Source of the DNA: Chitinophaga pinensis | GTDB taxonomy: Bacteria; Bacteroidota; Bacteroidia; UBA4408 | NCBI GenBank assembly: GCA_945861665.1 | Contig: CAMAVS010000002.1 | Location: 1-64,000 of the forward strand | Length of the DNA: 64,000 nt | Direction: 5' to 3' | Shown here: positions 1 to 64,000 of the stretch, piece after piece | Numbering within the stretch: the first letter of the stretch is position 1 | Layout of the letters: every line of letters begins with the position of its first letter | Translations under genes and position numbers: made by a program | The notes under the pieces: model-generated | The model's input: only the letters and a program-made list of their open reading frames with translations | Databases searched by the model: none | Told to the model about the DNA's origin: nothing

Positions 1-146
1 TGAATACATAAAAAATCAAATGCTAAAACTGTATGATTATACCAAATTTGCTGGGGTCAATTTGCTCCGGAAAACTGGGGTCAGTTTACTCCGAAGAAGT
101 GGGGTCAGTTTCGGGCGAAGAAGTGGGGTCTGTTTTGTCGGAATTT
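1..146. mobile_element. Partial end of an IS21-like insertion sequence (tandem 24-bp terminal repeats)
   Basis: Four tandem units start at 51, 75, 99 and 123 with an exact 24-bp period. Each begins with a (C/G)TGGGGTC core followed by a T-rich stretch, and three of the four carry a CCG/CGAA block. Serial short repeats with a GGGGTC (TGACCCC on the other strand) core are typical of IS21-family ends; that family assignment is from memory of the family. No transposase is visible, because the element would extend left of the window. The inner edge lies near 140-146, where the repeat decays. An array of host-derived repeats is an alternative. Confidence 0.5.
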
Positions 147-417
147 CCAATAAGTTCAACCCTACTTTTGGACTGTTTTCACTAATGCTATCGGATAGTA
201 ATTTACCATTATCTAAAACCCTTTTTGCACTTCCTAATTGTACATTAAAATAGTTGGCGCTTACTTCTATTCGTTTTAAGGCTGTACCGTATTCTAATTT
301 CAAACTATGAGTGTAAACTGCATAATCTAAGATGTCGGTCAACACGTCTAAATGTTTGTTTAAAAAATTCTCAAGTAGCTGTATAGGGAAATTAAAGTAT
401 TTAATGTCATTTCCCAT
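37..417 (-). pseudogene. Truncated mobile-element protein whose C-terminus reads through an IS end
   Basis: A 126-aa frame starts at the ATG at 417, overlapping the preceding nuclease gene by 11 nt, which supports this start over the upstream in-frame ATG. Residues 1 to about 90 look like a normal soluble protein. I recall similar uncharacterised proteins in Bacteroidota mobile elements, which are longer. The last ~35 residues are translated from the 24-bp IS-like repeats and show an 8-aa period rich in Leu, Thr, Pro, Arg and Lys. This suggests that an insertion replaced the original 3' end. Function unknown; whether it is expressed cannot be told. Confidence 0.6.
51..146 (+). repeat. Four tandem 24-bp repeats
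   Basis: Units begin at 51, 75, 99 and 123 without gaps. The first three share the GGGGTCA core; the fourth diverges to GGGGTCT. On the minus strand they encode an 8-residue periodic peptide (LTPLLRSK-like) that forms the C-terminus of the overlapping truncated gene. Confidence 0.85.
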
Positions 418-889
418 AGCCTTCAAACTTTTCAAAGTACCAATTATAAAAACTGTCAAAATCTTTTGCAATAAAGTAAACACCTCCAGCACGTTCAACT
501 TCCCTTTGATATTCTTTTTGAAAATTACTTTGCTTGTCCTTTCCTATCTTTACCTCTACTTTTACGGAGACACCTTTTATTGTTGCTGAAATATCGGCTG
601 TACCATTCTTTCCAGTTCCCTTAATCCATTTTATATTGCCAATGGTTCGGGTACGACCTAATACATCTTGAAAAGTTGTCCTGCAATCAAGTTGCCTTCC
701 TGTATTGTTTATTCTTTCAGCCTGTCCGTTGTGGAGGTTAATAAAATCAATGATGCATTTGGTTAATCCGTTCGCTGTTTTATCTGTATAGCTATGTATT
801 ACCCTTGCATAATCGGGAATAGTTGGATAGCGTTGTTTGTTTTGTTTAAGACACAATTCTTTAAGAATTGCTATGGCATTAGTTTTCAT
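407..889 (-). CDS. PD-(D/E)XK-like (VRR-NUC type) nuclease of a mobile element
   Basis: A 160-aa protein. The C-terminal half has the layout of a small PD-(D/E)XK nuclease: GTADI (metal-binding Asp), then EVKIGKDKQS (E-x-K, then Gln), then a helix with QREVERAGG and a strand ending YFIAKDF. This matches VRR-NUC/Holliday-junction-resolvase-like proteins common in phages and integrative elements. I chose the ATG at 889 because a GGAGG motif lies about 7 nt upstream and the preceding 58-aa ORF stops just inside this start; an ATG at 904 is also in frame. The role is probably DNA processing for the element. Family assignment is from motifs only. Confidence 0.65.
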   Translation of the reverse strand: MKTNAIAILKELCLKQNKQRYPTIPDYARVIHSYTDKTANGLTKCIIDFINLHNGQAERINNTGRQLDCRTTFQDVLGRTRTIGNIKWIKGTGKNGTADISATIKGVSVKVEVKIGKDKQSNFQKEYQREVERAGGVYFIAKDFDSFYNWYFEKFEGYGK

Positions 890-1055
890 AATAAGCCCCT
901 CCATTAGCTGCTACATTGATTAATATAGAAAATGATTCGGGGCTTATTTTAAAGCGTTCGGCAAGTTTTAGAACTAAGTGCCTATTCATTGCTTTTAAAT
1001 GTGGCACAGCCTTTAAAAAGGTGTATACATTCGTAACTTTGTCGCTGTTATTCAT
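879..1055 (-). CDS. Small 58-aa protein in an overlapping mobile-element operon
   Basis: The frame opens with ATG at 1055, overlapping the stop of the upstream HTH gene by 8 nt, and ends with TAA at 879-881, overlapping the start of the nuclease gene by 11 nt. The tight overlaps at both ends indicate translational coupling and are the main reason to call it a gene. The peptide starts MNNSDKVTNVYTFLKAVPHL, is predicted mostly helical and contains an HLVLKLAERFKIS segment that could be a helix-turn-helix. I do not recognise a family. Confidence 0.55.
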   Translation of the reverse strand: MNNSDKVTNVYTFLKAVPHLKAMNRHLVLKLAERFKISPESFSILINVAANGGAYYEN

Positions 1056-1347
1056 CATTACCTCCCTTGTCTTTCCCTAATAAGATTAAAGCCGAATCAA
1101 TATCGCTTCTGCGATATAGGACACGATTACCTATGCCGAATGGCACTAGTTTAGACTTTTTTTGCCAATTCCATAAGGTCGATAAATCGACTTTCAATAG
1201 CTCTGCAACTTCATTTCGTGTGAGCCATACCGTTGGTTCTTTCGGTTGAAAATTTTGTTTGAGTTCTGTTAGTTGATTTTGAAGCCCCTCAAATAAGCTT
1301 GTTATTTGTTCCGGTGTAACTTCGTGTAAGATTGTTGAATTTTTCAT
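1048..1347 (-). CDS. Excisionase-type helix-turn-helix protein
   Basis: A 99-aa protein. Residues about 40-90 form a MerR-like/HTH_17 DNA-binding domain: WLTRNEVAELLKVDLSTLWN followed by a basic turn, GNRVLYRRSDID and a short helix. The N-terminal 35 residues look like a coiled coil with a QNQLTELKQNF segment. Small HTH_17 proteins next to tyrosine recombinases usually act as excisionases or as regulators of the element. It begins a run of four genes joined by overlaps and lies downstream of the integrase on the same strand. Confidence 0.8.
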   Translation of the reverse strand: MKNSTILHEVTPEQITSLFEGLQNQLTELKQNFQPKEPTVWLTRNEVAELLKVDLSTLWNWQKKSKLVPFGIGNRVLYRRSDIDSALILLGKDKGGNDE

Positions 1348-1424
1348 TTGCCTTTTTTAAAGTTTAGGCAAAGAAACTTCTGTTAGTGGGGGAGAAAAAA
1401 GGGCGTTAGTGGGCGTTTTGTGGG

Positions 1425-2081
1425 TTATTTGTCGCCTTTCAATTTATTGCAATAGGTTGTGTAATGATTGTTAAGAATAGTTAGTTGATTTTCATAATTA
1501 TTAGGTTTGTTAATTTTCGCTTTGCTAAAATCAAAGCTGAATTTTTTTGTAATAAACTCTTTGTATTTATCCTTACCAAAATTAAAAACATAGTGGTCTT
1601 TAGTATTGTGTTCTAAATACAACCAAATATTAATAAACTTTTGTTTTTGAGCGGTTGCATTATAATTTTCCGCTAAATAATTAAATAAATCAAAACTCTC
1701 TTTATTCCAAATATTAACATCGTATTCGGACGTTTCATTAAAAGCTATCCTGATTTTTGGTTGATGTGGTTTAAATGTTTCAATTTGTTCGTTGTAATAT
1801 GAAATGCAATCCTGCCAACTCAAAAACAAAGCACTTTCCTTTTCTTTATATGCCTCTTCTTTAAGTTTAATAACCCTTTTAGCTATCCTTTCAATGACTT
1901 GATTCGCTTTGGTAATTTGATTGCGTAAATAATCAATGTAAAGCTCCTTAGTATTTGCACTTTTTATTAATTCGCATTCTTTAATAGTGTTTGTTCTGCC
2001 CCTATTGATTTTTTCCCTGATAGGGCATTCATTACATAATTCGTTGATATCTGTAATAAAGTTTTCGTGACATTTTTTCAT
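1425..2081 (-). CDS. Hypothetical protein coupled to the integrase
   Basis: A 218-aa soluble protein of unknown family. The N-terminus has a compact Cys pattern (C4, then C-x2-C and another Cys within about 35 residues) that might bind metal. Residues about 55-80 look like a coiled coil, and the C-terminal half is rich in aromatic and Lys/Asn residues. Its ATG overlaps the integrase stop by 4 nt (ATGA), so the two are translated from one message. Such accessory proteins are often found behind Bacteroidota tyrosine recombinases, but I cannot assign a function. Confidence 0.7.
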   Translation of the reverse strand: MKKCHENFITDINELCNECPIREKINRGRTNTIKECELIKSANTKELYIDYLRNQITKANQVIERIAKRVIKLKEEAYKEKESALFLSWQDCISYYNEQIETFKPHQPKIRIAFNETSEYDVNIWNKESFDLFNYLAENYNATAQKQKFINIWLYLEHNTKDHYVFNFGKDKYKEFITKKFSFDFSKAKINKPNNYENQLTILNNHYTTYCNKLKGDK

Positions 2082-3319
2082 ATCTTATGTGCCTTTTTCT
2101 TAGGGTTATTTAAATATTCTTCCAATAGTAAGGCTTTGTCACTATCACTTTTGCCTATATACTCCAAAAACATTTTTTCAGTACTATGTCCCGTTGCACT
2201 AATTAATAATGAAGTGGGTATGCGTCCGTAGTTATTTGTCGAAAAGCTCCTGCGTCCAATATGTGAACTCACTAATTGCCACTTTTCAAAAATCCCAGTT
2301 TCTTTGCGCTTTGTTTTGGGGTTCTTACGACTGCCCTTTGTTTTTTGGGTTAATCCGGCAAGTTTACAAACGTCTTTCACATACTCATTATACCTTTGGT
2401 CACTTATCTGTCGAGGGAAATCCCCTTTTCTCTTTTTGAGTATTGACATAACCTTTTTGCTTAATGGTACAGTCATTATTTTACCAGTTTTTACCTGTGT
2501 AAATTCAATAAGAGGTTTCGTGTTTTGGTATCTTATCTGCTCCTTAGTAAAGCGCAAGAAGTCCGAAACCCTTTGCCCTGTTTCACAGCTTATAATTAGC
2601 CAGTCCCTTGCGTTCGTTAAATATTCAGCATCTAATTTATTAGTGTTTTCAAGAAGTTTAAGTTCGTCAGGAGTTAAGTATAATTTCTCAACAGGCAAAT
2701 ATGTTGTGGTAATGTTATCTAATTTAGAACTGGTTTCAATGTCATTTTCACTACGTGCGTGGTAACAAATAGTCTTTATGAAATTAATTGTTCTTGCTAT
2801 TGTATTAGGCGCATAGTTTTCTTTTAAACAGTATGATTCAAACTTCAACTTGAAATTAGCATTAACATCCTTGATTAAATATTCCAATTTTGTTTCCTTT
2901 TCAAACCTTTCTATTAGGTGTTTTACTACTTTAAGCTTTTTACAACTTGCTATACTAATATCGTTTTTTTTGTGCAAGGCGTAATAATCAAAGTAATGAA
3001 CCAACCTATTTGAAACTTCAATTATCGGTGCAGGTGGGTTAATAAAAGCTTTTAACCATTTAGAGTTTATTTCCAGTTTATTTGTGCTTTCATTGTAATG
3101 AGCTAATAAGTCGCCACGAAAGTCGACTAAATCTTTATTTAGTTTTTTTAAGCTCATATCGGTTAAGCTCTTTGGCTGCCCTTTGGAAGCACTCCAATCC
3201 TTTGAATTTATAAGGAAGTTAGTTTTTGCGCTTATGTCTATTAAACGCCCTTCTTTAAACCTTACATAGATACTGGAAGTTTCCGAGTTGCCTCGAATAA
3301 TGAATTTTATTGTTGCCAT
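2078..3319 (-). CDS. Tyrosine-type site-specific recombinase (integrase)
   Basis: A 413-aa Bacteroidota-type integrase. It has an N-terminal arm-binding domain, a SAM-like core-binding domain (about 95-195) and a catalytic domain (about 215-400). The catalytic residues are all visible: Arg250 (ETGQRVSDF), Lys277 (QVKTGK), His353 and Arg356 (SHIGRRSF), His378 (TGHST) and the nucleophile Tyr387 (LEYIG). I start it at MATIKF (3319) rather than at an ATG 36 nt upstream, because homologues start there and the extra residues look non-coding. It would catalyse integration and excision of the element on its left. As usual, it sits at the element edge facing inward, so the attachment site should lie just to its right. 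Confidence 0.93.
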   Translation of the reverse strand: MATIKFIIRGNSETSSIYVRFKEGRLIDISAKTNFLINSKDWSASKGQPKSLTDMSLKKLNKDLVDFRGDLLAHYNESTNKLEINSKWLKAFINPPAPIIEVSNRLVHYFDYYALHKKNDISIASCKKLKVVKHLIERFEKETKLEYLIKDVNANFKLKFESYCLKENYAPNTIARTINFIKTICYHARSENDIETSSKLDNITTTYLPVEKLYLTPDELKLLENTNKLDAEYLTNARDWLIISCETGQRVSDFLRFTKEQIRYQNTKPLIEFTQVKTGKIMTVPLSKKVMSILKKRKGDFPRQISDQRYNEYVKDVCKLAGLTQKTKGSRKNPKTKRKETGIFEKWQLVSSHIGRRSFSTNNYGRIPTSLLISATGHSTEKMFLEYIGKSDSDKALLLEEYLNNPKKKAHKI

Positions 3320-3499
3320 TGTACAAATGTACAATTCTCCCCATACTTTCCCCACATTTTCCCCACATAATTAAATTTATTTCAATCTCATTAAATTAGT
3401 AGTACATTTGTTAACTCCCTTTTATTATTGATTCTATAAAGGTAGTTGAGGTTTTAGTGGTATTTGCCAAAAACCCTAATTGAGTGTATTGTGGTGCGA

Positions 3500-3629
3500 T
3501 ATTCTCCACTAAAATAAGCCATAACTATTTAAAAAACTAAACGGTTATGGCTTATTTGATCACCAATTTATTCGACATTTTTCCCATAACTTGTAAATTA
3601 CTTTCTTGTGAAACCAAATGTGGAGAATA
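3500..3629. repeat. Flanking 10-bp inverted repeat
   Basis: TATTCTCCAC at 3500-3509 and its reverse complement at 3620-3629 flank the 14-bp inverted repeat. Pairs of short sites like this could be integrase arm sites; that role is inference. Confidence 0.4.
3512..3557. repeat. Perfect 14-bp inverted repeat with 18-bp loop
   Basis: The left arm AAATAAGCCATAAC (3512-3525) is exactly complementary to the right arm at 3544-3557. There is no strong T-tract, so a plain terminator is less likely than a recombination or regulatory site, though a bidirectional terminator is possible. Confidence 0.75.
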
Positions 3630-3669
3630 GCTTTTGAGAATAAACGCTTAGAAACAGTTTTCCAGTCTC

Positions 3670-4008
3670 CTAATTCTTCTTCTCTAGCAAATTCATTTTC
3701 TCAGCAAAATACTGGCAAAAATCTTTCATATCGCCTGCCATTTTATCTTCGCCTGTAGCACGCTCAAAGGTACCTGCCATACTTAACAGTGTTTGATGAA
3801 AAAACAATTTCATTTCATCCACCATCATATCTTTTGTCCATAAATCTATTTTCAAAGTATTGTTTTCTTTTGGGTCCCACACGGCTAACATCACTGCTTT
3901 GCTCGGTATTTTACCAACCACACCCGAATCGGTTGCTTCCCAATCAATGCTTTCGGGTAAGTTATTTTGGTCGAGTTTAATGGTGAAATTTATTTCGGAA
4001 GTTTTCAT
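3670..4008 (-). CDS. gldC: Gliding motility protein GldC
   Basis: A 112-aa cytoplasmic protein matching GldC in length and sequence, e.g. SEINFTIKLDQNNLPESIDW at the start and a C-terminal helical segment with MKDFCQYFAEKMN. GldC is associated with Bacteroidota gliding; its biochemical role is not settled. I chose the ATG at 4008 because homologues start MKTSEI; the frame extends 23 codons upstream into the end of gldB. It follows gldB on the same strand by about 10 nt, the standard gldB-gldC arrangement, so the two are probably co-transcribed. Confidence 0.9.
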   Translation of the reverse strand: MKTSEINFTIKLDQNNLPESIDWEATDSGVVGKIPSKAVMLAVWDPKENNTLKIDLWTKDMMVDEMKLFFHQTLLSMAGTFERATGEDKMAGDMKDFCQYFAEKMNLLEKKN

Positions 4009-4018
4009 AGTATGCTTG

Positions 4019-5068
4019 TTATTTAGCAGGTTTATATTTTGATTGTGAAAGTATTTTTTGGGCATCTTGTTCGGCAAACAATGCTTCTAGCGAAATGTCG
4101 GATTTTGTATTCATATAAGCCCTCACTATTTGCCAACCTAGCCAAACACCAATTTTAGGAGGCGAATCGCGGGGCAAACCCGATGTAAAGGGGGCATCGT
4201 TCAAAAACCTCATATTCTCTCCGTAGTTAGTTGAGAACAACAGTTTTTTATCGATAAAGTATGCCCATATTTGAGCCTCGCTGAGTTTTGCCCAGTCGTT
4301 TTGTTTTTTCGAATAGCCCATTTTTAGCGAGTCGTGCGCAGCGGGAAAAACAGCATCTAGTGCATACATAATTTTTCCTTCGTGAATAATTTGTGAAAGC
4401 AAATCGGCCTTCTTAATGTCGGATTCAAATTCAGTTGAAATCCACGATTTTAGCCCATCTATTGCAATGTATTCTTTGCGCATTAAGTTAGTCCTGTATT
4501 TTGGCAACTGCATCAGTTGATAATATTTATAATCTGCCCCCAGGTACATATCCAAACCAACTCCAAGCGTAGTATCATCGGCAATAATGGCATAATTAAA
4601 CCCCGAAACATAGGTAACTACCTGCGGAATAAGCTTATTGGGAAAATAATAGTTATAGTGCTTGAAGGCGTCAATAAGTTCTTTGTTTAATTCATCCGTA
4701 TTCGGGTATTTATTTTTAACATCCCCATATACAATACGCATATCATTGTCCAATAAAAAAGCAGTTAAACTGTTTGCATAAGAAGGCGACTCTGGAGAGC
4801 CAATTTTTATAATGTTTGCACCAAAGCGATCAACAAAATTTCCATATTTGTTTCGTAAAATGTTTATGTCGGCAACTTCTACAGGGCACCTAAGGATAAA
4901 TAAATCATTGTCGAAACGCTTACAATTAAGCGAAAGTTTAATGCTGGAAACGTTTACCTCCAATTTGTTTTGGTTGCACGAACAACACAATAAAAACATA
5001 AAACCCGATATTCGGAGCAAGCCCTTTCTTAAACTTGAAATTATGCTTACTTTTGTAGATAATGCCAT
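4019..5068 (-). CDS. gldB: Gliding motility lipoprotein GldB
   Basis: A 349-aa lipoprotein. A basic N-terminus and short hydrophobic stretch lead to a Cys-rich lipobox (LLCCSC, acylated Cys probably residue 31). The body has GldB hallmarks such as the NDLFIL segment, YGNFVDRFG and the C-terminal IGVWLGWQIVRAYM block. GldB is needed for gliding in Flavobacterium and works in the cell envelope; its exact role is unknown. It is divergent from the PorT-like gene with only 21 bp between start codons, and gldC follows it. Confidence 0.92.
   Translation of the reverse strand: MALSTKVSIISSLRKGLLRISGFMFLLCCSCNQNKLEVNVSSIKLSLNCKRFDNDLFILRCPVEVADINILRNKYGNFVDRFGANIIKIGSPESPSYANSLTAFLLDNDMRIVYGDVKNKYPNTDELNKELIDAFKHYNYYFPNKLIPQVVTYVSGFNYAIIADDTTLGVGLDMYLGADYKYYQLMQLPKYRTNLMRKEYIAIDGLKSWISTEFESDIKKADLLSQIIHEGKIMYALDAVFPAAHDSLKMGYSKKQNDWAKLSEAQIWAYFIDKKLLFSTNYGENMRFLNDAPFTSGLPRDSPPKIGVWLGWQIVRAYMNTKSDISLEALFAEQDAQKILSQSKYKPAK
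5048..5055 (+). promoter_or_regulatory. -7 element for the PorT-family gene
   Basis: TACTTTTG on the plus strand fits TAnnTTTG, 35 nt upstream of the ATG at 5090. It lies inside the first codons of gldB, so the two divergent promoters overlap. Confidence 0.55.
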
Positions 5069-5082
5069 TATAAACTTTACAG

Positions 5083-5090
5083 CAAAAATA
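5083..5090 (-). promoter_or_regulatory. -7 element for gldB-gldC
   Basis: TATTTTTG on the minus strand matches TAnnTTTG and lies 15 nt upstream of the gldB ATG. Its last base overlaps the ATG of the divergent gene, so the two promoters interlock. Confidence 0.55.
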
Positions 5091-5857
5091 TGAAAAAGAT
5101 AGTTACCTTACTATTAATAACAATAAGCTCAATTGGTTGTTTTGCTCAAGATGCCATTCCTGTAAGCGATGTTGCAAAAAAATTTCGTTTCGGATTAAAA
5201 GCAGCACCTTCAATATGCTGGCTTAAATCCGATGATGCACGATTTGAAAGAGGGAAAACAGTACTGAAATTCAACTATGGCCTTATCACAGAGTTTAGGT
5301 TAAATGATATAGCTTCATTTTCAACAGGTTTGGAAGTAATGTATGCTGGTGGCGGACTTAACTATACTGACAGCGTCTATCGCTCTACAAATAAGAAAAA
5401 TTATTTAACTGATCCTTTAACAGCTTTTCTTATTGAAAAACGTGAATATAAATTGCAGTACGTTAATGTTCCGCTTTCATTAAAAATGAAAACCAAAGAA
5501 ATAGGCTTATTAGCCTACTATGGTCAATTTGGTTTTGACCTTGGGGTTAGAGCTAAAGCGCGTGCTACAGATACGGGCTATTTAAATTTTACAAACAACA
5601 AAAGCATCGTTACGAGCATTGCAAAAGTAGAAGCGAAAGATGAAGTAGGGCTTTTTCGATTGGCTCTGAATATTGGACTTGGGGTGGAATACGGATTGGT
5701 TGGGAGTACTGTATTGGTTGCAGGAGTAAACTATAGCAATGGCTTTACAAACGCACTAAAAAACACTTCAACCGATTTAAGAAGTGCGGCCAACTATCAA
5801 GTTACTCAAAAAGCTACCTGCAATTTTATTGCCCTTACTGTAGGGGTAATTTTTTAG
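5090..5857 (+). CDS. PorT-family outer-membrane beta-barrel protein
   Basis: A 255-aa protein with a signal peptide (cleavage after CFAQ, about residue 20) and alternating hydrophobic strands throughout. It ends in an aromatic residue (VGVIF), the usual signature for insertion into the outer membrane. It looks like the PorT/OMP_b-brl_2 family, with repeated FxxGL strands and an internal YVNVPLSLKMK segment. PorT is a T9SS component in Porphyromonas; proximity to gldB and the SprE/PorW gene fits a T9SS role, but I cannot tell PorT from a related barrel. Confidence 0.75.
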   Translation: MKKIVTLLLITISSIGCFAQDAIPVSDVAKKFRFGLKAAPSICWLKSDDARFERGKTVLKFNYGLITEFRLNDIASFSTGLEVMYAGGGLNYTDSVYRSTNKKNYLTDPLTAFLIEKREYKLQYVNVPLSLKMKTKEIGLLAYYGQFGFDLGVRAKARATDTGYLNFTNNKSIVTSIAKVEAKDEVGLFRLALNIGLGVEYGLVGSTVLVAGVNYSNGFTNALKNTSTDLRSAANYQVTQKATCNFIALTVGVIF

Positions 5858-5874
5858 CTTAGCAACGTTACAGG

Positions 5875-5910
5875 AACAGGTATTGTTAAGCCCAATGCCT
5901 GTTTTTTATT
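5875..5910 (+). terminator. Rho-independent terminator after the PorT-family gene
   Basis: An 11-bp stem (5875-5885 with 5893-5903, one G-U pair), a 7-nt loop and a T-rich tail. Confidence 0.85.
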
Positions 5911-5965
5911 TTATAAACTATGAAAGTCGTACATATACTATTTTTGAAATTTTAGAGTTATTACA

Positions 5966-8581
5966 TTGTTGAAAAAAAACTGCCTACATATAGCATCTCT
6001 TTTAATCCTCTTCAGTGTTGTAATCATACTAAACGGGTGCAGCACAAAGAAAAACACATTTGCGACACGTAGCTACCACAACCTCACTTCCCGTTATAAT
6101 GGTTTCTTTTACGCCCGTGAAAGCATTAACGAAGGGCTCGCTAAACTTGATAAAACCCACGTAGACGATTACGACCAGATACTTCCTGTATTTGTTTATG
6201 GAAACTTAAAAGAGGCGCAAACCATTTCGCCTGAACTAGAAAAAACCTTTAAGAAGGGCTCTATGGTTATTGAAAGGCACTCCATTCTTTTGAAAGGTGC
6301 TGAATATTGTAACTGGATTGACGACACCTATATACTTATTGGGCGATCACATTTTTACAAGCATGACTATTTTGCCGGATTAGAAGTATTTGAATACGTA
6401 TCTGCACAGTTTAAAAAAGAGAACACGAAGTACGAAGCTTGGATGTATATGCTTCGCACCTATAACGAAATGGGTCTTTTTACAAAATCACAAGGCTTAA
6501 TGGACGTTATTAAAAACGACAAAAAATTTCCCGAAAAATACAATGCAGAATTATTTGCCATAGTAGCGGATTTCTACATAAAGCAAGCCGATTATCAATT
6601 GGGAATAAATAATCTGACGAAAGCAACTGCACAGAGCAAAAGTAAAAAGCAACGAACACGCTATATGTACATTCTAGCTCAATTGTACCAAAAACAGGGT
6701 TTACTTAAAAATGCTACGGCTAACTACAAAAACGTTATTAAACGCAACCCTCCTTATGTAATGGAGTTTAATGCCCGAATAAGCTTAGCGAAATCTTTTG
6801 ATGTTTCAAACGGTAACAGTGCCGACATTAAAAAGCAGTTAACAAAAATGCTGAATGATGTTAAAAATATTGAATATTTGGATCAAATTAATTTTGCACT
6901 AGCTGAAATTTATATAAAAGAAAACAGTGTCCCTGTAGCCATTAAATACCTCAAACAATCCATTGCAAGAAGCACCAACAACAGCAGACAAAAGGCACTA
7001 TCGAATTTAAAAATTGCTGATTTATACTTTGATATTCCCGAATATAAAGTAGCCGAATCGTATTACGATAGTGCCGTTTCGCTGTTGGATAAAAATTACC
7101 CGAACTACAATTTAATTGTAGATAAAAAAAACAGCTTAGCTGATTTGGTAAAAAACTTAAATATTATTTCAGACCAAGACAGCTTACAAAAAATAGCAAA
7201 GTTGAGCGATAGTGAACTTAATACATTGGTTGACAAAATCATGGCGGATGCTATTGAGGCAGAAAGAAAAAAGAAAGAAGAAGAAGAGGCAAGTCTGCTT
7301 AATAATAATCTAAACCTGAATGCAAATAATGCGGGAGGAAGTAACGACCAAGGTTCAGGAAATAACTGGTATTTTTACAACCAAGGCAACTTAAGTGGTG
7401 GCTTTAGCGACTTTGCAAAAAGATGGGGTATGCGTAAATTAGAAGACAATTGGCGAAGAAGTAACAAGCAAATTGGCTTTTCAGATTTTGATAATCCAAC
7501 ACCCTTCAATGATTCTGATAAACAAGCGAAGGATAGTTTAGAAAATGCACCAAAAATGCGTGACAAATTGAGTTACTTAAAGGATATTCCTTTGACCGAC
7601 TCTATGATGCTTGCCTCAAACACTAAAATTGTGGAAGCATATTATGAATTGGGTGGAATTTATAAAGAGCAACTGAAAAATTATGAAAAAGCTGCTGAAA
7701 CCTATGATGAGCTTCTAAAAAAATATCCTAAAAACAAACACGAACTGGAATGCTATTACCAATTGTATAGAATTTACTTGTCTATGAAAGAAAAAGAAAA
7801 GGCAAAAAAATACAAGGACATATTTCTAAACAATTACCCAAACAGCGAATACACGCAAATTATTAAGAACCCTAACTTTAATATGAGTGTCATTCAATCC
7901 AAAAACAAAGCCAAAAACTACTACGAAGAAACCTATAATCTATATTTAGCGGGCAATTATATTCAGGTAAAAAACAATGTTCGGCGTGCAGACAGTATAG
8001 TGGGTAAAAACGACTTACAACCTAAATTCGAATATTTGTATGCCCTAGCAGTGGGAAAAACAGAAGCAATAAACGATTTTGAATTAGCATTGCAACAACT
8101 TATCGTAAATTATCCAAAAAGCGAAGTAGCGCCATCCGCACAAGCAATGTTAGATGTTATTAGGGCCCAAAAAGCTGCAGGAGAGATAAAATTCGATACT
8201 GTAATGCAAAAAGAATTATTTGCTTTTGATGCAGATGCGGAACAATTAGTTGTAATTATTGCAGACAATAAAAATATTAAAATTTCAGAGTTAAAAACTA
8301 GCTTATCAAATTTTAACAGTGATTTTTTTGGCACATCTAATTTAAAAACAGAAGATTTAGTATACGATAATAAAAATAAAATGATTGTTGTTAAAGCTTT
8401 CGAAAACAAGACAAAAGCTATGCTATACTACAATCAGCTATCCAATCACATTCTAATTAAAAAGCTAGACAAAAAGAATTATAAGCTATTTATTGTGAGT
8501 GATGGAAATTACTCGGCACTATATGTCTCCAAAAAACTATCAGAGTACGAGCAATTTTTTACAAAAAACTATTCGAAATAA
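5966..8581 (+). CDS. sprE: T9SS/gliding lipoprotein SprE (PorW)
   Basis: An 871-aa lipoprotein with lipobox LNGC (Cys25). It has TPR-like helical repeats over about residues 45-380 and 560-720, an acidic and Asn/Gly-rich linker around 430-460, and a C-terminal region of short beta/alpha repeats. The N-terminal FATRSYHNLTSRYNGFFYAR block is characteristic of SprE/PorW. In T9SS this lipoprotein is thought to link the PorLM motor or PorKN ring to the translocon. The start codon is TTG at 5966. The upstream terminator at 5875-5910 suggests its own promoter. Confidence 0.9.
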   Translation: MLKKNCLHIASLLILFSVVIILNGCSTKKNTFATRSYHNLTSRYNGFFYARESINEGLAKLDKTHVDDYDQILPVFVYGNLKEAQTISPELEKTFKKGSMVIERHSILLKGAEYCNWIDDTYILIGRSHFYKHDYFAGLEVFEYVSAQFKKENTKYEAWMYMLRTYNEMGLFTKSQGLMDVIKNDKKFPEKYNAELFAIVADFYIKQADYQLGINNLTKATAQSKSKKQRTRYMYILAQLYQKQGLLKNATANYKNVIKRNPPYVMEFNARISLAKSFDVSNGNSADIKKQLTKMLNDVKNIEYLDQINFALAEIYIKENSVPVAIKYLKQSIARSTNNSRQKALSNLKIADLYFDIPEYKVAESYYDSAVSLLDKNYPNYNLIVDKKNSLADLVKNLNIISDQDSLQKIAKLSDSELNTLVDKIMADAIEAERKKKEEEEASLLNNNLNLNANNAGGSNDQGSGNNWYFYNQGNLSGGFSDFAKRWGMRKLEDNWRRSNKQIGFSDFDNPTPFNDSDKQAKDSLENAPKMRDKLSYLKDIPLTDSMMLASNTKIVEAYYELGGIYKEQLKNYEKAAETYDELLKKYPKNKHELECYYQLYRIYLSMKEKEKAKKYKDIFLNNYPNSEYTQIIKNPNFNMSVIQSKNKAKNYYEETYNLYLAGNYIQVKNNVRRADSIVGKNDLQPKFEYLYALAVGKTEAINDFELALQQLIVNYPKSEVAPSAQAMLDVIRAQKAAGEIKFDTVMQKELFAFDADAEQLVVIIADNKNIKISELKTSLSNFNSDFFGTSNLKTEDLVYDNKNKMIVVKAFENKTKAMLYYNQLSNHILIKKLDKKNYKLFIVSDGNYSALYVSKKLSEYEQFFTKNYSK

Positions 8582-8627
8582 TTAACCAGTAATTGCCTCT
8601 AATCGGTTAAAAGTATTTAAAATTTAG

Positions 8628-8635
8628 TATCTTTG
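8628..8635 (+). promoter_or_regulatory. -7 element for the DUF4412 gene
   Basis: TATCTTTG matches TAnnTTTG, 25 nt before the ATG at 8661. No clear TTG box stands at the expected -33 distance. Confidence 0.5.
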
Positions 8636-8660
8636 AATAAACAGAGTCAAAAAAAATAAA

Positions 8661-9416
8661 ATGAAAAAACACTTTTATACAACTGCCCTTTCTTTTTTAA
8701 TTGTTTCTTCCCAACTTTTAGCACAAAACGGAAAAGTATTCGAAATGAAGTTTTCGTCCTCGATGGGAGCAAACGGAAGCGTTAAAATGTATTTCTCAAA
8801 CTTAGGTAAGAGAAGTGAAATGACTATTTCTTTGCCCCAGCTACCGGAACCAATGAATATCGTTAACATTACAAAAGCAAGCAATCCTGAAGTTTCAATT
8901 TCTTTAAACGAAACTTACAGAACCTATAGTGAAAATTCCTTAAAAAAGGGGAATAAAACTGAAATATATACGCTGGAAAAATTAACTGACGAAACAATTA
9001 TGGAATATGCCTGTAAACATGTTCGTGCAACATCTACTCGTGATGGCTCTGTTACTGAAATATGGATTACAAAAGATATTGCAGACTACGAAAAATACAA
9101 AGATGCTTACAATGCTAACCCTAGAGGAAATATTAGTGGGTTAGAAAAGCCGCTTATTGAAGCAGGAATAGAGGGGTTTGTAGTAAAACATGTTATTAGA
9201 GGAAAAAAAGACGGGGACATGACAATGGAATTAGTCAAAATAGAAAACAAATCAATACCTAAAGAATTATTTGAAGTCCCAGCCGGTTATACAAAAACAG
9301 AGGGTCTTGCTAATGGCGAAAATCGCAATGCAGGTGCAAATCCTGAAACACTAACTCCGGAAGATCGAGCTAAAAAAAGAGAAGAAATGAGAGCAAAACA
9401 AAACGGGGATAGGTAA
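8661..9416 (+). CDS. Secreted DUF4412-like protein
   Basis: A 251-aa protein with a signal peptide (cleavage after LLAQ). The body starts with a VFEMKFSSSMGANGSVKMYF strand and proceeds through a MEYACKHVRATSTRDG segment, as in DUF4412 proteins, which are predicted periplasmic or surface beta-sandwich proteins of unknown function. The C-terminal ~40 residues are charged and disordered (Glu, Lys, Arg). It is a single-gene unit with its own promoter and a strong terminator. Confidence 0.75.
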   Translation: MKKHFYTTALSFLIVSSQLLAQNGKVFEMKFSSSMGANGSVKMYFSNLGKRSEMTISLPQLPEPMNIVNITKASNPEVSISLNETYRTYSENSLKKGNKTEIYTLEKLTDETIMEYACKHVRATSTRDGSVTEIWITKDIADYEKYKDAYNANPRGNISGLEKPLIEAGIEGFVVKHVIRGKKDGDMTMELVKIENKSIPKELFEVPAGYTKTEGLANGENRNAGANPETLTPEDRAKKREEMRAKQNGDR

Positions 9417-9434
9417 TACAAAAAATATAAAGGG

Positions 9435-9468
9435 AACCCTCGCTTTATTATAAGCGGGGGTTTCTTTT
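9435..9468 (+). terminator. Rho-independent terminator
   Basis: An 11-bp stem (9435-9445 with 9452-9462, one G-U pair), a 6-nt loop and a T-rich tail. Confidence 0.9.
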
Positions 9469-9495
9469 ATAATAAAGGCATATAACAAAATCAGA

Positions 9496-10272
9496 ATGCG
9501 ATATCCCATAGCAATTCTTCTTTCATTTGCTATACTTATCCATTCGTGCGCCCTTAATAAGAACAAGTCTTCCGATTCTTCTACTTTTAAAATCAACACT
9601 AAAAAACTAAAAGAAAAGTCGAATAAAAAGCCATTTTCTATTCGTTTTGGAAAAAACAAAAAGCAAGATACTGATGTTAAAATAACCTTGGGGGAGAGAA
9701 GTAAATCAAAACGTATACGCTCCAATAAACTAAATGCAGAAACGAAAGGAGAAAAAGGCAAAGAGAATAAAAATCCATTTTCAGTGCGTTTTGGAAAAAA
9801 CAAACAGCAAGACACGGATGTAAAAATGACACTGGGGGTGAGGGGCGGCTCCCAAAAAGTAAAAAGCAATTCATTAAATGCAGGATCAAAAAAAGACCAT
9901 CATAAAAAACAATGGCAATGGCAATTTTGGAAAGGCAAAAAAGATGTAGTTATTTCAACCAACACCGACAATAGCTTTTCAAGCACTAAAAAAGAACACC
10001 ATAAAAAGAAATTTCAATTGCGTTTTTGGAAAGGGAAAAAGGATGTTGTTATATCAACTGAAACTGGCAGCAGCTTTTTAAGTTCAAAGAAAGAAAGGCA
10101 CAAAAAGCGATTGCAATTACGATTTTGGGAAGGCAAAAAAGATGTGGTTGTTCCTACAAATGACACATTTGAGTATAAGAAATCTAAAAACAAACCCAAG
10201 AACAGGAAACGCAAAAAAAAGCCTCAAAAAGGTTTATTTCCTAAGGAAATGCAAAATTATCAAAAAGGGTAG
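9496..10272 (+). CDS. Highly basic lipoprotein built from two internal repeat families
   Basis: A 258-aa protein with an N-terminal lipobox (LIHSC, Cys18) and no recognisable domain. Residues 44-81 and 92-129 are one repeat pair (48-residue period) with the core PFSxRFGKNKxQDTDVKxTL. Residues 132-164, 165-197 and 198-227 are three copies with an exact 33-residue period and the core FWxGKKDVV. All five share an aromatic-x-x-(R/Q)-F-(G/W)-(K/E)-x-K pattern, so one motif probably seeded both families. Lys and Arg dominate throughout and the tail is almost wholly basic. A strongly cationic envelope lipoprotein could bind anionic polymers such as LPS, DNA or polysaccharide; that is inference. Confidence 0.8.
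   Translation: MRYPIAILLSFAILIHSCALNKNKSSDSSTFKINTKKLKEKSNKKPFSIRFGKNKKQDTDVKITLGERSKSKRIRSNKLNAETKGEKGKENKNPFSVRFGKNKQQDTDVKMTLGVRGGSQKVKSNSLNAGSKKDHHKKQWQWQFWKGKKDVVISTNTDNSFSSTKKEHHKKKFQLRFWKGKKDVVISTETGSSFLSSKKERHKKRLQLRFWEGKKDVVVPTNDTFEYKKSKNKPKNRKRKKKPQKGLFPKEMQNYQKG
9625..9882 (+). repeat. Two 48-codon coding repeats (family A)
   Basis: They encode residues 44-81 and 92-129 of the basic lipoprotein. Both copies run from PFS(I/V)RFGKNK to the conserved LNA ending. Confidence 0.85.
9889..10176 (+). repeat. Three 33-codon (99-bp) tandem coding repeats (family B)
   Basis: They encode residues 132-164, 165-197 and 198-227. Each copy starts with KK(D/E)(H/R)HKK and has the FW(K/E)GKKDVV core. 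The third is slightly shortened. Confidence 0.9.
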
Positions 10273-10333
10273 TAACAAATTATTAACCTATTTAAACAAT
10301 GAATAATCTCGAGGCAGAGCTTCGGGGTATTAT

Positions 10334-10365
10334 TTGAATAAAATGGCATTTAATTGGTATATTTG
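10334..10365 (+). promoter_or_regulatory. Bacteroidota promoter for the DUF4175 operon
   Basis: TTG at 10334-10336, a 21-bp spacer and TATATTTG at 10358-10365 fit the TTG-N17-23-TAnnTTTG consensus. Transcription would start near 10371, which argues against the ATG and TTG starts upstream of that point and for the GTG at 10385. Confidence 0.6.
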
Positions 10366-10384
10366 TTGGTATAAAGGCATTTCA

Positions 10385-13300
10385 GTGGCAAGTAATTATC
10401 ACATATTAATACACAAACTAGATGAGTTTATACGAAAGTATTACAAAAATCAACTCATTCGGGGAATACTATACGCCATATCCTCACTGCTGCTTTTCTT
10501 TTTAGCAGTAACCACTCTAGAATATTTTGCGCATTTTGGCGTAGCTACACGTACCATCCTTTTTTACCTCTTTATCTTACTTAATGTTAGCATCCTCATA
10601 AACCTAATTGTAATACCTCTACTTAAACTTAACCGCTTTGGCAACATCATTTCTCATCAGCAAGCAGCAGAAATTATTGGCAGCCACTTTTCTAATATAC
10701 AAGATAAACTCCTGAATGTATTACAACTTCAACAGCAGTCGATTCAGAACGCCACACTTGTTAAAGCTAGTATTAATCAGCGAATTGCAGAACTTAAACC
10801 GATCCCCTTTACTTCCGCTATTGATTTTAAAGAGAATTTAAAATATGTAAAATATGCCTTCGTTCCAGTATTCGTTCTGCTTTATTTGCTCACATTTTTT
10901 CCCAATTTAATTAATGATCCCAGTAGTCGATTATTCAACCATACAGTGTATTACGAAAAAGAATCCCCTTTTCGCTTCGAAGTACTTAATGAATCAATGG
11001 AGGCTATACAACAACAGGATTTTGAATTGAACATAAAAGTTAGTGGCAATGAAATTCCGGCAAACGCATACATTGAAGTGGGGGAACACGAATATACCCT
11101 CAATAAAGAAAATTCAATAAAATTTCATTACGTATTTAAAAACATACAAAAAACACTTCGTTTTAGGCTCTTTGCAGATGGGTACTATTCGAAAGAATAT
11201 GAAATAAAAGCTATTCCTAATCCATTGATGCTTGGCTTTCAAGTACAGTTAGATTACCCGAACTATGTAGGCAAAAAAGACGAAGTCCTTTCCAATACAG
11301 GAGATATGGTTATTCCTGCCGGCACAAAAGTTCATTGGGCTTTTAATACACAAGATTCACGTATTTTAAAATTGCAATTTATTGATACAATTATTACACT
11401 AGACCACCCAAACAACAATGTTTTTTCCTATTCTTCACAACTGTTTAATAATAAAACGTATACCATAACTACAGCAAACGAATTCCTTAAAAGTCGCGAC
11501 TCAATCAGTTATTCTATAAACGTAATTCCCGACATTTACCCAAACATACAAGTGGAGGAACGGCCTGACTCTTTTTCAACAAAACGCATTTATTTCAAAG
11601 GTCAAATTAAAGACGATTATGGATTTTCAAAACTTACTTTTAAGTATAAACTTTTAAGTGAAAGTAATTCTACTAAATTGTTTTCGGGAAAGCTAGTTAG
11701 CCAACAGATTGAACTTAATAAACAAATTACGCAAGACAATTTTTTTCATTATTGGGACCTTTCCTCCTTTAACATTCAACCGGGTAATGAAATTGAATAT
11801 TACTTTGAAGTATACGACAACGATGGCGTTAATGGCAGTAAATCGGCCCGTACTCAGCGAATGGTATACAAAGCGCCAAGCTTAAGCGAGCTAACAAAGA
11901 ATAGCGATAAAAACAACAAGGAACTAAAAAAAGATATTCAAGAAAGCATTCAGAAAGCGAAGGTGCTGCAAAAAGAAATGGCTGACATCAATCAAAAAAT
12001 GTTGGAGAAAAAGATACTTACATACGATGAATTGAAAAAGATAAAAGACTTGCTTGAAAAACAAAAACAATTGCAAAAAGATGTTGAAAACATTGAAAAG
12101 CAGAACACGCTAAACAACCAAAAAGAAAACGAATACAGGCAGCTCAATGAAAAGCTGTTAGAAAAACAGAAACAATTAGAAAAGCTATTTGAACAAATTA
12201 TGACCGACGAAATGAAAGAGAAGTTCAAAGAATTGGAAAAGCTATTGGGTAAATTGGATAAAGAAAAAATTCAAGAGCAATTAGAAAAAATGAAGCTGGA
12301 CAATAAGGATATGGAAAAGGAGCTCGATCGATCATTGGAAATTTTTAAGCAAATGGAGTTTGAGAAAAAGATGGCGGAAACAACAGAGAAATTAGATAAG
12401 CTAGCAGAAGATCAAAAAAAATTGGCAAAAAAAACAGAAGAGAAAAAAAGTGATAGCAAGGAATTGAACAAAGAGCAAGAAAAACTTAACAAAGAGTTTA
12501 GCGAAGTAAAAAAAGAGTTGGAAGGCCTAAAAAAAAAGAATGCAGACTTGGAGCAACCTAATGAAATGAAGAACACCGAAGAGTTACAACAAGAAATATC
12601 GAAAGAGCAAGAAAAAAGTTCGGAACAACTTGGTGAGAATAAAAACAACAGTGATAGCAAAAAACAACAAGCTGCAAAATCACAAAAAAGGGCCGGAGAA
12701 AAAATAGATCAGCTTTCACAAGAGATGAAAAGTATGCAACAGCAGATGGAGCAACGGGAGCAAGAAGAAGATATGAATGCGCTGCGCGAAATCTTAGAAA
12801 ACCTCATCAATGTCTCTTTTACTCAAGAGGAGCTGATGAAACAAACCAATAGTATTGACCGAGTTAATCCTAAATACGTTGAAATTGCGCGTCAACAAAA
12901 GAAAATAAAAGACGATTCGAAAATGATTGAAGATTCATTATTCGCACTGAGCAAGCGCCAACCACAAATATCGGCAGTGGTTAACCGCGAAATAAGTGAA
13001 ATAAATGCAAATATGGAAAAAGCTATCGCGGATATTGCCGACAGGCAGACACATTTAGCCGCAGGACGACAACAGTACGTGATGACCGGGGTAAATAATT
13101 TGGCATTGATGCTGAGCGAAGCACTAAACGAAATGCAACAACAAATGCAAAAAAAGGAACCTAAAGAAGGTGGTGGAAGTTGTAAAAAGCCGGGGGGGAA
13201 AGGTAAAAAGCCTTCGGCATCCACTATGAAGTCTATGCAACAACAAATAAACGAGCAAATTGCTAAACTAAAAGATGGAATGAAAAACCCTAATGAAAAA

Positions 13301-13762
13301 AAAGACGGTAAGGGTGGTAAAAACGGTAAGAATGCTACCAGTGAACAATTTGCTCGGCTAGCAGCACAGCAAGAAGCACTTAGAAGAGAATTGCAAAAAA
13401 TGGGCGATGAAATGAACAAAGACGGTAAACAAGGCAATGGAAATATGCAAAAATTGGCCGAGCAAATGGAAAAAACAGAGACCGATTTGGTAAATAAAAC
13501 AATTACACAAGAAACAATGATGCGCCAAGAAGAAATTTTAACAAGATTGTTAGAGTCAGAAAAAGCAGAGAGGGAAAGGGATCAAGACGAAAAACGAGAG
13601 TCAAAAGAATCGAATATTGAGAATTTTAGTAACCTTAATCTATTTAATGAGTATAACAAGTTAAAAATGAAAGAAGCTGAGTTGTTAAAAACGGTCCCGC
13701 CCTCGTTAAATACTTTTTATAAAAACAAGGTAACAGATTATTTTAATAACGTTACAAAATAA
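10385..13762 (+). CDS. Large membrane-anchored coiled-coil protein, DUF4175 family
   Basis: About 1125 aa from a GTG at 10385, just before the conserved LDEFIRKYYKNQLIRG segment where family members start; a TTG at 10334 or ATG at 10343 would add up to 17 residues. Two membrane segments lie near residues 28-77 and a third near 155-175. A beta-rich extracytoplasmic region follows (about 190-500). Then comes a very long Glu/Lys/Gln coiled coil (about 515-800), a helical region, and a low-complexity Gly/Lys stretch near 930-1000. DUF4175 proteins are conserved in Bacteroidota but uncharacterised. The RsbW-like ATPase gene follows by 13 nt. Confidence 0.85.
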   Translation: MASNYHILIHKLDEFIRKYYKNQLIRGILYAISSLLLFFLAVTTLEYFAHFGVATRTILFYLFILLNVSILINLIVIPLLKLNRFGNIISHQQAAEIIGSHFSNIQDKLLNVLQLQQQSIQNATLVKASINQRIAELKPIPFTSAIDFKENLKYVKYAFVPVFVLLYLLTFFPNLINDPSSRLFNHTVYYEKESPFRFEVLNESMEAIQQQDFELNIKVSGNEIPANAYIEVGEHEYTLNKENSIKFHYVFKNIQKTLRFRLFADGYYSKEYEIKAIPNPLMLGFQVQLDYPNYVGKKDEVLSNTGDMVIPAGTKVHWAFNTQDSRILKLQFIDTIITLDHPNNNVFSYSSQLFNNKTYTITTANEFLKSRDSISYSINVIPDIYPNIQVEERPDSFSTKRIYFKGQIKDDYGFSKLTFKYKLLSESNSTKLFSGKLVSQQIELNKQITQDNFFHYWDLSSFNIQPGNEIEYYFEVYDNDGVNGSKSARTQRMVYKAPSLSELTKNSDKNNKELKKDIQESIQKAKVLQKEMADINQKMLEKKILTYDELKKIKDLLEKQKQLQKDVENIEKQNTLNNQKENEYRQLNEKLLEKQKQLEKLFEQIMTDEMKEKFKELEKLLGKLDKEKIQEQLEKMKLDNKDMEKELDRSLEIFKQMEFEKKMAETTEKLDKLAEDQKKLAKKTEEKKSDSKELNKEQEKLNKEFSEVKKELEGLKKKNADLEQPNEMKNTEELQQEISKEQEKSSEQLGENKNNSDSKKQQAAKSQKRAGEKIDQLSQEMKSMQQQMEQREQEEDMNALREILENLINVSFTQEELMKQTNSIDRVNPKYVEIARQQKKIKDDSKMIEDSLFALSKRQPQISAVVNREISEINANMEKAIADIADRQTHLAAGRQQYVMTGVNNLALMLSEALNEMQQQMQKKEPKEGGGSCKKPGGKGKKPSASTMKSMQQQINEQIAKLKDGMKNPNEKKDGKGGKNGKNATSEQFARLAAQQEALRRELQKMGDEMNKDGKQGNGNMQKLAEQMEKTETDLVNKTITQETMMRQEEILTRLLESEKAERERDQDEKRESKESNIENFSNLNLFNEYNKLKMKEAELLKTVPPSLNTFYKNKVTDYFNNVTK

Positions 13763-13775
13763 ATACATTTACCAA

Positions 13776-14186
13776 ATGGAAGTAATACAAAACCATAACA
13801 TAAATTTCAATTCAATGGTAGAAAATCTTGTGCTAGTAGAGAAATTGGTAGAAGATGTTTGCGAGGAATACAAAGGAAACACTGACCATTACGGAAACAT
13901 TTTGGTTAGTCTCACTGAAGCCGTTAACAATGCCATTTTACACGGAAACAAAAACGACCTTTCAAAAAAAGTAAATATAGAATTTATACCTAAAAATGGA
14001 ATGCTTTCTTTTTTTGTAAAAGATGAAGGGGCTGGTTTTGATCATACAGCTATTCCAGATCCAACCAATCCTGAAAATATTGAAAAACTGAACGGGCGAG
14101 GTATTTTTATTATGAGACACTTAACCGATAGCGTTTTTTTTCACGATAAAGGGTCAAAAGTAGAGTTGAATTTTAAAATGGCTTAA
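13776..14186 (+). CDS. RsbW-like histidine-kinase-type ATPase (anti-sigma factor family)
   Basis: A 136-aa stand-alone HATPase_c domain. The N box (LTEAVNNAILHGNK), G1 box (DEGAGFD) and G2 box (GRGIFIMRHL) are intact, so it should bind ATP. Proteins of this size and layout resemble anti-sigma factor kinases such as RsbW/SpoIIAB, which phosphorylate STAS partners. No partner lies nearby, but a SpoIIE-type phosphatase is encoded at 24995-28210, so a partner-switching pathway is conceivable. It follows the DUF4175 gene closely and is probably co-transcribed with it. Confidence 0.85.
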   Translation: MEVIQNHNINFNSMVENLVLVEKLVEDVCEEYKGNTDHYGNILVSLTEAVNNAILHGNKNDLSKKVNIEFIPKNGMLSFFVKDEGAGFDHTAIPDPTNPENIEKLNGRGIFIMRHLTDSVFFHDKGSKVELNFKMA

Positions 14187-14240
14187 GCCAGCGTTCTGCT
14201 TCATTCTCTTTTTATTCAATCAAAATATAAGTCAAATTAC

Positions 14241-14248
14241 TACATTTG
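14241..14248 (+). promoter_or_regulatory. -7 element for the asparaginase gene
   Basis: TACATTTG matches TAnnTTTG, 12 nt before the ATG at 14261. It overlaps an in-frame TTG at 14246, which therefore is unlikely to be the start. Confidence 0.5.
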
Positions 14249-14260
14249 TTGAACAATTTT

Positions 14261-15289
14261 ATGGCCAACAAAACAAATCTATTGCTTATTTATACCGGTG
14301 GCACTATTGGTATGATTCAAGACACTAAAACGCAATCGCTTGTTCCCTTCAATTTTCGCAACCTTACAGAGCAAGTTCCCGAACTTTCTAAATTCGATAT
14401 ACAACTTTCATCCATAGCCTTTGAAAAGCCCATAGATTCATCCAATATGCATCCAGGCATTTGGATAAAACTGGCTGAAATAATCAAAAAAAATTATGCT
14501 AAATACGATGGTTTTGTAATCCTGCACGGTTCCGATACGATGGCATTTACGGCATCGGCATTGAGTTTTATGTTATATAACCTAAACAAACCTGTTATAC
14601 TAACCGGCTCACAATTGCCTATAGGAATTATACGCACAGACGGAAAAGAAAATTTAATAACGGCCATTGAAATTGCAGCAGCAAAAAAGAATGGAAAATC
14701 CATTGTGAATGAAGTGTCTATTTATTTCGAATACCAATTGTTTAGAGGCAACCGAACACACAAGTACAACTCCGAGCATTTCGATGCATTTGAAACCGCC
14801 AACTACCCTCCTCTTGCAGAAGCTGGAGTGCATATAAATTACAATCAAGCTGCATTATTTAAACCAACTTCGAAGAAATTAGCAGTATCAACCAGTTTAG
14901 ATTATAACATTGCTTTACTAAAAATATATCCCGGAATAACAGAACAAGCAGTAAATGCGTTGTTAGGCATTAAAGGATTAAAGGCCATTATTATTGAAAC
15001 CTTTGGAAGTGGTAATGCGCCTACCGAAACTTGGTTTATTGAAGCGTTGAAAAAAGCAATCGCCAAAGGTATTATTGTTTACAATGTTACCCAATGCAAT
15101 GGTGGATCGGTGATACAAGGAAAGTACGAAACCAGCAAAAGCCTTCAAAAAATTGGTGTTGTATCGGGTTTTGATATTACCACCGAAGCTGCAGTATGTA
15201 AATTAATGTACTTATTAGGGAAAGGATACCCGCTCGCTAAAACAAAGAACTTGCTTTCAAAAAACCTTAGAGGGGAAATTACAGCTTAA
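14261..15289 (+). CDS. ansA: Type I (cytoplasmic) L-asparaginase
   Basis: A 342-aa enzyme that hydrolyses L-asparagine to aspartate and ammonia. The first catalytic-site motif YTGGTIGMI and the second, ILHGSDTMAFTASALS, carry the two nucleophile-region Thr residues and the Asp. The TETWFIEALKKA region and a C-terminal helical domain agree with the family. There is no signal peptide, so it is a cytoplasmic type I enzyme. I use the ATG at 14261, since the in-frame TTG at 14246 lies within the predicted -7 element. Confidence 0.9.
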   Translation: MANKTNLLLIYTGGTIGMIQDTKTQSLVPFNFRNLTEQVPELSKFDIQLSSIAFEKPIDSSNMHPGIWIKLAEIIKKNYAKYDGFVILHGSDTMAFTASALSFMLYNLNKPVILTGSQLPIGIIRTDGKENLITAIEIAAAKKNGKSIVNEVSIYFEYQLFRGNRTHKYNSEHFDAFETANYPPLAEAGVHINYNQAALFKPTSKKLAVSTSLDYNIALLKIYPGITEQAVNALLGIKGLKAIIIETFGSGNAPTETWFIEALKKAIAKGIIVYNVTQCNGGSVIQGKYETSKSLQKIGVVSGFDITTEAAVCKLMYLLGKGYPLAKTKNLLSKNLRGEITA

Positions 15290-15313
15290 TTTTTTTGGCT
15301 TACATTTATAGAA

Positions 15314-16207
15314 ATGAAAAGGGCAACTCTCACTTTTGGTATTTGTTTTATAACCCTGTTTAGCACTGCACAAACCTGGGCTCCTATTGGAGCTAAGTGG
15401 ACGTATGCTGCATTCAACAATACAAATGGTAATATTAGTTATCGTGAATGGATTTGTGTTGGTGACACTATTGTTGGCGTTGATTCTTGCAGAATAATCA
15501 GAAGGCTTGGTTTTCCTATGGATCAAGACATCGTGAATCCGCTAATTACCTACGAAGACGGCAATAGGATTTATATGTATAATATATTCTCAAATCAATT
15601 TACAGTGTTGTATGATTTTAATAAAAATGCCGGTGATACTTGGATTACAAATGTTGACTCCTGCGATATTGTTATGACTGTTGATTCAACTGATACAGAA
15701 TTAATAAATGGCAATTCGCTTAAAGTCCTTTATGTAACATCAAACGACCCATATGTTTTTAGTGGAAAAATAATACAACATATGGGGCATTTATCAAGAC
15801 CCTTTCCAAATGTTGTTTATTATTGTCGGCATTGTAGTGATGATTGGTTTGTTTACAATGGTCTCCGATGTTATGAAGACAGTGTGTTTGGATACCACAG
15901 CTTTAATATTGCAGCCAGTTGTGATGATATAACGAGTGTAAATGAAGAAAATTTTTCTAAAACATTTACAATTTTCCCCAACCCATCAAGCGGATTATTA
16001 AACATCGAAACTACATTTTCTAAAAAAGAAAATATAAGCATTAGCCTTTATAATGTAATAGGAACAAGGCTTATCAATATTGAACAAGGGCCTGTTGTTG
16101 GAACTTATAATCAACAACTAAACATTGAATCGCTTCCTTCGAGTGTTTATTTTTTATCTATTCAAACGGACAATACTACTGCAATAAGGAAAGTAGTGAA
16201 AGAGTAA
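15314..16207 (+). CDS. Secreted protein with T9SS type A sorting domain
   Basis: A 297-aa protein with a signal peptide (cleavage near STAQ), a central beta-rich region of about 180 residues with no recognised family, and a C-terminal T9SS sorting domain (about 215-297). That domain contains the hallmark FTIFPNPSSG, a YNVIGTRL strand and a SSVYFLSIQT strand with a basic tail. It is cargo for the secretion system whose parts are encoded near 4-8.6 kb. Conserved cysteines (GDTCD-like pairs) suggest disulfides. Function of the central part unknown. Confidence 0.85.
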   Translation: MKRATLTFGICFITLFSTAQTWAPIGAKWTYAAFNNTNGNISYREWICVGDTIVGVDSCRIIRRLGFPMDQDIVNPLITYEDGNRIYMYNIFSNQFTVLYDFNKNAGDTWITNVDSCDIVMTVDSTDTELINGNSLKVLYVTSNDPYVFSGKIIQHMGHLSRPFPNVVYYCRHCSDDWFVYNGLRCYEDSVFGYHSFNIAASCDDITSVNEENFSKTFTIFPNPSSGLLNIETTFSKKENISISLYNVIGTRLINIEQGPVVGTYNQQLNIESLPSSVYFLSIQTDNTTAIRKVVKE

Positions 16208-16217
16208 TTTATTATAG

Positions 16218-16242
16218 AACTTGGAACACAAATTTCCAAGTT
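16218..16242. terminator. Hairpin between convergent genes
   Basis: A 9-bp perfect stem (16218-16226 with 16234-16242) lies between the T9SS cargo gene and the GNAT gene, which are convergent. There is no long T-tract, so terminator function is moderate inference. Confidence 0.5.
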
Positions 16243-16244
16243 AA

Positions 16245-16679
16245 CTATATCCCTTTCTCCATCAAATAATGCTGTATCTCATCCCACATTAAATAGCTTT
16301 TTTCAACTACAGTATAACCACATCTTTTATAAAATTCAAGGGCATTTTCTCGCGCGTGAAGAATAATTTTATTCATTCCTTGCTTCTTTGCTTCTTGTTC
16401 TATGTAGTCCATTATTTTTGCTCCATAGCCTTTTCCTTGCGCTGTAGAACTAACTCCCATAAAACGCACCTGACCTATTTTTTTGTTATCTGTACTGTTT
16501 AATCTACATACGGCTACCGCATTGTTATTTTCATCCAACATTAAAGCGTGAGTGCTTGTATTTTCGAGATCATCCTTTTCACTTCCTTTTGGTTTCCCCC
16601 AAGGTGCGCGCAGTACTTCCCAACGCAGTTGATAATACTTCTCAAACTCTTCCTTGTTAGAAGGAGAAATTATTTTCAT
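16245..16679 (-). CDS. GNAT-family N-acetyltransferase
   Basis: A 144-aa single GNAT domain. The acetyl-CoA motif A is visible as VRFMGVSSTAQGKGYGAKIM (Q-x-x-G-x-G/A pattern), followed by HARENALEFYKRCGYTVVE, typical of motif B. It resembles ElaA/YjcF-like enzymes of unknown substrate. The ATG follows directly after the stop codon of the M42 peptidase gene (no gap), so it is the last gene of that transcript. Confidence 0.85.
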   Translation of the reverse strand: MKIISPSNKEEFEKYYQLRWEVLRAPWGKPKGSEKDDLENTSTHALMLDENNNAVAVCRLNSTDNKKIGQVRFMGVSSTAQGKGYGAKIMDYIEQEAKKQGMNKIILHARENALEFYKRCGYTVVEKSYLMWDEIQHYLMEKGI

Positions 16680-17726
16680 TTAGTTAAAGCTCCAATCGTA
16701 TGTATCCAAATCCTGTATGCAATTTTTCAGCAAGGCAATGCTTCCTAAAATATCATCCTTGTCGGCCATTTCAATTACCTGATGAATGTGCCGTGTTGGA
16801 ATAGATACAGCTCCGGAAATCGCCCCACCGGCTGTCATACGTTGTATCCCTGCAGTATCGGTTCCTCCTGCAGGTAATATTTCAAGTTGTGTTTTTATCT
16901 TGTGTTTGGCTGCCGTTTTTTTCATATACTCCACCATACGGTAATCACATATAGTACTTGAGTCCATAATTTTTATAGCTGTTCCATCACCTAAACGCGT
17001 AATCATTTCGTGTTCTTTTGCCCCTGGAACATCGTAAGCAATAGTTGTGTCCAGTCCAAATCCAAAATCGGGTTGTATTTGCAATGCCGAAACATTGGCG
17101 CCTCTAATCCCAACCTCTTCTTGAACTGTAAACACTGCATATACATCATAAGGTGAGTTTTTTAATTGACGCAATGTTTCAATTAAAATAAAAACAGAAA
17201 CACGGTTATCAATTGATTTACAATTCACACAATTACCCATTTCTATCAATTCACGCTCACGGGTTACGGTATTTCCAACACGTATTACTTTCTCCACTTC
17301 TTTTTTGGGCATACCCAAATCAATAAAGTAATCTTCAATCTTTGCTACTTTAGTACGCTCTTCAGCACTCATTACGTGTATCGGTTTTGAACCCATAACG
17401 CCTACCAAATCTTTTTTCCCGTGTACCACAACACGCTGTGCTGTTAACGTTTTTGGGTCGAAACCGCCCAAAGGAATAAAACGCAAAAAGCCCTTTTCAT
17501 CGATGTGTGTAACAATAAAACCTATCTCATCCATATGAGCAGCTATCATTACTTTTTTATTTTTCTTGCCTTTTTTAAAGGCAGTAACATTGCCCATATT
17601 ATCAATACTAACTTTATCAGCAAGCTTTTTTACTTCACGCAATACAAGGTTTCTAACTTTTTGTTCGTAACCCGGAACTCCCGGAGTTTCACATATTTCT
17701 TTAAGCAATTTAATATTCAACGACAT
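16680..17726 (-). CDS. M42-family metallo-aminopeptidase
   Basis: A 348-aa cytoplasmic dizinc peptidase of the M42 (TET/FrvX-like) family. Metal ligands and catalytic residues are visible: His64 and Asp66 (IAAHMDEIGF), SIDNRV, VQEEVG, the Asp of GLDTT, and the His of PTRHIHQ. AGGTDTAG is also conserved. The insert after residue 75 is the PA-like dodecamer domain of the family. These enzymes trim N-terminal residues from peptides. It lies 4 nt downstream of pyk. Confidence 0.9.
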   Translation of the reverse strand: MSLNIKLLKEICETPGVPGYEQKVRNLVLREVKKLADKVSIDNMGNVTAFKKGKKNKKVMIAAHMDEIGFIVTHIDEKGFLRFIPLGGFDPKTLTAQRVVVHGKKDLVGVMGSKPIHVMSAEERTKVAKIEDYFIDLGMPKKEVEKVIRVGNTVTRERELIEMGNCVNCKSIDNRVSVFILIETLRQLKNSPYDVYAVFTVQEEVGIRGANVSALQIQPDFGFGLDTTIAYDVPGAKEHEMITRLGDGTAIKIMDSSTICDYRMVEYMKKTAAKHKIKTQLEILPAGGTDTAGIQRMTAGGAISGAVSIPTRHIHQVIEMADKDDILGSIALLKNCIQDLDTYDWSFN

Positions 17727-17730
17727 GATA

Positions 17731-19158
17731 TTATTTTATATAACTGAGTTTAATCATATTGGCTCTTCCTTTTTCTTTCATTGGAATACTTGCAATGTTT
17801 ATTATAAGGTCATCTGTTTTAACGTAATTGAATTTTTTTAAATAGGTATTTATATCTTTAATTGTTTGGTCTGTGCTTTCGTACTTATCGTAGAAAAATC
17901 CTCTTACGCCCCAAACCAAACTTAGCGTGTTTAATAGTATTGGATTTTCCGTGAAGATAAAAATATTTGCTTTCGGGCGATGACTCGATAATTTAAAAGC
18001 AGTATAGCCCGAGTTCGTCATCGAAACAATTCCTTTTGCTTTTGCTTGTCGTGCCATTACACAGGCATTATAGCAAATAGAATCGGAAATAAACGTTTGT
18101 GTGGTAATTGCCGGTGCGTGTTCGCGGTTATATATTTCACCACCTTTTTCCACTGCAGCAACAATTTTTTGCATATGCTCAATCACATTCACAGGATATT
18201 TCCCTACCGATGTTTCACCGCTTAACATAACGGCATCAGCACCATCCATTACCGCATTTGCTACATCGTTCACTTCTGCTCGTGTTGGGGTATAAGCAGT
18301 AATCATACTCTCCATCATTTGTGTGGCAATAATAACGGGCTTTGATGCTTGAATACATTTATCTACCAACATTTTTTGAATCAATGGAACTTGCTCCATC
18401 GGCATTTCTACACCCAAGTCGCCACGCGCAACCATTATTGCATCTGCAAGATCTATGATACCATCAATTTCTTTTACCGCCTCGGGCTTTTCAATTTTTG
18501 CAATAATACGCGATGTTTTTTTGTTCTTTTTAATGATGTCTTTTAAATCGGCAATATCTGTCACCGAACGAACAAAAGACAAACCAATCCACTCCACATT
18601 ATTTTTTAATGCAAAGTCCAAATCCCGTATGTCTTTTTTAGTAAGACAAGGCAATGATATTTTTGTATTCGGCAGGTTCACTCCTTTTTTGGAAGAAAGT
18701 GTTCCGCCATTCACAACTATAGCCTTAACAATATCTTTACGATTAGTAGCTGTAACTTTTAACAATAATTTCCCATCATCAATCAATACACGATCGTCAA
18801 TTGCAACATCTTTTGGAAATTGTTTGTAGGTGATATAAACCTTTTTATTGTTACCAATACATTGCTGTGTGGTAATAATCAACTCTTGCCCATTTACAAT
18901 TTCTACTGCACCATTTTCAACAGCCCCAATACGTAGTTTAGGGCCTTGCAAATCAACTAAAATAGCAGTATGGTGTTTGTTTTTTTTATTCAGTTTACGA
19001 ATGTTGTCAATTACTTTTTGATGATCTTCATACGAACCGTGTGACGAGTTAATACGGCAAACATCGACCCCAGCGTGAATCATTTTCTCAAGCACGTCAA
19101 TGGGAGTTGAGGCCGGACCCATTGTAGCAATTATTTTAGTTTTATTCCAAGACTTCAT
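17731..19158 (-). CDS. pyk: Pyruvate kinase
   Basis: A 475-aa enzyme converting phosphoenolpyruvate and ADP to pyruvate and ATP. It contains the N-terminal TKIIATMGPAS motif, CRINSSHG, the active-site IAKIEKPEAV with its Lys, MVARGDLGVE and the ATQMMESM/AEVNDVANAV/MLSGETSVGKYP blocks. Length is normal. Upstream asd lies 33 nt away on the same strand; the M42 peptidase gene follows by 4 nt. Confidence 0.96.
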   Translation of the reverse strand: MKSWNKTKIIATMGPASTPIDVLEKMIHAGVDVCRINSSHGSYEDHQKVIDNIRKLNKKNKHHTAILVDLQGPKLRIGAVENGAVEIVNGQELIITTQQCIGNNKKVYITYKQFPKDVAIDDRVLIDDGKLLLKVTATNRKDIVKAIVVNGGTLSSKKGVNLPNTKISLPCLTKKDIRDLDFALKNNVEWIGLSFVRSVTDIADLKDIIKKNKKTSRIIAKIEKPEAVKEIDGIIDLADAIMVARGDLGVEMPMEQVPLIQKMLVDKCIQASKPVIIATQMMESMITAYTPTRAEVNDVANAVMDGADAVMLSGETSVGKYPVNVIEHMQKIVAAVEKGGEIYNREHAPAITTQTFISDSICYNACVMARQAKAKGIVSMTNSGYTAFKLSSHRPKANIFIFTENPILLNTLSLVWGVRGFFYDKYESTDQTIKDINTYLKKFNYVKTDDLIINIASIPMKEKGRANMIKLSYIK

Positions 19159-19191
19159 TCCGTAAAAATAAGAAAGGTTAAATATATAAAA

Positions 19192-20181
19192 TCAAATTAA
19201 CTTCTGTGTTACTAAGTATTCTGCAATTTGAATCGCATTGGTTGCTGCACCTTTTCTAAGATTGTCGGACACAATCCACATATTCAATGTATTGGGATTC
19301 GATTCGTCCCTGCGAATTCTTCCAACAAATACTTCATCTTTATTATGTGCATCCATCGGCATAGGGTATTTTAAATTTTTCACATCGTCAACCACCATAA
19401 CTCCGGGAGCATTTTGTAACAATGTACGCACTTCATTTAAGTCAAAGTCGTTTGCAAATTCAATGTTCACACTTTCGCTGTGCCCCCCCATTACAGGGAT
19501 ACGAACAGTAGTAGCAGTAAGGCGAATAGAATCGTCACCCATGATTTTTTTTGTTTCGGTCACCATTTTCATTTCTTCTTTGGTATAGCCATTATCCAAA
19601 AAAACATCAATTTGCGGAATTACATTTAAGTCGATGGTGTAAGGATAAGCCATCTCTCCTTTTATTCCATTGCGTTCGTTCATTAACTGCGTTACAGCTT
19701 TTACGCCCGTTCCTGTAACCGACTGATAAGTAGAAACAATAACTCTTTTGATATTATATTTTTTATGCAATGGGTTTAATGCAACCACCATTTGTATGGT
19801 TGAGCAATTAGGGTTGGCAATTATTTTATCTATTGATGTTAGTTCGCTTGCATTAATTTCAGGAACTACTAATTTTTTACTTGCATCCATTCTCCAAGCC
19901 GACGAATTATCGATAACAGTTATTCCTGCTGCTGCAAATTTTGGAGCCCACTCCAACGATGTTGAGCCACCTGCCGAAAACAGTGCAATATTGGGCTGCA
20001 TATCAATGGCTGTTTGCATACCAACGACCTTACATTTCTTTTCATTGTATACAATTTCTTTGCCTACCGATTTCTCAGATGCAACCGGAATTAACTCGCT
20101 AACCGGGAAGTTTCGCTCCCGTAACACTTCTATCATTTTTGTTCCAACAAGGCCTGTTGCCCCTACTACTGCTACTTTCAT
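19192..20181 (-). CDS. asd: Aspartate-semialdehyde dehydrogenase
   Basis: A 329-aa NADPH-dependent enzyme that makes aspartate semialdehyde for lysine, threonine and methionine synthesis. The nucleotide-binding GATGLVG is at the N-terminus. The catalytic Cys is 126 in NPNCSTIQM, and the conserved GGHSESVNIEF and RIRRDESNP blocks are present. It is the first gene in the asd-pyk-M42-GNAT group. No clear promoter element is recognised upstream. Confidence 0.95.
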   Translation of the reverse strand: MKVAVVGATGLVGTKMIEVLRERNFPVSELIPVASEKSVGKEIVYNEKKCKVVGMQTAIDMQPNIALFSAGGSTSLEWAPKFAAAGITVIDNSSAWRMDASKKLVVPEINASELTSIDKIIANPNCSTIQMVVALNPLHKKYNIKRVIVSTYQSVTGTGVKAVTQLMNERNGIKGEMAYPYTIDLNVIPQIDVFLDNGYTKEEMKMVTETKKIMGDDSIRLTATTVRIPVMGGHSESVNIEFANDFDLNEVRTLLQNAPGVMVVDDVKNLKYPMPMDAHNKDEVFVGRIRRDESNPNTLNMWIVSDNLRKGAATNAIQIAEYLVTQKLI

Positions 20182-20436
20182 ATTGTTGTATTAATAAAAA
20201 AACCTCTCTGTTTAAGGAAAGGTCTTGTGGTTATTTTTTAGTGTAAAACACAATTATCCTTTCCATTATAGGAAGGGTTTATTAAGTTGCTTTATGCTTT
20301 TAAAATTTTTCATTTATTGCTACAAACCTACGTCAATTTTTCGAAATGAAGAAATTGTAACCTTCCTATTTTGTGCCCACTCTCTCTTAAATTTGCAAAT
20401 GAAACGAGTTAATTTTTTCAATCTTCAATTTATGGT

Positions 20437-20444
20437 TAACTTTG
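20437..20444 (+). promoter_or_regulatory. -7 element for sucA
   Basis: TAACTTTG matches TAnnTTTG, 28 nt upstream of the ATG at 20473. No TTG is found at the -33 distance. Confidence 0.45.
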
Positions 20445-20472
20445 GTGTTTAAATTTTGCAGATAAATTTATT

Positions 20473-23199
20473 ATGGATAAATATTCCTATTTAAGCAATG
20501 CTCATAATGCTTCCATTGAAGACTTATTTCAGCAATACTTAATAGACAATAATTCGATGGATATTGGATGGCAAAAGTTTTTTGAAGGTTTTGAATTTGC
20601 ACAAAAAAATTACGAGGATGCCCGAGAAATTCCTCAAAATGTAAAAAAGGAATTTAGTGTCATAAACTTAATAAACGCATATAGAAGCAGAGGGCACTTG
20701 TTTACAAAAACAAATCCTGTGCGGGAAAGAAGACAGTATACTCCTACACTTAATATTGAAAATTTCGGTTTAGAAATTACCGATTTAGAAGTTGTTTTTC
20801 AAGCGGGCACACAAATAGGAATTGGTGCTTCCAAATTAAAAAACATTGTTGCACATTTAGAGCAAACATATTGCCAATCTATTGGAGTTGAGTATATGTA
20901 TATTCGAAATGCGAAGATTGTAAATTGGTTGCAAACACGCATGGAAACCACAAAGAATACACCGGTTTATTCGTTGGATGAAAAAAAGGGGATTCTTGAT
21001 AAATTGAATGAAGCAGTAATTTTCGAAAACTTTTTGCACACCAAATTTGTTGGCCAGAAACGCTTTTCGCTTGAAGGTGCCGAAACAACTATTCCTGCTA
21101 TGGATGCAGTGATGGAAACAGGTTCTGATTTAGGAGTAGAAGATTATGTGATTGGAATGGCTCATCGCGGACGGCTTAATGTATTGGCAAATATTTTGAA
21201 CAAAACATACAAGGATATTTTTACAGAATTTGAGGGTGCCCTATCCGAAGATTCACTTTTTGATGGAGATGTTAAATACCATATGGGTTACTCGTCTAAT
21301 CAGTTGAGTAAAAAGGGGAAAAAGATGCATACTAGTTTAACACCCAACCCTTCGCATTTGGAGGCTGTTAATCCCGTTGTGGAAGGTATTGCAAGGGCAA
21401 AGATAGATGGTGTTCACAAAGGCGATAGCAGCAAGGTGTGCCCTATACTTATACACGGTGATGCAGCGGTTGCAGGACAAGGCATCATTTATGAATTGAT
21501 ACAAATGTCGATGCTGGATGGCTATAAAACAGGCGGCACTATTCACATTGTTATTAATAACCAAGTTGGATTTACTACTAATTTTACAGATGGACGTTCA
21601 AGTATTTATTGTACGGATGTGGCGAAAGTAGTATTGTCACCCGTTTTTCACGTAAATGGTGATGATGTTGAAGCGGTAGTTTTTGCTTGTCAGATGGCAA
21701 TGGAGTTCCGACAGATATTTAAAAAAGATGTTTTCATTGATATTTTGTGTTATAGAAAATATGGTCATAATGAAGGAGACGAGCCACGTTTTACACAACC
21801 AAAATTATACGACCTCATTGCTAAACATCCTAATCCAAGAGATATATATATTCAACAATTGATTGAGCAAGGCGCAATTTCGAGTGAAGGATCAAAAGAA
21901 CTAGAAAAGAATTTCAAAGCAATGTTGCAAGAAAAACTTAATGAAGCGAAACAGACAGAGAAAGCAAAAGTGACTTCATTTCTTGAAGGGCAGTGGACGG
22001 GTGTAAAAATGGCCGATGCAGACGCTTTTGATAAATCATCGGATACATCAGTTGACAAAAAAATATTTTTGGAAATAGCAAAAAAAATTGTGTCGTTGCC
22101 CAAGGATAAAAATTTCTTTAGCAAAACACTAAAGTTGTTTGACGATCGCGCTAATATGATTACCAAAGACAATTATGATTGGGCAATGGGCGAATTGATG
22201 GCATATGCTACCTTGATGAACGAAGGACATGGTGTGCGTTTCAGTGGACAAGATGTGGAGAGGGGAACTTTTTCTCACCGTCACGCAATAGTGAAAGTAG
22301 AGGATTCGGAAGAAGAATATACTCCCTTAAATAATTTCGGAGCTGAAGGAAAACTGAATATATATAACTCGCTTTTGTCCGAATATGCAGTTCTGGGATT
22401 TGAGTATGGGTACGCAATGGCAACGCCTAACAACCTCGCTATTTGGGAAGCCCAGTTCGGTGATTTTTTCAACGGAGCACAAATTATAATCGATCAGTTT
22501 ATATCATCTGCAGAATATAAATGGAGAAGAATGAATGGCTTAGTAATGCTACTTCCTCATGGATATGAGGGCATGGGTCCTGAACACTCCAGCGCACGTA
22601 TGGAACGCTTTCTACAAATGTGTGCGGAAAATAATTTACAAATTGTAAATACTACAACACCTGCAAATCAATTTCACGTATTGCGCAGACAAATAAAAAG
22701 AGATTTCCGAAAACCATTAATATGTTTTACTCCTAAAAAACTATTGCGTTATCCAAGTTGTGTTTCTTCGGTTAAGGACTTTACTAATGGTGGTTTTCAA
22801 GAAGTAATAGATGATGTTATCGCTAATCCAAAATTAGTACATAAAATTGTTTTTTGCACAGGAAAAATTTATTATGATTTGATAGAAGGAAAAGAAAAAG
22901 CATGTGTAAGCGACACAGCTATAGTGCGTATCGAACAGCTGTATCCTTTTCCTGTTAAGCAATTAGAGGTAGTTCTAAAAAAATATGATGTCGCTACCAA
23001 TTTTTATTGGGTACAGGAAGAGTCAGAAAATATGGGCGCTTGGGCATTTATACTGCGCACTTTTATGAATCATTCTGAAACAAGCAAAATAAAATTACAA
23101 TATATTGGACGTCAAGAAAGTGCCAGCCCGGCAACAGGTTTTGCCAAATTGCACGTACAACAACAGCAAGCAATTATAAATAAAGTATTTGAAAAATAA
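20473..23199 (+). CDS. sucA: 2-oxoglutarate dehydrogenase E1 component
   Basis: A 908-aa thiamin-diphosphate decarboxylase, the first subunit of the 2-oxoglutarate dehydrogenase complex of the TCA cycle. The N-terminal segment (YLSNAHNASIEDLFQQYL) is the E2-docking region. GMAHRGRLNVLANI and HGDAAVAGQGI are characteristic of the E1 family, as are the KYGHNEGDEPRFTQP block and the C-terminal YPFP motif. The E2 gene follows after a 94-bp spacer holding an unusual heptad repeat. Confidence 0.96.
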   Translation: MDKYSYLSNAHNASIEDLFQQYLIDNNSMDIGWQKFFEGFEFAQKNYEDAREIPQNVKKEFSVINLINAYRSRGHLFTKTNPVRERRQYTPTLNIENFGLEITDLEVVFQAGTQIGIGASKLKNIVAHLEQTYCQSIGVEYMYIRNAKIVNWLQTRMETTKNTPVYSLDEKKGILDKLNEAVIFENFLHTKFVGQKRFSLEGAETTIPAMDAVMETGSDLGVEDYVIGMAHRGRLNVLANILNKTYKDIFTEFEGALSEDSLFDGDVKYHMGYSSNQLSKKGKKMHTSLTPNPSHLEAVNPVVEGIARAKIDGVHKGDSSKVCPILIHGDAAVAGQGIIYELIQMSMLDGYKTGGTIHIVINNQVGFTTNFTDGRSSIYCTDVAKVVLSPVFHVNGDDVEAVVFACQMAMEFRQIFKKDVFIDILCYRKYGHNEGDEPRFTQPKLYDLIAKHPNPRDIYIQQLIEQGAISSEGSKELEKNFKAMLQEKLNEAKQTEKAKVTSFLEGQWTGVKMADADAFDKSSDTSVDKKIFLEIAKKIVSLPKDKNFFSKTLKLFDDRANMITKDNYDWAMGELMAYATLMNEGHGVRFSGQDVERGTFSHRHAIVKVEDSEEEYTPLNNFGAEGKLNIYNSLLSEYAVLGFEYGYAMATPNNLAIWEAQFGDFFNGAQIIIDQFISSAEYKWRRMNGLVMLLPHGYEGMGPEHSSARMERFLQMCAENNLQIVNTTTPANQFHVLRRQIKRDFRKPLICFTPKKLLRYPSCVSSVKDFTNGGFQEVIDDVIANPKLVHKIVFCTGKIYYDLIEGKEKACVSDTAIVRIEQLYPFPVKQLEVVLKKYDVATNFYWVQEESENMGAWAFILRTFMNHSETSKIKLQYIGRQESASPATGFAKLHVQQQQAIINKVFEK

Positions 23200-23211
23200 A
23201 TGGTAATAAAA

Positions 23212-23288
23212 TAGATGTTGGCTATTCGATATTAGATGTTGGACTTTCTCACATCTAAAATCCAATACCCAATGTCCAATATCTAAAA
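23212..23288. repeat. Heptad-periodic inverted repeat between sucA and sucB
   Basis: Eleven contiguous 7-bp units fill 23212-23288. The first five follow roughly TRGATRT (e.g. TAGATGT twice, TGGACTT). After a central TCTCACA unit, the last five are TCYAAWA-like (TCTAAAA twice, TCCAATA twice, CCCAATG), i.e. reverse complements of the first half. The whole would fold into a long imperfect hairpin in the mRNA. Similar heptad arrays occur between genes in Bacteroidota, as I recall; the function is unknown. Confidence 0.75.
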
Positions 23289-23293
23289 CAAAA

Positions 23294-24550
23294 ATGGCGA
23301 TAATCGAAATGAAAGTACCAAGTCCGGGCGAATCAATTACAGAAGTAGTAATTGCGCGTTGGTTAAAAAAAGATGGAGAATACGTAGAGAAAGATGAAGA
23401 AGTAGCGGAAGTAGATTCCGACAAAGCTACACTTACAATCAATGCGGAAGAATCGGGTGCAATAAAAACCTTGGCTGCAGAAGGCGATACTGTTAAAGTA
23501 GGGCAAGTTGTTTGTTCTATTGATACATCTGTAAAGGGAGAGAGCAAACCTAAGACTGAACCAAAAAAAGAAGTTGCTGTTACTGCTAAAGCAGAAGCCA
23601 AACCATCAACTAGCAACCAACCCCCGATAGCTATCGGGGCAACAACTAATTACGCAAACGGAACACCCTCACCTGCTGCAAAAAAGCTAATGGATGAAAA
23701 TAACCTAACGGCAAACAAAATTGTAGCAAGTGGAAAAGATGGCAGAATTACAAAGGGTGATGTTTTACATACTTTATCAAATGGCTTTGATAGTTCTTCA
23801 ACTTCCGGATGGGGAGGAAGCAGAGATAAAGAGCGAAAAAAAATGACGCCCTTGCGTAAAAAATTAGCACAGCGTTTGGTTGCAGTAAAAAATGAAACCG
23901 CTATGCTCACTACTTTTAATGAAGTTGATATGAATGCAATTTATAATTTACGCGCCAAATATAATCCGGTAATAGAAAAGAAGTACGGGGTGAAATTGGG
24001 CTTTATGAGTTTCTTTACTAAGGCAGTTACAGAGGCATTAAATTTATATCCGGCAGTAAATGCAATGATTGATGGTGATGAAATTATCTACCACAAATAT
24101 GCTGATATCGGAATTGCTGTAAGTGCCCCAAAAGGCTTGGTTGTTCCAGTATTGCGAAACGCAGAACAAATGAGCCTAACACAAATAGAGACAGAAATAA
24201 AAAGTCTTGCAGTAAAAGCAAGAGAAAATAAAATTACCTTGGATGATATGACCGGTGGAACATTTACCATTACCAACGGAGGAGTATTTGGCTCTATGAT
24301 GAGCACCCCAATAATTAATCCACCACAAAGTGCAATTTTAGGGATGCACAATGTTGTTGAGCGGCCGGTTGCTATAAACGGTCAAGTTGTTATTCGTCCG
24401 ATGATGTATGTTGCATTGTCTTATGATCACAGAGTTATTGATGGTCGTGAATCTGTAGGCTTTTTGGTTAAAGTAAAAGAAATGTTGGAAAACCCAAGCA
24501 AGATGTTATTCGGAGGAAAAGATCCGAATGAAGTTGTATTGGGATTGTAA
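23294..24550 (+). CDS. sucB: Dihydrolipoyllysine-residue succinyltransferase (2-oxoglutarate dehydrogenase E2)
   Basis: A 418-aa E2 subunit. The lipoyl domain (1-75) has the modified Lys in [10 protein letters not shown] flexible linker (76-120) follows, then an E3/E1-binding domain (about 120-155) with [11 protein letters not shown] and the [11 protein letters not shown] motif. The catalytic domain (about 185-418) has the active-site His in [11 protein letters not shown]. The linker contains a perfect 18-bp palindrome encoding PPIAIG. It forms the core of the complex with SucA; E3 is not in this window. Confidence 0.96.
23622..23639. repeat. Perfect 18-bp palindrome within the sucB linker
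   Basis: CCCCGATAGCTATCGGGG is perfectly self-complementary. It lies in frame in the disordered linker between the lipoyl and E3-binding domains. The same palindromic core (GATAGCTATC flanked by C/G runs) recurs in Bacteroidota genomes, as I recall, so it may be an inserted repetitive element. Confidence 0.7.
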
Positions 24551-24576
24551 AAACGAATGAAGTTACTTGACAAAAA

Positions 24577-24951
24577 ATGAGAAAAAGATTCTTTTTTATT
24601 GCTATTGTGCTAATGTCAGTAGCTAGTTGCAAGACGAAAAAGGAAACTGCAAAAACAGAAGTCGCTCCGGTTGTAATACCTGTATTGGATTGCAGCACTT
24701 CCGGTTTAACATTTGCTTCCGTTCAATCAATTTTTGACAAAAATTGTGTCTCCTGTCACGGTTATAGGGGAGATGCCGGTTATAATTTTTTTTCAACCGC
24801 TGATATTAGAAGAGCAGCAAAAAATGGCAACTTGTTGGGCACTGTAAAGTGGCATAAGGGGTATCCAAAAATGCCAGCACAAGCAAATCAATTAGACAAA
24901 GTGTCTATCAATCTAATTGAATGTTGGATTGCTAATGGAATGAAAGAATAA
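24577..24951 (+). CDS. Mono-haem c-type cytochrome lipoprotein
   Basis: A 124-aa lipoprotein (lipobox VASC, Cys18) with one haem-attachment motif CVSCH (57-61) and a probable Met ligand at 99 in YPKMPAQ. The fold between them fits a class I cytochrome c, with a C-terminal helix IECWIANGMKE like those seen in Bacteroidota haem lipoproteins. It would be an electron carrier anchored in the envelope. Partners are not evident nearby. It is convergent with the propeller/SpoIIE gene. Confidence 0.85.
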   Translation: MRKRFFFIAIVLMSVASCKTKKETAKTEVAPVVIPVLDCSTSGLTFASVQSIFDKNCVSCHGYRGDAGYNFFSTADIRRAAKNGNLLGTVKWHKGYPKMPAQANQLDKVSINLIECWIANGMKE

Positions 24952-24994
24952 TAGTTTCATTCACATTAGAATGATTTCGTGAAGTAAAAAGGTA

Positions 24995-27900
24995 TCAAAT
25001 TTTAACCCCGATAAAACAAACATCGTCCGTTTGGTCAAATCCTATTTTCCATTGCGAAAAACTATTTTCAATAGTCTCTTTTTGTTTTTCAAGAGATGAA
25101 TCTGAAATGCTACTTAATAAATTTTTAAGGTTGCCACTTTTATACTTTTTGCCACTTTCTCCACCAAATTGATCGACAATACCATCACTGAAAACATATA
25201 AAGAATCGCCTTTGTACAATTGAACTTTATGAGAGGTAAACAATACAGCATTTTCAGATTTTCCAACAGGTTGTTTGTTTGGTTTAAATTCTTCAATTAC
25301 AGTTTGGTTATTTCTTATAATCCACAAAGGATTGTTTGCACCAGCCCAAATTAGTTCATTGGTGGTGGTGTTTAAGGAGCATAAAGAAATATCCATTCCA
25401 TCTTTCACATCGCTTTCGCTTTTAGAAAAACGTTCAATAACAAATTCTCTAACTGCATCTAAAATTTTTCCTGGTTCAACAATACCCATTTCCATTGTTG
25501 CTTTATGCAATGCATTGCTACAAACAAAACTTACCAATGCACCGGGAACACCATGTCCCGTGCAATCAGCTGCCGCAAACAAAACTAAATCTTCCGTTTT
25601 TTCCATCCAATAAAAATCTCCAGCAATAATATCTTTGGGCTGATAAATGATAAAGCTATTGGATAATAGCTCATTCACTTTTTTAGCAGAAGGAAGGATT
25701 GCTTCTTGAAGCCTTTTTGCGTAATGTATTGAATCCATCACCTCTTTGTTCTTTTCTTCCAATTGGGTTTTTTGAATGTTAATAGATGCATTTGCCTCAA
25801 TTAAATCAACTGTTCGTTCTTTAACCTTTTTCTCTAAAAACTGTTTTTTCTTTCGTAAACGGGTTTCTCTTGCTCTAATAAAAAAGAAAACTGAAGCAAT
25901 AAAAACAAGAATGTACAAAACATAGAACCAGTTTGTTTTCCAAAACGGAGGAACAATAGTAAATTCATATTCAAGTGGGGGTTTAGCCATAACACCAAAT
26001 TCATTTTTCGCAACCACTTTTAAATTATACTTGCCGGAAGGTAGGCTAGAGTAATTAATATGATTGATACTTGAAAATGGAGACCATTTCATTTCCAACC
26101 CTTCTAATATCCAACTGTAAGTAACTTTTTCTGGAGAGTAGTGTTCAATCCCAACGAAATCAAACCCAATGGTATTTTGATCGTAGTTGAAAATAATTTT
26201 TTCTGGGATTGTGCTGTTTACTTTTGTAGAAAAAGTTATTCCTGCATTTTGCAAAGAATCTCCTTTTTGCCAATTTATTTTTTTGTAATTTAAATAAACT
26301 GTTGTTATACTTAATATTGGGGCGGTCATATTTCGTGGTAAATTATTTATGTTTATTTTGTAAAGCCCATTATTTTCTGCAGCAACATATAGTTGATTAT
26401 TTCTATCTACAAATAAATTTATGCACCCTTGGCCAGAAAGAGATGTGCCATTGTCAATCTTTTCGAAAACAAAATTATCTTTTGATGGTCGAATAATTTT
26501 ATTCAGTCCTTTTCCTGTCGCAATCCATACATCCCCGTTTTTATCTTCAACAACTGATAACACCTTATTGTCAAGTAATCCCTCTTTTGTTGTTAAATAC
26601 CGCCACTTTTTTTTATCAACATCAAGTATCGAAATACCGCCACCTTTTGCATGACAAAACCAAAGTAGATTATATTTATCCCGAAATATTTGAGAGGTTT
26701 CAATATCAGCAAGCCCATCTTCTTTTTTAATAGCTTTAACGGAGTCGTTTTTATCCATTTTAAGAATAGCTCCATGAGTAGCGAAATACATATTGCCGTA
26801 TCGATCTTCATTTATTGCGGTAATATCACGACCATATATTTTTTTATTGTTTAAACCGAAAAAGGATTTTCCATCCCATTTATTTACACCTCCGCTCAAC
26901 CAGTTTCCAAACCAAATATTTCCATGCGAGTCTTCGAAACTTACTATAGGATGACAAGAGCTGTTTAGGTTGTTTGTATCAACAATATTAATTTTTTTTC
27001 CATCGAATGTGAAGATGCCTCCTATTTGATTGGAATAATTAAGTCCGAATAGGCCAATCCACAAGGTGCTTTTTCGATCCATCAAAAGGGTAGCAACAGG
27101 GGCTTTGGAAATTTTTTGCAGAGGGAGTAATGACTTAAAAGTGTTGTTTTCAAGATAAAAAAGCCCCGCAGTGTCTGTTCCGATCCAAATTTTATTATTT
27201 TTGTCTTGGGTAATTGTATTAACAACATTGTCTGTTAAACCTTGCAAAGAACCATAACGAACAATCGACTCCGATTTTAATTTAAACACGCCTCCTCCCG
27301 AAGAGCCAATCCAAACTGTATTTGATTTATCAATATATAAACTCCAATTGGTTGGATTTAGCAAGCCATTGGAGGAGCCCAATCTTAATAATGTTTTTCC
27401 ATTCCATTTTTCCACTCCCCCCTTTTCCGCATGCCCTATCCATAAATTATCTTGGCTATCTATTTTTATCGGAATGGCTCGAGATAATGCCCCACCTTCA
27501 TTTGTTATATATGTAAACTTTTCCCCATCGTATTTGGCAAAATTCGTGCCGTATGAAGTAAACCAAATATTTCCTTTTGAGTCCTCATCAAAGCCCCAAA
27601 CCGCATTCTCGTTAAATCCGTCTTCCTTGCCATAGATTTTAAACTTCCCATTTATTATACAAATTAACTTTCCAAGATGGCTACCAACCCAAAGTCTACC
27701 CTTCTTATCCAAAAACATACTTATAACGAACCGTGGCCCTCCTTCTTTTTCTGAATAGGTTGTAAATTTCTTCCCATTATAACTGCAAAGGCCCCCACCC
27801 CAAGTGCCAAACCACATTGTTCCGGAAGGGTCTTGTGAAACAACATAAACCCTGTTGTCTGAAAGCCCTAACTTTTCATTGAGGCTAGAAAATGTTTTAC

Positions 27901-28210
27901 CATCAAATATGCATACCCCCCCACCATGGGTTGCGAACCAAAGTTTACCTTCTTTATCTTCAAACACACAGCGAACATCATTATTTGATAGTCCAGATTC
28001 GGTATTGTAATTTGTGAAAATTTTTCCATCGTATTTCGAAACACCTCCGTCACCGGTACCAAACCACATAAACCCCTTTGAGTCCTTGAAAATACAATTA
28101 ATATTATTTGATGCTAAACCATCTTTAGTTGTAATGTTTTGAAATTGATATTCCTGCGAATAACTATTCAAGCAAAAGAAAAACAATAACAATAGAAATT
28201 TAAATCTCAT
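24995..28210 (-). CDS. Two-component-type propeller sensor with a SpoIIE phosphatase output
   Basis: A 1071-aa membrane signalling protein from the ATG at 28210, which gives a clear signal peptide (LLLLFFFCLNSYSQ); an upstream in-frame ATG adds 22 poorly matching residues. At least 12 two-component regulator propeller repeats (W-F/I-G-T pattern) span about 30-640, then a Y_Y_Y domain (about 690-760), one membrane helix (about 770-790), a coiled coil, and a C-terminal SpoIIE/PP2C serine phosphatase (about 865-1070). The phosphatase has AGDFYWME, AAADCTGHGVPGALVS and YVFSDGIVDQFGG, with acidic metal ligands intact. An external signal would control dephosphorylation of a cytoplasmic STAS-type partner not seen here. 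Confidence 0.88.
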   Translation of the reverse strand: MRFKFLLLLFFFCLNSYSQEYQFQNITTKDGLASNNINCIFKDSKGFMWFGTGDGGVSKYDGKIFTNYNTESGLSNNDVRCVFEDKEGKLWFATHGGGVCIFDGKTFSSLNEKLGLSDNRVYVVSQDPSGTMWFGTWGGGLCSYNGKKFTTYSEKEGGPRFVISMFLDKKGRLWVGSHLGKLICIINGKFKIYGKEDGFNENAVWGFDEDSKGNIWFTSYGTNFAKYDGEKFTYITNEGGALSRAIPIKIDSQDNLWIGHAEKGGVEKWNGKTLLRLGSSNGLLNPTNWSLYIDKSNTVWIGSSGGGVFKLKSESIVRYGSLQGLTDNVVNTITQDKNNKIWIGTDTAGLFYLENNTFKSLLPLQKISKAPVATLLMDRKSTLWIGLFGLNYSNQIGGIFTFDGKKINIVDTNNLNSSCHPIVSFEDSHGNIWFGNWLSGGVNKWDGKSFFGLNNKKIYGRDITAINEDRYGNMYFATHGAILKMDKNDSVKAIKKEDGLADIETSQIFRDKYNLLWFCHAKGGGISILDVDKKKWRYLTTKEGLLDNKVLSVVEDKNGDVWIATGKGLNKIIRPSKDNFVFEKIDNGTSLSGQGCINLFVDRNNQLYVAAENNGLYKININNLPRNMTAPILSITTVYLNYKKINWQKGDSLQNAGITFSTKVNSTIPEKIIFNYDQNTIGFDFVGIEHYSPEKVTYSWILEGLEMKWSPFSSINHINYSSLPSGKYNLKVVAKNEFGVMAKPPLEYEFTIVPPFWKTNWFYVLYILVFIASVFFFIRARETRLRKKKQFLEKKVKERTVDLIEANASINIQKTQLEEKNKEVMDSIHYAKRLQEAILPSAKKVNELLSNSFIIYQPKDIIAGDFYWMEKTEDLVLFAAADCTGHGVPGALVSFVCSNALHKATMEMGIVEPGKILDAVREFVIERFSKSESDVKDGMDISLCSLNTTTNELIWAGANNPLWIIRNNQTVIEEFKPNKQPVGKSENAVLFTSHKVQLYKGDSLYVFSDGIVDQFGGESGKKYKSGNLKNLLSSISDSSLEKQKETIENSFSQWKIGFDQTDDVCFIGVKI

Positions 28211-28345
28211 TGAAAAATGATAAATGTTTCTGCAATATAAAAAACTTTTCTCGTTTAACTGCAGAAAGTTCGTCATGGGAATATTAGTTCATATTGAATA
28301 AAATTAATTTTACCTTAGCGCATCACTTAAAACAATTAAGACATA

Positions 28346-29014
28346 TTGAAACTTTTTGTAATCCCTACACCCATTGGAAATCTTCAAGACATTACGCTTA
28401 GAGCGCTAAGCGTATTAAAAGGTGTGGATATAATATTAGCAGAAGATACCCGTACAACAGGAAATTTATTACGCCATTTTCAAATCGAAAAAAAATTAAT
28501 TGCGCACCATTTGCACAATGAACACAAAACGGTTGAAGCTATTGTTGAGAGAATTAAAAATGGCGAAAAAATGGCCCTGGTAAGCGATGCGGGAACACCC
28601 GCCATTTCTGATCCGGGATTTTTATTGGTACGCGAGTGTATAAAAAATGACATTGAAGTGGATTGCTTGCCTGGCGCAACAGCCTTTGTTCCTGCATTGG
28701 TAAATTCTGGATTACCTTGTGAGCGCTTCATTTTTGAAGGATTTTTGCCTCAAAAAAAAGGACGACAAACAAAATTAAAATCATTGGCTCAAGTTGACTG
28801 CACAATGCTTTTTTATGAATCACCACATAGATTATTAAAAGCCCTAAATGAGTTTATCACTATATTTGGGCCAGATAGAAAAGCAAGTGTTTCAAGAGAA
28901 ATCACAAAGATGTTTGAAGAAACGAAACGCGGAACTTTAGAAGAAATTAATACTTATTTCAGCGACAAACAAATAAAGGGCGAAATTGTAATTGTTGTAG
29001 AAGGAAAAAATTAA
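28346..29014 (+). CDS. rsmI: 16S rRNA 2'-O-ribose C1402 methyltransferase
   Basis: A 222-aa tetrapyrrole-methylase-fold enzyme that methylates C1402 of 16S rRNA using SAM. The start PTPIGNLQDITLRAL, the ALVSDAGTPAISDPG motif, and ESPHRLLKAL plus SREITKMFEE are all diagnostic. The start codon is TTG at 28346. corA follows by 13 nt, so the two may share a transcript. Confidence 0.94.
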   Translation: MKLFVIPTPIGNLQDITLRALSVLKGVDIILAEDTRTTGNLLRHFQIEKKLIAHHLHNEHKTVEAIVERIKNGEKMALVSDAGTPAISDPGFLLVRECIKNDIEVDCLPGATAFVPALVNSGLPCERFIFEGFLPQKKGRQTKLKSLAQVDCTMLFYESPHRLLKALNEFITIFGPDRKASVSREITKMFEETKRGTLEEINTYFSDKQIKGEIVIVVEGKN

Positions 29015-29027
29015 GGATATAAACATT

Positions 29028-30077
29028 ATGACACCAATCACCGATAAAACAGGCGCACCTCCGGGAACATTGATTTATTCGGGCGAAGAGCGGGATGAAC
29101 AAGTAAAAATAACACTGATAGAATACGATGAAAAAGATTTCTTTGAGGAGGATTTCTTTGACATTGATGAATGTATAGCCCACGTAAATCCTTCAATGGT
29201 AAAATGGATTAATGTAGATGGTGTTCATAAAATAGAGGCCGTTGAAAAAATCGGAAAACTATTTAACATACACCCTTTAACCCTCGAAGATATTGTAAGT
29301 ACATCACAACGGCCGAAGTTTGAAGACTATGATGATTATCTGTTCTCCATCATGAAAATGATTTATTACGATGACGAGATACATTCTGAACAGCTTTGTG
29401 TTTTGTTATTAAACAATAATACTGTTATCTCTTTTCAGGAAGCTCAAGGTGGCGATGCCTTTGATCTTATTCGAAATAGAATTAGACACAACAAGGGAAG
29501 GATAAGAAAATGTAAGGCTGATTATTTATGTTATGCCCTCATTGATGCTGTTGTAGATTGTTATTTTGATATACTTGAAAAAATTGGAGACAAGATAGAA
29601 GTGTTAGAAGATGAGTTAGCAAACGAACCTTCTCGAAAAATTATTAATGAATTGCATCATTTAAAACGCGAAATGATTTTTTTGCGGAAAGCTGTTTGGC
29701 CTATGCGCGAACTCATCAATAATCTTGAAAAAAGTGAAAGTGGTTTAATACATGCCTCAACAGGGGTATACCTCCGGGATGTGCACGATCATACCATAAG
29801 GGTAATTGATACGGTAGAAACTTTTCGAGATTTACTTTCTGGAATGATGGATATTTATTTATCGAGTGTGAGCAATAAAATGAACGAAGTAATGAAGGTG
29901 CTTACCATCATTTCTACCATCTTTATTCCTGTAACATTTATTGCCGGAGTATATGGAATGAACTTTGACTTTATGCCTGAACTGCATTCTAAATGGGGCT
30001 ACATGGGCACATGGGCAGTGATGATTACTATTATCCTCTGTTTGGTTATTTATTTTAAAAGAAAAAAGTGGTTTTAG
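29028..30077 (+). CDS. corA: CorA magnesium/cobalt transporter
   Basis: A 349-aa inner-membrane pentameric channel. A long cytoplasmic N-terminal domain (1 to about 285) is followed by two C-terminal membrane helices (about 290-312 and 325-343). The signature YGMNF, followed by MPEL, sits at the end of the first helix. The length and the terminal basic tail (FKRKKWF) are normal. It mediates Mg2+ uptake. Confidence 0.95.
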   Translation: MTPITDKTGAPPGTLIYSGEERDEQVKITLIEYDEKDFFEEDFFDIDECIAHVNPSMVKWINVDGVHKIEAVEKIGKLFNIHPLTLEDIVSTSQRPKFEDYDDYLFSIMKMIYYDDEIHSEQLCVLLLNNNTVISFQEAQGGDAFDLIRNRIRHNKGRIRKCKADYLCYALIDAVVDCYFDILEKIGDKIEVLEDELANEPSRKIINELHHLKREMIFLRKAVWPMRELINNLEKSESGLIHASTGVYLRDVHDHTIRVIDTVETFRDLLSGMMDIYLSSVSNKMNEVMKVLTIISTIFIPVTFIAGVYGMNFDFMPELHSKWGYMGTWAVMITIILCLVIYFKRKKWF

Positions 30078-30168
30078 TACTCTGCTGATTGTTTCTTAAC
30101 AAAAATTAACGTGAAAAAATAGCTATTTATTCGTAAATTCGGCCGTATACAAAAACATACAAAATATT

Positions 30169-30966
30169 ATGAAAAAGTTATTCTCAACTATTATTCTGAT
30201 TAATTGTGGTATTGTCCTTGCACAAGCACAACAAGCTGCTCCATTGGCAAAAACAAAAGAACAAGCGAAAGAAGATTCTTTGTACAATCACAAAGATGCG
30301 GCTGGACAAAAAACAGGACTATGGAAAGAAAAAATTGGCTCTATTACTTTCGAAGGAAGGTACTTAAACAATATTAAAAATGGCGTTTGGCGCTCATATC
30401 AAGAAGATAAAACATTATTATCTGTTGAAGAGTTTGTTTTTGGAAGGCGTGAGGGAATTAGCCTCGACATTAAAAACAATGGTTATATTTCAAAAGAAGC
30501 ATATTATAAAAACGATTTGTTGGATGGTAAATTAAAGCGCTTTAACAGTAGTGGGAAAACAGAGCAGGAGGCGATGTATAAAGCCGGAAAACTAAACGGA
30601 GCTAAAAAAGTATATTATCAATCGAATAAATTACAAGAAGAGTCTTTTTATATTGACGACAAAAGAGACGGGGTAACTTATTGGTATTACGAAGAAGGAA
30701 ACCCTTCTATTGAATATACTTATAAAGCCGGAAGTTTAGAGGGTATTCAAAAATCATTTTATAAAGATAGTTCGTTGGAGACTGAGACTACATACAAAAA
30801 TAATTTAATGGAAGGTGTTTACAGAGAGTTCTACGAAGACGGCAAAATAGTTAAATTGTTAGGACAATATTCTAAAGACAAAAAAGAAGGGGCTTGGAAG
30901 CAATTTTCAAAAGATGGAAAAGTTACGAAAACAGAAAAGTATAAGAATGATGTGCTTGTAAAATAA
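30169..30966 (+). CDS. Secreted MORN-repeat (YwqK-like) protein
   Basis: A 265-aa protein with a signal peptide (cleavage after AQAQQ). At least seven MORN-like repeats of about 23 residues follow, each with a Y-x-x-G-x-x-x-G pattern, e.g. YLNNIKNGVW, YKAGKLNGAKKVYY and YKNNLMEGVYREFY. Such proteins are often annotated as YwqK-family antitoxins, but nothing here supports a toxin-antitoxin role. Periplasmic location inferred from the signal peptide. Mrp follows by 23 nt. Confidence 0.75.
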   Translation: MKKLFSTIILINCGIVLAQAQQAAPLAKTKEQAKEDSLYNHKDAAGQKTGLWKEKIGSITFEGRYLNNIKNGVWRSYQEDKTLLSVEEFVFGRREGISLDIKNNGYISKEAYYKNDLLDGKLKRFNSSGKTEQEAMYKAGKLNGAKKVYYQSNKLQEESFYIDDKRDGVTYWYYEEGNPSIEYTYKAGSLEGIQKSFYKDSSLETETTYKNNLMEGVYREFYEDGKIVKLLGQYSKDKKEGAWKQFSKDGKVTKTEKYKNDVLVK

Positions 30967-30989
30967 GAGATAAAATAAAGTATAAAAAG

Positions 30990-32081
30990 ATGAGTATTAC
31001 CAAAGAAAAAGTTTTAGAGGCATTAAAAAATGTTGATGATCCTGACTTAAAGAAGGACATCGTTACCTTGGGTATGGTAAAAGATGTGATAGTGAACGAA
31101 AAAAATGTTTCATTCACAGTGGTATTAACAACACCTGCCTGTCCAATGAAAGAAATGATTCATAAGGCATGTACGAATGCAATCATCCATTTTGTAGACA
31201 AGGAAGCACAAGTAAACGTAACAATGACTGCCGATATAACTTCTCGCAGAGGCGACAATCGTCCGGTACTTCCACAAGTTAAAAATATTGTAGCCATTGC
31301 TTCTGGTAAAGGTGGTGTGGGAAAATCAACTGTTGCTTCTAATTTGGCAGTAGCCTTGGCTCTTCAAGGAGCAAAAGTAGGCTTGGTAGATGCCGATATA
31401 TATGGCCCATCTATGCCAATGATGTTTGATGTGGTGAATGAAAGGCCCGGACTTAGAAAAGTGGGCGAACAAAACCTTTTGATTCCCGTAGAAAGCTATG
31501 GTGTAAAATTGTTATCTATTGGTTTTTTTACAGATACATCGCAAGCCATTGTGTGGCGAGGACCAATGGCATCTAAAGCGCTGAATCAGCTTTTTAAGGA
31601 TGCTGATTGGGGGGAACTGGATTACTTGTTAATTGACCTTCCTCCGGGCACAGGAGACATCCATTTGTCTTTGGTACAAATGGCTCCATTAACAGGGGTT
31701 ATTGTAGTAAGTACCCCTCAAGCAGTTGCACTTGCTGATGCTCAAAAAGGAGTATCTATGTTTCAAATGCCTCAATTTAATGTGCCTATTTTGGGCATCG
31801 TAGAAAACATGGCCTATTTTACTCCTGCTGAATTGCCAAATAATAAATATTATATTTTTGGAAAAGATGGAGCAAAAAACTTAGCGGAAAAACTTCAAGT
31901 TCCTTTGTTAGGTGAAATTCCTTTGGTGCAAAGTATTTGCGAAGCGGGCGATGTTGGCCGTCCTGCCGTCCTGCAAGAAGGTACACCGCAAGCAAAAGCA
32001 TTTAAGGATTTAGCCAGTTCCGTTGCGCAACAAATTGCTATTAAAAATGCTGAAAAAGAAACTCAACAAATAGTAGCCTAA
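30990..32081 (+). CDS. Mrp/ApbC-family Fe-S cluster carrier ATPase
   Basis: A 363-aa protein. The N-terminal MIP18/DUF59 domain (1-90) carries the TTPACPMK motif. A P-loop ATPase (about 100-340) has GKGGVGKST, VDADIYGPS and a DLPPGTGD Walker B-like motif. The cluster-binding CxxC of classical ApbC is absent; the equivalent spot reads ENMAYFTPAE, as I recall for other Bacteroidota homologues. It moves Fe-S clusters to apoproteins. The NifU gene follows by 41 nt, a common pairing. Confidence 0.93.
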   Translation: MSITKEKVLEALKNVDDPDLKKDIVTLGMVKDVIVNEKNVSFTVVLTTPACPMKEMIHKACTNAIIHFVDKEAQVNVTMTADITSRRGDNRPVLPQVKNIVAIASGKGGVGKSTVASNLAVALALQGAKVGLVDADIYGPSMPMMFDVVNERPGLRKVGEQNLLIPVESYGVKLLSIGFFTDTSQAIVWRGPMASKALNQLFKDADWGELDYLLIDLPPGTGDIHLSLVQMAPLTGVIVVSTPQAVALADAQKGVSMFQMPQFNVPILGIVENMAYFTPAELPNNKYYIFGKDGAKNLAEKLQVPLLGEIPLVQSICEAGDVGRPAVLQEGTPQAKAFKDLASSVAQQIAIKNAEKETQQIVA

Positions 32082-32122
32082 TTTAAAATTACTACATTTA
32101 CTACATCAACCCTTTATAACAA

Positions 32123-32386
32123 GTGATAACAGATAAAAAAATTATTCAAAAAGTTGAAGATGCTATTGCCCTATTAAGGCCATTTTTAGAAGCCGACGGG
32201 GGAGATATGTCCTTGGTTGAAATAACGGATGAATATGTTGTGAAAGTAAAATTACATGGCGCTTGCCGTTCGTGCAGTATGAGTATGATGACCCTAAAAG
32301 CTGGAATTGAAGAATCGGTTAGGCGTGCTGCCCCTGAAATTAAATCGGTTGAAGCGATAAGCATATCAGAAGAGGCTATTTCCTAA
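32123..32386 (+). CDS. NifU-like Fe-S scaffold (NifU C-terminal domain)
   Basis: An 87-aa domain with the conserved LRPFLEADGGDMSLV and the cluster-binding C-x-x-C in GACRSCSMSM. It corresponds to Nfu-type scaffold proteins. It starts with GTG at 32123. Together with the adjacent Mrp gene it forms a small Fe-S biogenesis pair. Confidence 0.92.
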   Translation: MITDKKIIQKVEDAIALLRPFLEADGGDMSLVEITDEYVVKVKLHGACRSCSMSMMTLKAGIEESVRRAAPEIKSVEAISISEEAIS

Positions 32387-32398
32387 ACGAAGTATAAC

Positions 32399-33715
32399 GT
32401 GAATTTTTTTGCGAAAATAATTTTTGTATCACTAATTTGTATTTTCTCGTTTTCTTGTAATCCTAACCTCAACATTCCAAACCCCACTTCTGGCTCTGCC
32501 GATTTTACAAAAACGATATCTGTTGGAGGGGGATATTTGTGCGGTTACCAAAATGGGGCACTTACTAAAAGCGGGCAAGAAAAATGCATCGCTAATTTGC
32601 TTGCCGAGCAATTTAAATTGGTCGGCGGTGAGTCCTTTGAGCAAGCATTAATGCCCGATGATATTGGATTAGGATTAAACTCTCGCACATGGGAAAGCGT
32701 TTACATTTCTGCATCGTATCTGGGATATAAAACAGATTGTGAAGGAACAACAAGCCTCTCTCCATTAAAAAAATTAATGACTGTGGCTGAAGCAAGTATT
32801 TATCTCAAACCTGTTGTTCATGCAGTTCAAAACTTCGCTGTCCCCTTTGCAACAACCACCAACATAAACAATACTGCCCTTCAGAATGTTTATTATAGTC
32901 GTATTGCTAAAAATATAGGCACAACCTGTCTTTTAACTGAAGCTAGTACAACGCTACATACTTTTTCAATCATGTGGCTTGGGATGGAAGATATCTATGA
33001 ATACGCTCGTTTCGGAGGCTATAGCAAAACAATTCCTGCTGCTTCACTATTTTCATCAAGCATTGACAATATAGTAAACCAACTTACATCAAACGGTAAA
33101 ACAAAAGGAGTGTTAGCCAATATCCCAGACATAGAAAATTTTCCATACTACAGATATGTTAGTTCGCATTCGGTGAAACTTACTAAACGCCTTTCCGACA
33201 GCTTAAATCAGGCCACTGGAAATATTTTTAATTTCACAGAAGGAGAAAATGGCTTTGCGATTGAATACCCAAAACAATCGGGGCTTTACCGACAAATGAG
33301 TGTTTACGAATGTGTGTTATTAAACACACCCTCCGATTCGTTAAAATGTTATAAAATGGGTCTTTTTTATGGTATGCCCGACAGATATACACTTGATTCG
33401 ATGGAATTGCAGATAATTAAAGCCTCCATAAAGGAGTACAATATTGAAATTAAAAAAGTAGCAGAAAAATACAATATCGCTTTTGTGGATGTGAACGATT
33501 TTTATCAACGATTACAGTCTGGGATTTTATACAATGGTGTGAGTTTCACAAATACATTTATAAACGGAGGATTTTTTAGTCTGGATGGATTCTACCCAAA
33601 TCAAAAAGGTTATTCGATGCTTGCGAATGAATTTTTAAAGGCCATAAATTTAAAATACGAAACCTCTATTCCAACTGTAAATTGTAGTGATTGTGATGGA
33701 ATAAAATTTCCTTAA
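32399..33715 (+). CDS. SGNH/GDSL-like lipoprotein with catalytic residues replaced
   Basis: A 438-aa lipoprotein (lipobox SFSC, Cys20), starting with GTG. The overall pattern is that of Bacteroidota SGNH lipoproteins: an N-terminal block I followed by NGAL, an ANIPDIENFP block, and a C-terminal DGxxPNQKGYSMLANEFLKAI block. The block I GNSL-type motif reads GGGY, so the nucleophile Ser is Gly45, and the DGxHP motif reads DGFYP, so the His is Tyr399. Both catalytic residues are therefore lost and the protein is probably a non-enzymatic, perhaps ligand-binding, descendant. Its stop overlaps the metF stop by 4 nt on the opposite strand. Confidence 0.75.
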   Translation: MNFFAKIIFVSLICIFSFSCNPNLNIPNPTSGSADFTKTISVGGGYLCGYQNGALTKSGQEKCIANLLAEQFKLVGGESFEQALMPDDIGLGLNSRTWESVYISASYLGYKTDCEGTTSLSPLKKLMTVAEASIYLKPVVHAVQNFAVPFATTTNINNTALQNVYYSRIAKNIGTTCLLTEASTTLHTFSIMWLGMEDIYEYARFGGYSKTIPAASLFSSSIDNIVNQLTSNGKTKGVLANIPDIENFPYYRYVSSHSVKLTKRLSDSLNQATGNIFNFTEGENGFAIEYPKQSGLYRQMSVYECVLLNTPSDSLKCYKMGLFYGMPDRYTLDSMELQIIKASIKEYNIEIKKVAEKYNIAFVDVNDFYQRLQSGILYNGVSFTNTFINGGFFSLDGFYPNQKGYSMLANEFLKAINLKYETSIPTVNCSDCDGIKFP

Positions 33716-34665
33716 AAAACACCACTTGCAATTCGTTTTACCGCATCTGATTTTCCCATTGTATAATAATGCAAACAAGGCACTCCAAATTTGATAAGTT
33801 CATTTGATTGTTGTATCGACCACTCAATACCTATCTCCTTACACTGTTCATCCGTTTTGGCTTTTTCAAACGCTTCTGCCAAGGCGACAGGAATATCAAT
33901 ATGAAAAAATTTTGGCAATGTAACTACCTGCTTTTTTAATGTTATTGGTTTTAGCCCAGGTATAATGGGAACTGTAATGCCCATCTCTCGGCAAGCTTTT
34001 ACAAAAGCAAAAAATTTCTCATTATCATAAAACAACTGAGTTACAATATAATCGGCCCCCTCATCCACTTTTGCTTTCAAGTTTCTTAAGTCGTGATTCA
34101 TGTTTGGTGCTTCAAAGTGCTTTTCAGGATACCCTGCCACTCCAATACAGTATTCTGTTGGAGCCGCTTGCCTAATTTCTTCATCTTGATAGGCCCCTTT
34201 ATTTAACTCAACAATTTGCTTAACCAAATCCACAGCGTATTTATTTCCATCGGGCTCAGGCACAAAAGCAGGTTCTGTTTTAATTGGATCTCCGCGTAAT
34301 GCCAATACATTGTCAATACCTAAAAATTGTAAATCGATAAGTGCATTTTCTGTTTCTTCTTTTGTAAAACCTCCACAAATAAGGTGTGGAACCGCATCGG
34401 TTTTATATTTGTTCATTAAGGCTGCACAAATTCCAACTGTTCCCGGACGTTTTCGAATAGATACTTTTTCAAGATAGCCACCGTCTCTTTTTTTGTAAAC
34501 GTACTCTTCTCGATGATAGGTAACATTAATAAACTTGGGCTTAAACTCCATTAATGGATCAATCCCTTCATAAATAGAGCATATGCTCTTCCCTTTTAAA
34601 GGAGGAAGTATTTCAAATGAAAACAACGTTGACTTTGCTTGCTTAATATGATCAATAACTTTCAC
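33712..34665 (-). CDS. metF: 5,10-methylenetetrahydrofolate reductase
   Basis: A 317-aa flavoprotein that reduces methylene-THF to methyl-THF for methionine synthesis. The FSFEILPPLKGK motif is followed by VTYHREE and the VTQLFYDNEKFFAF barrel motif; the IVPGLKPIT motif is present. Length is normal. It has a -7 element upstream at 34686-34693. It is convergent with the SGNH gene, with a 4-nt overlap of the stop codons. Confidence 0.95.
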   Translation of the reverse strand: MKVIDHIKQAKSTLFSFEILPPLKGKSICSIYEGIDPLMEFKPKFINVTYHREEYVYKKRDGGYLEKVSIRKRPGTVGICAALMNKYKTDAVPHLICGGFTKEETENALIDLQFLGIDNVLALRGDPIKTEPAFVPEPDGNKYAVDLVKQIVELNKGAYQDEEIRQAAPTEYCIGVAGYPEKHFEAPNMNHDLRNLKAKVDEGADYIVTQLFYDNEKFFAFVKACREMGITVPIIPGLKPITLKKQVVTLPKFFHIDIPVALAEAFEKAKTDEQCKEIGIEWSIQQSNELIKFGVPCLHYYTMGKSDAVKRIASGVF

Positions 34666-34685
34666 GACAATCAGAATTTAGGATG

Positions 34686-34693
34686 CAAAAATA
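34686..34693 (-). promoter_or_regulatory. -7 element for metF
   Basis: TATTTTTG on the minus strand matches TAnnTTTG, 20 nt before the ATG. No SAM riboswitch is recognisable upstream. Confidence 0.5.
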
Positions 34694-34794
34694 ATCTAAA
34701 ACGAATTAATATCAATCACATAATTATTTATATTTAAAAATGCCCACAGTGTTTCATTAATCTATTTCAAAACCAAATGAAAGTTGTATTATTT

Positions 34795-34833
34795 AAAAGC
34801 CCCGTCTCAAAGATTATCGAGATGGGGCTTTTT
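34795..34833 (-). terminator. Strong bidirectional terminator hairpin
   Basis: A 14-base stem of A/G/C (34795-34808 with 34819-34832, one G-U pair) with T-tracts on both strands. It lies just past the stop of the T9SS cargo gene at 34850. Confidence 0.9.
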
Positions 34834-34849
34834 GTTAGTACAATGTATA

Positions 34850-36106
34850 TTACTCAATAATTAATTTCTTAGTTATTTTAGCTTCGTTAGTGATGAGTGT
34901 ATAATAATAAACACCCGAGGGTAACGTATTTGCATTGAAATCAACTTGATGTTTTCCGGCAGCTTGTTGATTTTGTTTAATGGATACAACTTGTTTTCCA
35001 AGTACGTCAACAATAGCTATTTCAACATTTGATGTAACCGGGGTTTCATACCCAATAGTGGTAGTTCCTTTTGCAGGGTTCGGAATATTTTGAAACAAAA
35101 CCACTCCGTTAAAACAGGTTTCCTTTATACCTACAACTGCTGACGTTAGCAAGAAACTTATACCGTGGTGCTCATATTGAAAAGGGGAAGTCCAGGCCCA
35201 AGTTGGTATGAAATAACCGTTCCATCCATTCGCATTAAAATTATATCTTACAGAGCTTGGGATTTCATAAGAACAATTTAAATCTGATGTTTTGTCAGAC
35301 AGCACTCCGTGAAAAACAGGATCCGTTCCTTGTCCATTTTCTTCAGATGAATATAAATAAAATCCATTTTTTCCTTGTATCGAATCGTTAATGGTATATA
35401 TGTAACCCGGTTTAAATGTAACTACAGCACCAATTCTTGCACCATTTGCTTGTTGTGGCACACCATTAACCGCCATTAAAATTTCATTGTAAAAATTAGA
35501 GGAATCGCTTTCCGTTAAGAGATAAATTACAGTCCCAATAACCTGCGATGTTGCTATCGTATTGGTCTGATATAAATAATCAATATCTTGGTACGTTTGT
35601 ACACCACCCAAATCATATGTTTTAGTATCGTCACCTTTAATGATTTTTATTTCCAAAGTATCAACAATATTAGCTGCTGTTGTTCTTATATAGCCGTATC
35701 CAATTGCTAAAGAGTCTAGGGTGTATGAACTAAACTTGGTTAACCAAGTGTCGGGCATATTTTTAGGGTCCAATACCGTAGCCGCTTTATGAAATTGAGG
35801 ATAGGCAACATCTCCTCCTTGATAAAATCCTGACCGAATGGCAGAATCGGGAAACAGCAGCATAAATGATCCTGTTGCAATTTGTCCGTTCATAACGTCT
35901 AATTGTGCAGCATAATTTAACCAACGCGACTCTGTGCTATTTGTTTTAAAAGCACTTGCGTCTGCCTTTGCTTTCGTTTTTTTTGTGGTGTTTAACGTAT
36001 TGTTTCCCGCCTCACGAGGTGCCGTTAAAGTGCTTTTTTGCTGAGCAGTAATAGTTATTGAATTTACCAATAGTAAGCCAATAGTTGTTTTGTAGATTAT
36101 GTTCAT
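34850..36106 (-). CDS. Secreted protein with T9SS type A sorting domain
   Basis: A 418-aa protein with a signal peptide (cleavage near ITAQ), a region of about 300 residues predicted beta-rich and unlike any family I know, and a C-terminal T9SS sorting domain (about 335-418). That domain has LFQNIPNPAKGTTTIGY, a VDVLGKQV strand and a SGVYYYTLIT strand before a basic tail. A Thr/Asn/Lys-rich stretch follows the signal peptide. It is T9SS cargo destined for the surface or medium; function unknown. Confidence 0.85.
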   Translation of the reverse strand: MNIIYKTTIGLLLVNSITITAQQKSTLTAPREAGNNTLNTTKKTKAKADASAFKTNSTESRWLNYAAQLDVMNGQIATGSFMLLFPDSAIRSGFYQGGDVAYPQFHKAATVLDPKNMPDTWLTKFSSYTLDSLAIGYGYIRTTAANIVDTLEIKIIKGDDTKTYDLGGVQTYQDIDYLYQTNTIATSQVIGTVIYLLTESDSSNFYNEILMAVNGVPQQANGARIGAVVTFKPGYIYTINDSIQGKNGFYLYSSEENGQGTDPVFHGVLSDKTSDLNCSYEIPSSVRYNFNANGWNGYFIPTWAWTSPFQYEHHGISFLLTSAVVGIKETCFNGVVLFQNIPNPAKGTTTIGYETPVTSNVEIAIVDVLGKQVVSIKQNQQAAGKHQVDFNANTLPSGVYYYTLITNEAKITKKLIIE

Positions 36107-36148
36107 AGAAGTGCGTTTTGTATTACGAAGATAATGAATTTATTAATG

Positions 36149-39040
36149 CTATACCATTACCTCCTCGTAACTTTCTATAGGGGGGCAAGAGCAAATTAAA
36201 TTTCTGTCACCATGAGCATTATCAACACGCGCAACACTTGGCCAAAACTTTACGTCTTTCACCCATTTTAAAGGATATACAGCCTTCTCTCGGGAATAAC
36301 TGTGTTTCCAATCACTGTTAATTACCGACTTTGCCGTATGTGGAGCATTCTTAATTACGTTATCTTCCTTATCTGCTTTGCCCAAAATAATTTCATCTAT
36401 TTCATTTTTGATGGAAACCATAGCTGCACAAAATTTATCTAACTCTTCTTTACTTTCGCTTTCCGTTGGTTCAACCATTAAGGTGTCATGTACAGGAAAT
36501 GAAACTGTTGGCGCATGAAATCCGTAATCTATTAATCGTTTTGCAATGTCCCCTACTTCAATTCCTGCCTGGCTTTTAAACTCTACGCAATCCAATATCA
36601 TTTCGTGTGCACAACGTCCGTTTTTACCACTGTATAAGGTTGGGAAATGTCCGTTCAATGATTCTTTTATGTAATTGGCATTTAATATCGCAATTCTTGT
36701 TGCTTCGGTAACACCTTCTCCACCTAGCATTTTAACATATCCATAAGAAACAAGCAATATTAAAGCGCTTCCGAAAGGTGCAGCCGAAACAGCACTTATT
36801 CCTTTTTCACCACCTGTTTTTACCAGTGTATGAGATGGTAAAAAAGGTACCAATTGTTTGGCAACTCCAATGGGGCCCATACCAGGTCCTCCTCCACCGT
36901 GAGGAATGGCAAAGGTTTTATGTAAATTTAAATGACACACATCTGCACCAATATTCCCCGGACTAGTTAACCCAACTTGTGCATTCATATTGGCACCATC
37001 CATATATACTTGTCCCCCGTTTTCGTGAATAATGTTTGTAATATCAATAATGCTCTCCTCGTAAACACCGTGTGTGCTTGGATAAGTAACCATTAAACAA
37101 GACAAATTATCTTTGTGCTTTACTGCTTTTTCGCGCATATCGTTCACGTCAATATTTCCTTTTTCATCGCATTTAACCAACACAATTTGTAGTCCACACA
37201 TTGCCGCACTGGCAGGATTTGTACCATGTGCAGAGGTTGGTATTAAAGCAACATTTCTATGCGCATCTCCGCGTGATTGGTGGTATGCTTGTATTACCAA
37301 TAACCCTGCATATTCGCCCTGCGCACCACTGTTGGGCTGAAAACTCATTTTAGCAAACCCTGTAATTTCGCTCAATGATTTATCCAATTCGTCAATCATT
37401 TCAATGTATCCTTGTGCTTGTTCAACAGGAACAAAAGGATGTATGTTTGCGAATTCAGGCCAAGTAATAGGATACAGTTCTGATGCAGCATTCAATTTCA
37501 TAGTACACGAACCAAGTGAAATCATCGAGTGAGTGAGCGAAAGATCTTTGTTCTCCAACCGTTTAATATAACGCATCATTTCTGTTTCGGAATGATAGCT
37601 GTTAAACACGGGGTGTGTTAAATAAGATGAGGTGCGATTAGACGATGATTTTTCAATTATTGAAGCTTGTTTTGTTATCTGTTCTTCGCTTAGCTTTACA
37701 AAAGGTTTGTTTGCTGCTTGCGCAAATATTTCCAATATGCAATTTAAATCGGGCACATCTGTAGTTTGGTCAATTGTAATACTTAAATTATACGCATCAA
37801 TATAACGAAAGTTAATGTGCGCGCTTATTGCTAAGGCATGAATCAATGTTTCTGAAACATCTTTAGGTATTATTACGTGAAGCGTATCAAAATAAACATC
37901 GTTGTTTAATGTATAACCTGTTTTTTTAAGTTCGTTAGCTAATAGTGCAGTAGTAGCGTGTACTTGTTGGGCAATTCCTTTTATTCCATCCGGACCATGA
38001 TACACAGCATACATACTCGCCATTATGGCCAGCAGTGCTTGCGCTGTACATATATTGGATGTTGCTTTATCTCTACGAATATGTTGCTCGCGCGTTTGTA
38101 GCGCCATTCTCAATGCAGGATTTCCTTGTACATCAACAGAAACACCTATAATACGGCCGGGGAGAATTCTTTTGTATTCTTCTTTGCAAGCAAAAAATGC
38201 AGCGTGTGGGCCGCCATATCCCATCGGAACACCAAAGCGTTGCGAATTTCCCACCACCACATCTGCGCCCCACTCGCCGGGAGGCGTAAGCAAAACCAAA
38301 CTTAAAATGTCTGCTGCTACTGCAATCGCAACTCCATTTATTTTTGCTTTTTTAACAAAATCAGAATAGTTGTATACACATCCATTTACCGCAGGATATT
38401 GCAACAAAGCCCCATATACTTTTTCTGATAAAGTAGCAGTTTTAAAATCCCCAATTACTAATTCTATTCCCAGTGGTGTGCTTCTAGTTTTTAATAAATC
38501 AATAGTTTGAGGATAGCACTCATCTGAAACAAAAAATAAATTGCTTCCGTTTTTTGCTGCTTCACGCGAGCGATTATTAAATAACATTGCCATTGCTTCG
38601 GCAGCGGCAGTAGCTTCATCCAACAAAGATGCATTTGCAATTTCCATTCCAGTTAAATCCAATATCATCGTTTGGAAATTAAGCAAAGCTTCTAATCTTC
38701 CCTGCGAAATTTCAGCCTGATATGGGGTGTAAGCTGTGTACCAGCCTGGATTTTCCAATATATTGCGCTGTATAACGGGGGGAATAATAGTATTGTTATA
38801 CCCCAGCCCTATATATGTTTTGAAAATTTTATTTTTTGCTCCCAATGCACGCAAATGTTTGTGGTACCCATATTCGCTCATTCCTTTAGGCAGATTAAGT
38901 GGCTTTTTTAATCGAATTGCAGAGGGAATAGTTTGATCAATTAATTCATCAACAGAGGAAACTCCAATTTTTTGAAGCATAAGTGCAACTTCATTTTTTC
39001 TTGGGCCATTATGTCGATTTACAAAAATATCAGCAGTCAT
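36149..39040 (-). CDS. gcvP: Glycine dehydrogenase (decarboxylating), P-protein
   Basis: A 963-aa PLP-dependent enzyme of the glycine cleavage system. Both halves of the single-chain form are present: an N-terminal degenerate half (about 1-445) and the C-terminal half with the PLP Lys in [26 protein letters not shown]-like NRHNGPRK is at the start and the [14 protein letters not shown] block in the middle. It decarboxylates glycine and transfers the aminomethyl group to the H-protein. The other subunits are not in this window. Confidence 0.96.
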
Positions 39041-39065
39041 AATTGTGTTTTTTTTTAAAGAACAA

Positions 39066-39073
39066 CAAAGATA
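39066..39073 (-). promoter_or_regulatory. -7 element for gcvP
   Basis: TATCTTTG on the minus strand matches TAnnTTTG, 25 nt upstream of the ATG. The divergent gene has its own element about 50 bp away. Confidence 0.55.
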
Positions 39074-39118
39074 CTAAATATTGGTTTATTTTGCCTTCAA
39101 AATGATAGAGCCGTTTAC

Positions 39119-39126
39119 TATATTTG
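39119..39126 (+). promoter_or_regulatory. -7 element for the hypothetical gene at 39142
   Basis: TATATTTG is an exact TAnnTTTG match. It covers the TTG at 39124 that would otherwise be the longest start, so the real start must be downstream. Confidence 0.6.
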
Positions 39127-39141
39127 CAAATAATTAAACTG

Positions 39142-39768
39142 GTGCTAAGTAGAATAATATACATATTGTTGGTGGTTTTAATCGGAGCTTTGCGCCTGCA
39201 AGCTCAGGACAGCATACTCTTTATTATAGGGAGAATGGATTATGGAGCTATTGTAGATACCAGTGGGGCTGAGGTTAAATACAACTATAAAGATAAAAAG
39301 GGAAGATTACAATTGGCGGAAATTGAAAAGGAAAGAATTTTTTCAATCATCTATAATGGAGTACAAGAGGTTGTTTTATACCAACAAGACACAACCACAA
39401 GTGATGATTTTTCGGAACAAGAGATGCGTTATTTTATAATGGGAGAGCAGGATGCCGACAGGGGGTATAAGTCGCCAATCGCGACCACTGGAGCTGTTGC
39501 TGCAGGAGTTGGCGGAGGATTAATGGCAAGCCTTATTTTCACACCACTAATTCCTGCTGCATATGCTGTGATTGCCGGTTCAAGGTGGATAAAAGTGAAG
39601 CGAAAAACGGTTACAAGACAAGATGCATTAAAAGAACCAGCCTACTTGCTCGGATACGAGCGTGTGGCAAGAGGAAGGCGTGTTCAAAACGTTTTAAAAG
39701 GTGCAGGGGCCGGACTTGTTATAGGTTTGTCAGCCTATTTAATTTTCTTTTACGAAAAAACTAAATGA
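39142..39768 (+). CDS. Hypothetical secreted or membrane protein
   Basis: A 208-aa protein, taking the GTG at 39142 as start because the longer TTG frame begins inside the predicted promoter. It has an N-terminal hydrophobic stretch ending LQAQD (signal peptide), a beta-rich region with a YNYKDKKGRLQLAEIEKERI segment, then two hydrophobic segments (Gly/Ala-rich, about 120-145, and a C-terminal helix about 183-203). The family is unknown to me; the opening half resembles Bacteroidota proteins annotated as hypothetical. Its stop overlaps the next gene's start (ATGA). Confidence 0.65.
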   Translation: MLSRIIYILLVVLIGALRLQAQDSILFIIGRMDYGAIVDTSGAEVKYNYKDKKGRLQLAEIEKERIFSIIYNGVQEVVLYQQDTTTSDDFSEQEMRYFIMGEQDADRGYKSPIATTGAVAAGVGGGLMASLIFTPLIPAAYAVIAGSRWIKVKRKTVTRQDALKEPAYLLGYERVARGRRVQNVLKGAGAGLVIGLSAYLIFFYEKTK

Positions 39769-40619
39769 CCTTTGTTCGAAAGGTTATTGACTTTTTTTTA
39801 TTTGGAAACATTTACATTGCCTTTTGTGCGGCAGCTTTAGTTCAATCTACTTCATTTCAGTTAGGCATCGAAAGCCAGTTGACTCAATACACTTTATTAA
39901 CTTTTTTTGCTACCTTATTTCTTTACAATCTACAACGGATATTTTATACTTCACATACTGAGGATAAAAGCCTAAACTCTATAAGGCGAAAATGGATATT
40001 TGAAAATCAATTTAGTATAAAAGGTTTGGCGTTAATCGGATTTTTAGGAGCGAGTTTTCTTTTTTTTAGTTATTTCAAACATATACTTATTTACTTGCTC
40101 CCATTGCTCCTGCTTTCTTTAGGGTATTTTTTTCCTCTGGTAAAGCTTAGAAAAAATGCGTGGTTAAAGTTATTAACCTTAGTTTTTGTATGGACAATGG
40201 TAACGGCAGCAATACCCATTGTGCTTAGTAGCGAGACCATCTTCTCTCTTAAGAATTTGATACATATAGCCGCGCGTTGTTTCTTTATGGTGGGGATCTG
40301 TTTGCCTTTTGATATAAGAGATGTCTATATTGATTCTGCCGAAAACATTTCTACCCTTCCCCGTATTCTTGGCGAAAAAAAAACACGTTTAATTGCTTTT
40401 GCTTTTATGTTATTATATCTGGTGTTGATACTTGTTGAATATCTGATTGGTGTATTTAAAATTGAGGTTACTATTGCCTTGCTACTGTCTGCTATTATAA
40501 ACATCGTTATAGTATTGATGAGCAATTCAAAACGCAGTGAATATTTTTACATTGCAGGCATTGACGGGACAATGCTTGTTCAATTAATACTGTTGCTATT
40601 CTTAGTAAATTGTATGTAG
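39765..40619 (+). CDS. Divergent UbiA-like prenyltransferase membrane protein
   Basis: A 284-aa polytopic membrane protein with about eight hydrophobic segments. The second UbiA aspartate motif is recognisable: PFDIRDVYIDSAENISTLPR (Asp183, Asp186, Asp190) followed by ILGEKKTR. The first motif, normally NDxxDxxxD, is replaced by NLQRIFYTSHTED (55-67), so the first metal-binding aspartates are partly missing. It could be an atypical prenyltransferase or an inactive paralogue. It overlaps the preceding gene by 4 nt, so the two are probably co-translated. Confidence 0.6.
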   Translation: MTFVRKVIDFFLFGNIYIAFCAAALVQSTSFQLGIESQLTQYTLLTFFATLFLYNLQRIFYTSHTEDKSLNSIRRKWIFENQFSIKGLALIGFLGASFLFFSYFKHILIYLLPLLLLSLGYFFPLVKLRKNAWLKLLTLVFVWTMVTAAIPIVLSSETIFSLKNLIHIAARCFFMVGICLPFDIRDVYIDSAENISTLPRILGEKKTRLIAFAFMLLYLVLILVEYLIGVFKIEVTIALLLSAIINIVIVLMSNSKRSEYFYIAGIDGTMLVQLILLLFLVNCM

Positions 40620-40808
40620 AATATTATGTTCAATTGACGTAAGTATCGCCTTTGCATCGAATTTTTTCTTGCTACTTTTATGTGGTCTAATTCAAGAATC
40701 AGATCACATTTTTCAACTATTTTAATAACCGAAAACTCTTATGAAACAAAATCAGAGAACCTAGGGCGTTATTTAGTCTCCTTTTGTTGCCGCTTACTCC
40801 TTTTTCGG

Positions 40809-41132
40809 CTAAGATGACCTGTAAGCCATTGCATGATTAGCTTTTTTATATTGACCAAGAAAAATTCGGGCATAAATCCTCAAAACACAAATTTCCATAA
40901 AAACAAAACTCAATGCAGTAAATGCAATTACAAAATAATCGTGTGTATGAATATTGCTGAATAAAATATCAATCCCAATATATGTTGCATTACCGGCAAT
41001 TATAAAGTGTATTGTGTCTCCGTTGGCAATGTTACCAATAAGCGTAAAGGTTAAGGTTGCTTGTCCACAGCCTTCAAATAGTGTTGAGTCGTTTCCTAAA
41101 AAACCTAAATCAACAGTTGAAGAGATACTTAT
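40809..41132 (-). pseudogene. Chimeric gene fragment: Calx-beta-like adhesin piece fused to the 3' end of a second dabB copy
   Basis: An open frame of 107 codons with no start codon. Nucleotides 40980-41132 encode a piece like the Calx-beta modules of Bacteroidota adhesins: DSTLFEGCGQATLTFTLIG and NGDTIHFIIAGNAT. From about 40979 to the stop at 40809 the frame encodes 56 residues with 53 identical to the C-terminus of the DabB protein at 41955. The join is in frame, at a point where AGNAT-Y meets PT-F-IGIDILF. It cannot be expressed as it stands and is best read as recombination debris. Bases 40620-40808 hold no gene that I can see. Confidence 0.8.
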
Positions 41133-41196
41133 TCAGGTTTAATTAGATTTATGAATTAATTACTCCAAAGTTTTTATGAGCGATTTAACCCGCTTC

Positions 41197-41925
41197 CTAT
41201 TTTGCTTTGCGTAAATCGGGATTGTAATTGAGCCCAACTTGAAGATATTGTTTGGATTGGATTCCAACGATTTGTTGGAGGTAACCTATTTGCAGATTTA
41301 CAGAAGGGCTAAATTGAAATCCTAGTGCGCCATAAAGTCGGTTTCGATCCCAAGGATTCTCGTTTAAATGTAAAAATATTTCGTCATAAACACTAAGGAA
41401 CAATGTGTTTTTCCCCATTTCTTTTTTATTGATTGGAATTGTTATTCTAAGTAAATAACGAATTCTATTTTTATAGCTGTTTATAGTTGGCGTTTCTATC
41501 CACCTTTGTTCAAACCTATAGCGGTGTTCAAAAAATAAGCGCCCAGAATTGTTTTTAAGTATTACCTGTTCCCAAAGCCTGTTTTCGGTAACTGTTTGCG
41601 ACTTAATAATGCCTTCATCGTCTGCGTAATTGGTGATCCAGCCGCAGCCAGCCGAAAGTATAATGTTCGGATTGTAATGAAAATTAATTCCTCCTCTCAT
41701 TAATAATTGTTCAGTGTTGGGTTGAACATCGTAACTTCTGAATTGTATTTCGCTATGGATACTCCATTTAGTATGTAATCGAGTTTGATTAAAGAACATT
41801 GCCCAACTTCCCAGTTGTTTGGTATTTATTTGCGCAAAGCCTTGACCAAATAAACAGAAAGAAAAAACAACAAGCACCATTGCAATTGTAAATGTGCTTT
41901 TTGATTTATAAGGATAAATAACCAT
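41197..41925 (-). CDS. DUF2490-family outer-membrane barrel protein
   Basis: A 242-aa protein with a signal peptide (cleavage near GFAQ) and about ten predicted beta-strands. It has the DUF2490 layout: LGSWAMFFNQTRLHTKW early on, the HRYRFEQRW motif, and a final strand with aromatic ends (YLQVGLNYNPDL). Its function is unknown. It comes 29 nt after dabB in the same direction and so could be the outer-membrane partner of the carbon-uptake operon; that is inference. Confidence 0.8.
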   Translation of the reverse strand: MVIYPYKSKSTFTIAMVLVVFSFCLFGQGFAQINTKQLGSWAMFFNQTRLHTKWSIHSEIQFRSYDVQPNTEQLLMRGGINFHYNPNIILSAGCGWITNYADDEGIIKSQTVTENRLWEQVILKNNSGRLFFEHRYRFEQRWIETPTINSYKNRIRYLLRITIPINKKEMGKNTLFLSVYDEIFLHLNENPWDRNRLYGALGFQFSPSVNLQIGYLQQIVGIQSKQYLQVGLNYNPDLRKAK

Positions 41926-41954
41926 GAAGAAACATTTTTTATTTGCTCTTTATT

Positions 41955-43826
41955 TTACGAAGACCTGTAAGCCATTGCATGAGTTGCCTTTTTATATTGA
42001 CCAAGAAAAATTCGCGCATAAATTCTCAAAACGCAAATCTCCATAAAGACAAAACTCAATGATGTGAATGCAATAATGAAGTAATCATGTGTATGAATAT
42101 TACTAAACAAAATATCGATTCCAATAAATGTTGGAGTAAGTGGCATACCTGCAACCCCCATACATGCAATAAGGAATATGAATCCAATACGGGATTGCTC
42201 TTGTGAGTATCCATGAAAAATATCCAGATTAATATTATTGTCGATTTTCTTAATCCTACTTAAACAGATTGCTCCAACACCAGCAAACAACATTGACCCA
42301 CTCAAATAGATTAGTACCTGAAGTCCACCAAACTCATCACTCAACATTGCAACAGAAAGTGTAATAAAAAGTTGTCCGAGTACTACAAACAACCAAGCGC
42401 GTAAAGCACTTCCTTTTTCTGCAAAAGCATTTAATATAATCATTATACCAAAAAAGGAAAATACAACAGGTACTATTTTTGAGATGGATACAGGAATTAG
42501 TTCAGGATGCAAATTCAAATAAAAGCCAACACTGAAAATAATCACCAAAATAACTATGGCCGCTTTAGAGGAAATAAAACTCAATGCTTTCCCTATCCAT
42601 TTGAAGGGACTCCATAAATAACGGTGTAATAAAAAATCTAGGTTCCATTCCTTTACACACAGAATATACACCGTGTTTTTTAGTTTAGAAAAGAAGGATG
42701 TTCCTACTTCAAGCTTTTTAGGTGTAAAACTAAAGAACATGTCGTGTATCATATATCCCAATACGGAAGGAGAAACCAACAATTGATAAGTTCTCAAAAA
42801 TGCATTGGCGGTAAAGTGAACTAATGCAACTTCATGCCACCCTAAAGCCACTTCAATAAACATCAATCCGATTTGTGTAATTGAAGAGTAAGCGATTTGT
42901 GTCTTCACAGATGATTGCACTTTAGCAATACTTGAAGCTATAAATGCAGTGAATAATCCGACCGCAATAACACTTATTTTTATTGCTAAAACACTTTCCC
43001 AAAATGGATAAGTTCTAAATAAAAGAAAAACACCTAAATGAACAGAAAGAGATCCATAAAAAACAGCACTAGAAGTAGTTGGTCCTTCCATTGCTCTCGG
43101 AAGCCATGAAGAGAAAGGTAGTTGAGCTGATTTCACTGCCGCAGCGACCAAGATCATTACTCCAATAAAAACTACATACATATAATGATCCCGAACCAAA
43201 GAAGCCACTGCAGCCGAATCATTCATGTTAATGAAAGTTATATTCTGATGCCATAAATGATGACTCATCCACATTGCCAAAATAAGGCAGATATCACCTA
43301 AACGATAAACAGAAATTACTTTTAAACTGTTTCTTACAGGCAAATATCTATCGTGATAAAAACCAATCAATAGAAATGAGCAGATTCCAAGAATCTCCCA
43401 ACCTGTAAATAAGGTTTCAAAATTTCCTGAAAAAATGACGAGATTATAGGCAACAAAAAACATCAGAATATTATTCATGAATCTTTTAAAACCACCATCG
43501 CGGTGAATATAAAACTTACTGAATACGGCAACCAAAAAAGCAAGCACAGCTCCAACGGTTGAAAAAACAGCAGTTGTTTTATCGAAATAAAAATCAAGAA
43601 ATATTTCTATATCATGTGCTTTATAAAACACAAACTGTTTCACATCCAATACTGGATAATCATTCATAAACCAATAAGTGACAAAAGAAAAAGCAGCAAG
43701 CAGATTTATACCCGCTGTACCGATTGTTACTGAAGAGATTAAACGTTCGTTTTTTCTAGGCAACATCAAACTGATGATGAATCCGAAAAGAGGAACCCAA
43801 ATAAAAAATTGCAATAATTGTGACAT
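41955..43826 (-). CDS. dabB: DabB, proton-channel subunit of the DAB inorganic-carbon uptake system
   Basis: A 623-aa membrane protein related to NuoL/NdhF antiporter-like subunits. Conserved blocks include TGWEILGICSFLLIGFY, the channel Lys/His region SAQLPFSSWLPRAMEGPTTS, and KTQIAYSSITQIGLMF. About 15 hydrophobic segments are predicted. Lying 7 nt downstream of dabA and without other Nuo genes, it fits DabB, which couples ion flow to CO2 hydration by DabA. A near-identical copy of its last 56 codons lies at 40809-40979. Confidence 0.9.
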   Translation of the reverse strand: MSQLLQFFIWVPLFGFIISLMLPRKNERLISSVTIGTAGINLLAAFSFVTYWFMNDYPVLDVKQFVFYKAHDIEIFLDFYFDKTTAVFSTVGAVLAFLVAVFSKFYIHRDGGFKRFMNNILMFFVAYNLVIFSGNFETLFTGWEILGICSFLLIGFYHDRYLPVRNSLKVISVYRLGDICLILAMWMSHHLWHQNITFINMNDSAAVASLVRDHYMYVVFIGVMILVAAAVKSAQLPFSSWLPRAMEGPTTSSAVFYGSLSVHLGVFLLFRTYPFWESVLAIKISVIAVGLFTAFIASSIAKVQSSVKTQIAYSSITQIGLMFIEVALGWHEVALVHFTANAFLRTYQLLVSPSVLGYMIHDMFFSFTPKKLEVGTSFFSKLKNTVYILCVKEWNLDFLLHRYLWSPFKWIGKALSFISSKAAIVILVIIFSVGFYLNLHPELIPVSISKIVPVVFSFFGIMIILNAFAEKGSALRAWLFVVLGQLFITLSVAMLSDEFGGLQVLIYLSGSMLFAGVGAICLSRIKKIDNNINLDIFHGYSQEQSRIGFIFLIACMGVAGMPLTPTFIGIDILFSNIHTHDYFIIAFTSLSFVFMEICVLRIYARIFLGQYKKATHAMAYRSS

Positions 43827-43833
43827 ACTCTAT

Positions 43834-46398
43834 TTAATTTTCTAGTGAATAAACCGGTAAATTTTCTTTTGTTGCATCCACAATATGATTTGTTTCCATT
43901 TCTTTTGCAGTTTCTACAAAACACTTCATATCTTTTATGGTTGCTATTTCTTTAGTAAGAGGAGTATATTCTGTAAATTCACCATTCTTAAAATAATGGA
44001 ATTTATTTGTTTCTGGATGCAATGCAATTATGTGTACCCAATCATTATTATACCATTCATAAATTTCAGGTGTTATAGTGATTGCTTTCATAACCGCCTC
44101 AGGATAATGTTCTACAACAACTAGCAAACGAACTGGATCGTGTACTTCAATCATTTGTAAAGGCAAACCTGGACGAAGATCACCATCAGCGCTGTTAGCA
44201 ACACCAATCAATCCCATTACATTGTGAGGCAATTTAGTTCCCGCACCCAATTTGTGATTATCAACTCGAGAAAAATAATATTCCAAATTAATTCCTCCAC
44301 ACACCAAACCGATTGGACGCATTACACCTGTAAGTAGTGTTGCATCTTTATCCGTGCGATAATCATAAGAGTTCATGAATGCACGCCTATCTAAAAACAA
44401 TCCTTTAGTAAGCTCTCTACTTCCGATGATACACAATGTATTTGTTCCATGTCCGAGTTCAGGTCGAGGCTCAAATAAAGAAACAGAACGATCCTTTATC
44501 GCTTTTCTTGTTTGTTTCAAGCTTCCTTTTGTATTGATGGATGCAAATCTTCTTGATCGCTCTTTCGCATTCAAATCTAATGCATCTTCAAAAGCTGCTT
44601 TATTTTTTTTATGTGCTTCCTCATTTACAGAATTCAATTGCTGCTCATCATAAAATTCTATTTCATCTGCTGCAGTATCATGCAAACCACCAACAAATTC
44701 TGTTGTGTCTGGAATAACTAACCCATGCGAACTTAAAATAGCTCTTACTTTCGGATGGTTTGTCATGAATGCAAAAACGCGAGAGTTGACAGAACCAGGT
44801 CTTCCGCTACAAGCTCCGCAATCATGAGCACCGTGATGAGGATTATTTGCACTGCTAGAACCATGTCCGACTACATAAACAATAGGTGCAAAATTTTTGA
44901 CCATTCCAATTCCACGCAATAACCCTTCTACTCTTGCAGCCATTTCCTCAATTGTGAAACCAATTTGCAAATCATTCTCTCTGTAACTTATATCTTTATT
45001 TTCTATGGATAGTGTTGCAGTTTTATCCATGTGAATAAATGCATTGGAAATGGCTGGACTCATTTTCGGAAGGAACACAGTCAAAAATAATTTTACAGCG
45101 GAAATAAATCCATAAAACATTGTGATGATAGATCCAATAAAAAAAGTATGATTCTTTTTTGTATAAAGCAACTCATGCTTTCTTTCGCCTTGCGCATTTA
45201 TTTCTTTTATCAGGTATTTTGGAAAAACGGGAGCCGGACAAAGTTTGTCGTAGAACTTAGCATTCTGTGGCTGAAAATAAAATTCAACACCAAAGAATCC
45301 CGGAGCAGCTAATGTTTCACAAGTAGGATCAACAGATTCAATATTTCTTCTTATAGAACATTCACGTTCATCGATACAGAATATGGCTTGAAAACTTGTT
45401 TTTGCAGGAGTAGCGATTTGCTTTTTCTTCCCTAGTGCAATTCCTGAAAGCACTTCATCATAATAGCTCCATTCAAATGCATCCTGCCAAAGCTTGAACA
45501 CTTCTTCCAACTCTGTAAGAGGGGCATCAGCAAAAAGATCAACAGGAGAACTATTTATTTTATTACATAAAGGCTCCCAATCATTTCCTAACTGCTTATC
45601 CAATGCATCAATTTCAAGAAGCAAATCAAAAACAACAAGATCATGAAGTGAGGTTACTCTTTTGTCGAGCAAAACATTTGGCTCTGATTCAATTGCTGAA
45701 ATCATCCCCGACCAACCTCTGTGACTGAATTGCTGATCGAACAAATATTGCTCATAGTAAGCTTCATTTCCTACAACTATTTTCAAAAGTTCTTTTATTC
45801 CAAGACCTTCTTCTAAATATTTTTTTGGTCTTTTCGTTTTAAAAAAACTGGTGAAACTATTTTTCTCAAGATCTTTAATGGCATTCAAAAAACCTTTATT
45901 CTCCTGAGGAAAATCCCAGACTGAAATTCCTTGATCAAGATAACTGCAAAGCACACGGAATAATAGTGGTTGCACCAGTGTATCCAAATCAATTTTGTGT
46001 TTTGTTTTCCAGTTTGCACGCAAAGCACCTACGCGTGGGAAAATCGACTCACTATATTCCTTTGTAAGAAGTTTTTCTTTCCAGTTTAAGAATTGCTCCG
46101 CTCCTTTTTTATCATTGATTATTTTATCAAGCACCTCCTTTTTAATTCGGCCATCTTCATACATCTTTCTAAAATCAGCAAGCTGAAGTGTTACTTTGAA
46201 ACCAAATATTTTAGACGCTTTAAAAATGGCATCATAAAATTTCATGTGCTGGAAAGCATGTAAAGAATTATGATGAATAAAATCCTTCAAGGGGGTTTGC
46301 GTAGGCAAATAATGCTTCAGCTCTTGCAAAACATGCTTTTCGTCAAACACTATGCTACTTTTGGCAACCTTTTTTTCAAGAGTGATTGTGTCGTTCAT
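43834..46398 (-). CDS. dabA: DabA, zinc-containing subunit of the DAB inorganic-carbon uptake system
   Basis: An 854-aa DUF2309/UPF0753 protein. The beta-carbonic-anhydrase-like zinc residues are intact: Cys341 and Asp343 in FCIDERECSIRR, His512 in VVGHGSSSANN and Cys527 in HDCGACSGRPG. The N-terminal HHNSLHAFQ motif is typical. DabA is thought to hydrate CO2 at the membrane in one direction, energised through DabB. It is preceded by a carbonic anhydrase gene (36 nt) and followed by dabB (7 nt). Confidence 0.93.
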   Translation of the reverse strand: MNDTITLEKKVAKSSIVFDEKHVLQELKHYLPTQTPLKDFIHHNSLHAFQHMKFYDAIFKASKIFGFKVTLQLADFRKMYEDGRIKKEVLDKIINDKKGAEQFLNWKEKLLTKEYSESIFPRVGALRANWKTKHKIDLDTLVQPLLFRVLCSYLDQGISVWDFPQENKGFLNAIKDLEKNSFTSFFKTKRPKKYLEEGLGIKELLKIVVGNEAYYEQYLFDQQFSHRGWSGMISAIESEPNVLLDKRVTSLHDLVVFDLLLEIDALDKQLGNDWEPLCNKINSSPVDLFADAPLTELEEVFKLWQDAFEWSYYDEVLSGIALGKKKQIATPAKTSFQAIFCIDERECSIRRNIESVDPTCETLAAPGFFGVEFYFQPQNAKFYDKLCPAPVFPKYLIKEINAQGERKHELLYTKKNHTFFIGSIITMFYGFISAVKLFLTVFLPKMSPAISNAFIHMDKTATLSIENKDISYRENDLQIGFTIEEMAARVEGLLRGIGMVKNFAPIVYVVGHGSSSANNPHHGAHDCGACSGRPGSVNSRVFAFMTNHPKVRAILSSHGLVIPDTTEFVGGLHDTAADEIEFYDEQQLNSVNEEAHKKNKAAFEDALDLNAKERSRRFASINTKGSLKQTRKAIKDRSVSLFEPRPELGHGTNTLCIIGSRELTKGLFLDRRAFMNSYDYRTDKDATLLTGVMRPIGLVCGGINLEYYFSRVDNHKLGAGTKLPHNVMGLIGVANSADGDLRPGLPLQMIEVHDPVRLLVVVEHYPEAVMKAITITPEIYEWYNNDWVHIIALHPETNKFHYFKNGEFTEYTPLTKEIATIKDMKCFVETAKEMETNHIVDATKENLPVYSLEN

Positions 46399-46433
46399 TT
46401 TTTATAAAATTTTCTTATACTTATTTTGTATAA

Positions 46434-47111
46434 TTAATAACTCATTTGCTCTCTAACATCGGATTTGTTGCAGATCATAGATTCTTCAAAAAATTCTACT
46501 TGTCCAGATTCTAAATTGTGTTTAGCACCAATAATTGCAGCCTCTCCATTCTCTATCATTTGCTCCAAAATATAACTACGATCTACAATTATTTTTACTG
46601 AACGCTTTAAATTGATGGTAGATACATTCTCTATAAATGATGCATTGCCGGAATTTCTTTTATCAGGTTCAGTTGTAATTGTTTCTTGATAAATAGCTGG
46701 TTGAATTTTTGACAACAACTCTGTAAGATTTCCCAATTCTATATGATCGCAAGCTCCTTTTATTGCGCCACAGCTAGAATGCCCCAATACAACAATTAAT
46801 TTTGAACCTGCAACCTTACAGGCAAATTCTATACTTCCGATAATGTCAGTATTCACCACATTTCCTGCAATCCGAATAGAAAAAACATCTCCCAGCCCTT
46901 GGTCAAAAATCAATTCCGGTGACGTACGGCTATCAATGCAACTTAATATAACCGCAAATGGCCATTGGCCTTCTCTTGTATCATTTGCTTGTTGAAGTAA
47001 ATTTCTGTTTGCTTTATAGTTTTTAACAAACCTTTCGTTGCCTTCTTTTAATATTTCCAGTGCCTTTGTTGGCGACATAGACGCTTGCGTTTCCGCAGTA
47101 TGTGTTTTCAT
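46434..47111 (-). CDS. Beta-class carbonic anhydrase
   Basis: A 225-aa enzyme interconverting CO2 and bicarbonate. The zinc ligands are Cys58 (SCIDSR), His111 and Cys114 (GHSSCGAIKGA), with the Asp60-Arg62 dyad intact. There is no signal peptide, so it is cytoplasmic. It lies 12 nt after the SulP gene and 35 nt before dabA, a position that links it to bicarbonate supply. Confidence 0.95.
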   Translation of the reverse strand: MKTHTAETQASMSPTKALEILKEGNERFVKNYKANRNLLQQANDTREGQWPFAVILSCIDSRTSPELIFDQGLGDVFSIRIAGNVVNTDIIGSIEFACKVAGSKLIVVLGHSSCGAIKGACDHIELGNLTELLSKIQPAIYQETITTEPDKRNSGNASFIENVSTINLKRSVKIIVDRSYILEQMIENGEAAIIGAKHNLESGQVEFFEESMICNKSDVREQMSY

Positions 47112-47123
47112 ACATTGTGTTTT

Positions 47124-48695
47124 TTAATGTCTGGATGTTCCTTTAAATTCGGGAATGTTTTTAAGTTCTAATGTTATCTCTTTTAGTTGTGCGGCTTCCT
47201 TGAAGTTGTGAATGATTTCGAGTACATCCATATCAATATAGTGAGAATTGGTGCCATCAATAACAACAGAGGAGCCATTTGGTAAATGATGTAATTTAAG
47301 CGCGATACTCCCTTTGTTAAGAAAGGTAACATCTTCCGCCAAGGAAATTATTGTTTTTTCTTTTCCATCATTGCTAATCGTCTGTGAAAAATAATCCCGT
47401 TTATAATTATTTCTCAAAATGAAGAAAAAGGAAACCAACATCCCTACACCAATTCCCTTTAATAAATCGGAAAACTGTATAGCAATTATAGTAATCACAA
47501 ATGGAAGAAATTGGCTCCAACCTAATTTGTACATCGATTTAAATAAAGAAACCTTTGCTAATTTATAACCAACAACTAATAAAACGGCAGCTAAGCAGGC
47601 CAAAGGAATTTTATTTAAAACGGTGGCTAATCCAATAACACTAATCAACAATAATAAACCGTGAAATATTGCCGACAATTTTGTTCTAGCACCTGAATTA
47701 ATATTTGCAGAGCTGCGAACAATAACCGCTGTTAAAGGCAGCCCCCCTATCAAACCGGATACAACATTTCCTAAACCTTGTGCTTTTAACTCACGGTTGG
47801 TTGGTGTAACTCTTTTATGCGGATCTAATTTATCGGCAGCTTCAACACATAACAACGTTTCGAGACTTGCAATAATTGCAATTGTTATTGCCACAACATA
47901 CACGTGATAGTTTCCAAAAGCACTAAAATCGGGCAATGTAAATTGATTTACAAAAGCCGTAGCGGATTCGGCAACTGGTAATTGAACAAGTTTTTCACTT
48001 GATAAGTATAGTGTTGGTTGATTTATTTTAAAAAACTCATTCATTAAAACACCCAATATAACAACCAATAGTGCGCCCGGAACAATATTGAAAAATGCAT
48101 ATTTTTTCAAAAAAGGTCGTTCCCACATAATTAATATAAACAGTGAAATACCTGCAATTATAAGTGCGCCAGGATGAACAAAATTAAATGCATATAATAT
48201 TTCGGAAAATGTATTGTGCCCATCTGCTTGAAAAAAGTCAAAATCCCCTTCATTGTCTAAATCATAACCCAATGCATGGGGTATTTGTTTTAATATTAAA
48301 ATAATACCGATAGCAGCAAGCATTCCTTTTATAACGCTTGATGGAAAATAATAGGCTATAGCTCCTGCTTTTAAATAACCCAACGCAATTTGAATTAAAC
48401 CTGCTAAAACAACTGCAAGTAAAAACACCTCATAGCCGCCTAATTGGGTAATGGAATTTAATACAATTACGGTTAAACCTGCCGCAGGTCCGCTTACACT
48501 AAGCGATGATCCGCTAGCAAATGCAACAACAATACCACCAACAATACCTGCAATAATTCCTGAAAACAAAGGCGCACCTGATGCAAGTGCAATGCCCAAA
48601 CACAATGGCAATGCTACTAAAAAGACCACTAGCCCTGCAGGTAAATCGTTTTTAAAATATTTGAAAGAGAATTCTTTATTGTTTTGATTGTTCAT
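47124..48695 (-). CDS. SulP-family anion (bicarbonate-type) transporter
   Basis: A 523-aa SLC26/SulP protein with about 12-14 membrane segments. The N-terminal block DLPAGLVVFLVALPLCLGIA and SLSVSGPAAGLTVIV motifs are characteristic. A C-terminal STAS domain (about 440-523) has the IDGTN and DVLEIIHNFKEA elements. SulP proteins carry sulfate, bicarbonate or other anions; next to a carbonic anhydrase and DAB genes, bicarbonate is most likely (inference). It is the first gene of the minus-strand group. Confidence 0.9.
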   Translation of the reverse strand: MNNQNNKEFSFKYFKNDLPAGLVVFLVALPLCLGIALASGAPLFSGIIAGIVGGIVVAFASGSSLSVSGPAAGLTVIVLNSITQLGGYEVFLLAVVLAGLIQIALGYLKAGAIAYYFPSSVIKGMLAAIGIILILKQIPHALGYDLDNEGDFDFFQADGHNTFSEILYAFNFVHPGALIIAGISLFILIMWERPFLKKYAFFNIVPGALLVVILGVLMNEFFKINQPTLYLSSEKLVQLPVAESATAFVNQFTLPDFSAFGNYHVYVVAITIAIIASLETLLCVEAADKLDPHKRVTPTNRELKAQGLGNVVSGLIGGLPLTAVIVRSSANINSGARTKLSAIFHGLLLLISVIGLATVLNKIPLACLAAVLLVVGYKLAKVSLFKSMYKLGWSQFLPFVITIIAIQFSDLLKGIGVGMLVSFFFILRNNYKRDYFSQTISNDGKEKTIISLAEDVTFLNKGSIALKLHHLPNGSSVVIDGTNSHYIDMDVLEIIHNFKEAAQLKEITLELKNIPEFKGTSRH

Positions 48696-48719
48696 AAAAT
48701 GACTATTATTGTTTATTAA

Positions 48720-48740
48720 TCAACTCTATCAAAGAGTTGA
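48720..48740. promoter_or_regulatory. Perfect palindrome upstream of the SulP operon
   Basis: TCAACTCT at 48720-48727 and its exact complement at 48733-48740 with a 5-nt centre lie 25-45 nt upstream of the SulP start. This is the right place for an operator of a dimeric regulator. A clear TAnnTTTG element is not seen nearby. Confidence 0.5.
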
Positions 48741-48811
48741 CTATTATCTACGTTAATGAAATAAAGTTGAAATAGGAAACAAGGGGGGGAGGCGCCTTGT
48801 TCATATTTTGA

Positions 48812-49141
48812 TTATATTACTTCAGGAGGAAAATATACCTCTTGGCTATAATCGGATGAAGAATTCTTGTTATGTATAGAGCAATAACGACTACGCTCTG
48901 TTTGATCGTAAATTAAATTATTAGCAAGCCGTTTGTTATCAAAATAACAATCATCCGAAAAATTTAATTTCTCACTTTTTTCATTTGACTCCTTTGATTC
49001 CGAACTCCTTTCCTCACATTTAAAATCATCTACCCAAGCGATGGAATCATTCCCCATAATTTTTGAAAAATACTCAATTGTGTCATAGCAATAAGCAAAC
49101 GACACAAGTACAAGCAAAATATATGTTACTGTTTTTTTCAA
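48812..49141 (-). CDS. Small secreted protein of unknown function
   Basis: A 109-aa protein with a signal peptide (SFAYC, cleavage around residue 19). The mature part is acidic and Ser/Glu-rich (ERSSESKESNEKSEK), contains three further cysteines and ends PPEVI. I cannot assign a family. A -7 element is present upstream (49162-49169), and a short GC-rich hairpin follows the gene (about 48784-48801). It lies upstream of the carbon operon on the same strand but is probably a separate unit. Confidence 0.6.
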   Translation of the reverse strand: MKKTVTYILLVLVSFAYCYDTIEYFSKIMGNDSIAWVDDFKCEERSSESKESNEKSEKLNFSDDCYFDNKRLANNLIYDQTERSRYCSIHNKNSSSDYSQEVYFPPEVI

Positions 49142-49161
49142 AAGTAATTTCTAATTCGCTG

Positions 49162-49169
49162 CAAAGGTA
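49162..49169 (-). promoter_or_regulatory. -7 element for the small secreted protein
   Basis: TACCTTTG on the minus strand is a TAnnTTTG match, 20 nt upstream of the ATG. Confidence 0.5.
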
Positions 49170-49267
49170 ATAATATTTGAAATATTACTGAAAGACAGGG
49201 TATATAAAAGCCGATTTTTTTGTTAAAAAATCAAAAAACAGGTTGAAAGGTTGCTAAATAAGCTACT

Positions 49268-49323
49268 TTAACAATTCGTTTACATTCTTTATATATTATG
49301 GAAACATCAAGGCTTGACCTTTG
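49268..49323 (+). promoter_or_regulatory. Phosphate-type promoter of the receiver gene
   Basis: Half-sites TTAACA (49268), TTTACA (49279), a weak position at 49290 (TATATA) and GAAACA (49301) are in exact 11-bp phase. A 9-nt gap leads to GACCTTTG at 49316-49323, one mismatch from TAnnTTTG. The ATG is 12 nt further. The register is the same as at pstS and the porin gene. Confidence 0.6.
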
Positions 49324-49335
49324 TAAAAAACAAAT

Positions 49336-49716
49336 ATGAAAAAGAAGATTCTTATAGTAGATGATGAGCCGGATATTTTGGAATTTATATCCTATAACTT
49401 AAAAAAGCAGGGGCGCGAAGTGTTTACTGCAAACAATGGTGAACTTGGTTTACAGTCGGCACTTAACAATAAGCCCGATTTAATTATTTCCGACATTTTA
49501 ATGCCCGTAATGAATGGCATTGTTATGTGCAGAAAAATGCGTGAAAAAATTGAATTAAGTGAAACGCCATTTATCTTTTTAAGCGCAACAAATGATGATT
49601 ATCAAGTACTGTCTGCAATGGATGCAGGAGCAACACATTATGTGTCAAAACCAATTTCTATATTGGCACTATTAAATATGGTTAAAGAGCTATTAAACGA
49701 GCCTTTACACAATTAG
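49336..49716 (+). CDS. Stand-alone response-regulator receiver protein
   Basis: A 126-aa CheY-like receiver without an output domain. The acidic pocket (VDDEPD), phospho-acceptor Asp53 (ISDILMP), Ser83 and Lys105 (YVSKP) are intact. The partner kinase is not in the window. Its promoter has the same phased half-sites as the pst promoters, so it is a likely member of the phosphate regulon. Because it has no DNA-binding domain, it cannot be the PhoB-type activator itself. Confidence 0.9.
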   Translation: MKKKILIVDDEPDILEFISYNLKKQGREVFTANNGELGLQSALNNKPDLIISDILMPVMNGIVMCRKMREKIELSETPFIFLSATNDDYQVLSAMDAGATHYVSKPISILALLNMVKELLNEPLHN

Positions 49717-49754
49717 TATATTCTAATTCTAATTCCTTCTAACCACCCACATAT

Positions 49755-49810
49755 TTAACATTACCTTAACATATTGGCAATTTTACATTCACACTAAATG
49801 TATTTATTTG
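49755..49810 (+). promoter_or_regulatory. Phosphate-type promoter of the porin gene
   Basis: Half-sites TTAACA (49755), TTAACA (49766), a weak position at 49777 and TTCACA (49788) are 11 bp apart. A 9-nt gap precedes TTTATTTG at 49803-49810, a one-mismatch -7 element. A 57-nt leader follows before the ATG at 49868. Confidence 0.65.
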
Positions 49811-49867
49811 TAACGTAAAATTTACAATTAATCAACTAACCCGTTACCTTAAATTAAGATAAAATAA

Positions 49868-51115
49868 ATGATTATGACGTATTTAAGAAATTCCCTATTA
49901 ACCTCTGCTCTCTGCTTAGTTTTTTTAAATTCAACCTTAGCACAAGAAATAAAAAAAGACTCAGCCTCTGTAGTTCAAGTTTCAAAAACTGAAGTTAAAG
50001 CTCCGGCAAAAGGCTGGTACGAAAACATAGCCATTCGAGGGTATACTCAAATACGCTATAATCGATTATTTGAAACAAACGATTCTCTTAAAAATGAGCA
50101 AGGGGATAAATCCTGGGGGAGTGGTGGTTTTTTTATTAGACGTATGCGAATTATTTTTAGTGGCAACGTGCACGAGCGTGTATACATTTATATTCAACCC
50201 GATTTTGCCTCATCACCATCCACAGGCTCTAATAATTTTGCTCAATTAAGAGATGCATATTTTGATCTTTCGTTAGATAAAAAGAAAGAGTTTCGATTCC
50301 GTGTAGGTCAAAGTAAAGTGCCTTTTGGTTTTGAAAATCTACAGTCGAGTCAAAATCGTATACCACTTGACCGGAATGATGCTATTAACAGTGCCTTTTC
50401 TAACGAGCGCGACCTTGGAGTATTCTTTTATTGGGCTCCGGAGAAAACAAGAAAATTGTTTGCGTCACTTGTAAATGATGGTTTAAAAGGCAGTGGCGAT
50501 TACGGAGTTTTCGGATTTGGCGTTTTTAATGGTCAAACAGCTAATAAAAATGACTTAAACCACGACCCTCATTATGTTGCACGACTAACTTACCCTATTG
50601 AAATCAAAGGGCAAATAATAGAACCTGGAGTACAAGCTTATAAAGGAATGCACGTAGTAGAAAATCGCTCTACAGGAGTAAAAGGCCCTAACAAAGCATT
50701 CTCATTCGTTGATGAGCGTGTAGCTGCCAGCTTAATACTGTACCCAAAACCATTTGGAGTTCAAGCCGAATATACTATGGGACGCGGACCGGAGTATAAT
50801 CCAGCAACAAAAACAATTGAGACTCAAGATCTAGAAGGAGGTTATGTTACTGCGTCCTATATGTTAAAAATTAAAAAGCAGTTATTGATTCCTTTTGTTA
50901 GAGTACACTATTACGATGGTGGAAAAAAACACGAATTGGATGCAAGAAGTTATAAAGTAAACGAAAGCGAATATGGTGTTGAATGGCAACCCGTAAAAAA
51001 TTTCGAATTGGTTGCTATGTATACAATGTCTGAAAGAAGATTCGAAGACCATAAGTTGTATTTCAACAGACAAGTTGGTAGTTTGCTTCGATTGCAAGCG
51101 CAATTAAATTTTTAA
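49868..51115 (+). CDS. Phosphate-selective porin (OprO/OprP family)
   Basis: A 415-aa outer-membrane porin. It has a signal peptide (cleavage near LAQE), a periplasmic coil and about 16 predicted beta-strands ending in an aromatic residue (LQAQLNF). IRGYTQIRYNRL at the barrel start and FRVGQSKVPFGFENLQSSQN are typical of the OprO/OprP family. It would admit phosphate or polyphosphate. It lies in front of pstS with its own phosphate-type promoter and a strong terminator. Confidence 0.88.
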   Translation: MIMTYLRNSLLTSALCLVFLNSTLAQEIKKDSASVVQVSKTEVKAPAKGWYENIAIRGYTQIRYNRLFETNDSLKNEQGDKSWGSGGFFIRRMRIIFSGNVHERVYIYIQPDFASSPSTGSNNFAQLRDAYFDLSLDKKKEFRFRVGQSKVPFGFENLQSSQNRIPLDRNDAINSAFSNERDLGVFFYWAPEKTRKLFASLVNDGLKGSGDYGVFGFGVFNGQTANKNDLNHDPHYVARLTYPIEIKGQIIEPGVQAYKGMHVVENRSTGVKGPNKAFSFVDERVAASLILYPKPFGVQAEYTMGRGPEYNPATKTIETQDLEGGYVTASYMLKIKKQLLIPFVRVHYYDGGKKHELDARSYKVNESEYGVEWQPVKNFELVAMYTMSERRFEDHKLYFNRQVGSLLRLQAQLNF

Positions 51116-51155
51116 TTATCCTAAAAGAATACAACACAAATTAGTTTGTTATTTC

Positions 51156-51190
51156 AAAAGCCTTGTTTAAAAACAAGGCTTTTGCTTTTA
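51156..51190 (+). terminator. Rho-independent terminator after the porin gene
   Basis: A perfect 13-bp stem (51156-51168 with 51171-51183), a 2-nt loop or slightly shorter stem, and a T-rich tail. Confidence 0.9.
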
Positions 51191-51199
51191 CGAAAACAA

Positions 51200-51255
51200 T
51201 TATACTTTAATTAACTCAAAAGAAACATTTACTTAACACTCTTGGACGAATTTTG
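51200..51255 (+). promoter_or_regulatory. Phosphate-type promoter of pstS
   Basis: Four positions 11 bp apart: TTATAC (51200), TTAACT (51211), GAAACA (51222) and TTAACA (51233). A 9-nt gap leads to GAATTTTG at 51248-51255, one mismatch from TAnnTTTG. The ATG is at 51273. Confidence 0.65.
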
Positions 51256-51272
51256 TAAAAAAATAAAAGACA

Positions 51273-52094
51273 ATGAAAAAAAGAATTTCAATTATTGCAA
51301 CTACAATTTGCATCGTTGGTGGTACCACAATTTTTGCTCAAAAAATTAAAGGAAGTGATACTGTATTGCCCCTATCACAGAAAGAAGCTGAAAGTTTTAT
51401 GAAAACGAATAAGTCAGCAAACATTATAGTTACAGGCGGGGGGAGCGGTGTTGGAATTGCTGCACTAATGGATGGAACAACAGACATAGCAATGTCATCG
51501 CGCAAAATGAAATTGGATGAGAAAATGAAAATGCAAGATGCTGGTCGTCCATTTAAAGAGGTAATTATTGCAAACGATGCATTGTCTGTAATTGTTAATC
51601 CCAATAATAAAGTGTCCCAACTAACACGCGAACAATTAGAAGGCATATACATAGGGAAAATAAAAAACTGGAAAGAAGTTGGCGGTGACGATATGGTTAT
51701 AGTTGTTTATTCCCGTGAATCAAGTTCTGGAACTTATGAATTTTTTAAGGAGCACGTAATGAACAAAAAAAATTATGGCAGTACTGTATTAAATATGCCG
51801 GCAACCGGAGCTATTGTTCAGTCGGTTAGTCAAACTAAAGGAGCTATTGGTTATATTGGTTTAGCCTATATGGAAAAACCCGTTAAGGCTTTAAAAGTGT
51901 CATACGATAGTGGAAAAACATACATTGAGCCTTCTATGGCCAATGCTAAAAATCAAAGTTATCCTATTGTGCGTTCATTATACTACTACTATACAGTTGC
52001 AGATGAGAAAACAGTTAAACCTTTTGTAGATTTTGTTTTATCTGCTGAAGGACAAAAAATAGTGGTGGCAGAAGGCTATGTTCCTTTGAAGTAA
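51273..52094 (+). CDS. pstS: Phosphate ABC transporter substrate-binding protein PstS
   Basis: A 273-aa periplasmic phosphate-binding protein with a signal peptide (cleavage near FAQK). Phosphate-contact segments are visible: KGSDTVLPL, TGGGSGVGIAAL, DIAMSSR and the SRESSSGTYEFF loop. It delivers phosphate to PstC/PstA. It is followed by its own terminator, and pstC has a separate promoter, so pstS is expressed as a single-gene unit, probably to allow high levels. Confidence 0.94.
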   Translation: MKKRISIIATTICIVGGTTIFAQKIKGSDTVLPLSQKEAESFMKTNKSANIIVTGGGSGVGIAALMDGTTDIAMSSRKMKLDEKMKMQDAGRPFKEVIIANDALSVIVNPNNKVSQLTREQLEGIYIGKIKNWKEVGGDDMVIVVYSRESSSGTYEFFKEHVMNKKNYGSTVLNMPATGAIVQSVSQTKGAIGYIGLAYMEKPVKALKVSYDSGKTYIEPSMANAKNQSYPIVRSLYYYYTVADEKTVKPFVDFVLSAEGQKIVVAEGYVPLK

Positions 52095-52111
52095 TTAAAC
52101 TGTTTCATTTT

Positions 52112-52147
52112 AAAAGCGGCACCATAAAAGTGTCGCTTTTTTTGTGT
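52112..52147 (+). terminator. Rho-independent terminator after pstS
   Basis: An 11-bp stem (52112-52122 with 52130-52140, one G-U pair), a 7-nt loop and a run of seven or more T. Confidence 0.9.
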
Positions 52148-52161
52148 TCAATAATTTAGCA

Positions 52162-52239
52162 TTAACGCTTCGTTAACATTAAATTAACTTAAGCATAACC
52201 CTTTATTACACCTTTAAAAAAAGCACATAGGTACTTTTG
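52162..52239 (+). promoter_or_regulatory. Phosphate-type promoter of pstCAB-phoU
   Basis: Five half-sites with exact 11-bp phase: TTAACG (52162), TTAACA (52173), TTAACT (52184), ATAACC (52195) and TTACAC (52206). TACTTTTG at 52232-52239 is a perfect TAnnTTTG element, 9 nt before the ATG at 52249. Counted from the -7 element, the half-sites share the register of the other three phosphate promoters. Confidence 0.75.
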
Positions 52240-52248
52240 TGTTGATTT

Positions 52249-53451
52249 ATGAAGGCTAGAAAAATAAAGGAAAAAATAATTGAATCCATCCTATTGGCCA
52301 GCAGTTCTATTACAAGTATAACTGTTTTACTCATCGTTGTTTTTCTTTTTTCTCAAGGCGTCTCTTTGTTTGGCGACTCAACCGTTGAAAAGGGTTCAGT
52401 AATGGCAGTTAACAAAAACAACCCTGTTAAAGAACTTACAGGCAGTCAAATAAAAGAAATATTTGATCAAAACGTTGTTTATTGGAACGAAATTGGTGGT
52501 AAAAAAGATACCATTATCCTTTTCCGAATAGATGACATTGGAAATTATTATAGTGATGAAGAGATAGGCGAAAATTTCGAAGGTCTTTCGGAATGCGTAA
52601 GTCGATTGGTTGATAGCATACCCGGTATATTGGCCTATTTTCCGGAAAAATATTTGAGTAAAAATTTTAAAGGTAAAGTTCTCCCTCTTGAAAAAGTTTC
52701 ATTGAAAACTTTATTCAAAGGAAAAGAATGGTTCCCAAGTGCACAACCCGCAGCACAAATTGGTGCAATGCCCTTGATACTTGGAACCTTATGGGTAAGT
52801 TTGGGAGCTATTTTATTGGCACTTCCATTGGGGTTAGCTACAGCTGTTTATATGAGTGATATTGCACACGGCAAAGTGAGAAGAGTAATGAAACCACTTA
52901 TAGAATTATTGGCGGGCATTCCTTCGGTTGTGTATGGCTTTTTTGGATTAATTGTAATCGTTCCGCTGGTTCAACAAGTATTTAATTTGCCTGTTGGAGA
53001 AACCGCTTTGTCGGGAAGCATTGTACTAGGAATTATGGCATTGCCAACCATCATTACTGTTTCGGAAGATGCAATGAGAAACACGCCTCGCGCAATGAAA
53101 GAAGCAAGTTTAGCATTGGGTGCAACAAAATGGCAAACTATATACAGGGTTGTTATTCCTTGTTCTGCTTCCGGAATAACTGCCGGAGCAATACTTGGTA
53201 TTGGTCGTGCTATTGGCGAAACAATGGCGGTACTCATGGTTACCGGAAATGCTGCTGTAATTCCGCATACCATATTGGAGCCTGTGCGTACTATTCCCGC
53301 TACCATTGCAGCAGAATTGGGTGAAGCCGCACAAGGAGGCTTACATTTTAAGGCATTATTTGCATTGGGCTGCATTCTTTTTATCATTACACTTATCATT
53401 AATTTGCTCGTGGAATCAATTTCTGCAAGCAACAAACATAAAAGTCACTAA
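52249..53451 (+). CDS. pstC: Phosphate ABC transporter permease PstC with a PstS-like periplasmic segment
   Basis: A 400-aa permease. The first membrane helix is at about 18-40. A periplasmic segment of about 125 residues (45-170) follows, then five further helices with the usual ABC permease EAA-like motif (EASLALGATKWQTIYRVVIP). The extra segment looks like part of PstS: AVNKNNPVKELTGSQIKEIF and WNEIGG parallel the PstS sequence IVNPNNKVSQLTREQLEGIY and WKEVGG, and IPGILAYFPEKYL resembles the PstS segment GAIGYIGLAYM. The PstS phosphate loop (SRESSSGT) is absent. E. coli PstC is about 320 aa and lacks this. pstA starts 4 nt downstream. Confidence 0.93.
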   Translation: MKARKIKEKIIESILLASSSITSITVLLIVVFLFSQGVSLFGDSTVEKGSVMAVNKNNPVKELTGSQIKEIFDQNVVYWNEIGGKKDTIILFRIDDIGNYYSDEEIGENFEGLSECVSRLVDSIPGILAYFPEKYLSKNFKGKVLPLEKVSLKTLFKGKEWFPSAQPAAQIGAMPLILGTLWVSLGAILLALPLGLATAVYMSDIAHGKVRRVMKPLIELLAGIPSVVYGFFGLIVIVPLVQQVFNLPVGETALSGSIVLGIMALPTIITVSEDAMRNTPRAMKEASLALGATKWQTIYRVVIPCSASGITAGAILGIGRAIGETMAVLMVTGNAAVIPHTILEPVRTIPATIAAELGEAAQGGLHFKALFALGCILFIITLIINLLVESISASNKHKSH

Positions 53452-53454
53452 ACA

Positions 53455-54327
53455 ATGAGCTCAACGATAGCATCTAGAAAAAGACGAAATGAGCAAATTG
53501 CTTTTTGGTTGTTTCGTCTACTCAGTTTTGGTGTAGTGGCCATTCTTTTTTATATACTTTATTTTTTAGTAAGCAATGGCATAAAAGCTATCAGCTGGGA
53601 ATTTATTACTCAAATGCCCGAAGATGGAATGACTAAAGGGGGAATTTACCCTGCCATTATTGGCACACTTTATTTGGTTGCGGGCAGTATGATTTTTGCT
53701 TTCCCTATTGGGGTAGCTTCAGCAATTTATATTAATGAGTATACCAAGGATGGTGTTTTGAAAAAAATCATCAAACAAATGACCAACAATTTAGCAGGTA
53801 TTCCTTCTATTATTTTTGGACTGTTTGGCATGGCATTGTTTGTGAATCAATTAAAATTTGGCGATTCTATATTGGCAGGTTCTTTAACATTGGGACTGCT
53901 TGCATTACCTGTAGTAATTAGAACAACAGAAGAAGCATTAAAAGCAGTACCGGATACATTCCGCCAAGCAAGCTTGGGATTAGGAGCAAGCAAATGGCAA
54001 ACAACAAGCAAGGTGGTTATTCCCATTGCCTTTCCAAATATCATTACAGGTTTAATTTTATCAATTGGTAGGGTGTCAGGTGAAACAGCTCCTATTCTTT
54101 TTACTGTGGCAGCCTATTTCCTTCCAAAACTTCCGCAAAGTATATTTGACCAAGTAATGGCGCTGCCATACCACTTATATGTTATCACAACAAGCGGAAC
54201 AAATGTAGCGGAATCAAGACCGATGGCTTATGGAACAGCACTTGTGCTGATAGTAATTGTGCTAATTGCAAATTTATTGGCAAATGCACTCAGAAAGTAT
54301 TTTGGTAAAAAAGTAAAAATGAACTAA
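53455..54327 (+). CDS. pstA: Phosphate ABC transporter permease PstA
   Basis: A 290-aa permease with six predicted membrane helices and the typical permease motif ([21 protein letters not shown]). It lacks the PstS-like insert seen in PstC. Its stop codon overlaps the pstB start by one base (TAATG). With PstC it forms the membrane channel of the phosphate importer. Confidence 0.94.
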
Positions 54328-55079
54328 TGAATAAACTGGAATCAATTGATTTAAATCTTTACTACAGCGATTTTCACGCATTGAAAAATGTTTCAATGGC
54401 CGTTAAGGCGAATACGGTTGCGGCTCTTATTGGCCCTTCGGGATGCGGTAAATCAACGTACCTCCGAACCTTCAATAGGATGAATGACTTAATTGACAAT
54501 GTTAAAATTGATGGCGGTGTTTTGCTGGATGGAAAAGATATTTACGATAAAGCTGTTGTAACAGATGAGCTTCGAAAACAAGTTGGAATGGTATTTCAAA
54601 AACCAAACCCCTTTCCAAAATCTATTTATGAAAATGTGGCTTATGGATTAAGAGTAAACGGGATTAATAACAAAAAAATACTGGATGAAAGCGTTGAGAA
54701 ATCGCTGCAACAATCGGCATTGTGGGATGAGGTAAAGGACAAGCTTAAAAAATCAGCATTTGAATTATCGGGCGGGCAGCAACAACGTTTATGCATTGCG
54801 CGGGCACTTGCCATTGAGCCTACCGTTATCCTTATGGATGAGCCAGCATCCGCACTCGATCCTATTTCTACCTCAAAAATAGAAGAACTTATTTACGAGC
54901 TAAAAAAGAAGTACACCATCGTAATTGTTACGCACAATATGCAACAAGCAGGTAGAGTAAGCGATTACACAGCCTTTTTTTATATGGGAAGCCTCATTGA
55001 ATATGGCGAAACAAAAGAAATATTTACGAATCCTAAAAATCAACAAACCCAAAACTACATAACCGGTAGGTTTGGATAA
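54327..55079 (+). CDS. pstB: Phosphate ABC transporter ATPase PstB
   Basis: A 250-aa ATP-binding subunit with intact Walker A (GPSGCGKST), Q-loop ([11 protein letters not shown]), ABC signature ([15 protein letters not shown]), Walker B ([13 protein letters not shown]) and switch His (VTHNM). The QKPNPFP motif is typical for PstB. It overlaps pstA by one base and is followed by phoU after 11 nt. Confidence 0.96.
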
Positions 55080-55090
55080 ATAATAATTGT

Positions 55091-55753
55091 ATGTCACATT
55101 TAGAAACAGAACTTCATTTACTAAAAGAGGGCCTCATTGAAATGACGAGGCTTGTAAAAATTCAATTGTTCAAAGGGCGCGATGCACTGCTGAATTTTGA
55201 TAGAGATTTAGCGCGTGAAATAATTGTAAATGAAAATCGCATAAATGCATTGGAGTTGAAAATTGACAGGGATTGTGAAAATATCTTTGCGCTTTGTAAT
55301 CCGGTTGCTGTTGATTTGCGTTTTGTATTGGCTGCCTTAAAAATAAATGCCAACCTTGAGCGAATTGGCGATAATGCTGAAGGAATTGCGCGTTATGTGA
55401 TGGAAGTTGACAGACCTTTTGATGAAAAAATAATAAAAGGTTATTGTGTTGAAGAAATGTGTAATACTGCTACTTCGATGCTCGACAATACATTGGAGGC
55501 CCTACTGCAAGAAGATACCAAACTTGCTCGGCAAGTATTTTTAAAAGACGATCGATTAGATGAAATAAACAGAGATTGTACAAAAACAACACTGCGCTTA
55601 CTGAAAGAGAACCCTGATAATGCATTGCATTATCTTAGTATAATGTCAATTATTCGAAAGCTTGAACGTGTGGGCGATCAGTCAAAAAACATTGCAGAAG
55701 AGATTATCTTTTATATTGAAGCAAAGGTATTGAAGCATACCGAGGAGAAATAG
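55091..55753 (+). CDS. phoU: Phosphate regulator PhoU
   Basis: A 220-aa all-helical protein with two PhoU domains. The metal-binding E-x-x-x-D motifs are seen as NLERIGDNAEGIAR in the first half and KLERVGDQSKNIAEE in the second. It links Pst transport to the signalling of a PhoR-type kinase and lies last in the pstC-pstA-pstB-phoU unit. Confidence 0.94.
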   Translation: MSHLETELHLLKEGLIEMTRLVKIQLFKGRDALLNFDRDLAREIIVNENRINALELKIDRDCENIFALCNPVAVDLRFVLAALKINANLERIGDNAEGIARYVMEVDRPFDEKIIKGYCVEEMCNTATSMLDNTLEALLQEDTKLARQVFLKDDRLDEINRDCTKTTLRLLKENPDNALHYLSIMSIIRKLERVGDQSKNIAEEIIFYIEAKVLKHTEEK

Positions 55754-55757
55754 TCAA

Positions 55758-55840
55758 TGTTAAGTAATTGTTAACAATGTTAATTTAGTGTTACTAATAT
55801 TAAATTGATGTTAAGCAGATGTGTTTTAATGATAGATTTG
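55758..55840 (+). promoter_or_regulatory. Promoter of DUF47-pit with six reversed half-sites
   Basis: TGTTAA-like half-sites start at 55758, 55769, 55778, 55789 (TGTTAC), 55798 (TATTAA) and 55809, i.e. spacings 11, 9, 11, 9 and 11. That is three tandem dimer sites with a 20-bp period. TAGATTTG at 55833-55840 is a perfect TAnnTTTG element, 29 nt before the ATG. The conserved bases are those in front of TTAA, so these sites run opposite to the TTAACA sites of the other phosphate promoters. Confidence 0.7.
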
Positions 55841-55869
55841 TTTTGTATAAAATCTAAAAAAGAAACATT

Positions 55870-56508
55870 ATGGGCATCCTACAATTACTAATTCCAAAAG
55901 ACAGAATATTTTTTCCTTTATTGGAAAAAGCATCCTTTAACTTAGTTACAATATCTAAGGCATTATATGATGCTTTAACAACAACTTCTGCCGAAGAAAG
56001 AATTGTGCTTATTCGTGAAATTGAGCGCATTGAGCACGAAGGAGATAAGGTTACTCACGAAATTATGCATCAATTGAGTGCAACGTTTATTACCCCCTTT
56101 GATCGTGAAGACATACACGAACTAACATCAGCTATCGATGATATTTTGGATCATATTCACGGTTCGGCAAAACGAATAGAAATTTATAAAGTCACAAACA
56201 TTTCTCCGGCTATGATTAAATTGGCCGAATTAATTCAACAAGCTGCCGATGAACTTTACAAAGCGATTCACGAACTACGCGACTTAAAAAACACAAATAC
56301 CATTCGTGAAGCCAGTATTCGAATAAACAGTATTGAAAACCATGCAGACGATGTGTTTGACAATGCTGTAGCAAAATTATTTGAAGAAGAAAAAGACGCC
56401 ATTGAGTTGATTAAAATTAAAGAAGTATTGCAAAACTTAGAAAAAGCAACTGATAAATGCGAAGATGCAGCAAATGTATTGTCGAGCATATTGGTTAAAC
56501 ACAGCTAA
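55870..56508 (+). CDS. DUF47-family (PhoU-like) protein, Pit partner
   Basis: A 212-aa helical protein of the DUF47/YkaA family, related to PhoU, with conserved IERIEHEGDKVTHEIM and ALENHADDVFDNAV-like metal-binding segments. These proteins sit next to pit genes and are thought to control low-affinity phosphate import. It starts a two-gene unit with pit (31 nt apart) that has its own phosphate-type promoter. Confidence 0.9.
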   Translation: MGILQLLIPKDRIFFPLLEKASFNLVTISKALYDALTTTSAEERIVLIREIERIEHEGDKVTHEIMHQLSATFITPFDREDIHELTSAIDDILDHIHGSAKRIEIYKVTNISPAMIKLAELIQQAADELYKAIHELRDLKNTNTIREASIRINSIENHADDVFDNAVAKLFEEEKDAIELIKIKEVLQNLEKATDKCEDAANVLSSILVKHS

Positions 56509-56539
56509 GGATTTCTAAACTAATTTAAAACCAATTAAT

Positions 56540-57529
56540 ATGTCAACATTTCTTATAATCATTATTATATTGGCCATCATCTTTGATTTTATCAACGGAT
56601 TTCACGATGCCGCCAACTCCATTGCAACAGTGGTTTCCACCAATGTGCTTTCTCCGGTGGCAGCAGTTATTTGGGCTGCATTTTTTAATTTTTTAGCCTT
56701 TTGGATATTCGACTTAAAAGTTGCCGATACGGTTGCTAAAATTGTAAAACCCGAAGGCTTAACACTTGTTGTTGTTGCTTCGGGCTTATGTGCTGCTATT
56801 TTCTGGAACCTGCTAACTTGGTGGAAAGGTATCCCATCCAGTTCTTCTCATACACTTATTGGTGGATTTGCAGGCGCTGCAATAGCACACGCAGGTTTTC
56901 ACGCAGTAAAAATTGATAAAATATTACCTCCATTGGCATTTATTCTTCTTGCCCCTATTATAGGAATGGTAGTTTCTATTCTTATTTCTGCAATTTCTAC
57001 TCAATTGGTAAAAAATTCTAACCCAAGTAAAGTAGATACGGCTTTTAGGGTGTTACAACTAGTCTCATCTGCAGCATTCAGCTTGGGTCACGGAGGTAAC
57101 GATGCACAAAAAGTAATAGGAATTATTGCTGCTGCATTGTTTGCCGGAGGACAAATTGGCGACATTAAAGATATTCCAAATTGGGTTCCTATAACCTGTT
57201 ATTCTGCAATTGCATTAGGTACTATGATGGGTGGTTGGAAGATTGTAAAAACGATGGGGCAAAAAGTTACCAAACTAAGACCATTTGAAGGGTTTGCCGC
57301 TGAAACTGCCGGCGCTGTTACATTATTCAGCACAGGCGCATTGGGTATTCCGGTGAGTACTACACACACCATTACAGGAGCCATTATTGGTGTGGGCGCA
57401 TTGAAAAGAACCTCGGCTGTTCGCTGGGGTGTTACCATTGAATTGATATGGGCTTGGATACTAACTATTCCTGTTACAGCAATTGTAGCTGCAACTTTCT
57501 ATTATTTATTCAGCTTGTTAATTAAATAA
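56540..57529 (+). CDS. pit: Inorganic phosphate transporter Pit
   Basis: A 329-aa PiT-family (SLC20-like) carrier with about ten membrane segments. The two inverted PD001131-type signatures are visible: NGFHDAANSIATVVSTNVLS near the start and GHGGNDAQKVIGIIAAAL in the second half, along with PVSTTHTITGAIIGVG. It imports metal-phosphate with protons. The neighbouring DUF47 protein is its usual partner. Confidence 0.95.
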   Translation: MSTFLIIIIILAIIFDFINGFHDAANSIATVVSTNVLSPVAAVIWAAFFNFLAFWIFDLKVADTVAKIVKPEGLTLVVVASGLCAAIFWNLLTWWKGIPSSSSHTLIGGFAGAAIAHAGFHAVKIDKILPPLAFILLAPIIGMVVSILISAISTQLVKNSNPSKVDTAFRVLQLVSSAAFSLGHGGNDAQKVIGIIAAALFAGGQIGDIKDIPNWVPITCYSAIALGTMMGGWKIVKTMGQKVTKLRPFEGFAAETAGAVTLFSTGALGIPVSTTHTITGAIIGVGALKRTSAVRWGVTIELIWAWILTIPVTAIVAATFYYLFSLLIK

Positions 57530-57542
57530 TTTCGGTGAAAAT

Positions 57543-57573
57543 AAAAAAGCCACACAAATTGTGTGGCTTTTTT
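57543..57573. terminator. Bidirectional terminator between pit and prfB
   Basis: A 13-bp perfect stem (57543-57555 with 57561-57573), a 5-nt loop and A/T-tracts on both sides serve the convergent genes pit and prfB. Confidence 0.95.
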
Positions 57574-57576
57574 ATT

Positions 57577-58666
57577 TTAGCTATTCCCGTATTCCATCAA
57601 ATAGGTTTTTATAAAGGCATCTAAATCCCCATCCATTACTGCTTGCACGTTTGACGTTTCATAATCAGTGCGAACATCCTTTACTAACTTGTATGGATGC
57701 ATTACGTAGTTGCGTATTTGTGAACCCCACTCTATTTTCTTTTTCCCGCTTTCTATTAAATTAATCGATTCTCTCCTTTTTCGAATCTCCAATTCATACA
57801 ATTGCGATTTTAAAAGTTTAATCGCATTTTCTTTGTTTTGTAATTGCGAACGCGATTCCTGATTTTTAATAATAATGCCCGATGTTTTGTGATAAAGCCT
57901 CACAGCCGTTTCAACTTTGTTTACATTTTGACCGCCTGCACCACCTGCTCGGAAGGTTTCAAAATCAATGTCTCCAGGATTTACATCAATTTCAATAGTA
58001 TCGTCAATAAGCGGATACGCATATACTGATGCAAAAGAAGTATGTCGTTTTGCGTTGGCATCAAAAGGTGAAATCCTAACCAAGCGATGCACTCCATTCT
58101 CTCCTTTTAAATACCCATAAGCATACTCTCCTTCAATTTGCAATGTAACCGATTTTATTCCTGCCGCATCTCCATCCTGCCTATCTGTTTCTATAATTTT
58201 ATAGCCATTCTTAGTTGCCCACATAACGTACATTCGCATCAACATTGCAGCCCAGTCGCAACTTTCGGTACCACCTGCGCCCGAATTAATTTGCACCACA
58301 CAACTCAACAAATCTTCTTTCCCACTAAGCATATTTTTAAACTCTAGGTCTTCGAGTTTAGTAAACGTTAGCTTGTACTGCTCCCCCACCTCTTCTTCGG
58401 TAGCTTCCCCCTCCTTATAAAATTCATAAATGGTTTGCAAATCATCACAATAGCTTTCTAGGGATACAAAACCCTCTGTCCATTGTTTCAATGATTTTAT
58501 GGTGCGTAATTGCTCCTCTGCTTTTTTGGAGTCATCCCAAAAATTAGGCGCAAGACTTTTTTCTTCTTCTTCTTCTATCTGTCGCAGCTTCTTGCCGATG
58601 TCAAAGGTGCCCCCTCAGTGCATCTTTGCGCTCCAACACGTTTTTAAGTTGGTCTATGGTGATCAT
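57577..58666 (-). CDS. prfB: Peptide chain release factor 2, with programmed +1 frameshift
   Basis: The gene runs from the ATG at 58666. After 21 codons the zero frame meets TGA (58603-58601), preceded by CTT and an SD-like AGGGGG, the classic prfB autoregulatory site: low RF2 lets the ribosome slip +1 from CTT-TGA-C and continue. Bypassing the stop, the product is about 362 aa, the normal RF2 length. The stop-codon recognition motif SPF ([10 protein letters not shown]) and the catalytic GGQ ([11 protein letters not shown]) are present. RF2 terminates at UGA and UAA. The SPOR gene precedes it by 12 nt on the same strand. Confidence 0.95.
58600..58615 (-). promoter_or_regulatory. prfB programmed frameshift site
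   Basis: On the minus strand, AGGGGG (SD-like) is followed by CAC, then the slippery CTT, the in-frame TGA and C. The 3-nt spacing between the SD-like run and CTT is that needed for +1 slippage. Confidence 0.92.
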
Positions 58667-58678
58667 TTACAATAAATA

Positions 58679-59071
58679 TTAGTTAAGTTTTGGTAGATTG
58701 ATATCGTCTGTAACAATAAAAGCACTTGGAAATTCTCCTGCCAATTGTTTTAAAAATTTTTGTGCTTCTAAGCGGGTTCGAAAATCGCCCACACGTACTT
58801 TAAAATTAGGCTGTTGGTATAATTCATAGGCACTTATCTCGGGGTAATGTTGTAAAAATTCGGCTCGTATTTTCTCGGCCTTTTTTCGTTCTCCACCAAA
58901 ATGTATTTGAACGCGATAGCCGTTAATGGTTTCTTTTTCCACATTCAATGTAATGTGCCGATTTACCAATTCTTTTACCTTGGGGCTTTCAATCACAGTT
59001 ATTGTCCCGGGCGTTTGTGCATTAACAGCAAACGCAAAAAACGTAAAGAGGAATATTGCAACTATTCTCAT
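58679..59071 (-). CDS. Secreted SPOR-domain protein
   Basis: A 130-aa protein with a signal peptide (cleavage near AVNAQ). One SPOR domain (about 48-125) is recognisable by GYRVQIHFGG, a central helix and a FKVRVGDFRTRLEAQKFLKQ strand-helix. SPOR domains bind denuded septal peptidoglycan. A -7 element TAATTTTG on the minus strand at 59076-59083 lies only 5 nt from the ATG, so the mRNA may be almost leaderless. prfB follows in the same direction. Confidence 0.85.
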   Translation of the reverse strand: MRIVAIFLFTFFAFAVNAQTPGTITVIESPKVKELVNRHITLNVEKETINGYRVQIHFGGERKKAEKIRAEFLQHYPEISAYELYQQPNFKVRVGDFRTRLEAQKFLKQLAGEFPSAFIVTDDINLPKLN

Positions 59072-59171
59072 ACAACAAAATTACTGAAAATAAACGAAGT
59101 AAAATCTATACATCTTTTTCTGTTGGCAAGATTTTTGTACTTTTATGAAAACAAAAACAATAAATACGACA

Positions 59172-59678
59172 ATGAAATTAAATTGCGCTTCCCTATTTTT
59201 AACTGTTATTGCATTGTCAATAAATGTAAGTTTAGCACAAACCGCGAAACCTGCTGCGGCTAAAACAAAAACATCAATTTTTATATTGCCTGTATTGGGT
59301 GGGCTTTCAGATGTTTTTTCGGGCGCATCAAATACTGAATTTGCGGGGAATGTAAAAGTATTACAAGGTATTATGAAAGTGGGAGAAAAGTATGAGCTGT
59401 TTACTGTAGAAAATAAAAAAATTGAATGCACTATAAAAGAAATGAAAATTGCTTCAACTTACCTGATTATAAAAGAGGCCCCAAAAGACAATGATTTGTT
59501 TATTGTTTTTGCCATCAGCGAAGGTGGTGTAGATTGCGCAAATGCAGCAATTGCATTTCCCGGCAGCATAAAAAGTTACGATGATTTTCTAAAAACACAA
59601 AAGGAATACAAGGCTCCGGTTAAATCAGCTACAAAGGAAGCCGAAAATCCAACCTTGTATATGTTGAAGAATAAATAG
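59172..59678 (+). CDS. Secreted protein with an EF-Tu domain 2-like barrel
   Basis: A 168-aa protein starting at ATG 59172. The ATG at 59145 sits too close to a probable -7 element (GATTTTTG, 59130-59137). It has a signal peptide (cleavage near SLAQT). The mature part has a pattern like EF-Tu domain 2: VFSGASNTEFAGNVKVLQGI followed by MKVGEKYELF and a short strand, with no GTPase domain. That resemblance is weak and from pattern only. Function unknown. Confidence 0.6.
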   Translation: MKLNCASLFLTVIALSINVSLAQTAKPAAAKTKTSIFILPVLGGLSDVFSGASNTEFAGNVKVLQGIMKVGEKYELFTVENKKIECTIKEMKIASTYLIIKEAPKDNDLFIVFAISEGGVDCANAAIAFPGSIKSYDDFLKTQKEYKAPVKSATKEAENPTLYMLKNK

Positions 59679-59761
59679 AAAAACAACTGAATGGTTTAAC
59701 AAAAACATTAGAGAGCCTATTGCTTTCCTATACAGTAATCGCTATTTGAAAGAAAAACACT

Positions 59762-60502
59762 TTACTTTTTTAATTTTTCTAAAAATGGTGTCAACGCTTC
59801 CCAATATTCTTTTTGGCTTAGGCTCTTTTCCCATAAAACTTTGGAGCCATGTTCACCTTCCGATTGCGGGATAAATTGTTCGTAATTTACATTTTCATAA
59901 TTCGTATACAAGGCCCCTGCCGACTTCGCTTCGTTTTTTGAAGACGTAATAAAAACAGGTTTATTTAAGGTTTTAATGTTTTGTGCAACATTTAAATCTT
60001 TAAAATATTCGCCCGGACTAAAGGCTATTACGGCTTTTACCCGAAAATTTGTTGCTGCTTCCAGTAAGACTAAAGAGGATGAATAAGAACTTCCTAATAA
60101 TACAATTGTTTTATTCCCATTTAAGGTAAAAATGTATTCCACGGCTGCTTGAATGTCTTGCTGTGCATCTAAAAAACCTGTTGGTAATTTTTTTGATAAC
60201 GCCAAGCTTGCCGTTTCATTTTTTACTTTGTTGCATTCATTGCCGCTTCGCTGATCAATTGCCAAGCAATTAAACCCCATTTTATTTAGTTTAACTGCAG
60301 CATCTTTATACTCGCCTCTGCTAAATCGCGCTTGATGGCACAATACTATCCAGACAGCGCTCTTTTTAATTTCAGTATAGTCCGCTGTAATCGTTAATCC
60401 GTCTAGCGAAGGAAAGGTAACTGTTTTTGCACTTATTTTTTCTTTTTGAAATGAATAAAATAAAAGTGAGACAAAAGCACAAGTGAATAAAATTCGTTTC
60501 AT
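59762..60502 (-). CDS. Secreted alpha/beta hydrolase
   Basis: A 246-aa protein with a short N-terminal signal-like stretch. It has the nucleophile elbow GSSYSSS, the acid-residue region with SKNEAKSAG, and a C-terminal catalytic His in GEHGSKVLW. The VILCHQARFSRGEYKD region and the IDQRSGNE loop resemble dienelactone-hydrolase-like serine hydrolases. Substrate unknown; it is monocistronic and convergent with the preceding gene. Confidence 0.8.
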   Translation of the reverse strand: MKRILFTCAFVSLLFYSFQKEKISAKTVTFPSLDGLTITADYTEIKKSAVWIVLCHQARFSRGEYKDAAVKLNKMGFNCLAIDQRSGNECNKVKNETASLALSKKLPTGFLDAQQDIQAAVEYIFTLNGNKTIVLLGSSYSSSLVLLEAATNFRVKAVIAFSPGEYFKDLNVAQNIKTLNKPVFITSSKNEAKSAGALYTNYENVNYEQFIPQSEGEHGSKVLWEKSLSQKEYWEALTPFLEKLKK

Positions 60503-60785
60503 AAGTGCATAAAATTATAAAATGCGAGCTTAAATCTTGCCCCAATTATCATTTATTTTTAACTCTATACAAACACCACTTGTAAAGCACATTGTTAAAA
60601 TCTAATTATCTTTAAAACTCGCGCAAGTGGCAATTTTATTTAAAAAGCAATATTATACGCCTGTGGAATTAAAGATTGGGGCCTTCTTACTTTTACCTGC
60701 CTCCATCTAATGCTGTAACAATTCCATAACAATTGGTTTGCCTAAAATAACTATCTTTACAAAGATCAAAATTATTCTTGCCACA
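60503..60785. other. Intergenic region
   Basis: Divergent spacer of 283 bases. No gene or RNA is evident. TATCTTTA near 60750-60757 is one mismatch from TAnnTTTG and may be the -7 element of the gene at 60786. Confidence 0.4.
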
Positions 60786-63383
60786 ATGCGAAAACTTCTT
60801 TGTCTTATTTTTTGTATTCCCTTTATTTCACTAGCGCAAGTAAGCGATGATTTTAACGATGGAGATTTTACGGTAGCCCCTACTTGGATCGGTGACGCTT
60901 CGCAGTTCCTTGTAAATCCGTCTTTTCAATTGCAACTTAATTCTGTTATATCAGACACCTCATATCTATCTACACCCAGCACTACTAGCAATAATTGCGA
61001 ATGGCATTTGTATGTAAAACTTTCCTTTGCCCCATCCGACAATAACAATATGCGCATTTATTTGTTGGCCGATATTGCAAACCTTGAAACCGCAACACTT
61101 AACGGTTATTACATCCGTATGGGTGAAAACGGGTCATTTGACAGTGTGGATCTTTGGAAACAAGTTGGAAACACGCACACCAAAATAATTGACGGCATTA
61201 ACGGCCATTGCGCAAAAGCAACTAACGCCTTGGGTATAAAAATAATTCGCGATGCTATTGGAAATTGGACTCTTTTATCGGACACCTTAGGTGGCGTAAA
61301 TTACCAAACGGAAGGGGTTGTAATGGATAATACGATAATGAATACTTCGTATTTTGGGGTATGGTGTAAATACACAATCAGTAATGCAAATAAATTCTTT
61401 TTCGACAATATATATTCAGGACCTGTTATTGTTGATAATATAGCCCCAACAATACTTTCTGCAAATATAATTTCGGCTACACAATTGGATGTTACTTTTG
61501 ATGAACCTTTAGAAATAACTTCCGCTCAAACGGCTGCTAACTACAGCGTTAATAATGGATTGGGAAACCCCGCACTTGCAACCTTGGATAATGACCCTAC
61601 GCTTGTTCATCTTTCATTTGCAACACCATTTGTAAGTGGCACAACATATACCTTAACTGTAAATGGGCTAAAGGACCTTACATCAAATACAATAAACAAT
61701 GGAGGGGTTCCCTTTTTATATTATGTGCCGATTAATTTTAATGTGGTGATTAACGAAATTATGGCCGACCCCGACCCCGCTATCGGATTACCCAACTATG
61801 AATATGTGGAGCTGTTTAATAACTCGGCCTTCCCAATTCAATTAAACAATTGGACAATCAGTACCACGACCACCACAAAAACAATCCCAAACTGCACTCT
61901 ACTTCCTGATAGTTTTATGGTGTTAAGCGGAACCGGCGGGGCTGCTGCCTTCGGGAACAACATTTCTGTTATTGGAATAACAAGTTTTCCTGCACTCACC
62001 AACACAGGCACAAGCATTACATTAAAGAATAAAAACGGACAAGTTATTTCGGCTGTTAGTTATTCCGACAGTTGGTATCAGGACAATAATAAAACGGAAG
62101 GGGGCTGGAGCTTAGAGCAAATTGATCCTCACAACCCTTGTGCGGGAATTGAAAACTGGAAAGCCTCTGCCAATGCAAGCGGTGGAACACCCGGCAGAAA
62201 AAATGCAATTTTCGGCTCTAATCCCGATTCAAAAGCCCCTGAATTAGTTCGCGTTTCGGTTATTGACAATACAACGATACAAGCTTATTTTAGTGAAAGT
62301 GTTGACTCTGCCACTACACTCAGTCTGGCTTCTTACTCTGTTGATAATGGTATTGGAAACCCTATTGCTGTTAACGGTGTGGAGCCCTTTTATAACAGTA
62401 TTGCCCTTAGCCTTGGCGCTGCATTAATACAAGATGTAGTGTATACCTTAGCCATCAACGGCTCTGTTGTTGATTGCATAGGGAATGTTATTTCAACTAA
62501 CAATACGGCACGTTTTGCCATTCCAAAACCTGTTGCCGCAAACGATATTGTAATCAATGAAATTCTACCAGACCCAAACGATGGTGGTGTTGATTTTGTA
62601 GAAATATACAATCGCTCGAACAAGGTAATTGATTTAGAGGAACTTCGATTATCATCACAAGATACAATTACGGGAACGCTTGAGTCTATTTATGCCATTG
62701 CCCCAGAGGGCTATTTGCTATTTCCAGAAGAATATATTGTACTCGCAAGCGACAGCAAAAAAATTTTAACACAATACAACACAACAAATAAAAAAAGGTT
62801 TATTGATATGCCCAGTATCCCCTCTATGAATATTGACGGGGACGCTGTTGTGTTAAGCAATTTACAAGATGTAATGATTGACAAATTGGTGTATTACAAC
62901 AGTTGGCACTTCCCATTGTTAAACAACACAAAGGGGATTTCGTTGGAGCGTATTGATTTTAATCGCCCAACACAAGATGCCACCAACTGGCATTCGGCAG
63001 CCGAGAATATAGGTTTTGCAACTCCTGCTTACAAAAACTCACAGTATAGCAATGGTTCGTCCTCGGGAACAGAAATTACACTAAGTCCCGAAATTTTTTC
63101 GCCCGACAATGATGGTTATAACGATGTGCTTAATATTAATTATGTATTTGACGAGCCGGGCTATGTTGGAAGTGTCAGCATTTTTGATGAGAAGGGGAGA
63201 TTGATAAGAAGCCTTGTTAAAAATCAATTATTGGCAGTAAGTGGAACTATTTCATGGGATGGGACCACAAACGATAAAGAGAAATGCCGTATTGGAATTT
63301 TCATTATTTTCTTTGAGACATTTGATTTGAAAGGAAATATGAAACACTATAAAAAAACCTGTGTGGTAGGCGGAAAAATTTAA
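60786..63383 (+). CDS. Lamin-tail-domain surface protein with C-terminal gliding-type domain
   Basis: An 865-aa protein starting at MRKLLCLIFC (60786), with a signal peptide (cleavage near SLAQ). An N-terminal jelly-roll-like domain (to about 215) precedes a Big_5/SbsA Ig-like domain (about 220-315), a lamin-tail domain (INEIMADPDPAIGLPNYEYV), a second Ig-like domain, and a second lamin-tail domain (INEILPDPNDGGVDFVEIYN). The C-terminal region has FSPDNDGYNDVLNI and the WDGTT motif of FlgD-like/CHU_C-type domains, which direct T9SS cargo to the surface. It is probably a cell-surface adhesive or structural protein. Confidence 0.88.
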   Translation: MRKLLCLIFCIPFISLAQVSDDFNDGDFTVAPTWIGDASQFLVNPSFQLQLNSVISDTSYLSTPSTTSNNCEWHLYVKLSFAPSDNNNMRIYLLADIANLETATLNGYYIRMGENGSFDSVDLWKQVGNTHTKIIDGINGHCAKATNALGIKIIRDAIGNWTLLSDTLGGVNYQTEGVVMDNTIMNTSYFGVWCKYTISNANKFFFDNIYSGPVIVDNIAPTILSANIISATQLDVTFDEPLEITSAQTAANYSVNNGLGNPALATLDNDPTLVHLSFATPFVSGTTYTLTVNGLKDLTSNTINNGGVPFLYYVPINFNVVINEIMADPDPAIGLPNYEYVELFNNSAFPIQLNNWTISTTTTTKTIPNCTLLPDSFMVLSGTGGAAAFGNNISVIGITSFPALTNTGTSITLKNKNGQVISAVSYSDSWYQDNNKTEGGWSLEQIDPHNPCAGIENWKASANASGGTPGRKNAIFGSNPDSKAPELVRVSVIDNTTIQAYFSESVDSATTLSLASYSVDNGIGNPIAVNGVEPFYNSIALSLGAALIQDVVYTLAINGSVVDCIGNVISTNNTARFAIPKPVAANDIVINEILPDPNDGGVDFVEIYNRSNKVIDLEELRLSSQDTITGTLESIYAIAPEGYLLFPEEYIVLASDSKKILTQYNTTNKKRFIDMPSIPSMNIDGDAVVLSNLQDVMIDKLVYYNSWHFPLLNNTKGISLERIDFNRPTQDATNWHSAAENIGFATPAYKNSQYSNGSSSGTEITLSPEIFSPDNDGYNDVLNINYVFDEPGYVGSVSIFDEKGRLIRSLVKNQLLAVSGTISWDGTTNDKEKCRIGIFIIFFETFDLKGNMKHYKKTCVVGGKI

Positions 63384-63392
63384 TTTCGAAAA

Positions 63393-63752
63393 ATGGTATT
63401 AAGGTTTCTTAAAAGTGTAGGTTTTGCATTAAAAGGAATAATGTGGTTTATAAAAAACGAACGTAATGCCCCCATACATCTTCTTGCAACTATTGCAGTT
63501 ATTTCACTAGGGATATATACTCAATTAAATTTAACAGAATGGGGTTTTGTTGTTATTGCAATAGGCGTAGTATTTGCTGCTGAAATTTTTAACACCGCCA
63601 TCGAAAAAACCGTAGATGTTATTTTTAAAGAACAACACGAAAAGGCTGGATTAATAAAAGATCTTTCAGCTGGTGGGGTATTTATCTGTTCTCTTTTAGC
63701 AGTGGCAATAGGGCTGATTGTTTTTGCCCCAAAAATAATGATTCATTTATAA
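63393..63752 (+). CDS. dgkA: Diacylglycerol kinase family protein
   Basis: A 119-aa membrane protein with three helices. The catalytic-type motifs FNTAIEKTVD and HEKAGLIKDLSAGGVF match the DgkA/undecaprenol kinase family, with acidic residues in place. It would phosphorylate diacylglycerol or undecaprenol for lipid or cell-wall recycling. It follows the preceding gene by 9 nt. Confidence 0.92.
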   Translation: MVLRFLKSVGFALKGIMWFIKNERNAPIHLLATIAVISLGIYTQLNLTEWGFVVIAIGVVFAAEIFNTAIEKTVDVIFKEQHEKAGLIKDLSAGGVFICSLLAVAIGLIVFAPKIMIHL

Positions 63753-63812
63753 AACTATTGTTGTTTTCCTTTAACTGTTTGTACATTTACTGTTCAATGT
63801 AATTTATTCGCA

Positions 63813-64000
63813 ATGAAAAAATTTGTAAAATATTTTTTGCAGGGCCTTTTATTTACGGTCCCAATATTTATTACCATAACAGTAATTTATCAGGTAATAA
63901 CGCGTGTAGGGTCTCTCATTCAAGATTTAGGGCTTCACATTCATCCCATTCTTGATCCTTTTTTAGGATTTATTATTGTTGTTATCATCATTATAATTGT
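63813..64000 (+). CDS. DUF502 membrane protein (5' part only)
   Basis: The window cuts the gene after about 62 codons. The start MKKFVKYFLQGLLFTVPIFI and the ITVIYQVITRVGSLIQDLG segment are typical of DUF502, a family of four-helix inner-membrane proteins of unknown function. The remaining part lies to the right of the window. Confidence 0.85.
   Translation, partial: MKKFVKYFLQGLLFTVPIFITITVIYQVITRVGSLIQDLGLHIHPILDPFLGFIIVVIIIII

Follow-up and report, generated by a model that had tools for sequence, protein, structure and literature searches.

The phosphate gene cluster of this Bacteroidota genome (2.49 Mb, 99.8% complete) raises the question of whether the repeated TTAACA-like words in front of its genes form a Pho box, the operator at which PhoB would act under phosphate scarcity. 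The DNA analysed, here called the window, is a stretch of 64,000 nucleotides at the start of a 394-kb contig. The features of the cluster, in which the arrays are putative Pho boxes, are as follows.

49268–49306, + strand: array of the receiver gene, by reading of the sequence (TTAACA 49268, TTTACA 49279, TATATA 49290, weak, GAAACA 49301)
49316–49323, + strand: -7 element of the receiver promoter, GACCTTTG
49336–49716, + strand: stand-alone receiver protein of 126 aa without DNA-binding domain, 48% identical to the receiver domain of this genome's PhoB
49755–49793, + strand: array of the porin gene (TTAACA 49755, TTAACA 49766, GCAATT 49777, weak, TTCACA 49788)
49803–49810, + strand: -7 element of the porin promoter, TTTATTTG
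49868–51115, + strand: outer-membrane porin, assigned by its position beside pst and its homology to the pst-adjoining porins of relatives (58–60%, Adhaeribacter/Flavobacterium)
51200–51238, + strand: array of pstS (TTATAC 51200, TTAACT 51211, GAAACA 51222, TTAACA 51233)
51248–51255, + strand: -7 element of the pstS promoter, GAATTTTG
51273–52094, + strand: pstS
52112–52140, + strand: hairpin resembling an intrinsic terminator, in the gap from pstS to pstC
52162–52211, + strand: array of pstC (TTAACG 52162, TTAACA 52173, TTAACT 52184, ATAACC 52195, TTACAC 52206)
52232–52239, + strand: -7 element of the pstC promoter, TACTTTTG
52249–55753, + strand: pstC, pstA, pstB and phoU

The hairpin behind pstS makes it plausible that pstCAB-phoU needs a promoter of its own. 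A preliminary description of this DNA had placed half-sites 48, 37, 26 and 15 bp before the -7 element in all four promoters, and all 16 hexamers of this lattice were found as quoted, together with the two additional half-sites of pstC at -70 and -59. Three of the 16 lattice positions carry poor half-sites, and in the pstC promoter direct reading of the sequence finds none at -15. The arrays stop 9 bp short of the -7 octamer and occupy the place of a -33 element. The same description had noted an inner half-site overlapping the -33 region in one promoter; the overlap is real but not confined to one, as the -26 position covers -33 in all four. TTTG is missing at -33 throughout: the receiver, porin, pstS and pstC promoters have ATAT, ATTT, ACAT and CACC there, respectively.

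Whether such a lattice could arise by chance was assessed within the four promoters. Set against dinucleotide-preserving shuffles, the best 11-bp array in the upstream 200 bp had p values of 0.002 for the receiver, 0.001 for the porin, 0.007 for pstS and 0.0005 for pstC. A grid of 520 combinations of offset (8–59) and spacing (7–16) was also scored, with scores summed over the four promoters. The top grid, with a score of 42.0, was offset 15 with spacing 11; the grids ranked second to fourth (28.5, 27.1 and 4.0) are the same lattice moved by one, two and three repeats, and the remaining grids score about 0 or less (mean -40, sd 13).

R1, a matrix independent of this genome, describes the 39-bp array by sequence alone, with the -7 elements left out; the 26 promoters used to train it all belong to other genomes. 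Its training table was chosen for register by construction, so it served matrix building only and is not evidence of register; L177 was omitted because its MAFFT alignment was off by one repeat. Built in this way, the matrix still recovered all four promoters, and its five best places in the window are these promoters and the gap between phoU and the DUF47 gene. The receiver array scored 10.8 bits (49264–49292), the porin array 14.5 bits and the pstC array 16.1 bits, the second-best match of the genome. Eight of the 26 genome-wide matches lie at the window cluster or at phoB, where 0.07 were expected. The other matches, about 18, were taken as chance, being mostly without a -7 element in register. 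A bare TTWACA-N5-TTWACA pair was no more frequent in the genome than its reversed control (9+3 vs 9+3), and is therefore unspecific without the -7 register.

The same register was looked for across the phylum: 396 Bacteroidota genomes were scanned blindly, without gene annotation, for TTAACA-N5-TTAACA-N{3,33}-TAnnTTTG. The pattern gave 123 matches, whereas the reversed control pattern gave only a handful. The gaps between pair and TAnnTTTG were not random but piled up at 9, 20–21 and 31, on the register predicted from the window; gaps of exactly 9, 20 or 31 accounted for 60 of the 123 matches (11.9 expected), and for 42 of 92 after deduplication (8.9 expected, p about 5e-19). When the first downstream genes were typed with Pfam, the groups collapsed by hand and gap 21 taken as lattice, phosphate genes followed in 17 of 41 lattice groups and in none of the 14 off-lattice groups. 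The families concerned were Porin_O_P, PHO4, DUF47/PhoU_div, PstS, PstC, phosphoesterase and 5'-nucleotidase. Several lattice matches elsewhere precede genes of no known phosphate link. TonB-dependent receptors are also frequent behind lattice matches and were left out of the count of phosphate genes.

Conservation was then sought in the DNA upstream of the pstS, pstC and porin genes from Flavobacterium, Adhaeribacter, Phocaeicola, Crocinitomicaceae and others, along with relatives of the window genome. Porin promoters, including that of the window, reached a mean best score of 14.6 at a spacing of 11 bp, against 3.5–5.9 at 8–10 and 12–15 bp; in the upstream regions of phoU, used as a negative control, the 11-bp spacing had no advantage. 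In 74 deduplicated pst and porin regions of relatives, near-TTAACA pairs numbered 29 at a distance of 11 bp, 9 at 22 bp and 10 at 33 bp; the average elsewhere was 2.3 +/- 1.8, and a distance of 10 bp did not occur. The half-sites are thus conserved in related promoters; a lack of such conservation, like matches at random distances, was what the preliminary description had named as counting against the box. In many Bacteroidales pst promoters of high G+C, the arrays are only weak.

The genome holds four full OmpR-type regulators and one weak partial match. The PhoB candidate lies on the same contig (C2:178 kb); its best model is TIGR02154 with 222 bits, below the cut-off of 296, and the kinase gene that follows it has PnpS and PhoR as best models, below the equivalog cut-offs. 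The recognition helix of the candidate, DRTIDVHIRKLR, is nearly identical to that of E. coli PhoB, DRTVDVHIRRLR (structures e.g. 1GXP, 3T72). The phoB promoter itself contains ATAATA, TTAATA, TTAACT and TTAACA in series, with the -7 element one base off register, which implies that phoB may be autoregulated. An orphan paralogue of PhoB, L013, at C2:257 kb has nearly the same recognition helix. Opposite it stands a gene for a TonB-dependent receptor; the promoter of this gene carries TTAACA (-48) and TTAACC (-26). In F. johnsoniae, phosphate depletion strongly induces a TonB-dependent receptor of the phoBR cluster (PMC8115612). The stand-alone receiver protein is, judged by its identity to the PhoB receiver, derived from PhoB, and one may speculate that it acts as a feedback drain of phosphoryl groups from PhoR.

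Comparison with known systems supports the likeness of the 11-bp phasing to PhoB and PhoP boxes that had been pointed out beforehand: the E. coli pstS promoter is laid out in the same way. The lattice itself recurs before phosphate genes across Bacteroidota. In E. coli MG1655, the half-sites CTGTCAT, CTGTCAT, CTTACAT and CTGTCAC lie 50, 39, 28 and 17 bp before TATTTT. Both promoters have four head-to-tail half-sites spaced at 11 bp upstream of pst, and in both the array replaces the -35/-33 element (cf. PMC4415409) and keeps a fixed short distance to a -10-type element. They differ in the half-site (CTGTCAT in E. coli, TTAACA here), in the promoter element (TATAAT there, the -7 octamer TAnnTTTG here) and in the offset of the array (17 there, 15 here). 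Unlike in E. coli, pstS, pstC and the porin gene own one array each. In Bacillus subtilis, the PhoP box consists of TT(A/T/C)ACA repeats in 11-bp phasing, so that half-site and phasing are nearly those found here, while phylum, sigma factor and promoter elements are different.

Within Bacteroidota, PhoB of B. fragilis binds the pstC promoter, and expression of pstC requires PhoB (PMC3547664); the text of that study yielded no box sequence. Riemerella anatipestifer PhoP is likewise an OmpR-type regulator of a Bacteroidota species with a TTAACA core, its DAP-seq motif being TTTAACA. In the parts of the source consulted (PMC9603813), it is described as ArcA-like and binds the moxR promoter, while an 11-bp array, a promoter register and pst were not found. 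Its motif was not adopted as the same box, since the moxR target, whose promoter is spaced at 10 bp in the window genome and its relatives, fits a different class. The literature searched yielded no Pho box for Bacteroidota and no PhoP box with TTAACA, and a paper on RprY gave no motif.

That different class emerged from a free-spacing scan for TTAACA pairs in 295 genomes. Among the matches listed, pairs at 10 bp with gaps of 31 or 32 form a second lattice, which places the two half-sites at roughly -47 and -37 relative to the -7 element. In 12 of the 20 cases fetched, moxR was the gene behind it, and the moxR promoter of the window genome fits this lattice as well. Judged by the 74 regions of relatives, the pst and porin arrays do not follow the 10-bp (moxR/bat type) lattice. 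Since moxR/bat has a separate lattice of 10-bp TTAACA pairs before it, the Pho class is marked by the 11-bp spacing and not by the TTAACA word alone. Another regulator probably reads the TTAACA half-site at the 10-bp spacing, and the spacing would keep the two regulators apart.

The four arrays can thus be read with high confidence, from their sequence and context, as Pho boxes, that is, tandem 11-bp TTAACA operators for PhoB under phosphate scarcity. They show 11-bp head-to-tail repeats, a fixed distance to a -10-type element and a place before phosphate genes, and the genome has a PhoB-type gene with a conserved helix, a PhoR-like gene and a box before phoB. The CTGTCAT half-site is replaced by TTAACA, which is no defining failure because the consensus of the Pho box differs between species (PMC4415409). 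Very probably, the TTAACA arrays represent a hitherto undescribed Pho box of Bacteroidota. At low phosphate, PhoR would phosphorylate PhoB, which would bind the tandem half-sites head to tail; at the promoter-proximal pair (-26/-15) it would contact the primary sigma factor of Bacteroidota in place of a -33 element. The sigma factor would be recruited in this way to four separate promoters, and the receiver, porin, pstS and pstCAB-phoU would be switched on. Binding and activation by PhoB, with induction of the four promoters at low phosphate, are what we infer because E. coli PhoB and B. fragilis PhoB offer precedents.

Other readings of the arrays carry little weight beside this one. TTAACA-like words might have been picked by eye from AT-rich intergenic DNA, with the register tuned by fitting TTTG; the window is indeed 64% A+T, and the full TAnnTTTG is present only in the pstC promoter, the other three -7 elements departing from it by lacking the leading T, the A or both. 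This chance origin is, however, excluded alike by the shuffles, the grid, the blind scan of the phylum, the independent matrix and the comparison of spacings, and is barely credible. Repression of the four promoters, instead of activation, would agree with the -26 half-site covering the -33 region and with the reversed array at DUF47-pit described below. It is nevertheless very unlikely: the class-II geometry equals that of the activated E. coli pstS promoter, expression of B. fragilis pstC depends on PhoB (PMC3547664), and promoters without TTTG at -33 look activator-dependent.

A different TTAACA-reading regulator of the OmpR family, such as that of the 10-bp moxR/bat lattice or the paralogue at C2:257 kb, would make the link to phosphate indirect. 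In its favour, 10-bp pairs precede moxR in many families as well as in the window genome, the R. anatipestifer motif TTTAACA belongs to a moxR-binding protein (PMC9603813), and the recognition helix of L013 is nearly that of the PhoB candidate. Yet the pst and porin promoters of relatives use the spacing of 11 and never that of 10, and genes for pst, porin, PiT and DUF47 were absent from the off-lattice and 10-bp gene sets that were inspected, so that this alternative is also improbable and direct control by PhoB is preferred.

Downstream of phoU, the phosphate cluster continues with a promoter of another kind.

55758–55814, - strand: fifth array, reversed, upstream of DUF47-pit (TTAACA, TTAATA, GTAACA, TTAACA, TTAACA, TTAACA, spaced 11-9-11-9-11)
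55833–55840, + strand: -7 element of the DUF47-pit promoter, TAGATTTG
55870–57529, + strand: DUF47 (PhoU_div) at 55870–56508 and a PiT-type phosphate permease, assigned by sequence and operon order, at 56540–57529

This array was absent from the preliminary description. Its half-site nearest the -7 element (55809–55814) covers the -33 region, and in four genomes of the same family this promoter also has reversed half-sites, 43 and 32 bp upstream of its -7 element. In many relatives the DUF47-pit promoter has a forward array, which in L278 is in register. A natural guess from this arrangement would be that the reversed array represses the low-affinity transporter pit. In a wider scheme, offered tentatively as a real possibility, two OmpR-family regulators of Bacteroidota would share TTAACA, PhoB on 11-bp arrays and an envelope or oxidative-stress regulator of moxR-bat on 10-bp pairs, and the reversed PhoB sites at PiT in the family of the window genome would make a repressing operator out of an activating one.

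With a defined box in a fixed register, Pho regulons could be predicted throughout a major phylum, in which PhoB is important to phosphorus turnover in association with plants and to host-dwelling Bacteroides. The arrays also indicate that the class-II promoter layout of PhoB may work with a quite different promoter of the -7/-33 type. Moreover, the contrast between 10-bp and 11-bp spacing would allow the separation of paralogous response regulators on a shared half-site to be tested cleanly.

The orphan PhoB paralogue of this genome and a gene for a TonB-dependent receptor form a divergent pair, and the receptor promoter (locus L013, positions 2265-2343) carries an in-register box, with TTAACA at -48, TTAACC at -26 and the -7 element TAGCTTTG. 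A predicted Pho box also precedes a receiver gene in the window, which is listed here with a neighbouring gene group assigned by sequence.

43834-48695, opposite strand: DUF2309/DabA-like large protein, carbonic anhydrase and SulP-type transporter
49336-49716: PhoB-like stand-alone receiver without a DNA-binding domain

The composition of the first group suggests an inorganic-carbon uptake cluster. Similar stand-alone receivers of 127-132 aa occur in three relatives (L295, L298, L299), and such a protein could possibly act as a phosphoryl sink for PhoR.

Lattice or near-lattice arrays were also observed, mostly in genome family f49, upstream of genes for a family of lipoprotein-like proteins about 460 aa long (loci L136, L157, L159, L161-L163), MarR-type regulators (L140, L146 and others) and YceI proteins (L132, L137). 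The single lipoprotein-like member scanned had no Pfam match. In-register or near-register arrays precede a membrane protein family of about 378 aa (L129-L131, L133; all one genome family), whose PHO4 similarity is weak and below the cut-off.

A second type of TTAACA pair, with 10-bp spacing, occurs upstream of moxR (Bat operon) in many Bacteroidota families (L245-L247, L249-L251, L255, L258-L260, L262, L263), with its half-sites 47/37 (48/38) bp ahead of the -7 element. It is present at this genome's own moxR (L264, C5:109 kb), and one such pair also precedes an HtrA-like protease gene (L254). These pairs are probably sites of a different OmpR-type regulator.

At the DUF47-pit genes, downstream of the pst cluster, the half-sites are reversed.

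55758-55814, minus strand: TTAACA-type array of six half-sites, spacing 11-9-11-9-11
55833: -7 element of the DUF47-pit promoter

Four genomes of the same family (L272-L274, L276) also have reversed half-sites at this gene, 43/32 bp upstream of its -7 element, while many other relatives have forward arrays instead. The low-affinity phosphate transporter may have switched from activation to repression.
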